Source: Climacium dendroides (lineage: Eukaryota > Streptophyta > Bryopsida > Hypnales > Climaciaceae). Taken from it: a DNA stretch of 64,000 nt. Below the pieces are notes generated by a model that searched no databases, was not told where the DNA came from, and was given only the letters and a program-made list of their open reading frames with translations. Below are positions 1-64,000 of the stretch, in pieces. The DNA lies in contig OX467088.1 in assembly GCA_950106755.1 (NCBI GenBank), positions 9,780,001 through 9,844,000 of the forward strand, in the 5' to 3' direction. Each line of letters begins with the position of its first letter. Within the stretch, counting starts at the first letter, position 1. The position numbers and the translations under genes were made by a program.

Positions 1-877
1 CATCAGGGGACACTTTGGATCCAAGTAGGTTCCTATTGCCTCAATTTGTAGTGAATATTTTTGAATTTTTTTTGAGGATGTATAATTCTTATTTCAATTA
101 GTGCCCAGAAGAAAAAAGTTATGGCACAATAAGTCAAAAATGGAGGTCAACGGGCAGCACAAAAAAATAAAAAAATGTCAAAATAATTTTTTTAAAAATT
201 TCCTAAAATTTTATATTTTTATTCACATTTAAAGCTTTGATTCATTCTATTTGGATTAGTGATGAGAAAGTTATGGATAATTTTAGTTTTTTGGGCTGTT
301 TAAGCATATTTTTGAAAAAATAACTTATAGGATTTATTTTTGAATGCAATTTTTGACAATTTTTCAAAACAAATTGTTAGACAAGGTTAGGTTTGCTTTC
401 TAAAACAATCTCATTGTTGGAATTATTGTATTTCAATTTCATCTTAGAGCTATTAATGATTTGTTTTTTCTCTCAATCTTTAACCTATTTCTATTTAATA
501 ATTTTTTAACAAGTGAAAATTAAAAAAAAATTTATTGAATTTTTTTCTTAGATTCTCAACTCAACTATTCAACATAAAAACTTTAAAAATCAAAATCAAT
601 AGTACAAAAACTTTTAGTTAAAAAGATTCAAAGCCAAAAAATCTAGTCAAACAAGTTGCAAAAAACATGTTTTCTTCACTTTGGATGCAAATATCTTGCA
701 ATCTATGTAGTCAAATTTGATGAAATGCTTACCACATGTTTTTAGATAAGTTAAGTACAAAATCCTACAATTAAATTTTTGAAAAAGTTATTTTTTGCTT
801 TTCTTAGGTGAATGCAACAAAAATGGTAGTTTTGAGTGGTTTTTGACAAAAAGAAAACACCCTCAAGGTTTTAGGGG
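1..877. repeat. TTAA-terminal dispersed repeat, cut by window edge
   Basis: AT-rich, no credible reading frame. The right end reads TTTTAGGGG followed by TTAA at 878-881, the same type of end as other elements in this window. Bases of about 300-850 match, in reverse complement and with divergence, the interior of the element at 12143-13453; shared blocks include TTGCAATCTATGTAG-like and CTAAAACAATCTCA-like stretches. The left end lies outside the window. Confidence 0.55.
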
Positions 878-881
878 TTAA

Positions 882-1274
882 ACTAAATCATTTTCATGTG
901 GCCTTTTCCATGTGGCCAAGGGCTATTCATTGAGATGGAAATTCAAACTTCTCATTTCCTCCAATCACTATAATACAGATGCAATTTGGTTGGTGAAGAT
1001 TTGACTTGCTTTGAGTATTTAAAGCTCATAGGTTTGTTTTGTCTTCTCCTTTTCATTTTTCCCCAATATAGTGACATCTCTCTCAACTTTCTTCCTTTTA
1101 CTTAGTGTTGTGGAATTTTACATGATTAGATAGAATTTGCTTTCAAGTAGAATTAGAAGAAAAGACAATTAAAAGCCCCCCAAACATTAGAATTTAGGAG
1201 TGTGTTAAATGAGTCTTGGGGTTTGAAAAATCCCCCCCCCCCGCGCAAAAACCCTCAAAAGAGTAGTTATACGG
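882..1274. other. Gene-free AT-rich spacer
   Basis: No reading frame or RNA gene seen. A homopolymer run of about eleven C occurs near 1231-1242, just outside the pogo-type element. Confidence 0.6.
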
Positions 1275-1276
1275 TA

Positions 1277-4200
1277 CACTAATAATGTTAATTAGTGTTT
1301 AATGAAGATTAGTGTAGTCTACAATGTTTACCCTTGAACACCAGTTTCCAACCACTTTCCATTTAGTGTTGGCAGTATTGTAGGACTTGAAATCAATGCA
1401 CCGCCTTCCGCTTCCACCACCTTTCCTTTCGCTGCCTTCCGCTTCCACCACCTCTCCTCTCTGACTTGCTCTCTTCGCTCCGCCTGTCTCTCTCCGCTCC
1501 GCCTGTCTCTCTCCGCTCTGCTTGGCTCAACCCTGTAAGGACATTGCGGGTGTACACAGAGTTGCATTTCCAAGTATTACGCTTTTTGAATTAATTGGTT
1601 TTTGATAAATTGTGATGATTTTTGGTTCTGTAGTTTTATTTCACTACAAGATCTAGATGTTTGTGTTCATTATGGGTGCACATACCTTAGCCTCAATTGA
1701 TTGGTGTACTTAGTTTGTTAAATTACCTGAGGTTATGGATGTTTTTTGCGTCATTCTGATAGGTTTGTGGCTTTTTTTTGCAAATTAACTAAGCGGTTAC
1801 ACTACAATCACATTGCAAATTCTTACTCAAGCTAATCTTTAGATGGCAACCCACGTGGCTTTTGTTCTTCCAGTGGATCTCAATGATCCTGGCAGAGTGC
1901 CGGAAAGACAACAGTCTAATACCTCAGTAGATCCATACCCTACTGTCTTCAACGCAGACCTCCACTGTGCCCATGTTGTGGACATCCCAGTTGGTAGACT
2001 CATAGAGGACAACTACAACGAGAATCTTTACATTGGTAGCGGAGCAAATCCCCCACACCGCCCTGCTGCTCCAGCGAACCATTTTGTCAATGTCGACCCC
2101 CTTCATGTAGGTGCACCGTCTTCAATACATGCCTTGAATTTAATTGCAATATTTTGTAGTGTTGATTTCATAAATTCTGCTTGCTTAGAATTCCATTTAC
2201 ATAATGAAATTATGAAATCAATTCATTCACTACGAATACTTGCATGATCAATGTGATTAAGCTTATTTCCAAGTTCAAATTCATATTGCAATGAACTCAT
2301 GAATTCATAAACCTTTAATGGTATACACATCGTACAAGTGAATGTAGCTTAGGCAACCAATCTTTTATTGCACAATCTTCATTATGTGGATTGAAATTAA
2401 ACAAAATGTTGAAGCATCAAGAATTTTTCTATCCATACAATTTTGAAAATTTGACTAAATTCTCAAATCCAATGAATTATTGCGATCACTTGCTTTATAT
2501 GTTAGCATCCAAACTTCAAGATCTTGCTTGTTTTTTATTTTTATTTTAAATTACAAATGTATTTCTGAATATAAATTTAGAAGTCAGTTTTACATTCTCA
2601 ATTTTATTTTAAGTTTAAATTCTAGAGTATCATATTCTTAATTCTTAATTCAAATTCATGAGTTCATTGCAATAATTTTACAATAATTTCAAATTGAAAA
2701 TTAAGGATTAAGAATTTATAGTAACTTCAAATTTAAATTTAAAAAGCATCACAATACTTTCAATTTCAAATCTAAATTTATTCATTTAATTTTCAATTTT
2801 GAATTGTCAATCAAATTTTTAGTTCTCTAAATTTTTTTGAATTCCATTTTAAACCGTCAATTTCATTCTAAATTTAATACTTAGTTCACTTCTCAATTCA
2901 ATTTTGAATTAATGTAATATGGTTTTCAATTTAAAAGATGCTTAAGAGAAAATATTTGTTGAATAATATATTGAGGAAGAATTGTTTTAAATATGATTTG
3001 TTTTCTACATGTCGTTTTGTAGGTCGTCCACCTCTTCATGTTCTTCCTGTCAACACCTCTTCACGATGCTTGCAACAAGTTTCCACTCTTCTCAACCGAA
3101 AAATAGTCATTGCATGGATGGTAGAAGATGAAGCAATTCACAGACTTGTTGGCTTCAATGGACGCACTATTCAAGCTTTTCCTGAGCACTTTCGAGGTCA
3201 GAAAGCTGCCAATTATGTAAGAGCTATACGATGGTGGCAACAACGAGGCAACTACATTGAAGTTGATGAAGAATTATAATTAATGTGCAACCACAATCAA
3301 GTTGGCAAACAGAAGAGACTCCACTTCAAAGCCAAGACAGGACGTGGCAAGAAGCGCTCTGATTGGGTCCAATGGCTGTATTCAAGGGTCCTGGAGGCTT
3401 TCGAAGGACTTTGAAAATCTGGTGTGAAATTTTCTTCCAAAATTTTGTTAGAATTGGCTCTAGAGGTGTTACTGGGTCCAGAGTCAATTTATACCGCTGA
3501 ATCCATTGATCCTATAGACTAGAAATTGCTCACCAGCAAATTGTGTCATAGTTGGATTCAATAGTTTATGGGAGTACATAACATTGTATTCGTATCACAA
3601 CGCAACAGGCTCTCTTGTAGTCTTGAGAAGGAACTTCAAATTGAAATGCAAACTGCATTTTATTTAGGAGTCTTGTAGAGAGGGTTCCAATCCAATGTTT
3701 TGGATGAGAATTTAATGGAAAATATAGATGAGACACACTTTGTTGTCAATGTTGACAATGGCCGGACATTGGGTTTTCGGAGAGATACCACGGTGAAATA
3801 TACTAAGGTAGTTTCAGGTGGAAAGTCTATGACCATGGTGGTCAGAGTCTCTGGAGGTCGTAGATCAACTATTGAAGCTCCTATGTTGATTTTTACAAAT
3901 TAAAATAGAAGCTATCCTATTTGGAGATTGGAGGATAACATCCCTGGAGTTTCATATAGGACTAGTTCAAAGGATTGGATGGATCAATCTATTTTCCCTG
4001 AGTATTTTAAGGAAGCTCGTGCTTTTCAACCTGACCTTCACCAATGGTTGAAAACTGTATGAGTAGATAATTCTACTACGCATAAGATAACTCTAGTGTT
4101 GAGAGATGTTCTAGCAACTAAGAATACCACTTTGAGGTATTTGCCTCCATGCTCCACCCACTTATGCCAACCTGCAGATACCTTTATTATTTCAAAGATA

Positions 4201-4857
4201 AAGGATGCTTAGACTACTTGTTGGGAAGCCAAAAAGACTGAATTGATTCAATCAAATGCATGGCAAAATATCCCTCGTGAAGACAATCAGTAGTCTAGCA
4301 AATTGACAAATCCAGGTAAGAGATTTTTTTTGCAATTGGCAGCGGATAGTGTAGAAGATGTGAATAGGCAAGTTGATTTTGGCAATATGTCTTATGCCAG
4401 GAAGGCCATGATCCGTTGTGGCATGGCCTTAGATGTTGATGGTTCATGGAATGTGAACCAATTGTTTCCTCATCTACAACAAATTGACAAATCCAAGGTC
4501 AAGAAGTGCCTAATTTTATTAGAACACCCTAGAAATATTTTCTAGTGCTTTGCACTATATGCAATGGACACATGTTTGTAATAAAATGGTTGGCTTTTTG
4601 AAAATGTCTTCTTCATTGTTTCATGATTTTTGTGCCAAAGTCTATAAAATATGGTTCGTTTTTTTGAAATTGGAAAAGAGTGGTACTCTCAATAAACACT
4701 AAATGTCAACTTTGTAAAATTTGGAAGGTGTAAAACATCATGGGTGATGGCAATTAGAGTTAAGTTGAAATTTAGTGTGTACACATTATTGATTCAATTG
4801 ACATTTAGTGTTCAAGTTCGTAATTAGTGTTACGAACACTAATTAACATTATTAGTG
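1277..4857 (+). mobile_element. Decayed pogo/Tc1-mariner-type DNA transposon
   Basis: Bases 1275-1299 and 4835-4859 are a perfect 25-bp inverted repeat (outer end TACACTAATAATG). Taking TA as the target-site duplication (1275-1276 and 4858-4859), the element starts with CACTAATAATG and is 3,581 bp. Insertion at TA fits the Tc1/mariner/pogo superfamily, and the interior carries a DDD transposase remnant. Between the left repeat and the first coding exon lies a pyrimidine-rich stretch (about 1400-1520) with two short direct repeats, of about 20 bp and about 19 bp, possibly the old promoter or leader. A 313-bp MITE at 27509-27821 has similar ends. Confidence 0.85.
1843..4545 (+). pseudogene. DDE transposase (pogo/DDE_1 type), nonsense-riddled
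   Basis: Exon 1 (1843-2110) joins exon 2 (from 3023) across a 912-bp AT-rich GT-AG intron, giving VDPLHV-GRPPLHV in frame. From 3023 to 4545 one single frame runs about 507 codons with nine stops (3277, 3412, 3520, 3562, 3676, 3901, 4060, 4210, 4291) and no frameshift. Catalytic-type Asp residues are visible: NIDETHF (Asp codon 3727), VDNSTTH (4066) and LPPCSTHLCQPAD (4177). The last two are 36 residues apart, as in pogo-like DDE_1 transposases. The stops are mostly explicable as TGG to TAG/TGA or CAA/CAG to TAA/TAG, that is C-to-T decay. The first 174 or so residues up to the 3277 stop remain open; their role, perhaps DNA binding, is not recognised. Non-functional as read. Confidence 0.85.
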
Positions 4858-4859
4858 TA

Positions 4860-5745
4860 GTGTTGTGTTAGGAGGGTAATTAAGTCTTAAATTTTAGAAT
4901 TAGTGTCTATTAGTATTAAGCTAATCAAGGATAAGTTTAGTGGGTGGTAGTTTTATATACAGTTTTTTCCCTTCAAAATCAAGGACCACTGAACCAATCC
5001 GTGAAGAGAACACAGTCAAGGAACACAGCCGGGAGTGGCCAGGAACAACCGGCAACGCAGTCAAGGGAACAATGTAGGGGTCTCGGCGAATGGTGCCTTG
5101 ACACAATAGCATCCTGGGAGAGGGGTCTCAGGCAATCCCTGAGTGCCACGTGTCATACCAAGAGGATCAGAGAATTGAAAGGTGACTGAGTAGGATCAGC
5201 AAGCAAGGATCACCAATGTGCAAGGTAAGTAAACATTCAAATTAAATCAATTTGAATTACAGGCCATCACTATCATTTATTTTCAGGATCAGATTTTTGA
5301 TGCTAAAATTAGATTTCAAGATGAACTTTCCAAAAATATAAACAACTAAAAATAGCAACTTGGTTAGGTTTTATTTAACTTCAAAGCTTTGCAAACACAA
5401 ATTAGATTTTGGTGCCTTGGGCATTTAGGGGTTAAGGTGAAGGTGTCCAAAACCAATCAAATACACAATTTTGGACATGATCTAGAGTAGTACAAGGCAA
5501 AAAACAAATATTTTTGTAGTCGCATTCATTTTATAGAAATGACGAGGATTGCAAATTTTTTGGTAATTTTATTGCTTGAACTGAAATTACTATGAACTTT
5601 GGGAGGCAAAAAGTACTTTTGACTGTAAGCCAATGTCTAGACTCTTTTCATTTTGATCATTCAAGAACTACTTTCCTATTTATTGCTTCTTACTTTCTTG
5701 CTCACTACTTTGGGACATGTGTCATGAACTAAATAGTCCAATCGT
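4860..5745. repeat. Spacer with TTAA-type repeat fragment
   Basis: 4900-5220 has mid-GC composition but only short frames and no recognisable product. About 5283-5431 is one copy of a dispersed repeat that ends TTTAGGGG plus TTAA at 5432-5435. Related copies lie near 22730-23110 and, reversed, at 51801-52140. All share a block like AATAGCAACTTGGTT. No gene is supported. Confidence 0.5.
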
Positions 5746-6393
5746 TACAAAAAAGTTGGACCCTATAAGGGGCTGCATCCCAATATTAAAAATGACTCAC
5801 TACTTCTCACTTTGAGGACATTCTTTTGTAATGATAACAATACTTGTCATTTTTTCCAAGAAAGGGCAGCCCATGATCTCAGTGATTGTGTGGTAGCGAT
5901 TAGGTTGAGGGACGGGCAGCATAATCATGACTTGTCGTAGTCGTGTCCTTGTGGAGTTTAGGCGCGGTAAAATTGGCGCGAGATGTATGACCTGGCAGAT
6001 GTATCCCGCCTAATGGTTATCTTGCATTCAGCTGAACTTGCAACATGTATCCTAATTACAATTGTAGCTTTGAAATTCTTCATTCCCGCCTTCAAATTTT
6101 GTACAGGTTGGGTGTCGATGCTGATACTGCACTGTTGTCGATGTTCATTGCTGCGTGCAAGCACAACACAACTACACAGCTCGATCAGATTACTTGCACA
6201 GCTCAATCGATAGCTCGATTGATAGCGAGATAGGCAGAAAGCGGGAGAGACATCGTCGTCCCGACGTGGACATCCACCAATCTGGACTCAGTAATTGTCC
6301 AGTACAGTAATTGTTGAGGTTCAGGTTATTGAGGTGATGTGTTTTGTGAGGAAGAGTACGTGTAGCTACTTAGTGTAGTTTATATTGAGATCC

Positions 6394-9300
6394 ATGGCAC
6401 TTGGGGATGTTACGAATGTGCCACCTTATAAAGCACAGGTAACGATTGATGGCAAGTATGTACCACTAATTCAGAGAGGAAAATTCCTGCATGAACAAGT
6501 GTCAAAGTTGTGCTTCTCGGAGAAGAGAAAGGCTGGCCTCACTGCCATAGATCTTTGGATGGACGGGTCTTTGTATCCAAATGACCCTAGAACAGGCAAG
6601 CGTCCAAAGTTGAATTGCTTGAAGGATTTGGTAGAATTCGTCGGGGAGGGAGAGAATGGCATGCTTGGATACGTCAAGAGTCTAGTATCAGATAGTGCTG
6701 GAGGCTACCAAAGGGACGTGGACCGCTATGTTGTAGAAATTTTGTTTCTAAAGGAGTATGTGTCAAACTTGCAAAGTCAAATTGACTTACAATCATCGAG
6801 GCTCTTTGATGTTCCGAATTTGCAGTCAATTATTGCGAATTTAGAGCTGCAAAAGACTTCAACTAAGGATCGCATGCAACAAATGCAATTAGAGCTTGAT
6901 GCTCAAATAGTCGTGAGAGAAGATATGAGAGTGGCTGTAATTGCAGTAAGAGAGGGGCATGTAATTGAAAAAAAAAATCTGATAGAGATTCATAATGCTA
7001 AACTGCAATCTGTTAGATTAGACCTCTACAAAACAAAATCAACTCTCTCCCGCCTCACTCAGAAAATGAATCAACTGCAAAATACTACGTTCGGCTATCG
7101 CAGCCAAATTCGGCAACGAAGAGATCTGTCTTCCTTGTCACAAAAAGGAGGACACGCGAAGTTTGTACGGAGATTGGCTCGTACAATTGTAGGACCACAA
7201 ACAGCTAGAGCTGTACATGAACGAAACATGATTGAGGGTAGAACTCAACGATTGCATGGCGACGAATCAGCCCAAGAAGAGAGCGGTCGTGTTTTTGCTA
7301 GCTTGCTGTCGAGAACTGAAGTTAGTACGCTGTTGCAAGATCCGAAAATGATTCCAGTCGGAGAAAAACTTGTAAATCAGTACTTTGATAAAATTGGAGA
7401 GATCATGGGCCCAGAAAACGTTCTTGAAATATGTGACCGAAATAGTATAATACAAAATGGTTACGCTGCTTACCACAAAAAATTCAGTAGCGCTGTGAAG
7501 GTCGTAGGGCGTGGAAACCTACGGGTTAGTTGCATGGCAAATCCGCATCAGGTTACATTATTATGAAGGGACTTGAATTCAAGATTGGAGGACTACATCA
7601 GTTCACATTCTCATATTGAGAATGAGTTCATTATCGCACAGCCAGCAAAGTCTAAGACCAAAGTTCCAACTAAGGTTGTCTTGTCCTCTCGGAATTCATT
7701 CTTTGTGGACATAGAGAAAGTTCAGCAAACAATGGTCCGTCTTTACAAGATTACTACAGCAGGTATTATACTACTCTTCTACTGTTTTGAAATGGATACG
7801 TATTGAATTCTCTAAGTTAGGGTTTGTTATGAAAGCTAGACCTCATTTTGGATGCGTGTTTTATTGCTTTGCAGAAGTACAGGGAGATCCTCTCATCTTC
7901 GTACTCAAGCTTGATGAAGCAGAAATTATCCATGCACAGAAATTGAAAAGAGTGTCGATTACCTTAATGAATCGTGCCCTAGATCCATCAATTTCTCCCA
8001 CTGATCCGAAGTACTTTTCCGTTCAGTTTGAACGAGAGGTATGGCTTGCAGCTTTTCAAGTACCAAAAGAATGTCACGAGGTTCTTGAATGGGTTTTCAA
8101 GCAAACAACATTTCCAGAGTTGATCCGAGCTCAAGAATCTGGGCAACTACTGATAGTTTCAGATGTAGGGAGACTTCAAAGTGCGCTGGCACTTAGCAGT
8201 TGACTTAAAAACAATAAAATGCATGTACGGGTTACAACATGGAGCCAACTGCAAATATACTTGCATTTATTGTCTACAGGAGAGAACAAAGCTTGCCATT
8301 GTGACCCAAGCTCAAGCAACTACATCAATGATAAGAAGATCAAATTCATGGAATGGAGGCCTCTTCTCGTCAAGTGTGTATGAGAAACCGATTGTTGGTG
8401 CTCGGACTCTTATGCGTTGGAAACCAATTTTCTTGATCCCATTAGACAGAGTCCATATATGCACTCTACATGCTATGAACCGAATAGTTGAGAAGATTTT
8501 ACATCTTCACTTCATGTTTATTTGGACAATTCGTGATAAAACCATACAGGCTGCTGCAATTAACGACATGCAGAAAGTTATATCTGCCATTGGAATGCAT
8601 GGCGGTAACGTGATTATCTTCAAGGATGCAGAATTGTCAGGAAAATCAAATAGCGTTCCTAACAAACCTAGTCTCTCTGGAGCCAATTGCGCTAAACTCT
8701 TTAAGCCAAGTACCTTGCCTGGAGGATCCAACACTGTTTGGAAAGACGTAGTGGCAGCTACACACAATTTCTTGGACAATGGAGACGCAAAGAAAAGTCA
8801 GATGGACATGTGGGAGGCCCTACAAGATCTTCGACAGTACTTCACAAAATTGACTTTGACGAACGATCAAAGACACGAATACCGAGCTAAAGCCCAGAAG
8901 TGGGGTCGGCTTTTTGTCACTTGCTTCGGTGAACATCGCATAACTCAATACATGGTAGATACAATCTTTCCTTTCTCATCCTGCTTTGAATTCAAAGTTG
9001 GTGTTTTTTTCTTCTCTCTGCAGCTACAGGTACTAAAACTTATCTACCGTATGTACTCCAGCATATCATCGTCAGACACGCTCCATTTTTTGTTGAAGAA
9101 TACGGATCGCTCTCCGTGTGGTCCTGCCAAGGGATGGAGAATTCTCATCACGCTACCAAAGCTGCCTACCAGCGTCATACCCAGCATGCAGGTGGTCAAC
9201 AACAAACAAAGAGTGCATTGCATCAAACCTTTGAACATTGGTATCGTATTATAGCCCATCGTTTCAGAAACATTGAAGAAGTAGAAAAACAACCATCAGC

Positions 9301-9460
9301 AGAGGAACAAGAGGATATTAAAGCAACTATTCAAGCTCGGCGTGAACGATCTCTTGCTTCAAGCGCAGCTGCACATTGGGCCGAATGGAAGAATAATTGT
9401 ACTCGATGGATACCTCATGCTTCTCAATCTTCACAAGAAGATTCCAGTTTGCCGACCTAG
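6394..9460 (+). pseudogene. Unrecognised transposon-like coiled-coil/CxxC protein gene, interrupted
   Basis: The ATG at 6394 (MALGDVTNVPPYKAQ) opens a 390-codon frame with a long coiled-coil-like middle (about residues 110-230). It is halted by TGA at 7564, but the same frame continues to 7762, where a 112-bp GT-AG intron (7763-7874) joins cleanly to 7875. A one-base frameshift near 8166-8176 is needed to pass from VSDVG into GDFKVRWHLAVDLKT. A further intron near 8931-9023 leads into the C-terminal frame. Two splice choices exist there, and the one keeping HRITQYM shifts frame. Visible motifs are CKYTCIYC (CxxC, possible zinc site) and, near the end, a Gln-Gly-Met-Glu-Asn/His-rich block (WSCQGMENSHHATKAAY). 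These resemble, from memory, uncharacterised repetitive-gene families of eukaryotes. No function assigned. It could instead be a gene with sequencing errors. Confidence 0.6.
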
Positions 9461-9578
9461 CCATTTAGTGCTCGAATTTGGAGACTTCGGGGTGGTAGAA
9501 ACTCCTCTGCAGTAAGCGTTTTTTCTTGCCGTTTGTTGATCTATAGTCATGCATCAGAATTGTTCTAGTTAGAGATAA

Positions 9579-10826
9579 TTAAGGACCATTAGAGACAGTT
9601 AAGGACTTTACAAAATTTGGACAGTTACATCCAAGAGCAATGGAAATCTCGTGCCTGACATTTGTAAGTGACCAATCTCGTCCTACTTCAATTTCACCTT
9701 GTAAGTCTTGGAATTCATAAGGTATTTTGATCACCTCTACTACACCACATTGGTCCATCAGCTCCCACTTCTTTCCATTGAAACGTTGGCGGTTGAATTG
9801 AAAATTGGCATATAATGTCGATCTGCCAATGTGGAACTTGAAAACCAATGATTTCCGATCCACTATGCACTTTATCAAATCAGCTCCGTCTATTTGCTTG
9901 ATGTCCCAACCATCGTCCATTAGAGATGATAACAACGAGTCTGGTACTTCTGGAAAAACAAATAACGTTGTTGTTTTGCGGATATTGAGAGCTTCTGAGA
10001 ACAGATCTACCATCACTGGTACGGGTATGAACCATTGGAGATGTGTTTGCCTGCTACCTGTACTAGGCTTCAAAGAGCTTAGGAAATCAGCTCGCATACG
10101 TGCACGAAATGCTTCAGAAGTTGACATATCCGGCAATGGCCATGTGGGATCATCGAATCCTGGCAAAGGGATCAATTGTAAACGTCTAATTTGTTCGTTT
10201 CCTTCTCGAGGAAAATACATGGCATTGTAAAAGAAAAGGCTGTCATTCAGAAGCTCTTTATGGGTCTTGCTTCCTCTTCCTGGTTCCCCTATATCCGCAT
10301 GTAAGACATACAGAACGCCGATGATGCTCTGAGGATGAATCCAGTCTTCGTATATTGAAGGGTATAAATCTATGAAATGACAGAATTGTAATTTAATAAG
10401 AGCTGAAATCGAGAACTTGAAATAGAAACTCAAACAGAAACTACTATTATTAGAATTTTGTAAGATTAAACAAGCAAAAAATTGATGAATAAAGGTTGGT
10501 ATAGACTTACAATTTGAACCGCTTGACATTGAATAGTGAACCGTGGGATCCAACTCCAATTGTCTAAACATGTATGCGTGTTGAACCCGGACACTTGAAA
10601 TTGTCGTAGAACCAGGGCTCAAACGAAATTCTTTGATCTGCACTTTGTATGATCCTTGAACGGAATCCCCTCCGTGTTTCACTGCATCTCTGCTGTGTTC
10701 ACCTCTATGCTCAGGTCTTAATGAAACCCAGGAATTCACATCGTATCTTTGAGGAATGTACACACCATCTTCATTAACTTGATTGTATAATGTCACAGCT
10801 TGAACCTTAGACCGTGGTGGCCTCAT
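9579..10826 (-). CDS. Unrecognised 368-aa protein, one intron
   Basis: The first ATG in frame is at 10826 (MRPPRSKVQAVTLYNQ). The open frame contains an AT-rich, low-complexity insert that fits a 141-bp GT-AG intron (10510 down to 10370, donor GTAAGT). Splicing joins SSGSN to YLYPSIYEDW and keeps frame, giving 368 residues. There are no membrane segments or signal peptide, and I recognise no domain. It is convergent with the 6394-9460 gene, with 118 bp between their stop codons, and both sit inside the same putative terminal repeats. The likeliest reading is the second, accessory protein of that element; a host gene beside a transposon is the alternative. Unlike its partner it shows no lesion. 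Confidence 0.6.
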   Translation of the reverse strand: MRPPRSKVQAVTLYNQVNEDGVYIPQRYDVNSWVSLRPEHRGEHSRDAVKHGGDSVQGSYKVQIKEFRLSPGSTTISSVRVQHAYMFRQLELDPTVHYSMSSGSNCKSIPTFIHQFFACLILQNSNNSSFCLSFYFKFSISALIKLQFCHFIDLYPSIYEDWIHPQSIIGVLYVLHADIGEPGRGSKTHKELLNDSLFFYNAMYFPREGNEQIRRLQLIPLPGFDDPTWPLPDMSTSEAFRARMRADFLSSLKPSTGSRQTHLQWFIPVPVMVDLFSEALNIRKTTTLFVFPEVPDSLLSSLMDDGWDIKQIDGADLIKCIVDRKSLVFKFHIGRSTLYANFQFNRQRFNGKKWELMDQCGVVEVIKIPYEFQDLQGEIEVGRDWSLTNVRHEISIALGCNCPNFVKSLTVSNGP

Positions 10827-12138
10827 TTTGCAATTGACAGTACAATGCACTCAATCTGAATACTATGAGCATCACAATCCTGAATGGAATTGCAACGACA
10901 CACTTGTGGCCCAAATTGACATAACCCAAATTGAATTCCTCCTAAATTGAGCCAGAGTACTGATCCACACGATAGCTCACTACACTCGCCAGAGCAATTT
11001 CATCAATCCTAAATTTACTAGTTCCGAACAGTTACCAACGAGCTCGTACAATTATTTTATGATACAATCTTCTCATGTTGCCACTTACCACGAGAAGAAC
11101 CAGCATAGACGCACTCAAAGATAATCCAGATACATAAAAAAAATGCAGCATCTGATTACGTACTCATCCCAGGATTCAATGCAAAAACAGGCGTACATTC
11201 AATCAAAACAAAGCAATTTGGTAACTAAAATCAGTCGCGAAAGGAGCATGAAAATCACCATCTTCTAAAGAAGAAAACAATCGAAACGAGAGGAGCCTTC
11301 TCATCAGAACAAATTCAAGATTCAACTATAAACTCAGCTATGAATTCAGAAAACAGTTTCCGTAGCTTCCGCAGCTTCAACGGAAATAGTGGAACCTCGC
11401 GGGAGACGTCACGTCAGCGTTTACTTGTCATGATGGCCTTGAGGCCAACGTCCTCGCTGTCTGGCCGACGTGGTCATTGTAATGACGAGCTGTACATGTT
11501 ATTTTTTGAATGGGCAGCAGGTAATAGTAAGAACATTAGTAAAAAAACTCAGGGCCCTCTAGAGGGTTGGATTCTTTTGTAATGCTTTGAAAAGAAGGAA
11601 AAAAACACATTCCTAGCTTCGTTTGGAAATCTGTTCTAACCTTAGTTGGAAATACTGCACCCTATTGCCCGCCCTATTGATTGTTGATGGGGCGTTGGTT
11701 AGAAATGGGTGGCTTCACCTTACATACAAATTTATGATTTTCATACACTAAAGTAAGTATAATCTTTTTAAATGTTCTCATTATTGAAACCTGAAGACAT
11801 CAACAGAAGTATTGGTGGGTAGCCGACATATAAGTACTATTATGTAGTATACAAAGTAGAAAAGTATAGATTTGCAAGACGATTATGTTGTAGTTGGTCA
11901 GTAGTAACCAACGAAAATTGATAACCACCTAAATCCTAAATTCCGGAATTCATATTTATGGAATCTGAAAATTTTAGAATTTGTTAAATTTCCCTTGTTT
12001 GTTTGAGACTTTGATTCATTTTCCTATTCATCTAATTTATTTGCTAGTTATTAAATTGAATTCCATTAGGGACTATTGGGCTAGGGTCTATTATTTTATT
12101 AGGCCTAATAAGACAAATAGAAGAAGACAAAACCAAAT
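10827..12138. other. Gene-free stretch
   Basis: 10827-11340 is mid-GC and could be the promoter/leader of the minus-strand gene ending at 9579. 11340-11579 contains a short frame of about 80 codons without recognisable features and the putative right transposon end. 11580-12138 is AT-rich with nothing identifiable. Confidence 0.5.
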
Positions 12139-12142
12139 TTAA

Positions 12143-13453
12143 ACCCTAAAGGACCAAGGCCTTTTTTCTACCCAAAAATACTCAAAATTGCCATTTTCAT
12201 AGTAAAGAGTAAAAAAATTTGAATTTTTTTTTTCATATTTAACTTTAGGTGTAGTTAACTATTATGAGAATGTGTGGAAAAAATTTCAGAAATTTTGACT
12301 GCACAAATTGCAAGATACTTGCGTTTAAAGTAAAAAAAAATAAGTTTTTTTTAGCTCATTAGGGGATTAGATTATTTGACTTTGAACCTTCTAAACTTTA
12401 ATTTTTTGCACTATAGAGTTTTGAGCTTTAAATATTTATGGTGGAAAATTGATTTGACAATCTAGGAAAAAAAATTCAAAAAAAATTTATGTTGAATAGA
12501 AGTAGGTATAAAATAGAAGGACAATCTAAATTATTAATATCTCTATAATGGAATTAAAATGCACTAATTCCAATGGTGAGATTGTTTTAGCAAGTAAACT
12601 AAACCATGTTGAACTTTTTTTTTTTGAAAAATTGTAAAATTGCATTCATATATGTATCCCACTAGTTATTTTTTCAAGAAGATGCTCTAAGGTAAACCAG
12701 CCCATTGTGGTTAACTAGGGAGGTTTTTTTTCACTATGTGAAATTTTGGCCTTAGTGCATGTAAGAAATGACAGTCATGGATTGATTAGTGAACTCATTA
12801 GGAGGCTTCAACTTTTCAAAGGGAATTCAATGTCAAAAATAACTTTTTAATCCTTACTTTCTAAAACATATTCATAATTGCTTTGGGTGAATGACATGAG
12901 TACTATGGAGTCAACTTTTGTTGGTGATGGAATGATCTACAAACTCTTTTGGGTTGAACACTTAAAAAATTCATAACAAATTCATACTTTGTTGAAAAAA
13001 TACAATTTCAATTGCTCTCACTATTTTTCACATTTGCCTGTATGTGGGGAAAATTGAAAAATTTCAGCAACAACATGTGGCTGAACTCCTCATTCTGACC
13101 ACAATAGTCTGATTTACCTTAATTGCCTCCAAACAAGATTGTCCATAATATTCTGACAATAAATCCAAATGGAATGAATCAATGAAAGCTTTCTATGTAG
13201 AAAAAAAATTTAATTCAAATTTTTGAATTTTTTTTGTTGTCCCCTCTTCTCCCCCTTTTTCCCCCCCTCTCCATTGTTTTGAGCATAACTTTTGTTCCTA
13301 AGCACCAATTGAAAAAAAAATTATATTTTTACAAAACTAATGAATTTTTCTATCTTTTAAAAAAATTTCAAAAAATTAAGACAAAAAATGAGACCATAGG
13401 TACTTACCCAAAATCCCACTTGTCCCCTAAAGGGACAAATGGTCCTTTGGGGG
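12143..13453. mobile_element. TTAA-flanked non-autonomous element (piggyBac-like ends)
   Basis: The left end is TTAA (12139-12142) then ACCCTAAAGGACC. The right end is GGTCCTTTGGGGG then TTAA (13454-13457). The 13-bp termini match at 11 positions as inverted repeats. The 1,311-bp interior is AT-rich and non-coding, and part of it is the reverse complement of the repeat at 1-877. TTAA target duplication with CCC-starting termini is the piggyBac pattern; the family assignment is inference. Confidence 0.6.
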
Positions 13454-13457
13454 TTAA

Positions 13458-14246
13458 AACTAATAGGGAAATTGATAAACAATTGGGGAATAGTATTTTA
13501 AAGATTTGATTTGATTTAGGACATACTAGGATGGTTTGAGTATTCAAGTAGTTATTAAAATTATAGGAATTATCAAAAATACTTTGAAAACTAACAAATT
13601 CTATAGGAATTAGTATGGGATTAAATTGTAGAGAAAAACTAATTGACAAAGTGTTACAAAACTAAAACCTTTTAATTAATTAGGCATGATGGAGAGTGAC
13701 GGCTACTATAAGATGATCATGGTTGTGATTTGCATTGATAGGACTGTCAATGGAGAGGTATGTTAATTTAATCATTTTCATTTGATTTTTGATTATAAGT
13801 AGAATTAGAAATAGGAAATTAAAAATTAACCCTTAGGTTAGAGTCTTAGAATTTCATTTACAATTTAGAATACAATAGGTAATTTTTAGAGGGTTCTAAA
13901 AATATCTCACACTTAAAAAGCAACCAAGAAATAAGAAAGTTACAAATGGATGAAATTTAGTAGTAAATTTGGATGAGAATTTAGTAATTTCATCCAAAAA
14001 AATCTTTAAAAAATATAAAAAGTAATTTAAGAATCTTGATAAAATTTAGGATTTTTAGGGTAAGTTAGAGATGAATTTGCCCATTTTGATTAAAAGTAAT
14101 TTGTGAATGAAGTCTTAAACTACCAATTACAGATAGAACTTCATCCATTAATAACTTATTACTTAGGAAGTTAGTATTTTTATGTTTTACCATGTTGGAA
14201 AGGTAATTTTTTTCTCTCTAATTTAAATATTTAAAAATCATAATAA
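13458..14246. other. Gene-free AT-rich spacer
   Basis: No credible gene, RNA or repeat boundary seen. Confidence 0.5.
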
Positions 14247-14248
14247 TA

Positions 14249-14814
14249 CTACCTCCGTCCCAAAATGATCTTCTTGTTGGACAAAATCTTTCGGATTAAG
14301 GCTAAAAATAACTTTTAAAAGACTTATTTTTCACAATAAGTTGATTTTGATGATTTCTTCCCATCCTAAAAAATTTGAGTTTTAGAACCCTTTTCAAAGT
14401 GCGTATTTAGAATATTGAAAAGTGAAAAAATTTGGGCATTTTCAAAGACCACCAGTGAGCACCTAATTGTTGAGTGTCAGGGTGTTATTTTGTGGGCATT
14501 TAGTATATGGATAAAACCAAGTATAGAACTTCATTTGGCCTCCCAAAGCTTAATCTACTTAAATTGGAGAATACTCAAAGAGATGCAAAAAATAAGAAAA
14601 AATCATGTTCATTGATCCCTTCAATCATTTTATTTGTCTTTTACTTGATAATTGCATGGATGGAGGGGGAACTACTATTTAGAATTGTTTTTCTAGTCCC
14701 AAACAACAATCACAAGCCAAACTTGATCAATTTCAACATCACAAAGTGCAACAAGAAGATCATTTTGGGACAAAAAAACAAGGCCAAAGGAAGATCATTA
14801 TAGGATAGAGGGAG
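14249..14814. mobile_element. Stowaway-like MITE
   Basis: The left end TA then CTACCTCCGTCCCAAAATG (14247 on) and the right end in reverse complement CTCCCTCTATCC then ATAATGATCTTC (from 14814 inward) match at about 20 of 25 positions, with TA on both sides (14247-14248 and 14815-14816). CTCCCTCCGTCCC is the hallmark terminus of Stowaway (Tc1/mariner) MITEs in plants. There is also a perfect 23-bp inverted repeat at 14257-14279 and 14749-14771, so the right end may carry a duplicated terminus. No coding capacity. Confidence 0.75.
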
Positions 14815-14816
14815 TA

Positions 14817-15170
14817 GTAATTTTAGACTAGAAATTTTAGATTAAGATTAATTAAAAGATAATTAATGAGAACCTTTTGGAAGCTACCAATTTGATAGAA
14901 TTTGATGGATGAAATTCTCTCAGTTAGTTTAGAATTAGAACTTCATCTTTAGATATCTTTTGCTAGGAAAGTCCAAATTTAATTTATTTTACCATTTTCA
15001 AAAGGGGCAAAATACATTCTACAAATTAGGCTAGGGTAGTTTTTGCTTTGATTTAGTTTTCATTTTCAAGTCTAGCATTTGGCCTAATTAGCCAAAGGTC
15101 TTGGATTTCTAACATTTAATGTGTTTTGAATGATTTAGAATTGTTTTAGGATATAGAATATTATGATTAT
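14817..15170. other. Gene-free AT-rich spacer
   Basis: Nothing recognisable. Confidence 0.5.
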
Positions 15171-15370
15171 CACTACTAGAAAATTTCATTTTTCTGTTGT
15201 TTTGGTCGCGTTGATCTGGTCAAAATCTGACAGAAATCTGTTGAACCCGTTATAATGCAATAATGGACGTAGATCTCTCATTATTGCATCATGAAAGATC
15301 CAAAGCAAATGAGATAAGCAATTCCACCGATTTTTTTGAGAACTGGCCAATACTATCAATGTGCACATTC
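15171..15370 (+). mobile_element. CACTA-type transposon end (fragment)
   Basis: CACTACTAGAAAA at 15171-15183 is the classic terminus of plant CACTA (En/Spm) elements. It is followed by subterminal TTGTTTTGG and GGTCAAAATC-type words, some in both orientations. A second, similar end is at 61558. No matching opposite end or transposase was found nearby, so this is a fragment or the edge of a diverged element. Confidence 0.5.
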
Positions 15371-16950
15371 TCCACGGACTAGTTTAGTAAGAGGTCTAAA
15401 TCCTCCATCTCTACGGTTGTTTGCAAGTTTTTTTGTCCTTGCAACATTACAATCATTCATTTATTGAGTTAAATTCTTGCACCAATTTGCAACTAATCAC
15501 TATAGAGTATGGGATGATATACTTTTTTAGCATATTCAACCAGCCTTATATTAACAAACAAATTCCAACTTAAGTATTGCAATACAACTGCAACAAAGTG
15601 TCACAATCCAAGTAACACTTTACAGTTTCAAATAGCTTTTAGAGGTCTTTTACAACTTAATGGACTCACATTGCTTCACTTTCAGTGTTAATTGAATTAC
15701 AACTCTGTGAGGTACTTTTTCATTAACTTTTACTTTTTGTCAAGTACCAGTAGTATAGGGGTTCATCCGTGGATAAGCTAGCGTAGTCTATCGTTGGTGC
15801 ATCTAATGTCACTTTTAAAGTAGATGTAGGTTATGTATAAATTAACTTTGTGGAATATACCTAGAAACTTTATTCTTATACCTCTATTCTTTTTCTTTCT
15901 TTCTTTCTTTCTTTTCCTTTATTTTCAAGTTCTCTTAACTTGGTGGACAGTCCATTACCACTAATGCAGACACAATGTTCTAAGAGTCCCGGTCCTATAT
16001 AATATTCTAGGGTAGGCAACACATCGTGGGCAACACGTCAGGCTGGGCAACACGTCTTATACATGGATGCAGCCTATGACCTAATCATATATATACAAGA
16101 TAATACTTTTAAAGTATACAAATAATTTATTAATTAACACTTTTTTTTATGTGTTGGGGCAACAGGTCCAGTAATTGCTCTTTTTGAGCTTTTCGAATCT
16201 ATGTGCAAAATGACTACACGTGGCAGTCTCAGTAGTCAACAAGTCTAGTATGTAGAAGTATGAAAGGTTTAGGACAAAGTACCAGATTCTTGGTCTTTGA
16301 GCTTTCTCCTTTCTTTTAAGATTGGGCAACAAGTCCAAAACCACGAGTAAGTTGTTCCTAAAACATACAAAAATATTTATTAGCCACAAAGATTGCTAAT
16401 TCTACAAATTTAGTCTCCCCAATTCTATGACCTAGGCCCAAACTAGGGGCACGGCCCAAAGGGCCGTTCGAAAAATTTGGACCTTTATTTTAATTTGTTA
16501 TTTCTGACCAAATAATTAGGCTAAATCAACCAAATTTGTATCCAAAATCATAGTTACAAATTTAAAATTCCCAAAACAGCTCCTAAAATTTCAATTTAAA
16601 TGGTCCAATGGCCTAAAACCGTGGGAAACAGGACCTATTACCGTTCGATCTACCCTATGACCGTGCCTAAGGACCTAAAGCCGTGGACCAATCCTATGAC
16701 CGTGGGTCGTGACCCGAGACCGTGGCAACACGTCTGAATGGGTCCGAAGAAACAGGTCTGGAAACCAATAGGGCAACAGATCGGGATCCAAATCCCTAAT
16801 TTCGTCGCGCTTTATCGATGTTGAATCGCCACGCGCCTTGCAAGCTTCGCCTTCAACTCCGGAGCACCACCAATCCCAGCACTCCCATTCATGCTCGTGA
16901 AATCAACCACAAACTCACAATCAAAAATTTGAAAATTAAAATTCTCCGAT
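15371..16950. repeat. Gene-free stretch with TTTC microsatellite and short dispersed words
   Basis: A TTTC microsatellite lies at about 15889-15915. Between about 16015 and 16790 the words GGGCAACA followed by N-GTC, and ACCGTGG or CCTATGACCGTG, recur many times at irregular spacing. This looks like a degenerated tandem or gene-fragment region. No open frame of note. Confidence 0.4.
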
Positions 16951-17850
16951 TACAGATCGATTGATCACTCTGATCACTCAAGGTCGTTCAGTGTCTCCGA
17001 CTCTCCCTGTAGCACCGGCCTTCCGATCAGTTTCACCACTGCAATTGCCTTTGATCGATCTCCCGCTGTGCTCTCCAGGTTCATGTCGATCTGGTCTTTC
17101 ACTACTTCAAACCGATCTGAGCTTGCACTTCTCCACCGAATTCAAATCCTTGCACAGCCAGGCTCCTCCCCGATCTACTTCTCCCGATCAATCCATCGCT
17201 CCACCGCAACCTCGGATGGATCAGTCCAACGTTGAATGGATCAGTACGTGACTTGATCACTCAGCCTCGCCGATCTGCTCAATCAAGCTCCGTCTTCAAA
17301 TCCTAATTAGTCTCCAAACTCGTTGCAACCACACTTCTCTAGTCAGAATTGCTGCAACAGTTCGTCGCCACCAGAATGCTTCGACACAATTTTTAATTTT
17401 AAAATGAACAGATTACAAATCCAGAAAGGCCAGAATACGCAATTGCAATGATTATCAAAACACACATTCACAGTTTACAAAATCGAACACTCAAATGCAC
17501 AGACAAAGCACACAAAATAACAAATTTGCACAAAAGAATTTTTCAATTATAAATTTCCAAAAAAAATACAGACATGTGCTTCTTCCTGAATGCACAGTCA
17601 CAGAGAGAGAAATAAAAAAAATAATTTGGCTTATAAGGGTCGGAAAAAAGGTCTCGCGCCTCTCCCGACCGGTTTTCTGTCTTTTCACGCCTCTTCCATC
17701 CCTTTCGCAATTTTTTCATCCATATCGTGTCCCATTCATCCATTTTCAAATTTTTCATCCGTTTTCAGATTTCATCCATCCACATGGCCCTATTCACACT
17801 GCATAAAGTTCGAAAACTACTTTTTGAATTACTTTTAGCTACTTTCTACT
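16951..17850. other. Mid-GC stretch, no recognised gene
   Basis: Several overlapping frames of 60-100 codons on both strands, none with recognisable domains, start context or plausible splice partners. The composition is higher in GC than the flanks. Repeated CATCCATTTTCA-like words occur at 17715-17785. Confidence 0.35.
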
Positions 17851-20200
17851 TTTTAGTGTTTTTAGTCTACTTTTAAGCTATTTTTTATACTTTTTAGACT
17901 ACTTTCTATATACTTTTTCAATAAAAACTAAAAACTAAACTAAGAACCAAAATTTGTATTTTACAAACTCACTAATACCGCCTCAAGGGGTGCACTTAAT
18001 TCTACTACAACAAACCACGTGCGAACAAGTGGTTTCTAATAAACTATAATTTTAACTTCAAATTTTGAGCATTGTTTACTAATGACTATAGGATTTTACT
18101 CTCAAAATTTAAAACTCAAATAAAATATAGAATGATTTCTAGAAGAGGTTAGAAATGCACTAAAATGGCATGTTTTTTTAACTCAAATATTTTTGAGAAC
18201 AAAATTAGATGACCATTGTATCAATATTCAACTCAAAATGAGCTTTCAATAGAGAGTTATTTTAAAGAATTTTTTGTTCATTTTTTAGACAATTTTTTCT
18301 TATATAATATAGGGGTGTGAAAATTATTTTTCACTTCTATAGTGTATTTTTTTACTTCAAAAATTTATAACTTATTATTATTAACAAATAAAAATATTAA
18401 TAATTCAAAACATAAATTTTTAAAGTAGAAAAATCTATTCATATTTTTTAATTTAGTTTTATTTAAAATTCAAAAATATATATAGGGGGTCCAAAGTTTT
18501 GTTCACATGTGGTTTTTAATGGACACTCTAAGTGACCCCCTCGAAAATACTACACATGCTAAGTATCCATAATATTAGATTTAATTTTTCAACTTATGTT
18601 GAGAAGTCCCAATCCTCGAGACTATTAATAAATATTCTGCATATGACACTGAACATGTCACTTGGTGACATAAAGTGAAACTTCCATTTATATTTAAGCA
18701 CTCAGTAGAGACACTACTCCCTATTAGTGCTAACCACTCTTAAATGTCACCTCACTCTATACTAAGCCCATTGTGTATTTGCTACTTTCATCTCGTGACT
18801 AATTATGACTCATAACTTATAATATATTGAAAATGGCCTAGTAAAGAGTAGGACTTCATTTAGTTGGTGCCATAGGACATTTACTTAAATGTTCCATGTT
18901 GCCTTAAATCTAGTGGTGAAGTTACATCATCAATCTTGACTCACCGGAACTCACTAAGGCTTTAAGAAGAGGTAAGGAGGGAAATTAATCCTTCCTATAG
19001 TAATTTCTATGAGATTCAATAGATCTCTTCTTGTGAGTCGAAGGGACTTTTAAAACCCATGTTGGTTTTGGAAGACCACTCATTTTCAACCAAAATCACC
19101 AAGTTACAACTTTGTTTGGATTTCCAAATTTTTAAACGATGTAACTTTGCATCCGGAGTTTTAAATCCCACATGCAAGTCCATTTTGGATATTTATGCAA
19201 TGAATAAATGTTGATGGACTACTCATTCATCTCATTTAAACAGGTTTTCACAAAAGTTATGGCCCTCTAAAAATTCAGGTTCATTGGGAGTGGCATCACG
19301 CCTTCACTATAGCCCTTCTCTTGGCCATAACTTTGAACTCATAGCTTAAAACCTTGTAATGCTTGTCATTTTAATTTTTTTGTGTTCTTAGCTTTTTAAT
19401 TATATGATATATGTCATATTTTCATGAAGAATTCATTAGGAACCTCTCACTCCTAATTTTTAAGTATCCCAGCGATACCAATTTTGAACGGCCATAACTT
19501 TTATCCAACTAATTCAAATCACGCATTTTTGGAACGGTTGAAAGCTTCTTCTCAAGGACTTTTCAAGTACGTAAAATACTCTACCATGTTCTTTTAACCA
19601 TGAATCATGTTTGCTCATGAGTTACTTATTTCTCTTTATATGAATTTTTACAAAGTTTGGGACGTCATCTCTAAGGTTCTCCTTGCTCACTAAGGCACTT
19701 CAGACACCCCAAAGAGATAGAGATGTGACACGAAGCCAATACAAAGTTACTAAATCTAATTACAATCCTCACCCACAAGCAACTGCTATAGATTCTCAAA
19801 CCAAGGCCAAATACAAGACCCATATACAAGAGCCTAACGAAACCAAGAGCACCTAGAACAACACTTCCAAAATCTATAATTCACTCACATGACATTCCAA
19901 AATGACAACTTAAGACTTACTTGTTGAAATACTTGATCAATTGCTACCAAAATCCAACCAAATCTGAAGTAGGATAATATAAGGAACCATGCTCAGACTC
20001 ACACTTGCATGCATTCAAATCCACATAACTAGTTGAATTTTCAATGCTAATGTGACACGATTCCATTGGCAACCCGTCACCATTGCCATTATAAGTTGCA
20101 ATTCATAACCTTCTTTCCTTTCAACTTGCTTCCTTCACCCCTTGGATCATGAAGATAAAAGGTTGCAATTAAAAAATGTAGACGATAACCTATTTGCGCG
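17851..20200. other. Gene-free AT-rich stretch, probably old repeat
   Basis: No reading frame above background. 18900-19700 resembles the text of plant LTR-type repeats (GGCCATAACTTTTATCC-like phrases), but no terminal repeats or target duplication could be placed. Confidence 0.35.
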
Positions 20201-21330
20201 AATCGGTTATCTAAGACATACCTTCCTGCCGTAGGATCTGGGGTCGTTGGGAGGCGCTCCAACGACAAAATGACGCAGCACAGAAGTACAGTACTCCACA
20301 GGCAAGAGTAACCTCACATGCACGAGAACAGTGATTCGTCTTATCCTCCTTGTGTACATAAACTCACAGGACGTAGCTGCGGAGACGCCATAGCTCGAGA
20401 GTCGGCAACCAACAGATGCGCAGAGAGGGCAAGAGCAAGAAGAGTTGTAATTTAGAGGCTGGGGCCCGAGTTCCTTTTCTGTCTGCTTGAATCAATGGCT
20501 ATGTGTCTTGAGCATTGACAGAGTGTCAAATGTGGACCATCTTTTCAATTAATAGATGGAACTTCTGTGTGCAATAGAGCGCCGCGAAATCCGAGCTGCA
20601 AGAAGATCGAGCAAACTCATCTGGAGTCTGAGACAGACCGGCTGCAACACCAAGTAAATCAAAGCGGGGACAAGGGCCGTCTAGGAGCCTGGAACGAGGG
20701 TGGGGCATGCAGCTGTGGCCAGGAGTGTGGACGTGGTGCTGGTTGCAGCCGCCCGACGTGAAGAAGAATCTTGTACGCGGACGACGTGAGGAAGAGGACT
20801 GTTTCCTAGTAGTACGTATTTTAGAGTTGTACAAGCTCTAAAATTACTTATACGTCCAAATTGCTCCGAGAAACTGAGTACAATGGTTTCTTGCGGACAC
20901 CAGCAGAGCGTAAGACCTTCAAAATGAGATGATTTTTTTTCTCCAGACGTACATATTCAACCCAATATTTATTTCAGCACTCAAAGCACTTCTAAATTCT
21001 TCCAATTTTCTGCTGCACACACCTGCAGAAACACCACCCAAATTGAGAATTCTCGGGGCAGAACCGCCTGATCGATGCACACAAGGTGTCAAGGTACCCC
21101 ACATGCTTGGTTGGAGAGGGACCTTCCGCCCCCGCCTGCAGACGAATCTATTGCCTACCGAACACTATTCAATCAACAGGTCCCCTCTGATGAAGTATTC
21201 CCTTACAAGGTAGCTTGGCCGTCGCCTCACAGGGAAGGAATATATTCGGTCCAACCTAGCAAGGAAATGCTCCTCAATGTTGAGGGTCTTTATAAGTCTC
21301 CCAAAAGAAAGGAGTTCAGTAGGTGAGACC
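20201..21330. other. Gene-like GC island without a resolvable gene
   Basis: GC rises to about half. Frames of 60-102 codons exist on both strands (for example 20526-20834 minus; 21075-21326 plus, which includes VPSDEVFPYKVAW). None is recognisable. It could be a captured gene fragment, a non-coding RNA, or exons of a gene I cannot assemble. Confidence 0.35.
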
Positions 21331-21688
21331 AATTCCCCACACTTACTAAATTTATCATTTTATCCAATAAGTGTTTAACAAAATTGTAGGAATCCACTTG
21401 CAATCTTTGTCTAAAGTAGCCAGTAATTCTGTCCAAAGTTTCAACCACTCTCTAGTTGAAGTGAAAGCATAGATATTTAGAATAGACAAGTCACTTGCTA
21501 AGAGACTCTTTACATGTATCGGTGGGTGGGAGGAGTCAATAGGGTTGAAATATAGAAAGCACTTTTATGCTGCTTCTACATACACGTAGAACTCCCTCTC
21601 CTACTTCCACGCTTACTGATCATTGGTGACACTGTTCTTGTCTTTTAGTTGCTTTCTTTGTCCACCGAGTGAGTATGTAAAGAGGCCC
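21331..21688. other. Gene-free spacer
   Basis: Nothing recognisable. Confidence 0.4.
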
Positions 21689-21697
21689 CAAGTGTCC

Positions 21698-21849
21698 ATG
21701 GTTGTCATAATGCACAAGTTACTATTCATTTTTCGTCTTGTAGGACAAGTTACTATTCATCAAATGTACTTCTTAAGTACATTTGATGAATAGTAACTCG
21801 TCCTACAAGACGAAAAATGAATAGTAACTTGTGCATTATGACAACCATG
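21698..21849. mobile_element. Foldback MITE with 9-bp target duplication (Mutator-like)
   Basis: Arms 21697-21771 and 21775-21849 are inverted copies with one mismatch in 75 bp and a 3-nt loop. The element is flanked by a direct repeat CAAGTGTCC at 21689-21697 and 21850-21858. A 9-bp duplication with long terminal inverted repeats fits Mutator-like (MULE) non-autonomous elements. Each arm contains an internal repeat of ACAAGTTACTATTCAT. If transcribed it would fold into a long near-perfect hairpin. Confidence 0.8.
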
Positions 21850-22071
21850 CAAGTGTCCCACCTATTCTCACCCACTGAACTTTCCCGCATGGAGAAAATC
21901 CAAAGTTTACCACCATGTGTTGTATAATAGAAAAGATCCACATGCATACTTCACCTTCTCCAACCCCTTCCTCACCCATATTATAGCCATAGCCAATTGA
22001 TGCTTCTTTGCATAGAAAGTTGACCCATGGTCAAATGAACTGCCCAAACTTCATTAAATTATCACTTCTAA

Positions 22072-23784
22072 GGGCCAGTTTATACTGTGCCTAAGGCTGG
22101 ATGGAAGGCCGGCCGGATTTGCCTTCAATCCGGCCTTCAATCCGGCCCAAGTTTTTCCATCCGGCCCCAATTAATGTAAACCCCTTGGGCCAGATTCTAG
22201 GGCCAAATTTCCAATTCATGTACTCTTGAATTTTCTCAATGCTCAATTAAAAAAAAATATAAATATGCATGTTTATCTTTCTCTTCTTTTCTTTTTAATT
22301 AAAAACAATTTTTTTTCCTTTTTTTTCCTATATATTTTATTTCTAAAATAAAATAGAAATTTATTTATTAATTTACTTAAAAATTAAGAAAATTAATGTT
22401 TTGGTTTTCTTCTTATATAGAACATGCATTTGTAATCAAGATGTTTAATGCTAAAACATAGGAACTTCATTGTAGTCACTTAGATGATGATTTTTCTTTA
22501 AAATTAAAAAAGTAAATTCATAAGGGAGTTTGCTCTAAAAACATCCATGCTCTGAGAGTGATCATGATGGAGAGGTACATTTTGCTTTATTGAATGTACT
22601 AGCACATTTGAGGACATGGTCACTTTTAGTAACCGTTGCCTTTCAACTTTAAAAAATTCATAACTAATTACACAAAGATCTAAAAAATATGAAACAAATC
22701 AAGTCACCAAAAAAATATGAGGATAAAGGACCTAGCAAGCATAATCCCAATCAATTTATGGCTTTTCAAAATCTACTCTACAATTTTTTAAATGAATCTT
22801 TAATGTGATTTTTTCTTCAAGATCTAGTGTATTTGAGGCTCATTTCCAAAAGCCCTCAACACTATGAAAGTCAAGATTGTGATGGACACTCTTGTACAAA
22901 ATCTTGAATAAAAAAATTATGATCAATTATTTTGAGAATTGGATTTTTGATGCTAAAATTTTAGACTTTAAAAAAAGACTTTAATATTTATATAAACTAC
23001 TAAGAATAGCAACTTGGTTGAGTTTTATTAAACTTCAAAGTATTGTTCACACCAAAATTTTGTGCCTTGGATATTTAGAAATTAAGAACAACTCTATCAA
23101 ATAAACATGTACCAAATTCCAAATAAAAATAAACATCTTGTGTTGAGTCAGTTAAAAATGATTGAACCAAATAAGCTTTAAAATCTCATATTCAATTATG
23201 AATAATTTAATAGAACATCTTATCAAACAAACAAGATTGTATATATTATATTATAATAAGTTCATATATTATATTATAACAAATCTATATATTATTTTAT
23301 AATAAGTTTATATAATGTATTAAAAACTGTGTATACTTCCATTCCAGAGCTCCCAACCCACTATTCCCAATTTCAAATTGAAATATTGGCAACAGATCAA
23401 GCTCTAAAAATTTAGCAATGTATATTGGTGGAAGTTTTTTGAGCTCACAATTAATAAGCACGCACCAAAATAGAAAACAAAAAAATTCACATTCATAGAT
23501 GATAGAGATTTGTACAATCCAACGGAGGAGCTCAATTTGCCCCCAATCCGGCCTTAGATGGGAGTTCGGGCCACCAAAAACCTCGTCCCGATTGCTTCCC
23601 TTGGGCCAGATGGTTTGGCGCCAAAACCATGCCACCTAAGGTGACACATAGGATGAGTTGTAGTTCCATCCGCCCCCAAGTATAAACGCCTTGGGCTGGA
23701 TTTGAAGAAATTGAGCACTCCTATTGGTTCAAACTTGGAGAGTTCCAGCCGGCCCTCAATCCGGCCCCAAGTATAAACTAGCCC
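22072..23784. mobile_element. PIF/Harbinger-like non-autonomous element, 1.7 kb
   Basis: The left terminus GGGCCAGTTTATACT (22072-22086) and the right terminus in reverse complement GGGCTAGTTTATACT match at 14 of 15 positions, flanked by TAA at 22069-22071 and 23785-23787. TAA/TTA duplication and a GGGC-starting end are typical of Harbinger/Tourist elements. Subterminal regions at both ends are rich in CCGGCC/CAATCCGG words. The interior has no transposase; about 22730-23110 is a copy of the TTAA-type repeat seen at 5283-5435, apparently nested. Confidence 0.7.
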
Positions 23785-23787
23785 TAA

Positions 23788-24816
23788 GTTTATGTTCTTG
23801 AAAGCAAAGAACATTCACACTAGATTTTAGGGACAATAGTAATTCTTGATTTTATCTACCTTCAATGGGCAATTTGTACCTTGAAAGTTTTGTGTGAGTA
23901 TTGTCACTTTCATATCAAAGATTTTGAGAGGGGTGAAACAACAGTGGCCCTCTAATGGCCTCTCTATCTGGCGTACCCCACTGATGAGGAACCTCCACCC
24001 TCTGATCTGCTGGGGGTATTGCGCTGTGCCAAAAGTAGAGAAGACCTAAGCGACCTCTACATTGTATCTTTGGACCCGTGAGACGCCCCAGTTGAGGCGT
24101 GAGAAACCCACCATTTGGTTGACTCTACACCATTCCATGAATTCAAAGCGACTTGCATATGCTCTGGAACTCTGGAAGAGAGTCAAACGAACCTGATGCA
24201 TTAGGTGGAGTTCGGGGCGTAGAGTCGTAGATGAGGTGGAAACTGGTAACAATCTCTCCACCCCATTGAACTCGGTTCTGATTCTATTCAACCCGTCTAT
24301 CGATATGCCCTCTATGCTGACTAAATGAATGGATTCGGAAGGGGTAAATGCTACCCCGAGTTTTTGATTCCCGCCGGCCGCCCTTCGGTTGAGCTTGATG
24401 TTTTTTTTTCCTTTTTCATAGATGAAGATGGCCAAGGACCTGATGAGACGTTCGAAACCACCCCAACTTTTGATTGGAAAACTACCATAGATGGTGTCTC
24501 CGGTCTGTTCATTGGGACTTGCAGCCGCTTGGACTTCCCAGGAACTTATTTAAAACCTCGCATGACCTTCTCCCACCCGTTCCACTCGTACTCCGGAGTG
24601 GTAGGTGATCGTAAACCTTCTTCTAACGTGTCGCAAGAATCAGTCATGACACCTTTACCTTTAGCAATTAGAATAGAAAGACCACCAACCTTCTTTGATA
24701 ACTGAGCTCCCTCTCCATTCGGCGCGCCAGCATTCACCGAACCGGAGTTGCTCCGTGCTCCGCCACTGATCCCGTCCCTTTGTGCAATCAGTTCCACCTG
24801 CACCGGTTTATCTAGT
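23788..24816 (-). other. Mid-GC segment downstream of the cyclase, origin unknown
   Basis: From about 23940 the sequence is about half GC, unlike the AT-rich flank at 23788-23940. Overlapping frames are open on the minus strand (24546-24857, 103 codons; 24046-24435, 129 codons) and on the plus strand (24325-24705, 126 codons). Phrases such as SPTTPEYEWNGWEKVM look protein-like, but no family is recognised. An organellar insert, a retroelement piece or DNA transferred with the cyclase are all possible. Confidence 0.4.
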
Positions 24817-26793
24817 TTACAATAAAGTGACTTTGCTGACCACGCGACTATTTCCACTCCTCAGGTTACGATAGCGCGCCATCGCCCATAGAGGGAAGAG
24901 CCGAGGATATCCGTGATATCGCAGATAGAGAACACCCGGAAATCCTGTGCCCATAAATCGCTGCTCAGACCATAGACCATCTTTGCGCTGAGTTTGAGCG
25001 AGATATGCGACGCCGCGTCCGCAAGCTGCATGTTCCACCTCTCCCACCGCCATGAGAGCAAGCAAGGCCCATGCCGTCTGTGTCGCCGTGCTCGGTGCAG
25101 GCTCGTAGCCCCGATAGTCGAGCTTGTAGCTCGTTGCATCCTCGCCCCAGCCGCCGTCCGGGTTCTGGATGGAAAGCAGCCAATCGCGGGCCTCTCTCAC
25201 CATCGAATCGCTCGTGTCGACGCCCGCAGCGTTGAGTGAACACAGCACCGACCAGGTGCCGTAGATGTAGTTCATGCCCCAGCGGCCGAACCAGCTTCCG
25301 TCGGGTAACTGATTGCGACGCAACCATTTGATTGCACGCCGAATGGACTCTGACGTTGTGGGACGTTCGCCAAGTTGTGCAAGTAGTGAAAGACAGCGTC
25401 CGGTCAAATCCCCCGTCGGCGGATCGAGCATCGCACTGTGATCGGCGAACGGGATGTTGTTGAGGTAGTGATATGTATTATCGGCATTGAACGCGCCAAA
25501 GCCACCGTCCTCGCTCTGTAGTCCGATGATCCATTCGCTTGCGCGATCAATTGATTCGTCGAATGTCTTGCCACGGTCGCTGCGTACGCGATCCATCGCC
25601 ATCGCGACAACGGCCGTGTCGTCGAGATCGGGATAGTGCGCATTGTTGTACTGGAACGCCCAGCCGCCGGGCCGCACATTCGGACGCTGCACGATCCAGT
25701 CGCCTTTCACGTCGAGAATCTGGAGCGGCTTGAGCCAATCGAGCCCGCGGTTTGCTGCCGCGATTGCTTTCTCGCCGCCGGCTTCAAGCAGCGCATGCGC
25801 GACCAAGCCGGTGTCCCACACCGGCGAGACGCACGGCTGGCAGTAGGCCTCGTCGTTCTTGACGACGAGCAGCTTGTCGAGCGAGGCACGCGCGATCTTG
25901 CGGTCTGGATGATCCGGCGGAAACCCAAGCACCGCATACATCTTAACGGAATTTTCCATCGCGGGGTATACTGCGCCAAGCCCGTCGATGCCGTTGAGAC
26001 GCTCGGTGACCCACGCAACGCACTTGTCGATGGAGCGCTTGCGCAAATCTTTCGGCATGTAGGGCTCAAGCGCACGTAGGACGATGTCGATGATGCAAAA
26101 GCCGATGAACCAGGACCATTTCTGGTGCGGCGCCTTCACCGGCGCGCCGACTGTCTTGGGGTCCTCATGGAACAGCTCGTCAATCGTGACGCCACGCGGA
26201 TTGATTGCTTTAGGCTTGAGCGCCTGAAGCACGAGTAGCGGGACGATCACGGTGCGTGCCCAGAAGGAGATCTTGTCGATGTGGAACGGGAACCAGCGCG
26301 GCAGAAGCATGATCTCGACCGGCATCACCGGCACGCTCTTCCACGGGATCACGCCATAGAGCGACAGCTGCACGCGCGTAAACACATTCGATTTGACCGC
26401 ACCACCTCGCGCGAGAATCGTTTCGCGTGCCAGCTTCATGTGCAGTGCGTTGACGTCTTCGCCGATCATCTTGAGCGCGAAGTAAGCCTTCACGCTCGAG
26501 CTCATGTTGAAGTCGCCTTCGTGGACCAGCGGCCAGCCGCCATGCGCGCCCTGGATGCGGCGCAGGTAGACGCCGATCTTGCGCTCCAGTTCGAGGTCAG
26601 GCGTCTCCCCTAAGTAGTGCACCATCAGCACGTATTCGGCGGGTAGGGAGGCGTCGGTTTCGAGCTCGTAGACCCAGTGCCCGTCCGGCTTCTGCTCTGC
26701 GAGGATGGCGTCGGTAGCGGCGCGGACATGCCCCTCGAGCGAACTCTCAATGGCGGTGCGCGCCGGGGCCGGCGCTGTGAAAGTCTCGGTCAT
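24817..26793 (-). CDS. shc: Squalene-hopene cyclase, alphaproteobacterial type, intronless
   Basis: 658 residues with no intron, stop or frameshift. The enzyme protonates squalene and cyclises it to hopene/hopanol (triterpene cyclase, GH-independent class II type); bacterial homologues are monotopic membrane proteins. The catalytic acid motif DLDDTAV is at residues 389-395 (bases 25629-25609). Six QW-type repeats occur: QKPDGHW (34), QGAHGGW (81), QSEDGGF (426), QLPDGSW (495), QNPDGGW (543), QRKDGLW (602). GGWAF (376-380) and GTGFPG (615-620) are also present. Phrases such as SNVFTR, MPVEIMLLPRWFPFH and YLRYHGY are those of Rhizobiales enzymes rather than of AacSHC. Codons end mostly in G/C, in sharp contrast to the surroundings. 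ATG has A at -3 and no clear Shine-Dalgarno. The last residues (VVSKVTLL) depart from the usual bacterial C-terminus. No hpn genes are adjacent. Residue 622 is Leu where AacSHC has Phe605. Confidence 0.95.
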   Translation of the reverse strand: MTETFTAPAPARTAIESSLEGHVRAATDAILAEQKPDGHWVYELETDASLPAEYVLMVHYLGETPDLELERKIGVYLRRIQGAHGGWPLVHEGDFNMSSSVKAYFALKMIGEDVNALHMKLARETILARGGAVKSNVFTRVQLSLYGVIPWKSVPVMPVEIMLLPRWFPFHIDKISFWARTVIVPLLVLQALKPKAINPRGVTIDELFHEDPKTVGAPVKAPHQKWSWFIGFCIIDIVLRALEPYMPKDLRKRSIDKCVAWVTERLNGIDGLGAVYPAMENSVKMYAVLGFPPDHPDRKIARASLDKLLVVKNDEAYCQPCVSPVWDTGLVAHALLEAGGEKAIAAANRGLDWLKPLQILDVKGDWIVQRPNVRPGGWAFQYNNAHYPDLDDTAVVAMAMDRVRSDRGKTFDESIDRASEWIIGLQSEDGGFGAFNADNTYHYLNNIPFADHSAMLDPPTGDLTGRCLSLLAQLGERPTTSESIRRAIKWLRRNQLPDGSWFGRWGMNYIYGTWSVLCSLNAAGVDTSDSMVREARDWLLSIQNPDGGWGEDATSYKLDYRGYEPAPSTATQTAWALLALMAVGEVEHAACGRGVAYLAQTQRKDGLWSEQRFMGTGFPGVLYLRYHGYPRLFPLWAMARYRNLRSGNSRVVSKVTLL

Positions 26794-27508
26794 CTTAAAG
26801 TTTCTGTTGCTTAAGAATGCTGCACAAATTTGGCTGCTGTGTTGCCGGACCGAATGGCACCTTCGCTGGTCGCCGGCCAGTCACCAAGGTCTATCCCAGT
26901 GGGGCGATGGAGCTTAGATTACGAAAGGCACCAGGTAAAGTCGCCAATCAACAGGTGCAGTTGTTTCGCGATTAGATTGCGAGTGATCGATTCACGAGAA
27001 TTGGCAATTCTAATTTCACGAAGGCTACTGACAATCACAGATGGTTGTCCATGGTGAGTCAAAGAATCCATCCGAACTTTCAGAGGCTTCAAGACTCCAT
27101 ACATATGGATCCCATTTGTGCTGCTCTGCAAGATCCACGTGATCATGATGTCAGAAAGAAATATTGAATAACACCCATAGCATGTACAACCTCGATGTAC
27201 GAAACATGTGCAGGCTAAGCTTATAAGGAAAGGTTACACGTGCAGTGCTTGAACTCAGATAGCAGGCCGAGGGCTACGACCAATACGCACCTCACAGGCT
27301 ACTTGTACTATGCAAGTCAAAAATCATACCTGTGGCCACGAGTGCAAGCAAAAATAAGGTAGTCTGCTCTTAAAAACGACCATTTAAGACTACCCAACTC
27401 ATCATTGACAGTAATAAATATTTCAAGCAACATGTCACCGTTTCCTAGATAGAAGTCGCATTTAGAACGTAGTCGCTTTTCAGCAGACTACTTTAGTTCT
27501 AAGCAGTA
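26794..27508 (-). promoter_or_regulatory. Upstream region of the cyclase with two G-boxes
   Basis: No gene. Palindromic CACGTG G-boxes, binding sites for plant bZIP/bHLH factors, occur at 27136-27141 and 27237-27242, about 345 and 445 bp upstream of the cyclase ATG. The first 150 bp or so upstream remain GC-rich and could still be transferred DNA. No convincing TATA box was picked out. Promoter function is inference. Confidence 0.35.
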
Positions 27509-27821
27509 CACTAAATAGTATATTTAGTGTTAGCAACACTATTTACAAACCATAACACTAAATATCATTAACCCTATTAAAGTAAATAACATTAAATCTG
27601 ATTTCTAACACTAAATGTATTCTATGGTAAATCTGAAATCTGAAAAGGTTTACATTTAGTATTAGAACACATTAAGAACATAGGAAGGTGAACCTGAAGA
27701 TGAAGGTGGCACATTCAAGTTTAATATTACACTAATTCCTCCAAAGTTGAAATTTAGTGTTATGTGGAGTAGGGTGGTAATTACACTACATGTAATCCAA
27801 CACTAAATATACTATTTAGTG
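27509..27821. mobile_element. pogo-family MITE (TA-flanked)
   Basis: A perfect 28-bp inverted repeat at 27504-27531 and 27799-27826 includes TA on both sides (27507-27508 and 27822-27823). The element proper starts CACTAAATAGTATATTTAGTG and is 313 bp. The outer CACTAAWTA and the repeated internal AACACTAAAT words resemble the ends and 3' subterminal region of the 1277-4857 element, so this is probably a deletion derivative of that family. It lies about 0.7 kb upstream of the cyclase start. Confidence 0.8.
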
Positions 27822-27823
27822 TA

Positions 27824-28680
27824 CTGTAGGTGTTGATTTCACCACCCTGGATTCTCGTGCACTCGGAAGGGCTTGCCTGGTCACAGTCCCATGTGCAGCT
27901 AGCTTCGGCTTCAATGGTTTTGCCATCTGGACAAATCCGAAGACAAATCACAACAAGTGCTGCACAGTAAGGGATTCATGTGCAAGTTCGGAGTGGGGAG
28001 GCAGGATGAGTTCGACGAAATCTGCGTGGTCATGACCATCGCCGACCCAGAGTGAAACCCAAATAGGATAAAATCATAGCAAGATCGAGCTTCAAGGGCA
28101 CGGTCCAAGCCGAGCGATGCAAGCCATACCAGCACAGAAATCCATGAGGCCAAGCGATCCAAAACTGAAGTCTGGAACTGAAGTCGGTGGCCTCGTGCTG
28201 GTCGCCAAAGGAAAATAGTATGCTTGTATTGTACATATTAGCACTTTTGGCTCTTTGTTATTTTAAAGCTTCATTTTGAAATGATCAATTTAATTGATCA
28301 AATTGTGGAAAGCATCTTTATGTCATTGGAGGAAATCTTTATATCATTGAGTGAAACATATTGCATGTGTTGATTCAAAAAAATGATAGTTGAACATATA
28401 AACTCTTTGAAACTAATAAAAAAAAAAAAGGCCTAGATTTTGTTATATTATTGTTTAACACTAGAAGGATGGAGAGGATGTTTGGTGAGATGGTCAACCA
28501 AGCTTTGTACATATTGAAAAATGGGTGATTTTCATCCATTTGGGGGGGCAACTGTATTGATGCTATATTAACATTAATGAATTAAGTTCTAAACATTTTA
28601 GTTGTTTTTAAAATTTTATATGAGGTAGTTTATTAAAAGTGGTACACTATTTAGTGTAGTTCAATACTTTGAACTTCATC
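27824..28680. other. GC-rich patch then AT-rich spacer
   Basis: 27835-28230 is about half GC with a short plus-strand frame (SRALGRACLVTVPC-like) and minus-strand frames of 68-83 codons, none recognised. 28231-28680 is AT-rich and empty apart from a small palindrome TACACTATTTAGTGTA at about 28652. Confidence 0.35.
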
Positions 28681-28686
28681 CCTTAA

Positions 28687-29423
28687 CCCCTAATGACCTA
28701 AGCGAACATTTCTAGGTCGATGTCCCTCTTTTTGAACTACTTGTTCTCACATTTTGAGTTTTTTACAAATCAAAATTAATTCTAAAAAATAGACTAGGTT
28801 GTGAATCCTATGGTCATAGTTTCATCAAATTTTGAGTTCAACTCGACCTTGTAGAATTTTTCAAAGTTAAATGATGCAATATAGTTTAGAATTTATTTTT
28901 TGGGGTTTTGGATTGGTTGTGGACTGAAAATTTAGTCAACCAACCAATGTGATTCTTGCCCACCTCATAAAACAACAAATCCAAGGAATTCAAGGAGAAG
29001 ACAAGTGTCCCATTCTTTTTTTTCTTACAAACACTACTCTCATTACAATGACCACCATCCATTGCAAGCTCTGCCAAGAATTGAAAAATGCTTAGAATGT
29101 GTGAAATTTGTACATGTACATTCTAAACTCTCTTATCTTTCATTGAGCACAAAAGGGGATCATTTCAAAATGTTCTTACAAAGATATGCTCCTTCAAAGT
29201 TTGTTGCCTTGTATTTCCATTGACCGAAATAAAACTTCAAACTTAAATATCTCCTAAATAGTGTTGTCAAATAATTTGAAATTTGAAGTGCTCATTTGCA
29301 ATGTGAAATTCAAGATCCTATCCATTCTATTCAATCTCAAGAAAAAATTGAGCAAAAAAATTGCTCAAATTCTTGACAATTTTGGCCCATTTTGAAAGTA
29401 CAACCCCCTTGGGTCATTAGGGG
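28687..29423. mobile_element. TTAA-flanked MITE (piggyBac-like ends), 737 bp
   Basis: TTAA at 28683-28686 is followed by CCCCTAATGACC. The right end is GGTCATTAGGGG followed by TTAA at 29424-29427. The 12-bp termini are perfect inverted repeats, and similarity continues for several more bases (YAAGSG). The interior is AT-rich and non-coding. This is the best-preserved member of the TTAA family in the window. Confidence 0.75.
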
Positions 29424-29427
29424 TTAA

Positions 29428-30103
29428 GATTTGATATTGACATTGATTACAATTTCTTTGACTTTTTAGCTAAACTAACAAAATGAAGTGTGGATTCTAT
29501 TCTACTAGAGAATTTTGATTATTTCCTTAAAATAACCATTTTACATAACATTGTTAACAAGGCATATTGCTTCCCTTGTGTAGGAGGTATAATCCCTCCC
29601 TAGATGCATGGGAAGGATTTAGTTATAATGTAAAGAAAGCAATTGGCTAGTTCAAAGTCATTGTTGATCAAACTTTGTGAGGAACTGTCAAGTTTGAGTA
29701 AAGCCACGGACTCCGTCCTTTAGGGGTTAATAGGGTTTAGAATGTTTAGTATTCAAAGCAAAATACATCAACGTTACAAAATCACTGGTCACAGGTCCAC
29801 TGGGCGTAACATGCACCCAGCTAAAAATACCGAATGAAAACATCCCTCTTGGATTCCAATAGACTGCGGTGGCCAGTATTATCTCCCAACATTCTCTCAT
29901 ATTGAACAGTGAATATCTTACAAAGAGTTATTCTCAAAATGGTGCTCACTTCTAATTTCTACTTCTAAATTTCACAAAAAGACTAGTACATAAGAGGTGT
30001 TGTTATTGTTGTCGTCGTCGTCGTCTTCTCTCCTGGAATATGATGAGAGACTTCAGCGTGAAGTACAGAACGGAGATGCTTGCATCCATGTGGGCACACA
30101 CAT
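29428..30103. other. Intergenic, 3' side of TEX2-like gene
   Basis: AT-rich with no gene. A TTTAGGGG plus TTAA word at 29720-29730 marks another end of the TTAA-type repeat. A GTCGTC microsatellite lies at about 30008-30025, probably in the 3' untranslated region of the gene ending at 30104. Confidence 0.5.
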
Positions 30104-33100
30104 CTACCCGCTACCAGAGTGACGAGAGTGACGAGAAGAGCCACCTTCAGGAGCCTCACTTCTCTTCTCCCGCAATCTCTCCAGAGCAATGCGACGCTTC
30201 TCCTCAAGCTTGGTGAACCCCTTCCTCCCAAAGGAGATCACCTTGGAACGGCGTGATGATGCACTTGAATCCGAGTCTTTTGACAGATCTGCCTTGGGAT
30301 GTTCCAGGTTGCCAACCTGCAACTATAACGGGACAAAGCTTGAGGGCCAGTGTTCGTATGGAAACTGAAAGCCTACACAAGGTCGCCAAACAAACTTACG
30401 TAGAAAAGTTTAACCCATTAAGAGCCCTAACAACCAATAGTGCATGCTTCATATCCATTCGAGTTAAATATAAATCACTTAAGAATCTGCAAGGAAAGTA
30501 ATAGAATAAACCAATAAAGAAGAAATCATACCCTGCATGTTTTTACCGATAGAAATATGTCTTCAAAGTTGGTAAAATCAACTCTTAGCTTATGAAGTGG
30601 ACTCTCTATTCTTAGCTTCCGCACTTCAGGGTTACAGATCACTTTAAACTGGTCACAGAAGATTCCTCATTCTGCCACACATACTAATTCATTGGTACCC
30701 CTATTCCATGGGTAGAGAGAAAGAACCTGTTGAGACGGATTCTGTGACTCGATTTGCGAAGCTGAGCCCTCTGAGAGTTGCAAGAGATCTCCATCCAAGG
30801 GTCTGGATGTTTCCACGTCAGATGCCCCTGCGTCAAATTCACTACTCGTATCCAACGGCTTGTTCCTGCTGTAGTCGTCGTCATCAAGCAAAGGCGTCGT
30901 CAAGTCGGACTCATTATCCTCCCGTATTGACGGAGGTGCTGATGGTCGCGAAGGAAACGAATGCTCCAAGCTTGACTGTTCTGAGTTGGCAGCAAACCGT
31001 GAAGGATTCCTCGTAGTTCCAGAAGTTGAAAGACTGCTTTGAGAGAGTGGAGAAGAAGGCGGAGGCATCTGCATTACGGGGCCATATGGAGAACCCGGTG
31101 TTTGGGGAGGTAAAGAGGCTGGTGAGCCATGACCGACGCTCTCAGACGGAGACTCTGAAATCTGAGGTTTACTCTGTCCATTACGAGAAGAAAGTAATTG
31201 ACCACTTTTGCCATTCTCCTCGGCGGTATTAGGTTGTACGCCCGGATTGGGTTTGGGGACTTGACGTTCACTTTCAGAGATTTGTAGAGCCGAGAACGCA
31301 ACAGGAATTTCGCTTTGTTGGATCCAGTCATCTTTCTCAGCCATCATCCAATGGAGAAAGAGATCTTGGCTATATGGCGTAACGATGGACTCCCGAATTT
31401 GTACCTGCATGGAGAAGCCATGAAACATCCAGTATAGAAATAATCACAAAAGAGCTCATGCCCAATCAATCATAATCATCAAATTGAGAAAAGATTTCCC
31501 TCTCCACATCATGAAATATATTGTGTTCAACAAGTTGGCCAGGTACTCTATATAAGTTTTCCGGTTTATACAAATCTCCAGTTTCAGAAGAATGAAAGCA
31601 CGAGAACAAACCAAGTCGACTTAGCTGTGAATAAACAAACAGTGAGACTCGAATAGTACCTTGATTTGATTGGCAATAAAGCTACCTAAAGGCCCGCTGC
31701 TGAAACGGTGATCACCAATACCGGGCTCTGGTGCCAGATCAATGTTGGGCATTTCCTTGAAAGAAAACCATATTCGATCAGAAGGAGGTGCTCTCAAACA
31801 AATTCTGCAAGTTCCCTTCACAGAGACCAGCCTGATTTTCAAAAGAAGAGGCACCTGCTCGTTCACACCCAATCAAAAAAACAGAATGTAAAATCAGCCT
31901 TTCTAAGAAACTATTGGAAATTAAAAATAGAGCAACATCCACCACGAGCAGAAGGAAGGCACACATGATGAAGATTTCCACAGACCTGAGAAACCTGATC
32001 AGCAACACGAGATACCATGGACTTCACTGAGTTGATCCACCCTCCCATTCTACTACTGTCATCACCTGCCAACAGTGATAGGATCGCTTGCGTAAAGAAA
32101 GAATGGCAGCCGGACGAAAGCAAGATTGCACTACCACTAGAGCAACAGCAAAATGCCACAAAACGCTAACCTTACCACGATTTCCGCAAAGAGGTGTGCA
32201 CTTTAAAACAGAACTTTTGGTACCTGATTTAGTTTTTTTGCTGACAGCTGCTTGTCTACCCTCCGTCACTGCGGGAGACGCTTCTGCGGTCTCGACATCC
32301 TCAATGCCTGATACAATGGCCACAGCAGCGGCCTGTGCTGCCCCAGGCTCTGCCGTTTGCGAAGCCACTTTCTCTTGTGCAATTTGATCTCGCACATCTA
32401 CTCGCGTCTCAATTGTGATGAAGCCTCCACCATGCCACTCCATGTCGACTTCCAGAGCCAGAGCCCCTGCGGAGTCCGCGGGCAGCATACGGAGTGCTGT
32501 TGCGAAAGGAGGATCTTTTCCAAGATCAAGCTCTTTGATTGTAATCGATTTGATGTAGCTGGGAGTCTTTATTTTTGATATTAGCCTCTGAAGAATTTGC
32601 ATACACCAGAGTAAGGCTGGGAGACCAAGGCTTTATGAGTACAATCATCTATGGAGCAAGCAGCGACAAGAACAAAACATTTTAGATGATAGGAAGAACA
32701 TACCTGAAAATGCTTCTGTACCCATGCAACGCGGGTGTCGCTATGGTAGAAGTCGAAAAACAGTCTCCCAACGAGCATATTCAAACAGAGTAGTCCTTGA
32801 TCGATCTCCTTTTCAACACTTTCTTTGTCAGGGCCGTGCATCAGGGTAGCTGAAAGCACCTCATCGGATTCTTTCCTGTCTTTCTGAGTTGTTGCCAGTG
32901 CTGACTTTTCTCCATCGCTGTCACTGGATGCAGATTCACTTCGAGAAATTCGGTCATTGCTCACGTGGCTTGAGTGGGAACCGTTCTTACTACCCTCGGG
33001 GTCATCAGAGACAGCATTTTCCTTCCCCTTCCTACTACTGCCTTCAATGTGCGCTTGAGATTGTCTTCGGGTGAAGTTCGCATATTCCTCCTCTGCATTT

Positions 33101-35018
33101 GGTGATCTAGTGCTTTCTTTAGAATTCTTGCCCTTAGAGTTACGTCGCAACAGTTTGTTGAGAAACACACGTGCCTTTGAGGGATTTTCCTCTTCACTTC
33201 GTGCGGCGATGAAGTGATTTACTTCGCTAGCTAAATAGAACCTACTCAAATAAGGCAAGTGCTTTTCAGCTCCATCAGTGTATTCCCTAAATTCCTTCTT
33301 CAATCTGGTACACCAATCATTTCCTGATTTTTCTCTTGCGGCTCCTCGAAGAACTTCACACCAGGCTTCCTTCTCAAATCCCGATTCAGTGTAAAACAGA
33401 CAGTCCTTGCAATCTCGATATAATGTACGGGAAGAATGGTGCAACTTGATAGGATACCTTTTAGCCCTGTACCCACATTTTCACGCCAACAAATTTTGTA
33501 TTTGAACTTCAATTCCAAGAAATATAAGAACGCTAAACTCTCGCAAGATAAATAGCAATCGTAATACAGTGAAAATAGGAGGAATTTTGCCATTCCGAGA
33601 ACATGAAATCTTTGGTTCCATGCCTTCAATATCAAGACCGAAGTATAAGCAGAGAATAGCTTTAAAGTTGATCAATACGTACCATTTTCCACCTTCACTT
33701 GTTCCAGCTGAGACGGATACAACTTGGCAGCCTTCAAGAGAAATATTCTCTTCGATACCATCAGCTCCCTTCAAAACCAAATTTCCTTCCTTCAAAATGA
33801 CATGCTTCCACACAGGAGCAATCTCTATTACGTCTTTATTTGGCTCCACCCGCTTTGAACCGTCTTTAGATCCATCCTTCTCTGCCTCTTTCTCTTTCTT
33901 CTTGTCTTTTCCTGTCTTTTGCAAAACAGCTTTCTTCCAGTCTCCTTCCGGAAGCGGTGCAACCCACAAATTTCCCTGTTAAATTGCCAACACACGCGTC
34001 AAGATAACCCTGAAAATTTGAATACATCTTTCACACTACGGGGCTCTGTAACACTCAAGCACAGAAAGATGACATCCGCATTCGGATTTTTTAGAATTTT
34101 ACCGGTTATTTTCCTTTAATCCCCATATTGAACCGTTTTTTCAAGGACCGAGTTCGGTTATTTCTCTAATTTTTACTTTGAATAGAAATTTTATAGATTT
34201 TTTCACTGGGTATTTTCCGACGTTTTCAAATTGCAACCGGTTTTTTCCCAATTCCACCAGCTAACAATGAACTAACCGGCGGTTCTCCCCGAACATCGGA
34301 CGACATAACTGCAATGTACGTTCAACGAGTCCATATTTCACGGTAAAATTTTAAAAGAAACTACCATGACATGTTCTCTGAAACATTAAACATTCTTTAC
34401 ACATACAAGCCCTAATATTAATCTAACAAGCAAGGGCAGTATGTTAAATTTAGAAACGAAAACGCAGCTGCACTACTCAAACTAAAAAGCGGGATTTACG
34501 ATCATCTGAATCTGAAGAATTCAAGCTCCAGAATATGAATTGATATGATAGAAGCTGGCATTAAAATTTTGCTAAAGCTTTTGATTCGTCGCATAAAATA
34601 AATGTTACAGACACAACGACAACTTAAAACATCTCAGCAATCGACCCATCAGGTACTCCAAGAAGCTCTCGCTAAAGCATCAAATTCTATGGTCAAAAAT
34701 CGCTCACTGTCCAGTAAAAGAAGCACAAAACGTCCAAACCTGAAGGCTGAAACTGATGGAGCCAACTTCCTCATTTCCATATTCCAGTGACGAGGTGGAG
34801 CTCGGATGCCTCGCTTTCCTCGCCAGCAATCTGTTGACGAAATACGCTACACAAACAATCTCTACGAACGCTAACACTAAAATTCCTACAAAGAATGAAG
34901 GCAAGCAACTAAATACACCACAACAATTCGACGTGGCCCTCGGTATCGGCGCTAGCCCCGCATCCTCAAACCCCGCCATCAGTCGGAAACTTTCCAAGCC
35001 CCTATATGACACCAACAT
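30104..35018 (-). CDS. TEX2-like SMP-domain lipid-transfer protein, nine exons
   Basis: Exons, in coding order: 35018-34740, 33975-33683, 33466-32704, 32587-32224, 32065-31986, 31854-31660, 31404-30727, 30648-30532, 30316-30104. All junctions are GT-AG and phase-consistent, giving about 993 residues. Residues 41-63 (FFVGILVLAFVEIVCVAYF) form a membrane anchor. A Lys-rich stretch and PH-like domain (about 145-235; HVILKEGNLVL ... KEAWCEVLR) follow. The SMP (DUF2404) domain begins at LLCLNMLVGRLFFDFYH (about 410) and runs through FKEMPNIDLAPEPG to about residue 700. A Ser/Pro-rich tail follows. Family members are ER-anchored proteins at membrane contact sites that move lipids (NVJ2/TEX2, plant homologues). 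The start is ambiguous: ATG at 35018 or 34979. The 78-bp intron before exon 8 and exon 8 itself are the least certain parts. Confidence 0.85.
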
Positions 35019-36055
35019 ACGGGAACCCCCTCCCAAATGAAGCAACTAAGTTACATCGATCTCCACATACAACTCCAGCTGCGGAATTGAAACCCTCAAC
35101 CCAAAATGCGCCTTACGAGTTCCTCCAAACTGCCCTTTCCAGAACTCACTCAATTAAACATAAAATATTTAAAAACTAAAATCCTCGGACTCGACTCCGT
35201 GTAAGACAGACCACCATGTATACTCCGCATACAAAATCTCCACATCCACATCCACATCCACCCCCACAATATCTCTAGCTGTGGAATTGAACCCTGAAAA
35301 CCCTAAATGCGCCTTGCGAGTTCCTCCAAACTCTCCTTTCAAAAACTTGAAAATTCAAAATCCTCGGACTCTCCACGTAAACAGACCACTACACAAGCGT
35401 TCTCCGAGGCTTCGAGCTTGCAATTCACTCCGCCATCGCTAGGATTTAGGGTTACAGAGCGCCATCAATGCTGACAACGAGAGGTACCGCAAACCCCCCA
35501 CAATTGCAAAAAAGTCTCCATTCGACAAGCACGAAGACGAAGGAGCACATCTCGATCGATCAAGTTTGAAGATGAAGATCGAAAAAGAAAGACGAAAAAC
35601 AAAATTCGGTGAACTTCGAAAGCTGCGCCTCAAGAGAGAGCACCAAATCACTGATGAGACAGAAAGCCAACGATGAATTGAGAATTCCGCAGTCAGTCGG
35701 TGTAGATGCCGTGTGAACAAGGTCACACGGTTCAATCCACCCTTCAAGACACGTGTCGGAAGCGGACCCCAGTTCCGGCTGGGAGGGGTAGCCACTTGGG
35801 ATTATTCTTGGGTTCGACGAATCCTTTTCATCGTTACGCTTTAACACGTGGAGGTTTTTACTGACGAAGACAGCAGGGACCCCATTGAGTACCTGCGGTG
35901 CCGTTCGAAATTGAAAAACAGAAGTAAAGCCTATGACCGACCACACATTCCATAGTCATGCTTATGATTTTCATATTTTTTTTTTAAGGATTTAAGCGAA
36001 AAGCAAAAGATTCATCATTCAAGATAATTTAAGAACCAAAAATAACTCAAAAATC
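35019..36055. promoter_or_regulatory. Upstream region of TEX2-like gene with tandem duplication
   Basis: About 35075-35230 and 35270-35410 are diverged direct copies of each other (shared AATGCGCCTT, CGAGTTCCTCCAAACT and AATCCTCGGACT words), separated by a CCACAT microsatellite. They probably contain the promoter or leader of the minus-strand gene. 35430-35945 is mid-GC without a recognised gene. Confidence 0.45.
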
Positions 36056-37100
36056 CATAACTTTCACGGCCATATGTTCAAATGCCACAAAACAAAGCCC
36101 ATGCATCCCTACTCGCAAAGAGTTTTCTAACATTACTAAGAATGTGACTGGAAGATGCATGGTCCACGAGATCTCAGTGTAATAAACAAAACAATACATG
36201 GATGGATAGTATGGCCATAGTCAAAAGAAAAGAAAAAATAATTTGAGAATTTGAGTTTTCTGTATGAAGGAGTCCAAGGACTTTGTTGTAGTGTGAAAGG
36301 TTGTGTTCTTGATTTGAATAGAAAGTTTTATGCACAAAGGAGTTAATGGACTTTGTTTCATGGTATTTGGACATGTGATATGAAGTTAAGTTTTATTCAA
36401 AAATAAAAGTTAATTTAATTCAATCTTTTTATATTCATATAAAATTTGAAATTCAATAGCTTTCACATCATAGGTCCAAACGTTACGAAACAAAGTCCAT
36501 ACACCCCTCTTTACTTAGAATTTTTCAACAATACCGAGAATGATATTGGGAGACTCATGGTTTCTTAGATTTTAGCATATCAAACAAAACAAACTAACTA
36601 ATTTAAGGTATGGACTAGAATATTGCTTGTGCCTTTGCCAGAGCCAAATAAAAATAAGAATAATTTCACCTCAAAGGAGTTCAATAGCTTTGTCTTGTGG
36701 CATTTGGACATGTGATGTGAAAGATATGGTTTTTTTCAAAATACAAGATAATTTAATTCAATTTTTTAGTTAAAAAATCCACTACTTTCTCATCATAGGT
36801 CTAAATGTCATTAAACTAGCACAAATAGAAAGTTTTATGCATAAAGGAGTGCAAGGTCTTTGTTTCATGGCATTTACACATACCATGTAAAAGTTATATT
36901 TTTACAAAATATAAGATAATGTGATTCAATTGTTTAATTTATAAAAACTTTGAAATTCAATAACTTTCACATTGTATGTCCAAATGCCATAAAACAAAGT
37001 CTTACATCCTTCTATGTGGAGAGCTTTCCAACATTGCCAAGAACGTTGCCAAAAGATTCAAGTTTTCTTAAATTTGAGAGTATCAAACAAAACAAAACAA
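36056..37100. repeat. Dispersed repeat cluster
   Basis: Three diverged direct copies start near 36056, 36455 and 36955 (CTTTCACA, then CCAAATGCCAYAAAACAAAG, then ACCAAGAA-like, then ATCAAACAAAACAAA). Pieces in the opposite orientation lie at about 36290-36400, 36670-36740 and 36800-36920. The same family recurs, reversed, at 50870-51290. Non-coding. Confidence 0.6.
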
Positions 37101-40100
37101 ACAACCTAATTCAAGGTATAGATTCTTCACTTTCCTAGCATGATTTCTTTGTTTTATAAAAAAAATGTCTTCTATAAGGGGAAGTCACCTATTCCCATTA
37201 CTTTAAGTAATTCCGCATACTTTGAGGTGGAAGCAACACATGAATTTTATTTTTTAGTACATTAAAGTTAATCATAAAGTGAACCCTAGTTTGTAAAAGG
37301 GTGGGAGAGGCAAGTTCAACTAAAACTAGCACAAAAGAAATACAATACCAAACTCCATCAAACCAATTTGGGGTATTTCAAGGAATTTCATCCTACATTT
37401 TTCTCAAATTTTGGCTTGTGGATCCCTCATTGCACACACTATATACAATTAATTCTATTGGCAATTGAAAATCATGAACTTTAAAAAAAAATTGGTAATT
37501 TTTTAAATATGTATGAATATGCTATGAATTTGTAAAGTTCAAATATATGTGTACTCCAAACCAATTTTTTGCATTCATGTATGTATGTTGTACACTTTTT
37601 CACAAGTATTGTACTAGTAGTTACTTTAGTAACAATGTGAGACCTACTATAGGATACATTTTATTTATTAAAGCTAATAATTTTGTGAATAAATTAAAAA
37701 ATATTCAAGTTACTATAGTATCACTTTTTCGAAGCATAGTATATTACAACTATTATACAATACATTATAATGATCTATAGTACGTAATTTGTAAAATCTA
37801 CACAAGAGGTGGTATAAAAGAAAGGGGAGGAATCTACCAATGAGGAGCCTCCATTTTCCATATGCAAATCGATAAAATAATGAACAATGTTTCATTTTAG
37901 GTTGTGTATGTGCTTGGATAGGATTTTTTTAGATTTTAAGATTTTGGAATCCTAACCCATTGCATTTGAATTATAGAAGAAAAGTCATATCAAATACAAA
38001 CATGCTCCAAAAATCTTAAAACTTTACTATAGACATATATGACAGTGAAGAGTATTTTAGTAAAAATAAAAAATTATGTGTCATTTTAGAGTTAGAAAAT
38101 CAATAGACTACATGAATAAGCCCTAAGTTCAAATTGCAATAAAATTGTCAATTTCAAGAATTTCACAAATTTTCAAATTGAATTAGAAATTACAATTGAT
38201 TGACTTCACTTCATTAGTTGGAGTCAAATTCAAAATATAATTGTCATTGGTGAAATTAAGATCTCAAGCAAGAAGCTAGAAATTACAAAAATACATTACA
38301 AAAATGTTTCTTTTGATATCTAGAGATTATCCACATTAGATGAGTTTTTAGCCCTCTGAAGGCTGTGAGTTCTTGGCAGTTCCCAAACTACAAGAACTGC
38401 CCTATAGAAGGCCACGGCAACTCGCTGACATGGCACAATGACTACCACGTCCCCAAAAAATATTTTTTTTTCAAAAAAAGAAAAGTGATTTTTTTTAATC
38501 TTTTTTCTTCATTTCAAGAATGTAAATTTTTGTTTTGGGAACAACTGTTCGCCAAAACTGTGAGGGGGATTAGCGTTGGGAACAAGCTTGAAACAATCCT
38601 TCCAACCCCCCAGAAATCATCTAATGTCTACTTCAATAGAATAATAAATAATAACTCAATGAAGAAATTTCTACCACCATCTGGTTCAAATACCTTCAAA
38701 GATATAGAACTCTCAATAGAAATTGGATAAAAAATTATAATTCATCATTCTTTGATGTTCATTTAAAATCATTCATGAACTACTTTGGAATCTTATGACT
38801 GTACAAAGTTATTCCTTGAATGATTAATTTATTTTTGAATCTTTGTACATTTTTGCTTATGACCTTGAATTTTAAAAGAACATACTTTAATAAATTAATT
38901 TACTAGTACATTAGTTGTTCACATCAAAGACATCTCATTATTCACCATTTCTAACTACTTTTTAATTCAACATGCATTAATCTCTAAAAAAACTCATTTG
39001 GTGTTTTTAGGTGAAAAACTACTTCAAAATATTTATATCCAAAGCAAGGCTAAAATCTTTATCTATATTAATTCATTAACAAATCCAACTATAAGATCTT
39101 TTAGTTAGCTTGTTAGAATACACCCACCTAAAATTTTGGAGCAAGAAACCTGCCGATTATAAGATTATGATGCTTGGATTTCAAAAAGAAATATCTTCAA
39201 TTCTTTCCAAATGGTTAGGTTTCATCTTTCAAACTTTTCATCCAAAAATGTGTAGATCCTACAACTTGCAACTCTCTATAATATGTTGAAGAAATAAGTT
39301 GAAAATACATATAAAAATTCAATAAAAATATTTTATATCCATATTTGAAAAAATACTAAATAGAAAGAGGTCAAGTATGATTTCAAATACTAAATTATTA
39401 AGACTTTAGTAATGTAATTGAAAAATTCTTATCCCAAAAGTTGTAATGTTGTAATAAACAATCTAGATCTTGTGTGTAATAAATGCTAGTCAATAGAACC
39501 ATTTCTTCTCAATAAAAATAAGAATTTACATGAATTTTAAGAAGGATTTTTAGAAACACATAAGTAGAGACACAAGTAGCTCTAAAGAAATAAAAATAAT
39601 CAAACACTATTTGATTAAGAAAAAAAATGATCATTATATTTTTATTTTTTGGTGAATAAAACATTGGACCTTTTAGCTAAGTTAACTTGTTGGAGTAAAT
39701 ACTATTAATTTCTCAATGTGAAAAAATCCAACCAATTGTGAGATTATAGTGTTTAAATTTCAAGAATAGTTTTCAACCTTTTCACTAGTCTTTCTCAAAA
39801 GTACAATCTTATCTTTTAATATTTTTAAGAAAAAATGAAATCCATATGTTTGACAACTTGAGAAAGTTGACAATGTATTAGAGATTTTTGAATTGAAAAT
39901 AAATATCGAAGTAACATATTGCTCTATTGCTCTTATATTGTGATACTAGGATTGATGACCAAATGAACTCAGCAGTTGGTCAAGATACCTTAATTGATTG
40001 CAATCCATATGATCTTTATGTGATTTACTTCATTTTTTTTGGTAAATCTCCACAACAACCACTATCTTCTACACTACAAACTAAAATATAACATCAATAT

Positions 40101-43100
40101 GGTAGATCATAGCCCAACATTGTTCAATTCACCAATCTACAACATAGGCACCAAAGACCACCCCTACTGTTAAGATGCATCCTCTTTTCACCCCTTTCGA
40201 CAAACTAAACCTTTACAAGTTGCACAACATCACGATCAAACCATCCTTTGAAATTCATATTCAAATAAACAACAAGAACAAATACAATGATTAATTGCTA
40301 ATGGAAGATCCAAAGATCATTGCACTTCTAAAATTACACACATGGTAGTGAATTAGGCTTTGCTTGTAGTCCTTTGTACTAGTTGCAAGCACATTATTTG
40401 GTCATACAAAATACAAAGTTTTTTTCAAGCATAAGAGCCTATTTCCATGCGCTTTCAATTTTGGAAGTGACAGGGTAATACCTACGTTCACTAATATTTT
40501 CCAACCCGTCATCGAAATGATGGGTTTCTTTAATTGACAAGTGGCAAGGTCTTCCAACTTGAGGGGTCCTCTTTTTAATTTTTTAAAAACTAAAATAGGA
40601 GGTCAAATAGTGCTTGACTTTTACTTTGTTAACTTCTTTCTAAGAAATAAATTACCCAAAAGATCCTACAATTGAATTTATAAAAGAATAAATATAGATG
40701 AAGATTTTAGCCTTGCCTTGGAGAAGAGTATTTTAAAGTAGTTTTGTGCCTTTCAACATAAAAAACTTTAGATGAATATCAAGGGCTTGACATTGTTATA
40801 CACAATCATTGATGATTGTCTTACAAGTGAGAGACATTGGTTTCTAAAGAAATTACCTCTACTTTTCAAGAATAAATGACCTCATTTATTGATGTTTGAA
40901 CTTTTGTGAATGAAAGATAGTCAATTCTTATGTTTTTATTGTTATTTTGGTAGTGAAAATCATTTTGAAAAAACATTATTATATATGCTATATATGCAAA
41001 GTTGAAAATTGCAATGAATACTATAATAGCTATACCATTGGAATATACCTTTTAAAAATTCAAGTATATACACTTTGTCCAACATAGTGAGATATTGGTA
41101 AATGCAAGCTAAGTTTTATAGAATTTAGATTAATTGCTACACAATTATATTCAATTTTAATCTAGTATATCTCAATACAAAAAATCAAGCAATTAGAAAC
41201 TATATTTACTTTGATTGAGGTCAAGGATATTCAATTCTGAAATAAGTCCAAGACTATTAGTCACTATCAATACATACCAAACACACAAGTTGGTATATAC
41301 TCCATTCCAAAATAAGTTTGAACCTCATGTTTTTTCTTAACTTTTAAACAGTAGACTAGTGACTATGGAAATCATCCATTTTGATACCGTGGGAATCATT
41401 GGTCTAAAAATATCCAAAAGTACTCATTGGAAGTTAAAGTACTATAGAAGATCTCCCTTTTTCACATAAAATTTCGAGGATGAATAGTTACACTTCTGTC
41501 CTATACTAAAAATTTCTTTGCCTTCCATTAGATGCAAAATTTCTACTTCAATGTTTAAGGGTTAAGGTTGTTTTAAACAGGTCATATGAAAGCCTTTCTT
41601 GTGTCCAATTTTATTTAAGTTGCAATGAACATATGCAATGTTCTTCATTGATTCCAGTGATATAAAGTTTTGAACTTTTTTGAATTATATTTTCACAGTA
41701 TAAATGAAATTGGTATAAAAAAATTTCAACAAACTTGCAAACACTTGAATCTGTAAGGAGGGAGTACAAGAAATCTTAAATCATCTCCCACACCTATATC
41801 ATATTAAATTACCTACAATCCAAAAAATGTACTATATACAATCCTTACAAACTAATATCTTGGATTCAAAAAGATTATGGTAAAAATAATTGTTTGGAGT
41901 TGCTAAATACTAACTAAAATGATTTAAGTCATTTGTATACAAAGACAAATCTCTTCAAATCTTTTCAAAGTAGATGTAACAAGAGTTCAAATTGCAACCT
42001 ATAAATCATCTATGATCGTAAATGAAATCTCAAATTTTTTATTCATTAAAAATCTTCAAATTTCATTCAAATTAATATTATCTACATTTTTTTATATAAA
42101 TATTTTGAAGCACACGTATGTCAACTTTTTACAATTCAAATGGGGGTGGGCCTAAAATGATGTACAACAACATACAAGAAAATATTCAAGTCATCTAGGC
42201 TTAAAAAAAAGCATAGGCAATTTGGGAGTGATTATGAAATCCACCTCAACAACTAAGTCTCTGGGGTGGTTAGCTTTGGAATCTGTTTATTTCCAAACCA
42301 TAAATGCTTTTGCTTCAAGTTTTTTAGGGTTGTAATATAGAGGATACTACAACATTCATGTTTGCTTATTTGGATTTTGTCCACTCATTTTCAACATTTG
42401 GCACACAGGTTGAAACTAAATACAATATAGATTCAATTTTTGAAGTAACTATAGATGATTAAGGTGGTTGGGTACACCCAAATTGTCACCTTTTACTACT
42501 ATGCCTAGTTACTAATTTACTAATATTAGACTAGTCAAATTTCATTTTAGAAAGAATCAAGACCACAATGTTGGGAATGGGATAACTTAAAAAAAGACCT
42601 AGCAACTTGAACAACCACATTAAGTTTATTAACAAGATATCCACATTGCTCTTGGTTAAAATTTGGAGAAGACATCTTTTGTACTACCTTTTAAGGCAAC
42701 TTGTGAAAGCTTCAAGCATAAGTCAAAGCTCTTTATAGCACCAACATTAACTTTTGCACAAATTCAATTGCATTTGCAGGATTGAGTACCTATACACTGG
42801 GCATTAGCGCATATATTAAATGCGAACTAAACTCATTAAATGAAATAGATATGATCCTTGCCTAATTTGACCAATTTGAGTAAGTACTTCTAATATACTA
42901 ATCTTACCAAGCATGTACATTTACAACCAACTCAATTAAATTACCAAAATTACAAGATGTTACTTGAAATGGTACTAGGAGCATTACCCTCTTTTGCCTC
43001 AAAAAGTATGCTAGGACTATTGAAAAGCTCCCGCTCTTCCATGATGTAGAAAACCTCCAAAATCTAGGCATGAGAAAAGTCCCTTAAGCTAAAATGTGAG

Positions 43101-43430
43101 TATGTCATCAAACTGCACACTGCAATAAAGTTGACCATCAATACCTAGGATGCAAAGATGAAACAAGATTGAACATCTTCAATTAAAGTAGTCCAAAAAA
43201 AGAAAAATCGGTAGAAATATTGAGTTGAATCTTACAATCTCAAATGGTTTCAAGACCAAAATTCCTACTTCAAACCATAGTCTAGGGAGAATTTTAGCTT
43301 AACTGGCTAAAATCCTACATTTTCTTGGACCAACTGGTTGTTTGAAGCATTCTCTCGGCTAGGCTTTTAAAAAATAGAGAATATTCTATGATTTTCCTCT
43401 TAAATGATCGATTTTTTTCTGAAGATTTTG
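37101..43430. other. Long gene-free AT-rich region
   Basis: No credible gene in 6.3 kb; short frames only. 41350-41570 is a diverged copy of the small TTAA-type element at 47513-47729 (shared AAATTTCGAGGATGAATAGTT). 38340-38450 resembles 60370-60460. Otherwise nothing identifiable. Confidence 0.55.
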
Positions 43431-45660
43431 AAATCAATTCAGCAATTCTTGATTTCAACCGGCTAACTTGTAACTAAATGCCGGTACTCCCCGTACATTA
43501 CTTCAAACTATGTCTCAAATTGCAGTAAAAAAAAGAAGCAAGCATGTACCTCCAACAATGGAAACATCAACGGAAGAAGCATCTGCTACTCTATTCCTAA
43601 GCACATTTCTCGGCCAAAGCTATTGGGGTGAGGCCACGCCATAGATTAGCCAAATAAACATAGTTTGGCCAATACTCCCAGAGATAACAATTCACACTGA
43701 TACAGGCTTAGAACTGGCATGAAACTGCCAGATGTAGAGTGAGCACATCGTTTATTTTGGTCCCAGAATGATCCAAACTAATACCAGCAGATACCAAGAC
43801 AAACCGAAGCTCACTTCTAGATGGTTTGCATTCAAGAACACGACTTAAACCTGAGAGAGGTTTTACCTAACCGCAAAAATAGACAGACATCGCATTCAAT
43901 GTAGTTCGGGGAGAAGCCCAACATCCGGAAGATTCGCCACTTCAGCATCCAGCTCTCTCAAACCCACGGCAGACCTCCAGCAACACCTCCAAACTATTTT
44001 CAAATCTCCAGCAATCAACTCCAGGGGCTAACAAGTTAACTCAGATACTATCAACAGGTCCTCATCCAATGGAAAGCAACGCAGACCTGCAAGATGGAGT
44101 CCACACAAAAGAGAATTGGCATCCATATGACGCGAAAAGAGAATGGCAGGAAGCAAGTGCAAAAACGCGACATCCATGTACGAAGGGAAACTACTCAAAG
44201 AATTCATAGATTATGAATAAGATCAAAGGTCGGAGAGCTCCATAACAAGAATGAAGTCCTGATTCTCACCACATGGCACCGAGGAGAGCAAGCACAGAGC
44301 AGTGCTGTAAACTTTGGTGTGGAGTCTGTTACACCACAAGTCACAAATCAGTTTCCATGGTCCCAGAGAGTTTGTACGCAAGTTTCAAACTCCAATGTGG
44401 AAGATGAAGGCATGAAATTTCTCAAAATACAAAAATGAGAACAAATTGCAACCGACGTCCTCAATTATCCACAGTCGTCGTCATCAATCCGCATTAAGAG
44501 GAGCATTACCCGTGTCTGCTGTCCGCTGGGCTACACACTTTGGGAGTGCTGCAAATTATAGCCTGTCCAGGATAGTGCTGGGAAAGAAATTCCAGGTTCA
44601 GAAGCGAAGCACAACTATCGTATACAAAGTCCTGCCATAGCTGCATAATGTAAGACATCGGTAACAGTTCACACATCGTTTCAACAAGACAGGGAAGAAA
44701 GGAAAGCGATTCCATCACCCTCGTGGCCCCAAGTCTTCCACGAAGCTGTAAAGGGATACAGTACATTAAGAACCCTCGATTCCAAACACTAGTGGTGTGA
44801 ATACTCATCAACAGTACAATAGTCACTATTCTGTGCCAAAAAAAAGACAGCAATTCTCCAAATCCTGATTGTAGACATGCTGCTGCCGAATAGTACTAAG
44901 AACAAGGTGGAGACTACGGTACAGTCAGTTTCTACTTGCTTCTCCGGCCACAAAGAAAAGGAACCCATGAGGTCGGGAGACTTCATCAGAGGCTCAGCTG
45001 GTGTACAGCCCTCAATCGAAATGTACATCTGGTCAAAGAAGCAAGTGACACCATCTACCGACATAGCTTTGGACCAAATAACTACTGCATAAGGGTCCAA
45101 AGAACGCATTTCTTGGTGCGATGTACATTTAGATTGAGGGAGGTTTCATTCGCCAACAAGTACATATAAAAATGGACAAAAATTACCCAGTCTCGTAAAT
45201 GGAACCACGCTTACCAGCAAGAAGTGGAGGATTAGATGCTCCTGCCTTAAAATGAAAAACTTCTGCTTATCACTGGATGGACACCTTGAACTCAACCAGC
45301 TATGGTGACACAACGAAGATCAACCCGACATTGAAAGAGAGAAAGCACTGTTCCAGGTTTTCATGGGATCAAACCATCATCGATCAACATCGACAACGAC
45401 AACAACTGAAATCGAGCATGAAGAGGATGTTACATACAATCAAAGGCGAGCACCATGGCCACAAGCTGATCGGCAGCTGGAGACTGAATCGCCCAACCCT
45501 CCCACCCCACAACACAGCTTGACGCCTTCACGAGCAGCTGAGGAGAGTATCTCAGATTCGCTTAACTATTGAGGAAAATCGAATTCCAAAACGAAAGGCG
45601 AGCCACAAATTAAACACCACCGTGGACTCAACGGAGCTGCTCTGAAATCCTCAGGACGGC
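43431..45660. other. Transcript-like stretch without coding frame
   Basis: Base composition (GC in the low-to-mid 40s, CA/AG-rich) matches the untranslated and intronic parts of the window's genes and differs from the AT-rich DNA on both sides. Yet no frame longer than about 115 codons and no recognisable peptide is present. It could be a long non-coding RNA, a long untranslated region, or a decayed gene. Confidence 0.35.
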
Positions 45661-46778
45661 TGAGCAAGAGAGTTTTTTGACAATCTCAAAATCCTAATAC
45701 ACTCTGGCCAAAGAAGATACGAGGTTCGAAGAAGAAAAAAAATTCTGTTCAAAAATATATTGTGCATCTTAACAAGGCTGCCTTCACCATTACTATTTGT
45801 GCTATGCTGTTTATTATTCAGAAAATAAAAACCATGTCGACAAACGTAGCATTTGTTTGATATAGAAAAAGCAACCGGCATCACGTATTTTCAGGACTTA
45901 GTCAAATTCGGGGTACCTGAGGTCAAAGAAGAAATGTAGAAATTCACCGACAGAAGCTTGCAGTCGGTGGGAATAATCAAAATCAAAGACTAAACACGAT
46001 GATTTTCATTCATTCTAAGCAGACAGTCAGAAATTCTCTGGATGAATTACTCAGAAAATTTCCGAAAATTGTCAAGTAATTAAGAATGATGTAGAGACCC
46101 AAGTGGCAGCGAATTCCCCTCAAATAGTGACAAAAAAATATATATCGTTAGGATTTGTCAAACTTTAGTTTTTGGAAAAAATTAAATACATGGCAGAGAG
46201 ATGCCGACTTTGCCTTACACTTATGGTATCCAATTGTGATGGAAACAAATTTTTTTTATCACAGCTCAATGACCACATTGTGCGATGAAGGGTTGCAAGG
46301 AATTTTGAACTAGATTTTAGCTTCATCATCGTCTTTAAACTGCAATAAAATTTGTAGGAAGACATTTTTTTGCCTCTTGGGTTTTATAGATGAATCTGAA
46401 CATAACATTTAATAATCATGCCAAATTTCAAAACATACAAGTCTCTACATTTATGTGGAGAAAGATTTGAATTTTGTCTATGTGATGATTGGCAAGTTTA
46501 CTCTAAGTAGTGAAAAGCATTGAAAGCATCTTTACAAAGTTCATATTTGTTATTGATAGAAACCAATTAGATAATCAAGTTCAAATAAGCAATGCACATT
46601 AGAGACACATTACTACATAGGCCATAGTTAGGGAAGAAAATCAAGCAAGTAAGGCTCCATTTTGGTATCAAAAGAAAATTTAGAACTTTGGCAAACTCAA
46701 ATCAGTCAAATGAGTTGCACTTTAATCAAATAACTTTGATAGAATCACCAATAGAAAGGAGGTATTTGAGCACTAAGC
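45661..46778. other. Gene-free AT-rich spacer
   Basis: Nothing recognisable. Confidence 0.5.
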
Positions 46779-46897
46779 AATAGTGTAAGAGCTCAATGCC
46801 CAAAGCCCATATAGGCACTAAGCTAGTGCCCATATGGACCTTAAACGCTACATCCTTACACTATTCCCTTGTGTTTAAAAACTTCTTTTCTACTAGT
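46779..46897. repeat. Hairpin next to a CACTA-like end
   Basis: AATAGTGTAAG (46779-46789) pairs perfectly with CTTACACTATT (46855-46865). Inside, CCATATAGGCACTA (46807-46820) pairs with TAGTGCCCATATGG (46824-46837) with one mismatch and a 3-nt loop. Just outside, CTTTTCTACTAGTG ending at 46897 is, in reverse complement, the CACTAGTAGAAAAG type of CACTA-element terminus. Confidence 0.5.
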
Positions 46898-47512
46898 GAA
46901 TGAAATATCTAGGTTTACTATATCACTTGAGTTGACACATTTCTATAATAGAATCTATGTACCAACTTGTGTCCATTCATTTATAAATGTGGTATGATAT
47001 GTTGCCTTTTTGTTAATGGCTAAATTTCAAATGAAGAACAAGGAGGTAGGAATTTGTCAAATAAATTAAAAAGACATTTTTTGCAATCCATGGATTTAAC
47101 ATCTCCTTCTCAAGAAAATTTAATTTGTAGTTCCTCAATGATTCAATGAGGAACTTTGTACCACCAAGTGATGCATACATATTCAAAGAACTCAAAAAAA
47201 CATTAGGTGGAAAATAATCCATTTCCCAATTATGTTGGATTGTTCATCAACCACTTTCAATTGTACTAGTTGCATTGGCATTTTATTAAGAATTAAACCT
47301 CAAAAGATGAGACCTATTGCTAAGATAGTCAACCAAAAAGGATTTGGTTTTTGAACCAATACTGATTGGTGCATTCTTCATTTCTAAAGTAATTTTAGGC
47401 CACTTTTGGCCTGAACATCTTAATGGGTTAAACACATGGATACTATTAAGGACATTCTTTGCAAAAAAAAAAAAAAAAATTGAAAATCATAATTTTGCTT
47501 TAAAGTGATTAG
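46898..47512. other. Gene-free AT-rich spacer with poly-A run
   Basis: A run of about 17 A lies at 47463-47479. No gene. Confidence 0.5.
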
Positions 47513-47729
47513 CCCTCAAAAGACGGATTGGTGACTGTGAAAATCATTCCTTTACTTACCATATAAATCATTTGCGTAAAAATTGCAAAAGCACTCATAT
47601 TGAAGTCAAACTATTGTTAGTAGAAGGCCTCCCCTCTTCACAACAAAATTTCGAGGATGAATAGTTGCACTTCTTTCTGACTAGAAGGATTCTCAATCAT
47701 CAAAAACCGTCCTCATCGACTTTCGAGGG
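47513..47729. mobile_element. Small TTAA-type MITE
   Basis: The left end is TTAG (mutated TTAA, 47509-47512) then CCCTCAAAAGACGG. The right end reads, in reverse complement, CCCTCGAAAGTCG after TTAA (47730-47733). It is 217 bp and non-coding, with a diverged second copy near 41350-41570. Same terminal logic as the larger TTAA elements. Confidence 0.5.
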
Positions 47730-47943
47730 TTAAATAAAAAGTTCATAGAGCACCCAAATGCGTGCTCACACATTCTCCAGATATGTTTATCCCACTATCA
47801 TAAGATTTGTAGCTGAGATTTTCCACTTCCCTCTGGAGACATTTCTCTGATTTCTGCAGAAATCACCCGTTTTCTTCACGTACTCATACGGTAAATCTTT
47901 CAAACTGGGAAGCTAATTGCGTGACGGCTTTTTAACTAGGAAG

Positions 47944-49920
47944 CTAGTCCTCCTTTTGCAGCTCTGCCAAGAAGGTGAGCAGTTTCTCATTGAATTCTTC
48001 TGGTTTCTCTTCTAGAACGAAGTGAGCCGCATCTTTGATGACGACCGTTGCCTTGAGGTTGGGCACGAGTTGTTTGAACGCTGGACCGTGTAGAAGCTCT
48101 GCAATGCCTGGGAACTCATTCACGACACAATACTCTCCCGTGATGTAGTAGGCCTTCGTTGAAATCGGGCAATTCACCCAAGGTGCAAGGAGCCGGTAGC
48201 TTCTGCAGCAGCAGACACAGTACGTGAACTCGATCAGAATTACTATTATACAAGCAGGATTTCGAATTCAACAGTGAGAATTGTACAGAATGCAGCAAAT
48301 GTTGGCAGACGATTGACACCTAAACTCATGGTTACCTTCCGAGGTTGCGATACCAGTTCAGAGGGCCAGTAAACCCCGACTTCTCAAACATTTCAACGTT
48401 GTACTTATGCTCTTCTGCCGGGTGCCATGACGGAAGCTCCTCGATCATGAATATGCTTGACAATTCTTCCCCTTTGGGAGCAACCGTCCTGGAGCCCTTT
48501 CTGAGATCCCCAAAAGAACCCACAAAGGCTTTCAAGGTTGCGGAAGTTCCGACACTTGCGAAATCGCGTTCCGCTCTTCCTGGCTCCTGCCATAATGTAG
48601 TACGAGTTTGTGATGTGAGTTGGGGTAACCAAATCCATGGGCGACTCAAATTAACGTATCTACTCTCAGTTCCAGTTTGCAATGTAGAGCACACTATTAT
48701 TGAATTCACACAAATAGGCACGAAAATTTCCAATTTATGGAGAAGACATGACGTACATCAGGTACCGATCCTCGGAACTGATGAGCTTGACTCTCTTGAG
48801 ATTCTCCATGTTTCACGGATAGCCCCCAATTAAAGTAACTTGCCTCTCCAGCAATTTTTATTTAGTGGCAACCACTGACACTCAGTAGAGTTAACAAGAA
48901 ACACAGTTCAAGGGAGAATCGAATCACCTGCGTCTCTATAATTATTTATAGGTCTCTATTCTAGGTCTCTTCCCGACCTGGAGAAAGGATTACGAATTTG
49001 CAAAGTGCTTTAATTTGAATCGACTAACCTGAAATATGGCCATATAAAATCCTTCTCCAAGCAGAGATGTCCAGTGTTGTACCCAGTCTACCTCGGAGGG
49101 TCCTCGAGGTAGAACTGGAACAGACACTGCGATATAACCCTTCACTCGGTCGGGTCTAAACTGGCACAAAAACCAGCCTATTATCGCTCCCCAATCATGC
49201 CCCACCAACAACACCTGGATCGAAACTTGAGCATTGTTAGTTAGTAAAATGACACAGCCAGAATCCTGCAATTATCCATGTAAACCCAGAATTCAAACAT
49301 CCTAGGTCATCAATATACGGATTCTGGTCTGCAATGTTCGCAAACCCGGCCACACGCATGGATTGTTTACTTTCTCTGGTTCTGTCTCGTGACCCTAAAC
49401 CCTAAAATTTACCTAAATGAACACCGACGTCAGGCTGTCACCGTTTGATAATTAGTACCTGTTTTTGGCCGAGGGCATCCAAGAGTCCGATAATGTCCCC
49501 AACCAGATGGAAAATCGTGTACTGGTCCTCAGCAGCCGGGGCTTCGGTTTGTCCGTAGCCTCGTTGATCCGGAACTACGACATGATAACCAGCGCCAGCC
49601 AGGGCTGCGATCTGGTGACGCCACCTCGACCAGATTGAAGGAAACCCGTGGAGCAGGAGCACAACAGGCCCTGTCCAAGTAGAAATTAAAATCTCCACCA
49701 CCGTTACGAGCTAGAAAAAAAGGCCTGTTTAGCGATTCCACTTTAATTCAAGAAAAGAGGTTGGATTCGATTAGAAAGCTGAACTAGTGCAATAGTGCCG
49801 ACTACATTACTTCGAGGTCAAAGATTTGAGCGAGAGGAGCACACACGTACCCGAGCCTTGCTCAGCAATGTGCATGTTGATGCCATTTGTCCGAATGAAG
49901 CGATGCTTCACACCCTCCAT
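47944..49920 (-). CDS. Soluble epoxide hydrolase-like alpha/beta hydrolase, five exons
   Basis: Exons: 49920-49851, 49670-49459, 49214-49029, 48586-48336, 48202-47944. All are GT-AG and phase-consistent, giving 325 residues, the usual plant size. The family opens epoxides (fatty-acid epoxides, xenobiotics) through an enzyme ester, in the cytosol or peroxisome. Oxyanion motif HGFP is at 31-34, nucleophile Asp101 in GHDWGA, lid tyrosines near Tyr151 and Tyr235 (GFTGPLNWYR), and the base His300 in AAHFVLEEKPEE. The charge-relay acid, expected as the fourth residue of a GxxDLxY block, is Cys in GEYCVVNEFPG. Glu in the same loop might substitute. No targeting peptide and no SKL-type end (ends QKED). 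The ATG at 49918-49920 is the only one in frame that gives the family N-terminus (MEGVKHRFIRTNGINMHIAEQG). Confidence 0.9.
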
Positions 49921-50865
49921 GTTCGAGGCTAGGTCGTATAAAGTAGAGTAATCAACTGCAAGTTAGAGTTACGAGACTGCAAGGATGTTGTTCCTGGTCA
50001 CGAATCACGATCCTCAATAACTGCAGACAATCCGACAACCATGGAAGGGCTCAATTGAAGAGCCATAGCTGGAAATAGAGGCAATAATCTCGTCAACATT
50101 TCGAATACCATCGAGAACACATTACCACACTGAACACCAAATTGTTACAGAAAAACACGACAAAGTTAAGCCAGAAAGACCGACATCACGGCCATAATCT
50201 GACTTCTCAATTCAACTAAAATCAAGTTCTTCGAAAAGCTCGCTCTTCTTCCAAGACACGTGGGTTCATTCAATTTCGCATCGACACAAAAAAAAACACC
50301 CCGTGATGCTGCCCTTGAACGAGATTGCGAGTGATCGACGATCTCGAATCGCTGCAGACCGACAGTCAAGTACGTAAGAGCTCAAAAGGAGCTCCAAAAG
50401 AGCTGGAAATTGAGGCAAGATATTGATGCTCTTGTCAACATTTCGAACAGCATCAAAGACACTCTCATTTTAACACGTTTAACAGCACATTGTAAAATTA
50501 AAATTTAGATGAACCATCTCAAGCCAGAAATTTAGACGTACAACATCAAAGGCCATAATCTTCACACCTTACTGTAGTCCTTCAAGTCCTTCCACAAGCT
50601 CCCACTTTTCCCTTCAACTTCGCATTGAGACAGTGCTTAGTACAAACAATTCAGCAAGCACACGCACAATGTCCTCGCCTTCCGATTCCGACAACGAAAC
50701 GTCAGAGAAGAAAGTAGAGTTGTGCAATTTGCAAAAGAAATTGATGCAGAGCTCTTCTCTTACTTACAGCAACAGAGCTTGCTCTTTGACAGTACCGTCT
50801 GATGTAACGATTACGTGTAATAGTACCGTCTGACGTAAAGAGTCCGTGCAGGGAGTATCCATACC
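49921..50865. repeat. Upstream region of epoxide hydrolase with ~345-bp tandem duplication
   Basis: About 50020-50290 and 50365-50635 are diverged direct copies (shared GTCAACATTTCGAA, CAAGCCAGAAA-like and GGCCATAATCT words). The region is the probable promoter side of the minus-strand gene. 50660-50830 holds a short frame of no recognised product. Confidence 0.5.
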
Positions 50866-51295
50866 TTAAATTTGGTTGTTTTGTTTTGTTTTGTTTGTTT
50901 GTTGTGTTGAGATCTCCCGCACCATGCGTGTCTCGCTTGCATTCTTGGTAGCTTCAGAAAGCTCTTGGCAAGGAGGGTGTATGGGTTTTGTTTCGTGGTG
51001 TTTGAACCTACAATGAGAGAGTTATTGAATTTTGAATTTTTAAAAATTAGACAATTATTTTTACTTTTCTTTTTACTGTAGCAACGGCACAAGGCACATT
51101 AATCCATACCTTAAATTGGGCTATTTGTTTTGTTTGTTATGTTGAAATCTCTTGGACCATGCGTTTCTTGCTTGCATTCTTAGTATTGTTGGAAAGCTCT
51201 CGGCAAGGAAGGGTGTACAAGCTTTGTTTCGTGATGTTCAAACATATGGTGAGAAAGTTATTGAATTTTGAAGTTTTTATGAACTAAAAAATTAA
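50866..51295. repeat. Two tandem copies of the 36-kb dispersed repeat
   Basis: 50870-51060 and 51105-51290 are diverged direct copies of about 190 bp (TTGTTTTGTTTGTT, ACCATGCGT, CTTGCATTCTTRGTA, GAGAGAGTTATTGAATTTTGAA), inverted relative to the copies at 36056-37100. Confidence 0.65.
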
Positions 51296-51539
51296 AAAAT
51301 TACATTTACTTTTATTTTGATTGTGACAATGGCACATTAATAGCTGGTGAGGGAAAGGTGAATTTTGTTAAATGGACATTGGACAATGGAATTTGAACTA
51401 TTTGGTGAAGGACAAGTGTACTTTTTCATAACAATTAATAAGTTACAAACCAATGAGAACTCAAATTGAAAAAGCTTACAACTTTTTCCACAAAACCTTA
51501 ATTTTCTTATTGTCAACTCCATAACTATTCACCATTTTC

Positions 51540-51795
51540 AAAACAATAAGATTCTAATAGTACCCACATAAGATTCTACTCAAAACAATAAGATTCTAAT
51601 AGTACCCACATAAGATTCTACTCAAAACAATAAGATTCTAATAGTACCCACATAAGATTCTACTCAAAACAATAAGATTCTAATAGTACCCACATAAGAT
51701 TCTACTCAAAACAATAAGATTCTAATAGTACCCACATAAGATTCTACTCAAAACAATAAGATTCTAATAGTATCCACATGAGATTCTAATAGTAC
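51540..51795. repeat. 42-bp minisatellite, about six copies
   Basis: Units of 42 bp beginning CAATAAGATTCTAATAG are repeated about six times. Copies one to five are essentially identical and the last is variant. A simple tandem array with recent homogenisation. Confidence 0.9.
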
Positions 51796-51800
51796 ACATA

Positions 51801-52140
51801 TTAACCCTAAATGCAAAATTCTAGTGTTACAATACTTTGAAGTTAAAATAAAACCTAACCAATTTGCTATTTTTAGTAGTTTATATTTTTGAAAATTTAA
51901 TTTTTAAATTTAATTTTAACATCAAAAATCTGATTTTGAAAATGGATGATTATGAATTTTCTAATTCAGGATTTTGTATCTGATTTTGAAAATGGATGAT
52001 TATGAATTTTCTAATTCAGGATTTTGTCCTTTGCAATCTCCACTTTCCATAGTGTTGAGGGCTCTTGGAAAAAGAGTCACATTACACAAAAAGGGCTCTT
52101 GAAAAAAGATTTTGAAAAGGCATAAATTGATTGAGGTTAG
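51801..52140 (-). repeat. TTAA-type dispersed repeat, reversed copy
   Basis: Begins TTAA then CCCTAAATGC (51801 on) and continues as the reverse complement of the repeat at 5283-5435 and 22730-23110. It contains a perfect or near-perfect 50-bp direct duplication at 51928-52027 (unit begins TCTGATTTTGAAAATGG). Confidence 0.6.
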
Positions 52141-52793
52141 TAAGGGTACGTTCGCACCTGGCGTTATAGGCGTGTTCTTAATGGCTGGTCATATGTCAAA
52201 AAAATTCCACTATTCCCACTGACGTTGTTTAGCAAATGCTGGCGTGTGTGGTCGAGCAGGATTGTTATGTAATTTTTGAACAATCATAAAGAACTTACCA
52301 TTGTTTTCGTAGTATTCAAATCTTTGGAATTTGTAAATTCCTGATGAGTTCATGCGGTGTTTATGTATTGTTCCCTCTTTTCAACAGTATTTTTAAGGCT
52401 GTCACCGCAAAGGCTAGAATTTTTTTTGTTTCTCGTCGATTTTCTCGATCAAATACCTTTAAAAATGCCACTTTGAAAAGGTCTAGGAATTTCAAATACG
52501 CTTACAGATACAAAGATTTAACAAAATCGTCAGCGTCATACTCATTCCCAGCGAATGAAGGTGTGCATCTACTGGATGCGTCACATGCCAATGACGCAAA
52601 ATCCAGGACAAATCGTGCACGGGCCTACAAGCTGACTAGCTTGGACCAGTGTTTCCAATCGAACCTAATACACTTCCTAAACTAAGGCTCACAACACAAG
52701 GCTTTTCCTCTAAGGGCCAATATGAAAGCAAAAATTGGTCACGGCATTTCATCAAGCAAACTACAGAATAACAACACGCTTCACTTGAAGTGA
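52141..52793. other. Intergenic, 3' side of PRP39
   Basis: A plus-strand frame of 113 codons at 52344-52685 has no recognisable domain and is probably chance. The last 100 bp or so are likely the PRP39 3' untranslated region. Confidence 0.4.
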
Positions 52794-55700
52794 TCAATAG
52801 TAATTCCCATAGTAATACCCTGTTTGAGCTGGCGGTGCTTGAGGAGCCGTAGGCAGGCTGTATGCTGCATCCTGAGCATAACCAGTTTGTGCTTTAGGAT
52901 AGGATTGAATTACGTCCTGCCATTCACATAAACAACCATGAATAAAAGATTTACACAAATCTAAAACATAAGAAGGAACTTCAAAGTCCCAAGCACCCAA
53001 CAGACGCTACTCAACTACTGACCACCAATCACCCCTCAAGCCATGACCACCTCAACAAGTCTACAAAGGCTCATACCGTGTGCAACATGCATGTAATGAT
53101 GCAATGACCACCCTCACCATCCACCTGAGCTCCAACCGTTCACCTCCTGCTAACAATCCAATCATGCCAGCCAGATACTCGATCAACACGAAGGACCCAT
53201 TCCCATCCAGCACGCATACAACACATTTCAGACAATACAGGCCATTCTGATACCATAATTCTTTCATTTAAAGCTCCAAAATACCTGAGGGGGATAGCCC
53301 TGCCCATAACCACCATAGGGGGGTTGTTGTGGAACAGGAGCTTGCTGCTGGGGCGGTCCATATGAAGCATAACCTCCATATCCGGCATAGGCACCCTGCA
53401 TCAAGAATATATATTTACCAAAATGTGTACATAGATGACCCACTCATCTCAAACCTGCCACTGCTAATCAACACGATATCACATAGTGAGTACGAGACAA
53501 TATTCCTTATTTTCTATTACTTCATCCAAAGCACGGGAAAGATCATTGGACCTGCTGTGCACCATAGCCTTGATTCCATTGCTGTGGCTGCACGGGTGGG
53601 GTCGGCTGCTGTGGCGCTTGCTGCCATCCTTGAGACTGCTGCCATCCTTGAGGCTGCTGAGCATAAGCATTCCACTGCCCACCATTATTGTAGGCGGGGG
53701 GTCCCGCTGGCACTGCTGTAGCTGTTGCCCCAATATACGGCTTATGCACTTTTGCACGATCAGGCATAGAGCTATCCATTGAAGGTCTCTTTTTAGATTC
53801 TACAACACTCTTCTGAGAAGGAAAATATTCCCTGTGTCGTGCTTCAGCTTTCTGGATGTCCTCAACAGAGCCAAAGCTATCAACAAACTGCAAAATCACA
53901 AAGACCATGCGACTCTGATTAGAAGATATTCATAGAAAATACTAAACACGAATACGCAGACCACTGCTTTACGAGACAGCTATCAAGACATGTTGGTTGT
54001 TTCTCTCAGTCAAATGAAAGGGAAACCACTTTAAGGCACTTGCACACTGCACTTAACCACCCATTCAGCAAAAAACTGAGTGAAGGAAGGGAGAGTTAAA
54101 ATCAAAGTAGAAACAAGAGAAATAGATAGGGTCCAAATCATTACCTCAAGACATATGCTTGACAGTTCTTCTCTATCAACTGCTGAGAGAACGGAAGCCC
54201 CTTCTACTTTGGACGGAATAATTGCTCGGTCCATCAAGTTGTTGACATATTCAACTTGAAGCTTCCCAGGTGAGTGATTGGCCTCAAAATGGATGAAAGC
54301 CTGAGAAAATGCAAGTGGACGTCAGATTAAAATGCACATGCAGCTTCTTTTATTGCCAGCGAACTGGCTAGCCAAAGCGAAAGTACAAGATGCACATCAG
54401 AGTCCTCAGTTCCAACAAGCTTACACTTCCTATGACGACTGACTTGCATTTTACTACTCCCTACAAATGAATGAGCAAGCAGAAAAAACGAAATTGTACC
54501 TCCCACAGGATTTTGCTGGTGGAAAGACTATCCAAGGCAGCGGTATACACTTCACGTGCATTCTCTGTGCTTTTCATCACCTTTAAGAAAACAAACAGAG
54601 TCGTTACATTAAGAATTGTCTGAAATTGGTTTCTATCTAAGAAGCAAAGTATCTCAGGTGCTATTGTGACCTCCAATAGACATGCTTGAAATTCAGATTT
54701 GATCACAAATCATGGACAAGAACTCACTTGATCAAGGAACCGAGCATACTGAATGTACAAAACTGCAAGTGCTCGCGGATCCTCCTTGATTTTCTCTATC
54801 TGTAGTGCGGAGTCAAATATAGAACAAGCGGCTTCCACATTTCCCTGCAGACAATCTTTCAATGTCAGATAAAGCATTCAAATGAAACCACCACTACTTC
54901 AACACTACATTCATTGAAACAGTAATATCAAGTATTAGTAGTGACAAATTTAACCTTCACTTATATGACATGGAAGACAATCACGCCATAAACAGTTGTG
55001 CAGAACAATGATGCCAAAAACTAAGTGAAACAACTTAGACAGACCATGAACGACGAATGATCAGAAGTGCAACCTGACGCTTCTCGAAATTGGCATGCTT
55101 AATAATAGCTTCCAATAGACCCGGTTCAAGGTCATTCCTCAGCACTTCGTATGAAGCACGTGCCCCCTTAATATCACCCTGATATTCCCTGTATCTTGCT
55201 GCAAAAATATGAATTTCTGGGCGTCGCTTGACGAAAGTCACAGTTGCCCGGTGAAGAGCATCAAGTGCAAGCTCTGCCTTTCCGTCCACATTCATGCGCT
55301 GGACATACCGGACCCAATACTCTGGATAGTTTGCACATGCAATCAAGCACCGTTCGTACAACTTGATAGTCTTCTCAACGCCTCCTTCCTTCTCAACAAA
55401 GTCCAGATATTTGTGCCAATTTGCAAGCTGTGCCTCATCTAGAGGTCTGACGTGAAAGTAAGGTCTACGGATGGCAACCTCAAAATCTCTTATCTTTGCG
55501 TCCCACTCTTTAGCGGCTTTGAAGAACGCGTCTCGCACTCCAATATACTTCTCTAACTCGGCTCCAGTTGCCTCCACTGCTGTCTCTGCAGGTTTCTCAG
55601 GCTCAGTCACACCATCAGCCTCAGGAACAGTAGTAGTTTCATCAATTTCTGTAGCTTGATCGTCCTTCACAGGCGTAGAGGCTTTCGCTAGGACTGCTGC

Positions 55701-58466
55701 CTGAGACTCTTCTGGAGTCATCAGTTCGGTCAGGGGATGGCTGTATGCGAACTGCTTAAAACTGGCAAAAGGAAAAACCCGAAGACGGCCGTCAAAAGAA
55801 AGTCTTCCGATGAAAATCATATGCGGCAAGGCTTTTCATTCACATCAAAGCGAGAATCAGAACATCATGCTTTGTAACAGTTTTGAAAATGGAGCGGAAT
55901 TCAAATGCTTCTAGTAAGTCATAGAATACGAACCTGGCAAGATATCGGTCAAGTTGTTGTAGAGGAATTTGCAATATTTGGGTATAGATCTGAGCAACGC
56001 GACTCCACTCTGAACGCGCAAGTTCGAACTCCAAATACTTGTCCCACAGAAGGTGTGAAAGATAGTCCGTCCCCACAAACGCCACTCCCCGCTCAAATAT
56101 CCTGAAAAAAAGCACAGGACGATCATAAAATTCCTGGAAAGAAAACCCCACCCCTTTCAAGCTGACTTACTTTGATTTAGATTAGGCGATCAGAGCAGGA
56201 AAAGGGCCGAGGTGCGAAGTAAGAACTTTCAGTGAAACTTGCTTTTCAGACTTCCAAATAGAAGCACAAATGCTCTGCATTTACCTTCCCGCACAACCAC
56301 ACTACGTCCGGACATGTAGCGGCAATCAGAGTCCTCTCTTTGCCCTCAAACTGGACCGGTAATCTTCCACAGCAGCATTTGGACGTAAGAATTTTGCATA
56401 CGCGCATGGCATGGTACCCTCAACCATTGTCAAGAAGTGAGGGATGTAACAATATAAGAACACATAGAAGCACAGCCACTTGCTTTATGTCTATGTTTTA
56501 TGTTACGAAGTAAGAGCAGCATTAAAGCGAACTGTGAAAATCACACTGACGTTACAAGCGAAAATATATGTGGATTTCTTTTTCACAAAAGCGTACGGGT
56601 TTTCAGTTACGAGACGTCATCCTACGAAGTGGAAACTCAATGCTCCGCCAACATGAGACCATCTCTTTGCAGAGACAGCAAAAGAAGTGCAGGATGAAAA
56701 GCTGCAGCAAGACCAGACACAGGTCAGAAGACACAACACACATCAATTCGTTATTTACTAGAAGATGTAATAGACAAGACATCCAGAATTAAGGATGACC
56801 TGCGTCGCTGCAGGAATCAAAACACTAAGTGAGTGGTTGGATGGAAACTTCGAACATACCCACGGATTGAGTCAGGGTCTTCAAACTTCTCCATTGCATA
56901 AATGCCGTAGTTCATCCACATGTCCACGGAATAGGTCACTGCCTTCACAGCACGCTCATAGACTTCCACCACTTGCTCAGGAGATCCCAGCCTTGCTTCA
57001 TGATCGGCATACTTCTTCCAATAACCATAACATAGAGGAAACTCCGCCAAAAACGCATCATATGCTTTTTCGATTTTAGAAATGACCTCCTGCAAAATCG
57101 TAAGATCAATAACGTCAGAGACCAAAAGGACGACGAAAACTAGTTAAGTTGTTGGAGGAGTAACAATATTCAAATTGGAATAGAGGGCTCGCTCAACCAA
57201 GTAAATGCGAGGAGCATATACGTAAATTAATGCTAGAGATATTGTGAAGAAAGAGGACAGACTACTCATAACAGATGTGCAAAACGTCAAAGACAGAACC
57301 CACAGGGTCCAAAGAGAATCTGAAGGAAAATCACCAATGTAAGATAGCCAGCAAGTCCTCTTACATTATTTTCACGAATTTCCAGCGAGTACGTATCAAC
57401 CACAATTAGTAATTATTAGGTCATTTTCTGTGAGACCATAAGCATTATGCAGCAAAACAAATGTGAGCTGAATTTTACAGAAAGAGGATTACCAATTTCT
57501 CCGTCTCATTGATGAGTATAGTCCATGAATTGAAGTCCGCAGCATTCTCTTTGACAACACTCCATAGCTTCTCCTCTTCAGGGGTGAGTGCTGACAGAAA
57601 CAATACAGTGAAAGGATAAGCGCCTTCACTAGTGCAATTAAATCGCAGCCAGTGCGCAGAAATCTTGAAATAACCCGATACTTTCTAGACTCAAGCAAAA
57701 AAAGAGGAGAAACTAGAGCTACAGTTCCATCACCAATATACACGTTTCGCATGTGGAAACAAATAATTCACAATCATTCCTTACACAAAACGTCACTATC
57801 ATCGTCTAGACACAATGTGACATATCACTGCGGGTAACCATAGGCGCCTTCATAGAGTACAGAGTAATCATCCAGTGTGCAGAAACAGATTTTTTAAAAA
57901 AAACTTAAACCTCTCAGGCTCGCTAGTAAAGGGAAAGAAAATTAAACTAAAACTGGCATTCCGAGCACGTCTCTCGCATCCCAAAACAAATCCACCCAAA
58001 ATCTCCACAAAAAGCTATCGCCGCCGTCCACTAGGCACAGCGTACCAAAACTCAAAGCACTAGAACGTAAGGCGTCTCCCGCATACTAATTAAACCTCAA
58101 AAGATGTAACAAAAAACTCGCTTTTCCCTCGACTCGCAGGTGAAGAGAAGAGAAGACATAATCAAACTGAAAGCTCCATCACGCTTCGCATCTCCAAACC
58201 AATGCATCAAAACTCTTTTCCATAAAACATCCACATAAAAGAAAAGAAGTACAAAAAACACAAAACATACCTTCGCGGTCCACAACGACGGGGGCTGCCT
58301 CTTCTACAGCCTGCCCCTGTTCCACACCCTCCGCCACATGATGTCCGTTCGCATTCCCCTCCACCGCAACAAACGTTGCCTCTTTCAACTCCATCACCGG
58401 AGCTTCCTGCATCACCTCGTCTAACTGAACTGGCGCGGCAACTTCCATCCCCACCTGATCTCCCAT
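52794..58466 (-). CDS. PRP39: PRP39-type U1 snRNP splicing factor, eleven exons
   Basis: Exons: 58466-58271, 57590-57493, 57089-56860, 56101-55934, 55761-55074, 54844-54728, 54580-54500, 54300-54145, 53887-53552, 53395-53285, 52916-52794. Frames and GT-AG sites agree throughout, giving 767 residues. PRP39 is a HAT-repeat (half-TPR) scaffold of the U1 snRNP that helps 5' splice-site choice in the nucleus; plant homologues affect flowering. HAT-type helices are evident from about residue 67 ([19 protein letters not shown], then [88 protein letters not shown]) to about 560. An acidic N-terminus (1-64) and a Gln/Gly/Tyr/Pro-rich tail (about 630-767, ending YYYGNYY) flank the repeats. The ATG at 58466 is the first in frame. 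Confidence 0.92.
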
Positions 58467-59080
58467 TCTCGACTCCTCTCAACAAACAACCAAACAATCA
58501 AACAACCCGCCGCTGCCGCCAAACCCCTGCACCTAGGGTTTCACGAATGGTACAGAGCCCCTTCCAAAGCGCAAAGGCTCGAATGCTGCGCCGAAACTTA
58601 CACTAAAACTTGAGAAGCAAGCAAGCAAGCAAGCTCTAGAGAAAGCTGCGAAGCAAAAGCAGGGCGTGATATGGGAAGTAAGCTTCGGGAGGCGGCAATT
58701 TTAGGTTTTATAAGAAGCAAGGAAGGGCGGGGTGGTCCATTGCACTCCAAGTTGCTGCAAAACGGGCGGGGTTACTGTCAACGTCAGGTTTTCTATTCTA
58801 GTTTCCGCTTCTTTTTCTTTTTCTTTGTGACTTTTCTTTATCTTTTGGCCTTCTCGTCGCTTCGAATGATACTACGGTACTCCTTTCTTACTTTACCACA
58901 CGTCTAAGTTAGTTAACTTTTCAAAAGCTGCACGTCTCATTGGCCTTTGGTGTTTGGGATTCTCAATGAAAGCTGTTTTTTTACCCCTTTTTTTTACTCA
59001 TTTTATCTTTTTTACTCATTTTACCCTTTCGAACTCTATTATTTTTACTTGTCAATGATCCTATGAATGTACCTTGTGAA
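58467..59080. promoter_or_regulatory. PRP39 upstream region
   Basis: 58467-58660 is mid-GC with an AAGC/AAGCA short tandem near 58612-58632, presumably leader and promoter. The region beyond is AT-rich. No second divergent gene is supported. Confidence 0.4.
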
Positions 59081-59084
59081 TGAT

Positions 59085-59900
59085 CTTAGATGTGTATAGA
59101 ATTATTTGTACATTGTGATAAGGTTTGATTGCTACAACAAGAAGCTTAACTTTATTTTGAATTTATTCCATTTTGGATCTTAAATAAAACCTATTTTTTT
59201 ATCTTTTCAATTTATCTAAGCCATTGATGATCCTATGGATCAAAATGTCACTATCACAACCTATTATTAAATAAGCAGAAATGATCTCAATCTTTCTTTG
59301 AATGTGGCGTGAATACTTTTGGAAATATAGAATCCTTTGTACATCATCATAGGCACTGATTGTTGCAATAAAAAAATGTAGCATTTTTTAGAACTTATTC
59401 CATTTTAGATTTAAAATGAAAACTATTTTTTTATCCCTTTTGTCTTTTTTATCTGTTAGTAATGACAATATTAATTAAAACATAAAATTAGCCTATAAGG
59501 CAAATAGAATCTAATGATCTTAATTGGTCTTTTAAGATGATGTAAATGTTTTGGGAAATATACAATCATTTATACATTTTAATATAACTTAGATACATAA
59601 TTCCTATTACAAAAAACTTAAATTCATGTAAATTTATTCTATTGTGAATTATAAATGGAAGCTACTTAAATTCCCTTTTCTATCTTTTTAAGATTACTTT
59701 TATCCATTTTATATGTCAATAATCATGTGGGTCAAAATATCAACGTCCCACCCTATTAGTCAAATAGAAATAATGTTCATCAATCCTTGAAGGTGATGCA
59801 TATTTTTTTGGAAAAAAAAGAATCATTTATGCATCATGATTGGACATGATTGCTACAATAATAAGTTTAATTTTATTTAGCTTTTCTTTTAAAGAAAAAA
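59085..59900. repeat. Diverged tandem array, ~235-bp unit, four copies
   Basis: Matching blocks (TACATTGTGAT..., GATTGCTACAACAAGAAGCTTAA-like, then TTATTCCATTTT) start near 59110, 59340, 59570 and 59830. The copies are strongly diverged. Non-coding. Confidence 0.5.
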
Positions 59901-60179
59901 ATTGGGTCAAGTTCCAAAGGTTTAACTATATATTACCATTGGCACGGACAATTTTTACAAAATCTAAGTACCACACTTTGTATGTACAATTTATAAAAAT
60001 TAAAAACTCTAATTTACTTTGGTCTAAATCCTTTTCACTCATGCTAAAGTAGCTCCTCTCTTATGGTTGTCAATTCTTTTAGTTTTCTTGGATTTGAGGG
60101 TTTTTTATTTATTTATTTATTTTCATTGCTTCAAATGACTGTCTAAGTGCCTCCTATTCTCACTATCCTTTCTAACTCA

Positions 60180-60990
60180 CCCACATCTAGTCAACCTTTC
60201 AAAAACTATAGGTTTGATTGGTTGGTCATTGGTATTTTAGATTGTTTGTCTTTTAGGCATGATTGGTTAGGGATGTTTTAGATTATGAATGGAAGCTCAT
60301 GTTATCCTTTTTAATCCTCAAGGTTCATATGAATAAAAGCATTAGAAGATGTTTGGAGGCAAAAGAAGACTGCAAGTTCCCAAGAGTTCATGGACTACGA
60401 AGAACTCTTCTAAATCAATAGTCTAACATGGCCACGACCATGCCATATCAGATAATATTAATTAATTAAAATAATCTCTTTGAAAAAAAATTATTTATTT
60501 TTTATTATTTTAGTGATTTTTATTTATTTTTAATTTAAATATTCCAATTCATTCTTAGCCTAGAAATAGGCTTGAAAGAGTCCTCCCAAGTCCTCAAACC
60601 CCTTCTAATGTGTATATCCTATAATATTTGTCAAATAGAAATATTTGCTATTAACTTTTGAAGTTAACTTGAATGTCCTTGGAAAAAAAATCCTAATTAC
60701 AAATGAGGTCTAATTTTTACAAGAAGAAGCTTAATTTTTTAATTTATAATTTTAAAAAAAATTCATATGTCATTACTTTTCTTCAAGCTTTCCACATCAA
60801 ATCATAGAGGCATAGAAACTTTCATGGTCACAAAGAAGATTGGTCAATAATAGTTCAATATGCGTACTAAAGAATTTTCATATGTTTATTTTTCTTTTTG
60901 AATTCATCTAAATTCATATGAAAAGTTCTAAATCTAAAAGCTACTAAATTTATGAAAAAAGTACATAGAAAACAAATATAAAAACACCAA
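60180..60990. repeat. Segmental direct duplication, copy 1
   Basis: Diverged direct copy of about 62270-63020. Shared words include CTAGTCAACCTTTCAAA, TTGGTTGGTCATTGGT, CATATGTCATTACTTT, TCACAAAGAAGATT and ATGCRTACTAAAGAA. Non-coding. Confidence 0.6.
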
Positions 60991-61029
60991 GTGTTCATAT
61001 GTGTTCCTATTTTAAAGTGTATAGTGACA

Positions 61030-61280
61030 TGCATACTCCCAAATCTTTTACAATAGATGTGAATAGACAAGAGGGACATAATTAGATGTATGCTCCAAAA
61101 TCTTTTCTAAGTAGATGTGATTAGATAAGAAGGAGAGATGTACTCACATATCTCCTCCCAAATCTTTTTGAGTAGATATGATTGAACAAGAAGAATGTGC
61201 TCGGATGTCTCTTCCCAAATTTTTTACATTAGATGTCATTGGAAAAGAAAAACATGCTCAAATTGTACTTCCAAACATGG
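61030..61280. repeat. Degenerate tandem repeat, ~58-bp unit, four copies
   Basis: Units start with TCCCAAATCTTTT then TAGATGTGAT..., at about 61037, 61093, 61156 and 61213. Diverged copies, non-coding. Confidence 0.55.
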
Positions 61281-61557
61281 CAGATAATTTCCTTTCTTAT
61301 AATTGTAAACTGTTTGAGTTTTTGTGTGCTTGATTTGAGTTTACATTACTTTGTACCCCAAGAAAATAATTAGGAATTTTTAGACACTCTATTGTAAAGA
61401 ATTTTGAATATATTCTAGTTTTGACTTTTTTTTCATTTAGTTTTTATTGTTATTGCTTTGAATGACCACTTGAGTAACTCCCATCCTTGCATTCTTATCT
61501 AATTTTTCCAAATCTAATCAACCTTTCAAAATCTCTATGCCTTGATTGATTTCTTTG

Positions 61558-61740
61558 CACTACTAGAAAGTTGTAACCAAAACAATAGAAGATTAACAAT
61601 TTTTTGTGTTCTAGGCACTTGTACTTATGACTTGTTCGACAAAGTTCTATAAAAATACCCATAAATTTTTGTTGTTTTAGGCACTTCAAAATTACTTTTG
61701 ACCAAATCAACAGAAATTTTAAAAAATTATAAATAATGAT
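61558..61740 (+). mobile_element. CACTA-type transposon end (fragment)
   Basis: CACTACTAGAAAG at 61558 is followed by subterminal ACCAAAACAATAGAAG and TTGTTGTTTTAGGCAC words, like the end at 15171. No transposase or opposite end was found within the window. Confidence 0.45.
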
Positions 61741-61844
61741 TTTTTATTTATATATGTATATGTAAATTTAACCATGGGGGATATATTGGTTGAAAAATGC
61801 ATTTGCAAAGGCAAGGGCTTAAGTTCAAACCTTAATGAGAACAC

Positions 61845-62100
61845 TTAGTGACATGGTAGTCAACACCTTGCTCATGTAGTAGTCAATGCATATTGATTGT
61901 ACTGCTAAAGTGGTAGTCAACATTGGTTAACATGGAAGTCAATGCTTGCTAACTATTCTACTAAAGTAGTAGTCAATACTTGTTGACTCTATTGCTAACA
62001 TGGTAGTCAATGCCTACTAACTGTACTACTGATATGGTAGTTAATGCCTATTAATTGTGTTGTTGACATGGCATTTGGCTACATTGTTGACATGACAATT
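61845..62100. repeat. Degenerate 34-bp minisatellite, about seven copies
   Basis: Units read approximately ATGGTAGTCAATGCCTAC then TAACTGTACTACTGAT, repeated with substitutions and one short unit. Non-coding. Confidence 0.7.
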
Positions 62101-62269
62101 TTTAAAATATATAAAAATTCATTGTTGAAATCAACATAATTGAACAACAAATTTGAGTGTAATTTTAATTGCTCCATGCAACTAAAATAAAATAAAATAA
62201 CACTTTTTGGTTTTGCTTCTCTTGTTTTGGTTATATTTTTTTCTAATACTATCATTGTTATTTTAGATT

Positions 62270-63020
62270 TGCTATATCTAGTCAACCTTTCAAACACTCT
62301 AGGCTTGATTTGTTGGTCATTAGTGTTCTAAATTTCATGTCTTTATTATCATTTTTGACTTACTACCATCTAGTCAACCTTTCAAAAACTTTACTCCTAA
62401 TTGGTTGGTCATTGGTGTTATGAAATTTCTTGCCTACATTGTCCTTTTTGGCTTTCCCATATGTAATCAATCTTTCAAAAACTCTAGGTATAATTGGTTA
62501 ATTAGATTTGGAATTCGAGGTGGCATGATTGGTTAATTAGAGGTGCATTTCAAATTCTAAATGAAAGCTCTTGTTATCTTTTTTAACCCTTAGAACTCAT
62601 ATATATGAATAAAAGTACCTATGTTCTATAGTATTTGCCATGAATCTCTAAGTGAGTTGACATGAATGTTTTTGGAAAATAATAAAAACATTCCTAATTA
62701 TAAACAAGGTCCAAATGAATTTCTACAAGAAGACTAAATCTTAATTTTATTTTAAATTTATAAAAAAGAGCATTTTATTTTCTATTTCCATATGTCATTA
62801 CTTTCCTTTAAGCTTTTCACTTCAAATCATGAAACTTGTGCTTTCATAGTCACAAAGAAGATTCGTCAAAAGCAATTGCCACCCTAAAAGTAGTTTAATA
62901 TGCATACTAAAGAATGCAATCTTTTATGAATGACACAACCACAATGACCAAGGTAGTCACCAAAAATAAACATATGAATAGTTCTAAATCTAAAAGCTAT
63001 TGAAATTTATGAAAAGGTAA
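62270..63020. repeat. Segmental direct duplication, copy 2
   Basis: Partner of 60180-60990, about 2.05 kb away, with the CACTA-like end and the 34-bp array between them. Confidence 0.6.
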
Positions 63021-63640
63021 CAAGCAAGCAAATACAAAAAACATTAAGCCTTCATGGGTTGCAATAAATCAATTGCTTGTATGACATTTTCCAAATCTTT
63101 CTATTAGGTTCTATTTAAATTTTTTTAAATATCTAAAGTAACACAACTTGCAACACTCAGTGGGGTAATGAAGCTACATAAGCTTACTCCACGAATTTGT
63201 AAACTGTGGATGGATCATCGTATATTCATATAATCATATGTACATTCATAAGTGTTGAGAGGCCTCACTCAGGCAATGACGGTTATCCTGCTAAGCCATC
63301 GACTCTATCGCACAGAGAAACCGCAGCCACTGATCTAGAATATATCCGTAAAGAAAAACAAGGAAACTGTAATCAGAGATTCAAATGCAATGGTCTTTTG
63401 AAGAGAAAAAAAGAAACCTATCAAATTCAGTCCCCTTTCTGATCAAAACTGGATGGTTTCCTAATCCGGTATGCCTATAGTAAGATCCTGCCTGAAAGTA
63501 GCTGTTTGATCAGCAAACAATAATAGTATCAAAAAGTATTTAACAAAAAGTATTCAGATATGATCTTAGTATAGGCAGACTAAGGTAGAATGCGTATAAT
63601 ACATTTCCGACTGAGATGTATGGACCATTGTGAAATCAAC
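63021..63640. other. Spacer, probably 3' region of the terminal gene
   Basis: GC rises after 63200 toward the minus-strand exon. A 78-codon plus-strand frame has no recognisable product. Confidence 0.35.
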
Positions 63641-63988
63641 TCAAAGTGCATCTGCAAGAGCCTTGAAGAATATGACCACCTCATCTGAAGTTGGCAAAGC
63701 ATAGCGAGCGGTGGAGCGTTTCCGAGCAACAGCACAGGAGAAGTAAGTGTTTGTATTCACGTCGATCATAGCGTCCAATGCTTCTGCAAACTCTGGATCT
63801 GGTAAAGAGGAAGGAAACCCCTTTGTCTTCATCAAACTCCATCTGGTGAGCTTTCCCAACTTTCCATGTGACATGTTGCAATCCATTGACCTCCCTCGCA
63901 AGCGATCGCGGTTGCACTCCATCTTCTTGTACGAGTGATCTCTCTGGATTTGTGGTTCCGGATCCAAAAATGTGAACACATCCTCATC
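63641..63988 (-). CDS. 3'-terminal exon of an unrecognised gene, cut by window edge
   Basis: A splice acceptor TTGCAG precedes GATGAGGATGTG at 63988, and the frame runs 115 residues to a stop (DEDVFTFLDPEPQIQ ... FFKALADAL). A second frame is also open for about 78 codons, so the reading frame is not certain. No domain recognised. The rest of the gene lies beyond the window. Confidence 0.4.
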   Translation of the reverse strand, partial: DEDVFTFLDPEPQIQRDHSYKKMECNRDRLRGRSMDCNMSHGKLGKLTRWSLMKTKGFPSSLPDPEFAEALDAMIDVNTNTYFSCAVARKRSTARYALPTSDEVVIFFKALADAL

Positions 63989-64000
63989 CTGCAACACGCA

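Follow-up and report, generated by a model that had tools for sequence, protein, structure and literature searches.

Bacterial-type squalene-hopene cyclases (SHCs) have been described in several eukaryotes. According to the published description by Li et al. (2018; PMC6786969), the SHCs of ferns, mosses, and liverworts were acquired by horizontal gene transfer, with those of ferns being cyanobacterial in origin and those of bryophytes falling in other bacterial lineages. In the account given in PMC11976957, the SHC reaction is a single, oxygen-free step, and Shc1 of Schizosaccharomyces japonicus is reported to produce hopanoids and to permit growth without oxygen. The capture of SHCs by eukaryotes is already known. 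Among the papers listed in a search of largely open-access literature, some described the transfer of SHCs into plants or yeast, none described an array of alphaproteobacterial SHC genes in a moss, and squalene is not mentioned in the main text of PMC12448838 or PMC11228847. Here, an SHC gene of the moss Climacium was analyzed within a stretch of 64,000 nucleotides (the window, C37:9780001-9844000, C37 being the contig that carries it), and the copy in the window is called C37c. The new aspects are the donor lineage, an operon fossil, duplication with an active-site change, and the possible replacement of an older SHC.

The cyclase gene and its copies in the moss genome

The gene and its setting comprise the following features:
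24817..26793, minus strand: intronless SHC open reading frame (ORF) of C37c, 658 amino acids, with an ATG start and without an internal stop
25618..25629, minus strand: DXDD catalytic motif of the C37c frame (DLDD, residues 389-392)
21085..31806, no strand assigned: moss DNA, parts of which recur, with gaps and at 85-99% identity, in the surroundings of the sister copies (C37 9.61 and 9.70-9.73 Mb)
53546..58478, minus strand: intron-bearing moss PRP39 gene, its protein pieced together from exons

The preliminary description had claimed an intronless frame of 658 codons with complete DXDD and QW motifs, set in plant DNA. The frame was recovered at exactly the claimed coordinates, 24817-26793, and was assigned to the minus strand, the earlier account having given none; the alignment of C37c with bacterial SHCs covers its full length and gives no indication of an intron. 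The DXDD motif was confirmed, while the QW-type repeats were visible in the alignments without a count. The plant setting also held, with PRP39 exons, an alpha/beta-hydrolase gene, and a PH/SMP-domain gene in the window, and the best named matches of PRP39 were those of Physcomitrium patens (75%), Ceratodon purpureus (74%), Sphagnum (59%), and Riccia (58%), which marks the host as a moss that, given these identities, is probably a member of neither Physcomitrium nor Ceratodon. C37c matched both Pfam domains, SQHop_cyclase_N and SQHop_cyclase_C, near full length (393.4 and 472.3 bits), and its residues 17 to 645 matched the NCBIfam squalene--hopene cyclase model TIGR01507 with 736.6 bits against a cut-off of 431.1, a model with which the copy on contig C41 scored 743.2 bits. 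C37c lay below the cut-offs of the oxidosqualene cyclase (TIGR03463, 254 versus 851 bits) and tetrahymanol synthase (TIGR04277, 192.7 versus 500 bits) families. An AlphaFold2 model, built for the window copy only, had a mean pLDDT of 84.4 and displayed the two-domain alpha-toroid fold, with the Alicyclobacillus SHC 1sqc as its first PDB match (E value of 4.4e-44, TM 0.88/0.93). No TATA-like box was found in the 607 bp upstream of C37c, and no RNA family reached its gathering score in the window.

A DNA search of the moss's own genome (412,615,100 bases in 123 contigs, with the six contigs examined being 28 to 48 Mb each) revealed copies of the gene at C37:9610315-9612291 (99%), C37:9704287-9706263 (99%), the window, and C41:2334543-2336497 (89%). 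All four frames are open, encoding 658 amino acids in each of the three C37 copies and 656 in the C41 copy, and the C41 product shares 85 to 86% amino acid identity with the C37 products. The four places, with 89 to 100% nucleotide identity, lie on contigs of 31.8 Mb (C37) and 28.6 Mb (C41), and the genes are integrated in the host chromosome with host flanks. The duplicated stretches include window positions 24788-27810, which correspond to C37:9610286-9613317 (98.3%), and 28337-31806, which occur at two other places (98.2 to 98.3%). Much of window positions 1-31806 recurs at C37 9.59-9.73 Mb with 85 to 99% identity, in pieces that come from different places. When the window was compared with 27 kb surrounding the C41 copy, homology was limited to 24839-26880 (89.1%), and the sole extra match was one of 198 bases (72.7%) between unrelated places. 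Approximately 340 bases (L082:1131-1471 and L083:1134-1471), which the window copy lacks, start 29 bases past the stop in C37a and C37b, the sister copies on this contig. The stretch that immediately follows the SHC gene, window positions 24000-24816, has a GC content of about 0.48 to 0.51, a CpG observed/expected ratio of 0.7 to 1.0, and overlapping ORFs with no Pfam match, and the three flanking ORFs within 24046-24860 likewise matched no Pfam family. On the plus strand, the ORFs at 6379-7566 and 8169-9254 (395 and 361 amino acids) matched no Pfam family above cut-off and are possibly a moss transposon.

Genome scans with PF13243 returned 10 places, namely, the four SHC genes, a relic on contig C35 with an internal TAA, and five exon-sized matches, and scans with PF13249 returned 9, namely, the four SHC genes, C35, and four exon-sized matches 3.8 to 4.1 kb from four of the PF13243 ones. 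No other intact SHC was found in the assembly by these six-frame profile scans, which scored 16 and 17 first-look candidates and which a divergent, intron-rich SHC could escape. The five exon-sized PF13243 matches (L113-L117, on C34, C41, C40, and twice on C3) are oxidosqualene cyclase-like and translate as SWG.CF.Y..WFG..GLVAAG ... GGWGESYLSC; we take them to be oxidosqualene cyclase exons, and they probably represent several cycloartenol-synthase-type genes. The SHC-like C35 locus (L092:3950-5800, minus strand; ~13.257-13.259 Mb) shows about 31% amino acid identity, with frame changes and stops; about 460 bases in its middle have no SHC match, and its SHC-type stretches lie in several frames. 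A 46-base match on C35 in the DNA search belongs to a gene different from the four SHC copies. The C35 locus is probably an older SHC that died, and since this broken relic is the only other SHC-like sequence found, the captured SHC may have replaced an older moss SHC.

Bacterial origin and the operon remnant

The best of the 120 listed homologues, from 7999 scored, is the metagenome protein P0001, which shares 84% amino acid identity with C37c and 84 to 85% with either moss type, and none of the first 55 of these 120 carries an organism name. Among 80 of 586 loci, the best named ones belong to an Alphaproteobacteria MAG (L001, 80%) and a Hyphomicrobiales MAG (L002, 78%). Phylogenetic analysis of 45 rows (40 of the 120 homologues, L001, and the four moss copies), with bootstrap values that had not fully settled, grouped the moss copies into one clade (100/99), which was sister to P0001 (99/87; 16-row set, 95/82) and lay among environmental SHCs, including L001. 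P0001 is presumably bacterial, as judged from its clade. A separate row set for the origin comparison consisted of 66 of the 120 homologues, seven loci, and the window copy. The preliminary claim of a horizontal transfer from an alphaproteobacterium into the plant nucleus, with the frame undamaged, is supported by the homologues, the bacterial loci, and the comparison with bacterial SHCs, in which the moss clade nests in environmental alphaproteobacterial SHCs. Viral carriage of the SHC was rejected because no related locus was present among the viral contigs.

Two features mark the ends of the bacterial piece in the window:
26794..26880, minus strand: degraded 3'-terminal remnant of a bacterial hpnE gene, just upstream of shc as in the donor-type operon; blastn matches to L001 and L002 reach 26880
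24817..24838, minus strand: host-derived 3' end of the ORF, reading KVTLL-stop where the bacterial gene has FGM-stop; 24839 is the limit of homology with the C41 copy

In a blastn comparison of window positions 22-30 kb with 80 bacterial loci, the matches to L001 and L002 ran beyond the ATG and covered the end of the bacterial gene that lies upstream. At L001, the locus of the best named relative, hpnE precedes shc in the order HpnC-HpnD-HpnE-SHC-HpnG, with every Hpn model above its cut-off. A decaying hpnE scrap lies upstream of the ATG in each of the four copies and is longer at C41 (L087:5451-5636, minus strand), where it covers positions 398-430 of the 430 of the HpnE model TIGR03467 (E value of 2e-10; 40.6 bits, which for this fragment is less than the cut-off set for the whole protein) and 409-442 of the 443 of PF01593 (21.1 bits, cut-off 19.8). 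The hpnE 3' end kept beside shc indicates that the transfer carried contiguous bacterial DNA. Bacterial homology ends at the edges of the hpnE-shc piece, both with the 80 loci for window 22-30 kb and with six loci for the 27 kb around C41. The C41 gene retains the bacterial FGM at its end; in the C37 copies, homology breaks off shortly before this point, and host DNA supplies KVTLL-stop.

The GC content of the C37c gene is 0.60, compared with 0.25 to 0.49 in the remaining kilobase bins of the window. Its GC3 is 0.73, compared with 0.80 to 0.88 in six bacterial relatives, and drops toward the 3' end. Between the C37 and C41 copies, dS is 0.28 to 0.29 and dN is 0.070 to 0.074, with a ratio of 0.24 to 0.26 (NG86, 0.257); among the C37 copies, dS is 0.013 to 0.019, with ratios of 0.32 to 0.49, and between the moss copies and L001 it is 0.74 to 0.80. 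Sequence-specific GC-to-AT and AT-to-GC changes numbered 50:12 in the window copy, 49:14 in C41, 44:36 in L001, and 60:41 in L002, and the pooled bias of the moss copies (99:26) differed from that of the two bacterial sequences (104:77; Fisher p 8e-5). The transfer had been described as recent and the composition as not ameliorated. Neither view was borne out, given the C37-C41 dS of 0.28, the lowered GC3 with its fall toward the 3' end, and the GC-to-AT bias of the moss-specific changes. Deamination of methylated cytosines was rejected as the source of change, as C-to-T changes were not clearly concentrated in CG or CHG (window copy, CG 12/268, CHG 2/93, and CHH 9/174; C41, CG 17/274, CHG 3/93, and CHH 8/176). 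A moss synonymous rate near 9e-9 per site and year would place the C37/C41 split at ~15 million years ago as an order of magnitude only.

Selection, active site, and alternative histories

In neutral simulations of 148 substitutions over both moss branches, 24 of 5000 draws had as few nonsynonymous changes as observed (4976 had more), and 0.18% of 5000 draws were without a stop. By branch, 17 of 5000 simulations were as low in nonsynonymous change as the window copy, a clear synonymous excess, and 816 of 5000 were as low as the C41 branch alone, which with an omega-like value of 0.67 displays no clear constraint. The branch counts are restricted to sites that are identical in the other sequences, a restriction that leaves fewer synonymous sites; the omega-like values of 0.38 to 0.67 are therefore not on the scale of the NG86 dN/dS of 0.26, a ratio that ignores transition bias. 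No frameshift occurs between the copies. The smaller number of nonsynonymous changes than under neutrality in the pairwise comparison suggests that the frames are kept largely by purifying selection. Across the window copy and 118 of the 120 homologues (two of <600 amino acids were dropped), 186 sites were identical in all 118 rows other than the window copy. The window copy departs at 10 of these, and no other row deviates as often in this comparison; one of the 10 sites falls within the tail of host origin. When only the 54 closest rows were considered, the window copy departed at 15 of 286 invariant sites, compared with 14 of 285 for P0048.

Three positions near the active site, given with their Alicyclobacillus SHC (AaSHC) numbers, are as follows:
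24928..24930, minus strand: residue 622, AaSHC F605; L in all three C37 copies and F in C41 and five bacterial rows
25486..25488, minus strand: residue 436, AaSHC D421; N in all three C37 copies and D in C41 and the bacterial rows
24934..24936, minus strand: residue 620, AaSHC 603; R to G, private to the window copy

E45, W169, W312, F365, the DXDD residues (D374/376/377), W489, F601, and Y609 (AaSHC numbering) are kept in all four copies. The DXDD motif together with the aromatic cation-stabilising set is complete in C41 only, F605 being L in the three C37 copies. Of 49 positions that we take to form the active-site region, six (41, 133, 220, 261, 421, and 605) distinguish the C37 copies jointly from all five bacterial rows, and three (220, 256, and 381) distinguish C41 from all of these rows. 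In addition, C37a carries Y612F, and at positions such as 93, 127, 262, 420, and 451 every moss and bacterial row departs from AaSHC in the same way. As described in PMC11273360, F365 and F605 are cation-pi residues, the weakening of which lowers the rate. The F605L change may shift the product of the C37 copies.

A history in which an operon fragment was transferred once into the moss nucleus and then duplicated, with the frames kept and their products likely being cyclases, is well favored. An alphaproteobacterial hopanoid-operon fragment, consisting of the hpnE 3' end and a complete shc, would have entered the nuclear genome once. The C41 copy has retained the start and stop of the bacterial gene as well as the named catalytic residues, and 2.04 kb of this insert or a sister copy would have reached C37, presumably in the direction from C41 to C37, where the last codons were lost and a host-encoded C terminus was gained. 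Copying of this piece together with the DNA around it would then have produced the three nearly identical genes. The four frames most likely encode enzymes that cyclise moss squalene. If the genes are expressed in the moss, as we infer, the DXDD motif would protonate squalene made for sterols, which would be cyclised to hopene or diplopterol; the C41 product would make hopene/diplopterol-type triterpenes from the moss's own squalene in one oxygen-free step, and the C37 copies with F605L would yield a shifted product mix. Hopene/diplopterol formation by SHC needs no further bacterial gene. The likely role would be membrane ordering or the provision of surface triterpenes; similar biology has been reported for Shc1 of S. 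japonicus (PMC11976957) and for ferns and mosses (PMC6786969).

Contamination or a chimeric assembly joining a bacterial contig to moss sequence, the main rival in the preliminary description, would fit the high GC content, the intronless frame, and the 84% amino acid identity to a metagenome protein. However, the four copies of 89 to 100% nucleotide identity spread over two contigs (28.6 and 31.8 Mb), the duplicated moss DNA around the C37 copies, and the decayed hpnE scrap effectively exclude it, and the end of bacterial homology at the edges of the hpnE-shc piece (80 loci for the window, six for C41) and the moss-side GC-to-AT bias also speak against it. Independent transfers of the C37 and C41 types from the same bacterial lineage are very improbable. 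Their mutual amino acid identity (85 to 86%) is hardly above that of either to P0001 (84 to 85%), and the flanks outside 24839-26880 are unmatched, bar one distant 198-base piece, but the moss copies are monophyletic (100/99), derived bases are common to both types, also in the decayed hpnE stretch, and dS is 0.28 to 0.29 between the types versus 0.74 to 0.80 to L001.

That the copies are the moss SHC of Li et al. (2018), inherited from the moss ancestor, has a similarly low probability. Bacterial-type SHCs are reported in mosses in the published description (PMC6786969), but no Physcomitrium, Ceratodon, or Sphagnum name occurs among the best 120 of 7999 homologues, most of which are unnamed rows, though the database returns the PRP39 of these mosses, and the genome also holds the different, broken SHC of C35, which is about 31% identical in amino acids. 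More weight, though still little, falls on a decaying or unexpressed insert whose frames drift without function. The changes at invariant sites in the window copy, F605L and the host-derived C terminus of the C37 copies, and the nonsignificant test of the C41 branch alone are consistent with such drift, whereas four frames remain intact despite a C37-C41 dS of 0.28, with a pairwise dN/dS of 0.26, no frameshift between copies, and the key catalytic residues kept.

The one-time transfer of an operon fragment can be extended, tentatively, to a history of serial capture, in which an earlier SHC died (C35) and a second, alphaproteobacterial SHC was taken up with part of its operon. The C41 gene would then be a hopene synthase, and the C37 array, with its changed active site (F605L, D421N, and the new C terminus), would make a different triterpene. 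If the genes work, plant-made hopanoids would affect the reading of hopanoids as bacterial markers in moss-rich soils and peat. The transfer of an operon fragment into a plant nucleus, with the donor's neighbor gene still readable, is an example of contiguous bacterial DNA transfer. In addition, with both gene types retained and diverged, what becomes of a captured enzyme (its retention, duplication, and active-site change and the loss of an older SHC) can be tested directly.

Comparison with known systems

The Climacium genes resemble the Hyphomicrobiales SHC (TIGR01507, hpnC-D-E-shc-G operon) in their full-length family match, the DXDD motif, the named catalytic residues, and hpnE directly upstream. 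However, they are nuclear and present in four copies, the other operon genes were not seen beside them, and three copies carry a host-derived C terminus together with F605L and D421N. Oxidosqualene cyclases, such as plant cycloartenol synthase, have the toroid fold in common with C37c, but C37c falls below TIGR03463 (254 versus 851 bits), and the moss has separate oxidosqualene cyclase-like exons. Like Shc1 of S. japonicus, the moss genes represent a bacterial SHC gained by a sterol-making eukaryote, although that host is a yeast and the donor suggested in the report is Acetobacter related (PMC11976957). The SHCs of Li et al. (2018) are likewise bacterial SHCs fixed in the genomes of seed-free plants; judged by their published description (PMC6786969), the Climacium genes are set apart in that they nest with environmental alphaproteobacteria and coexist with the broken SHC of C35.
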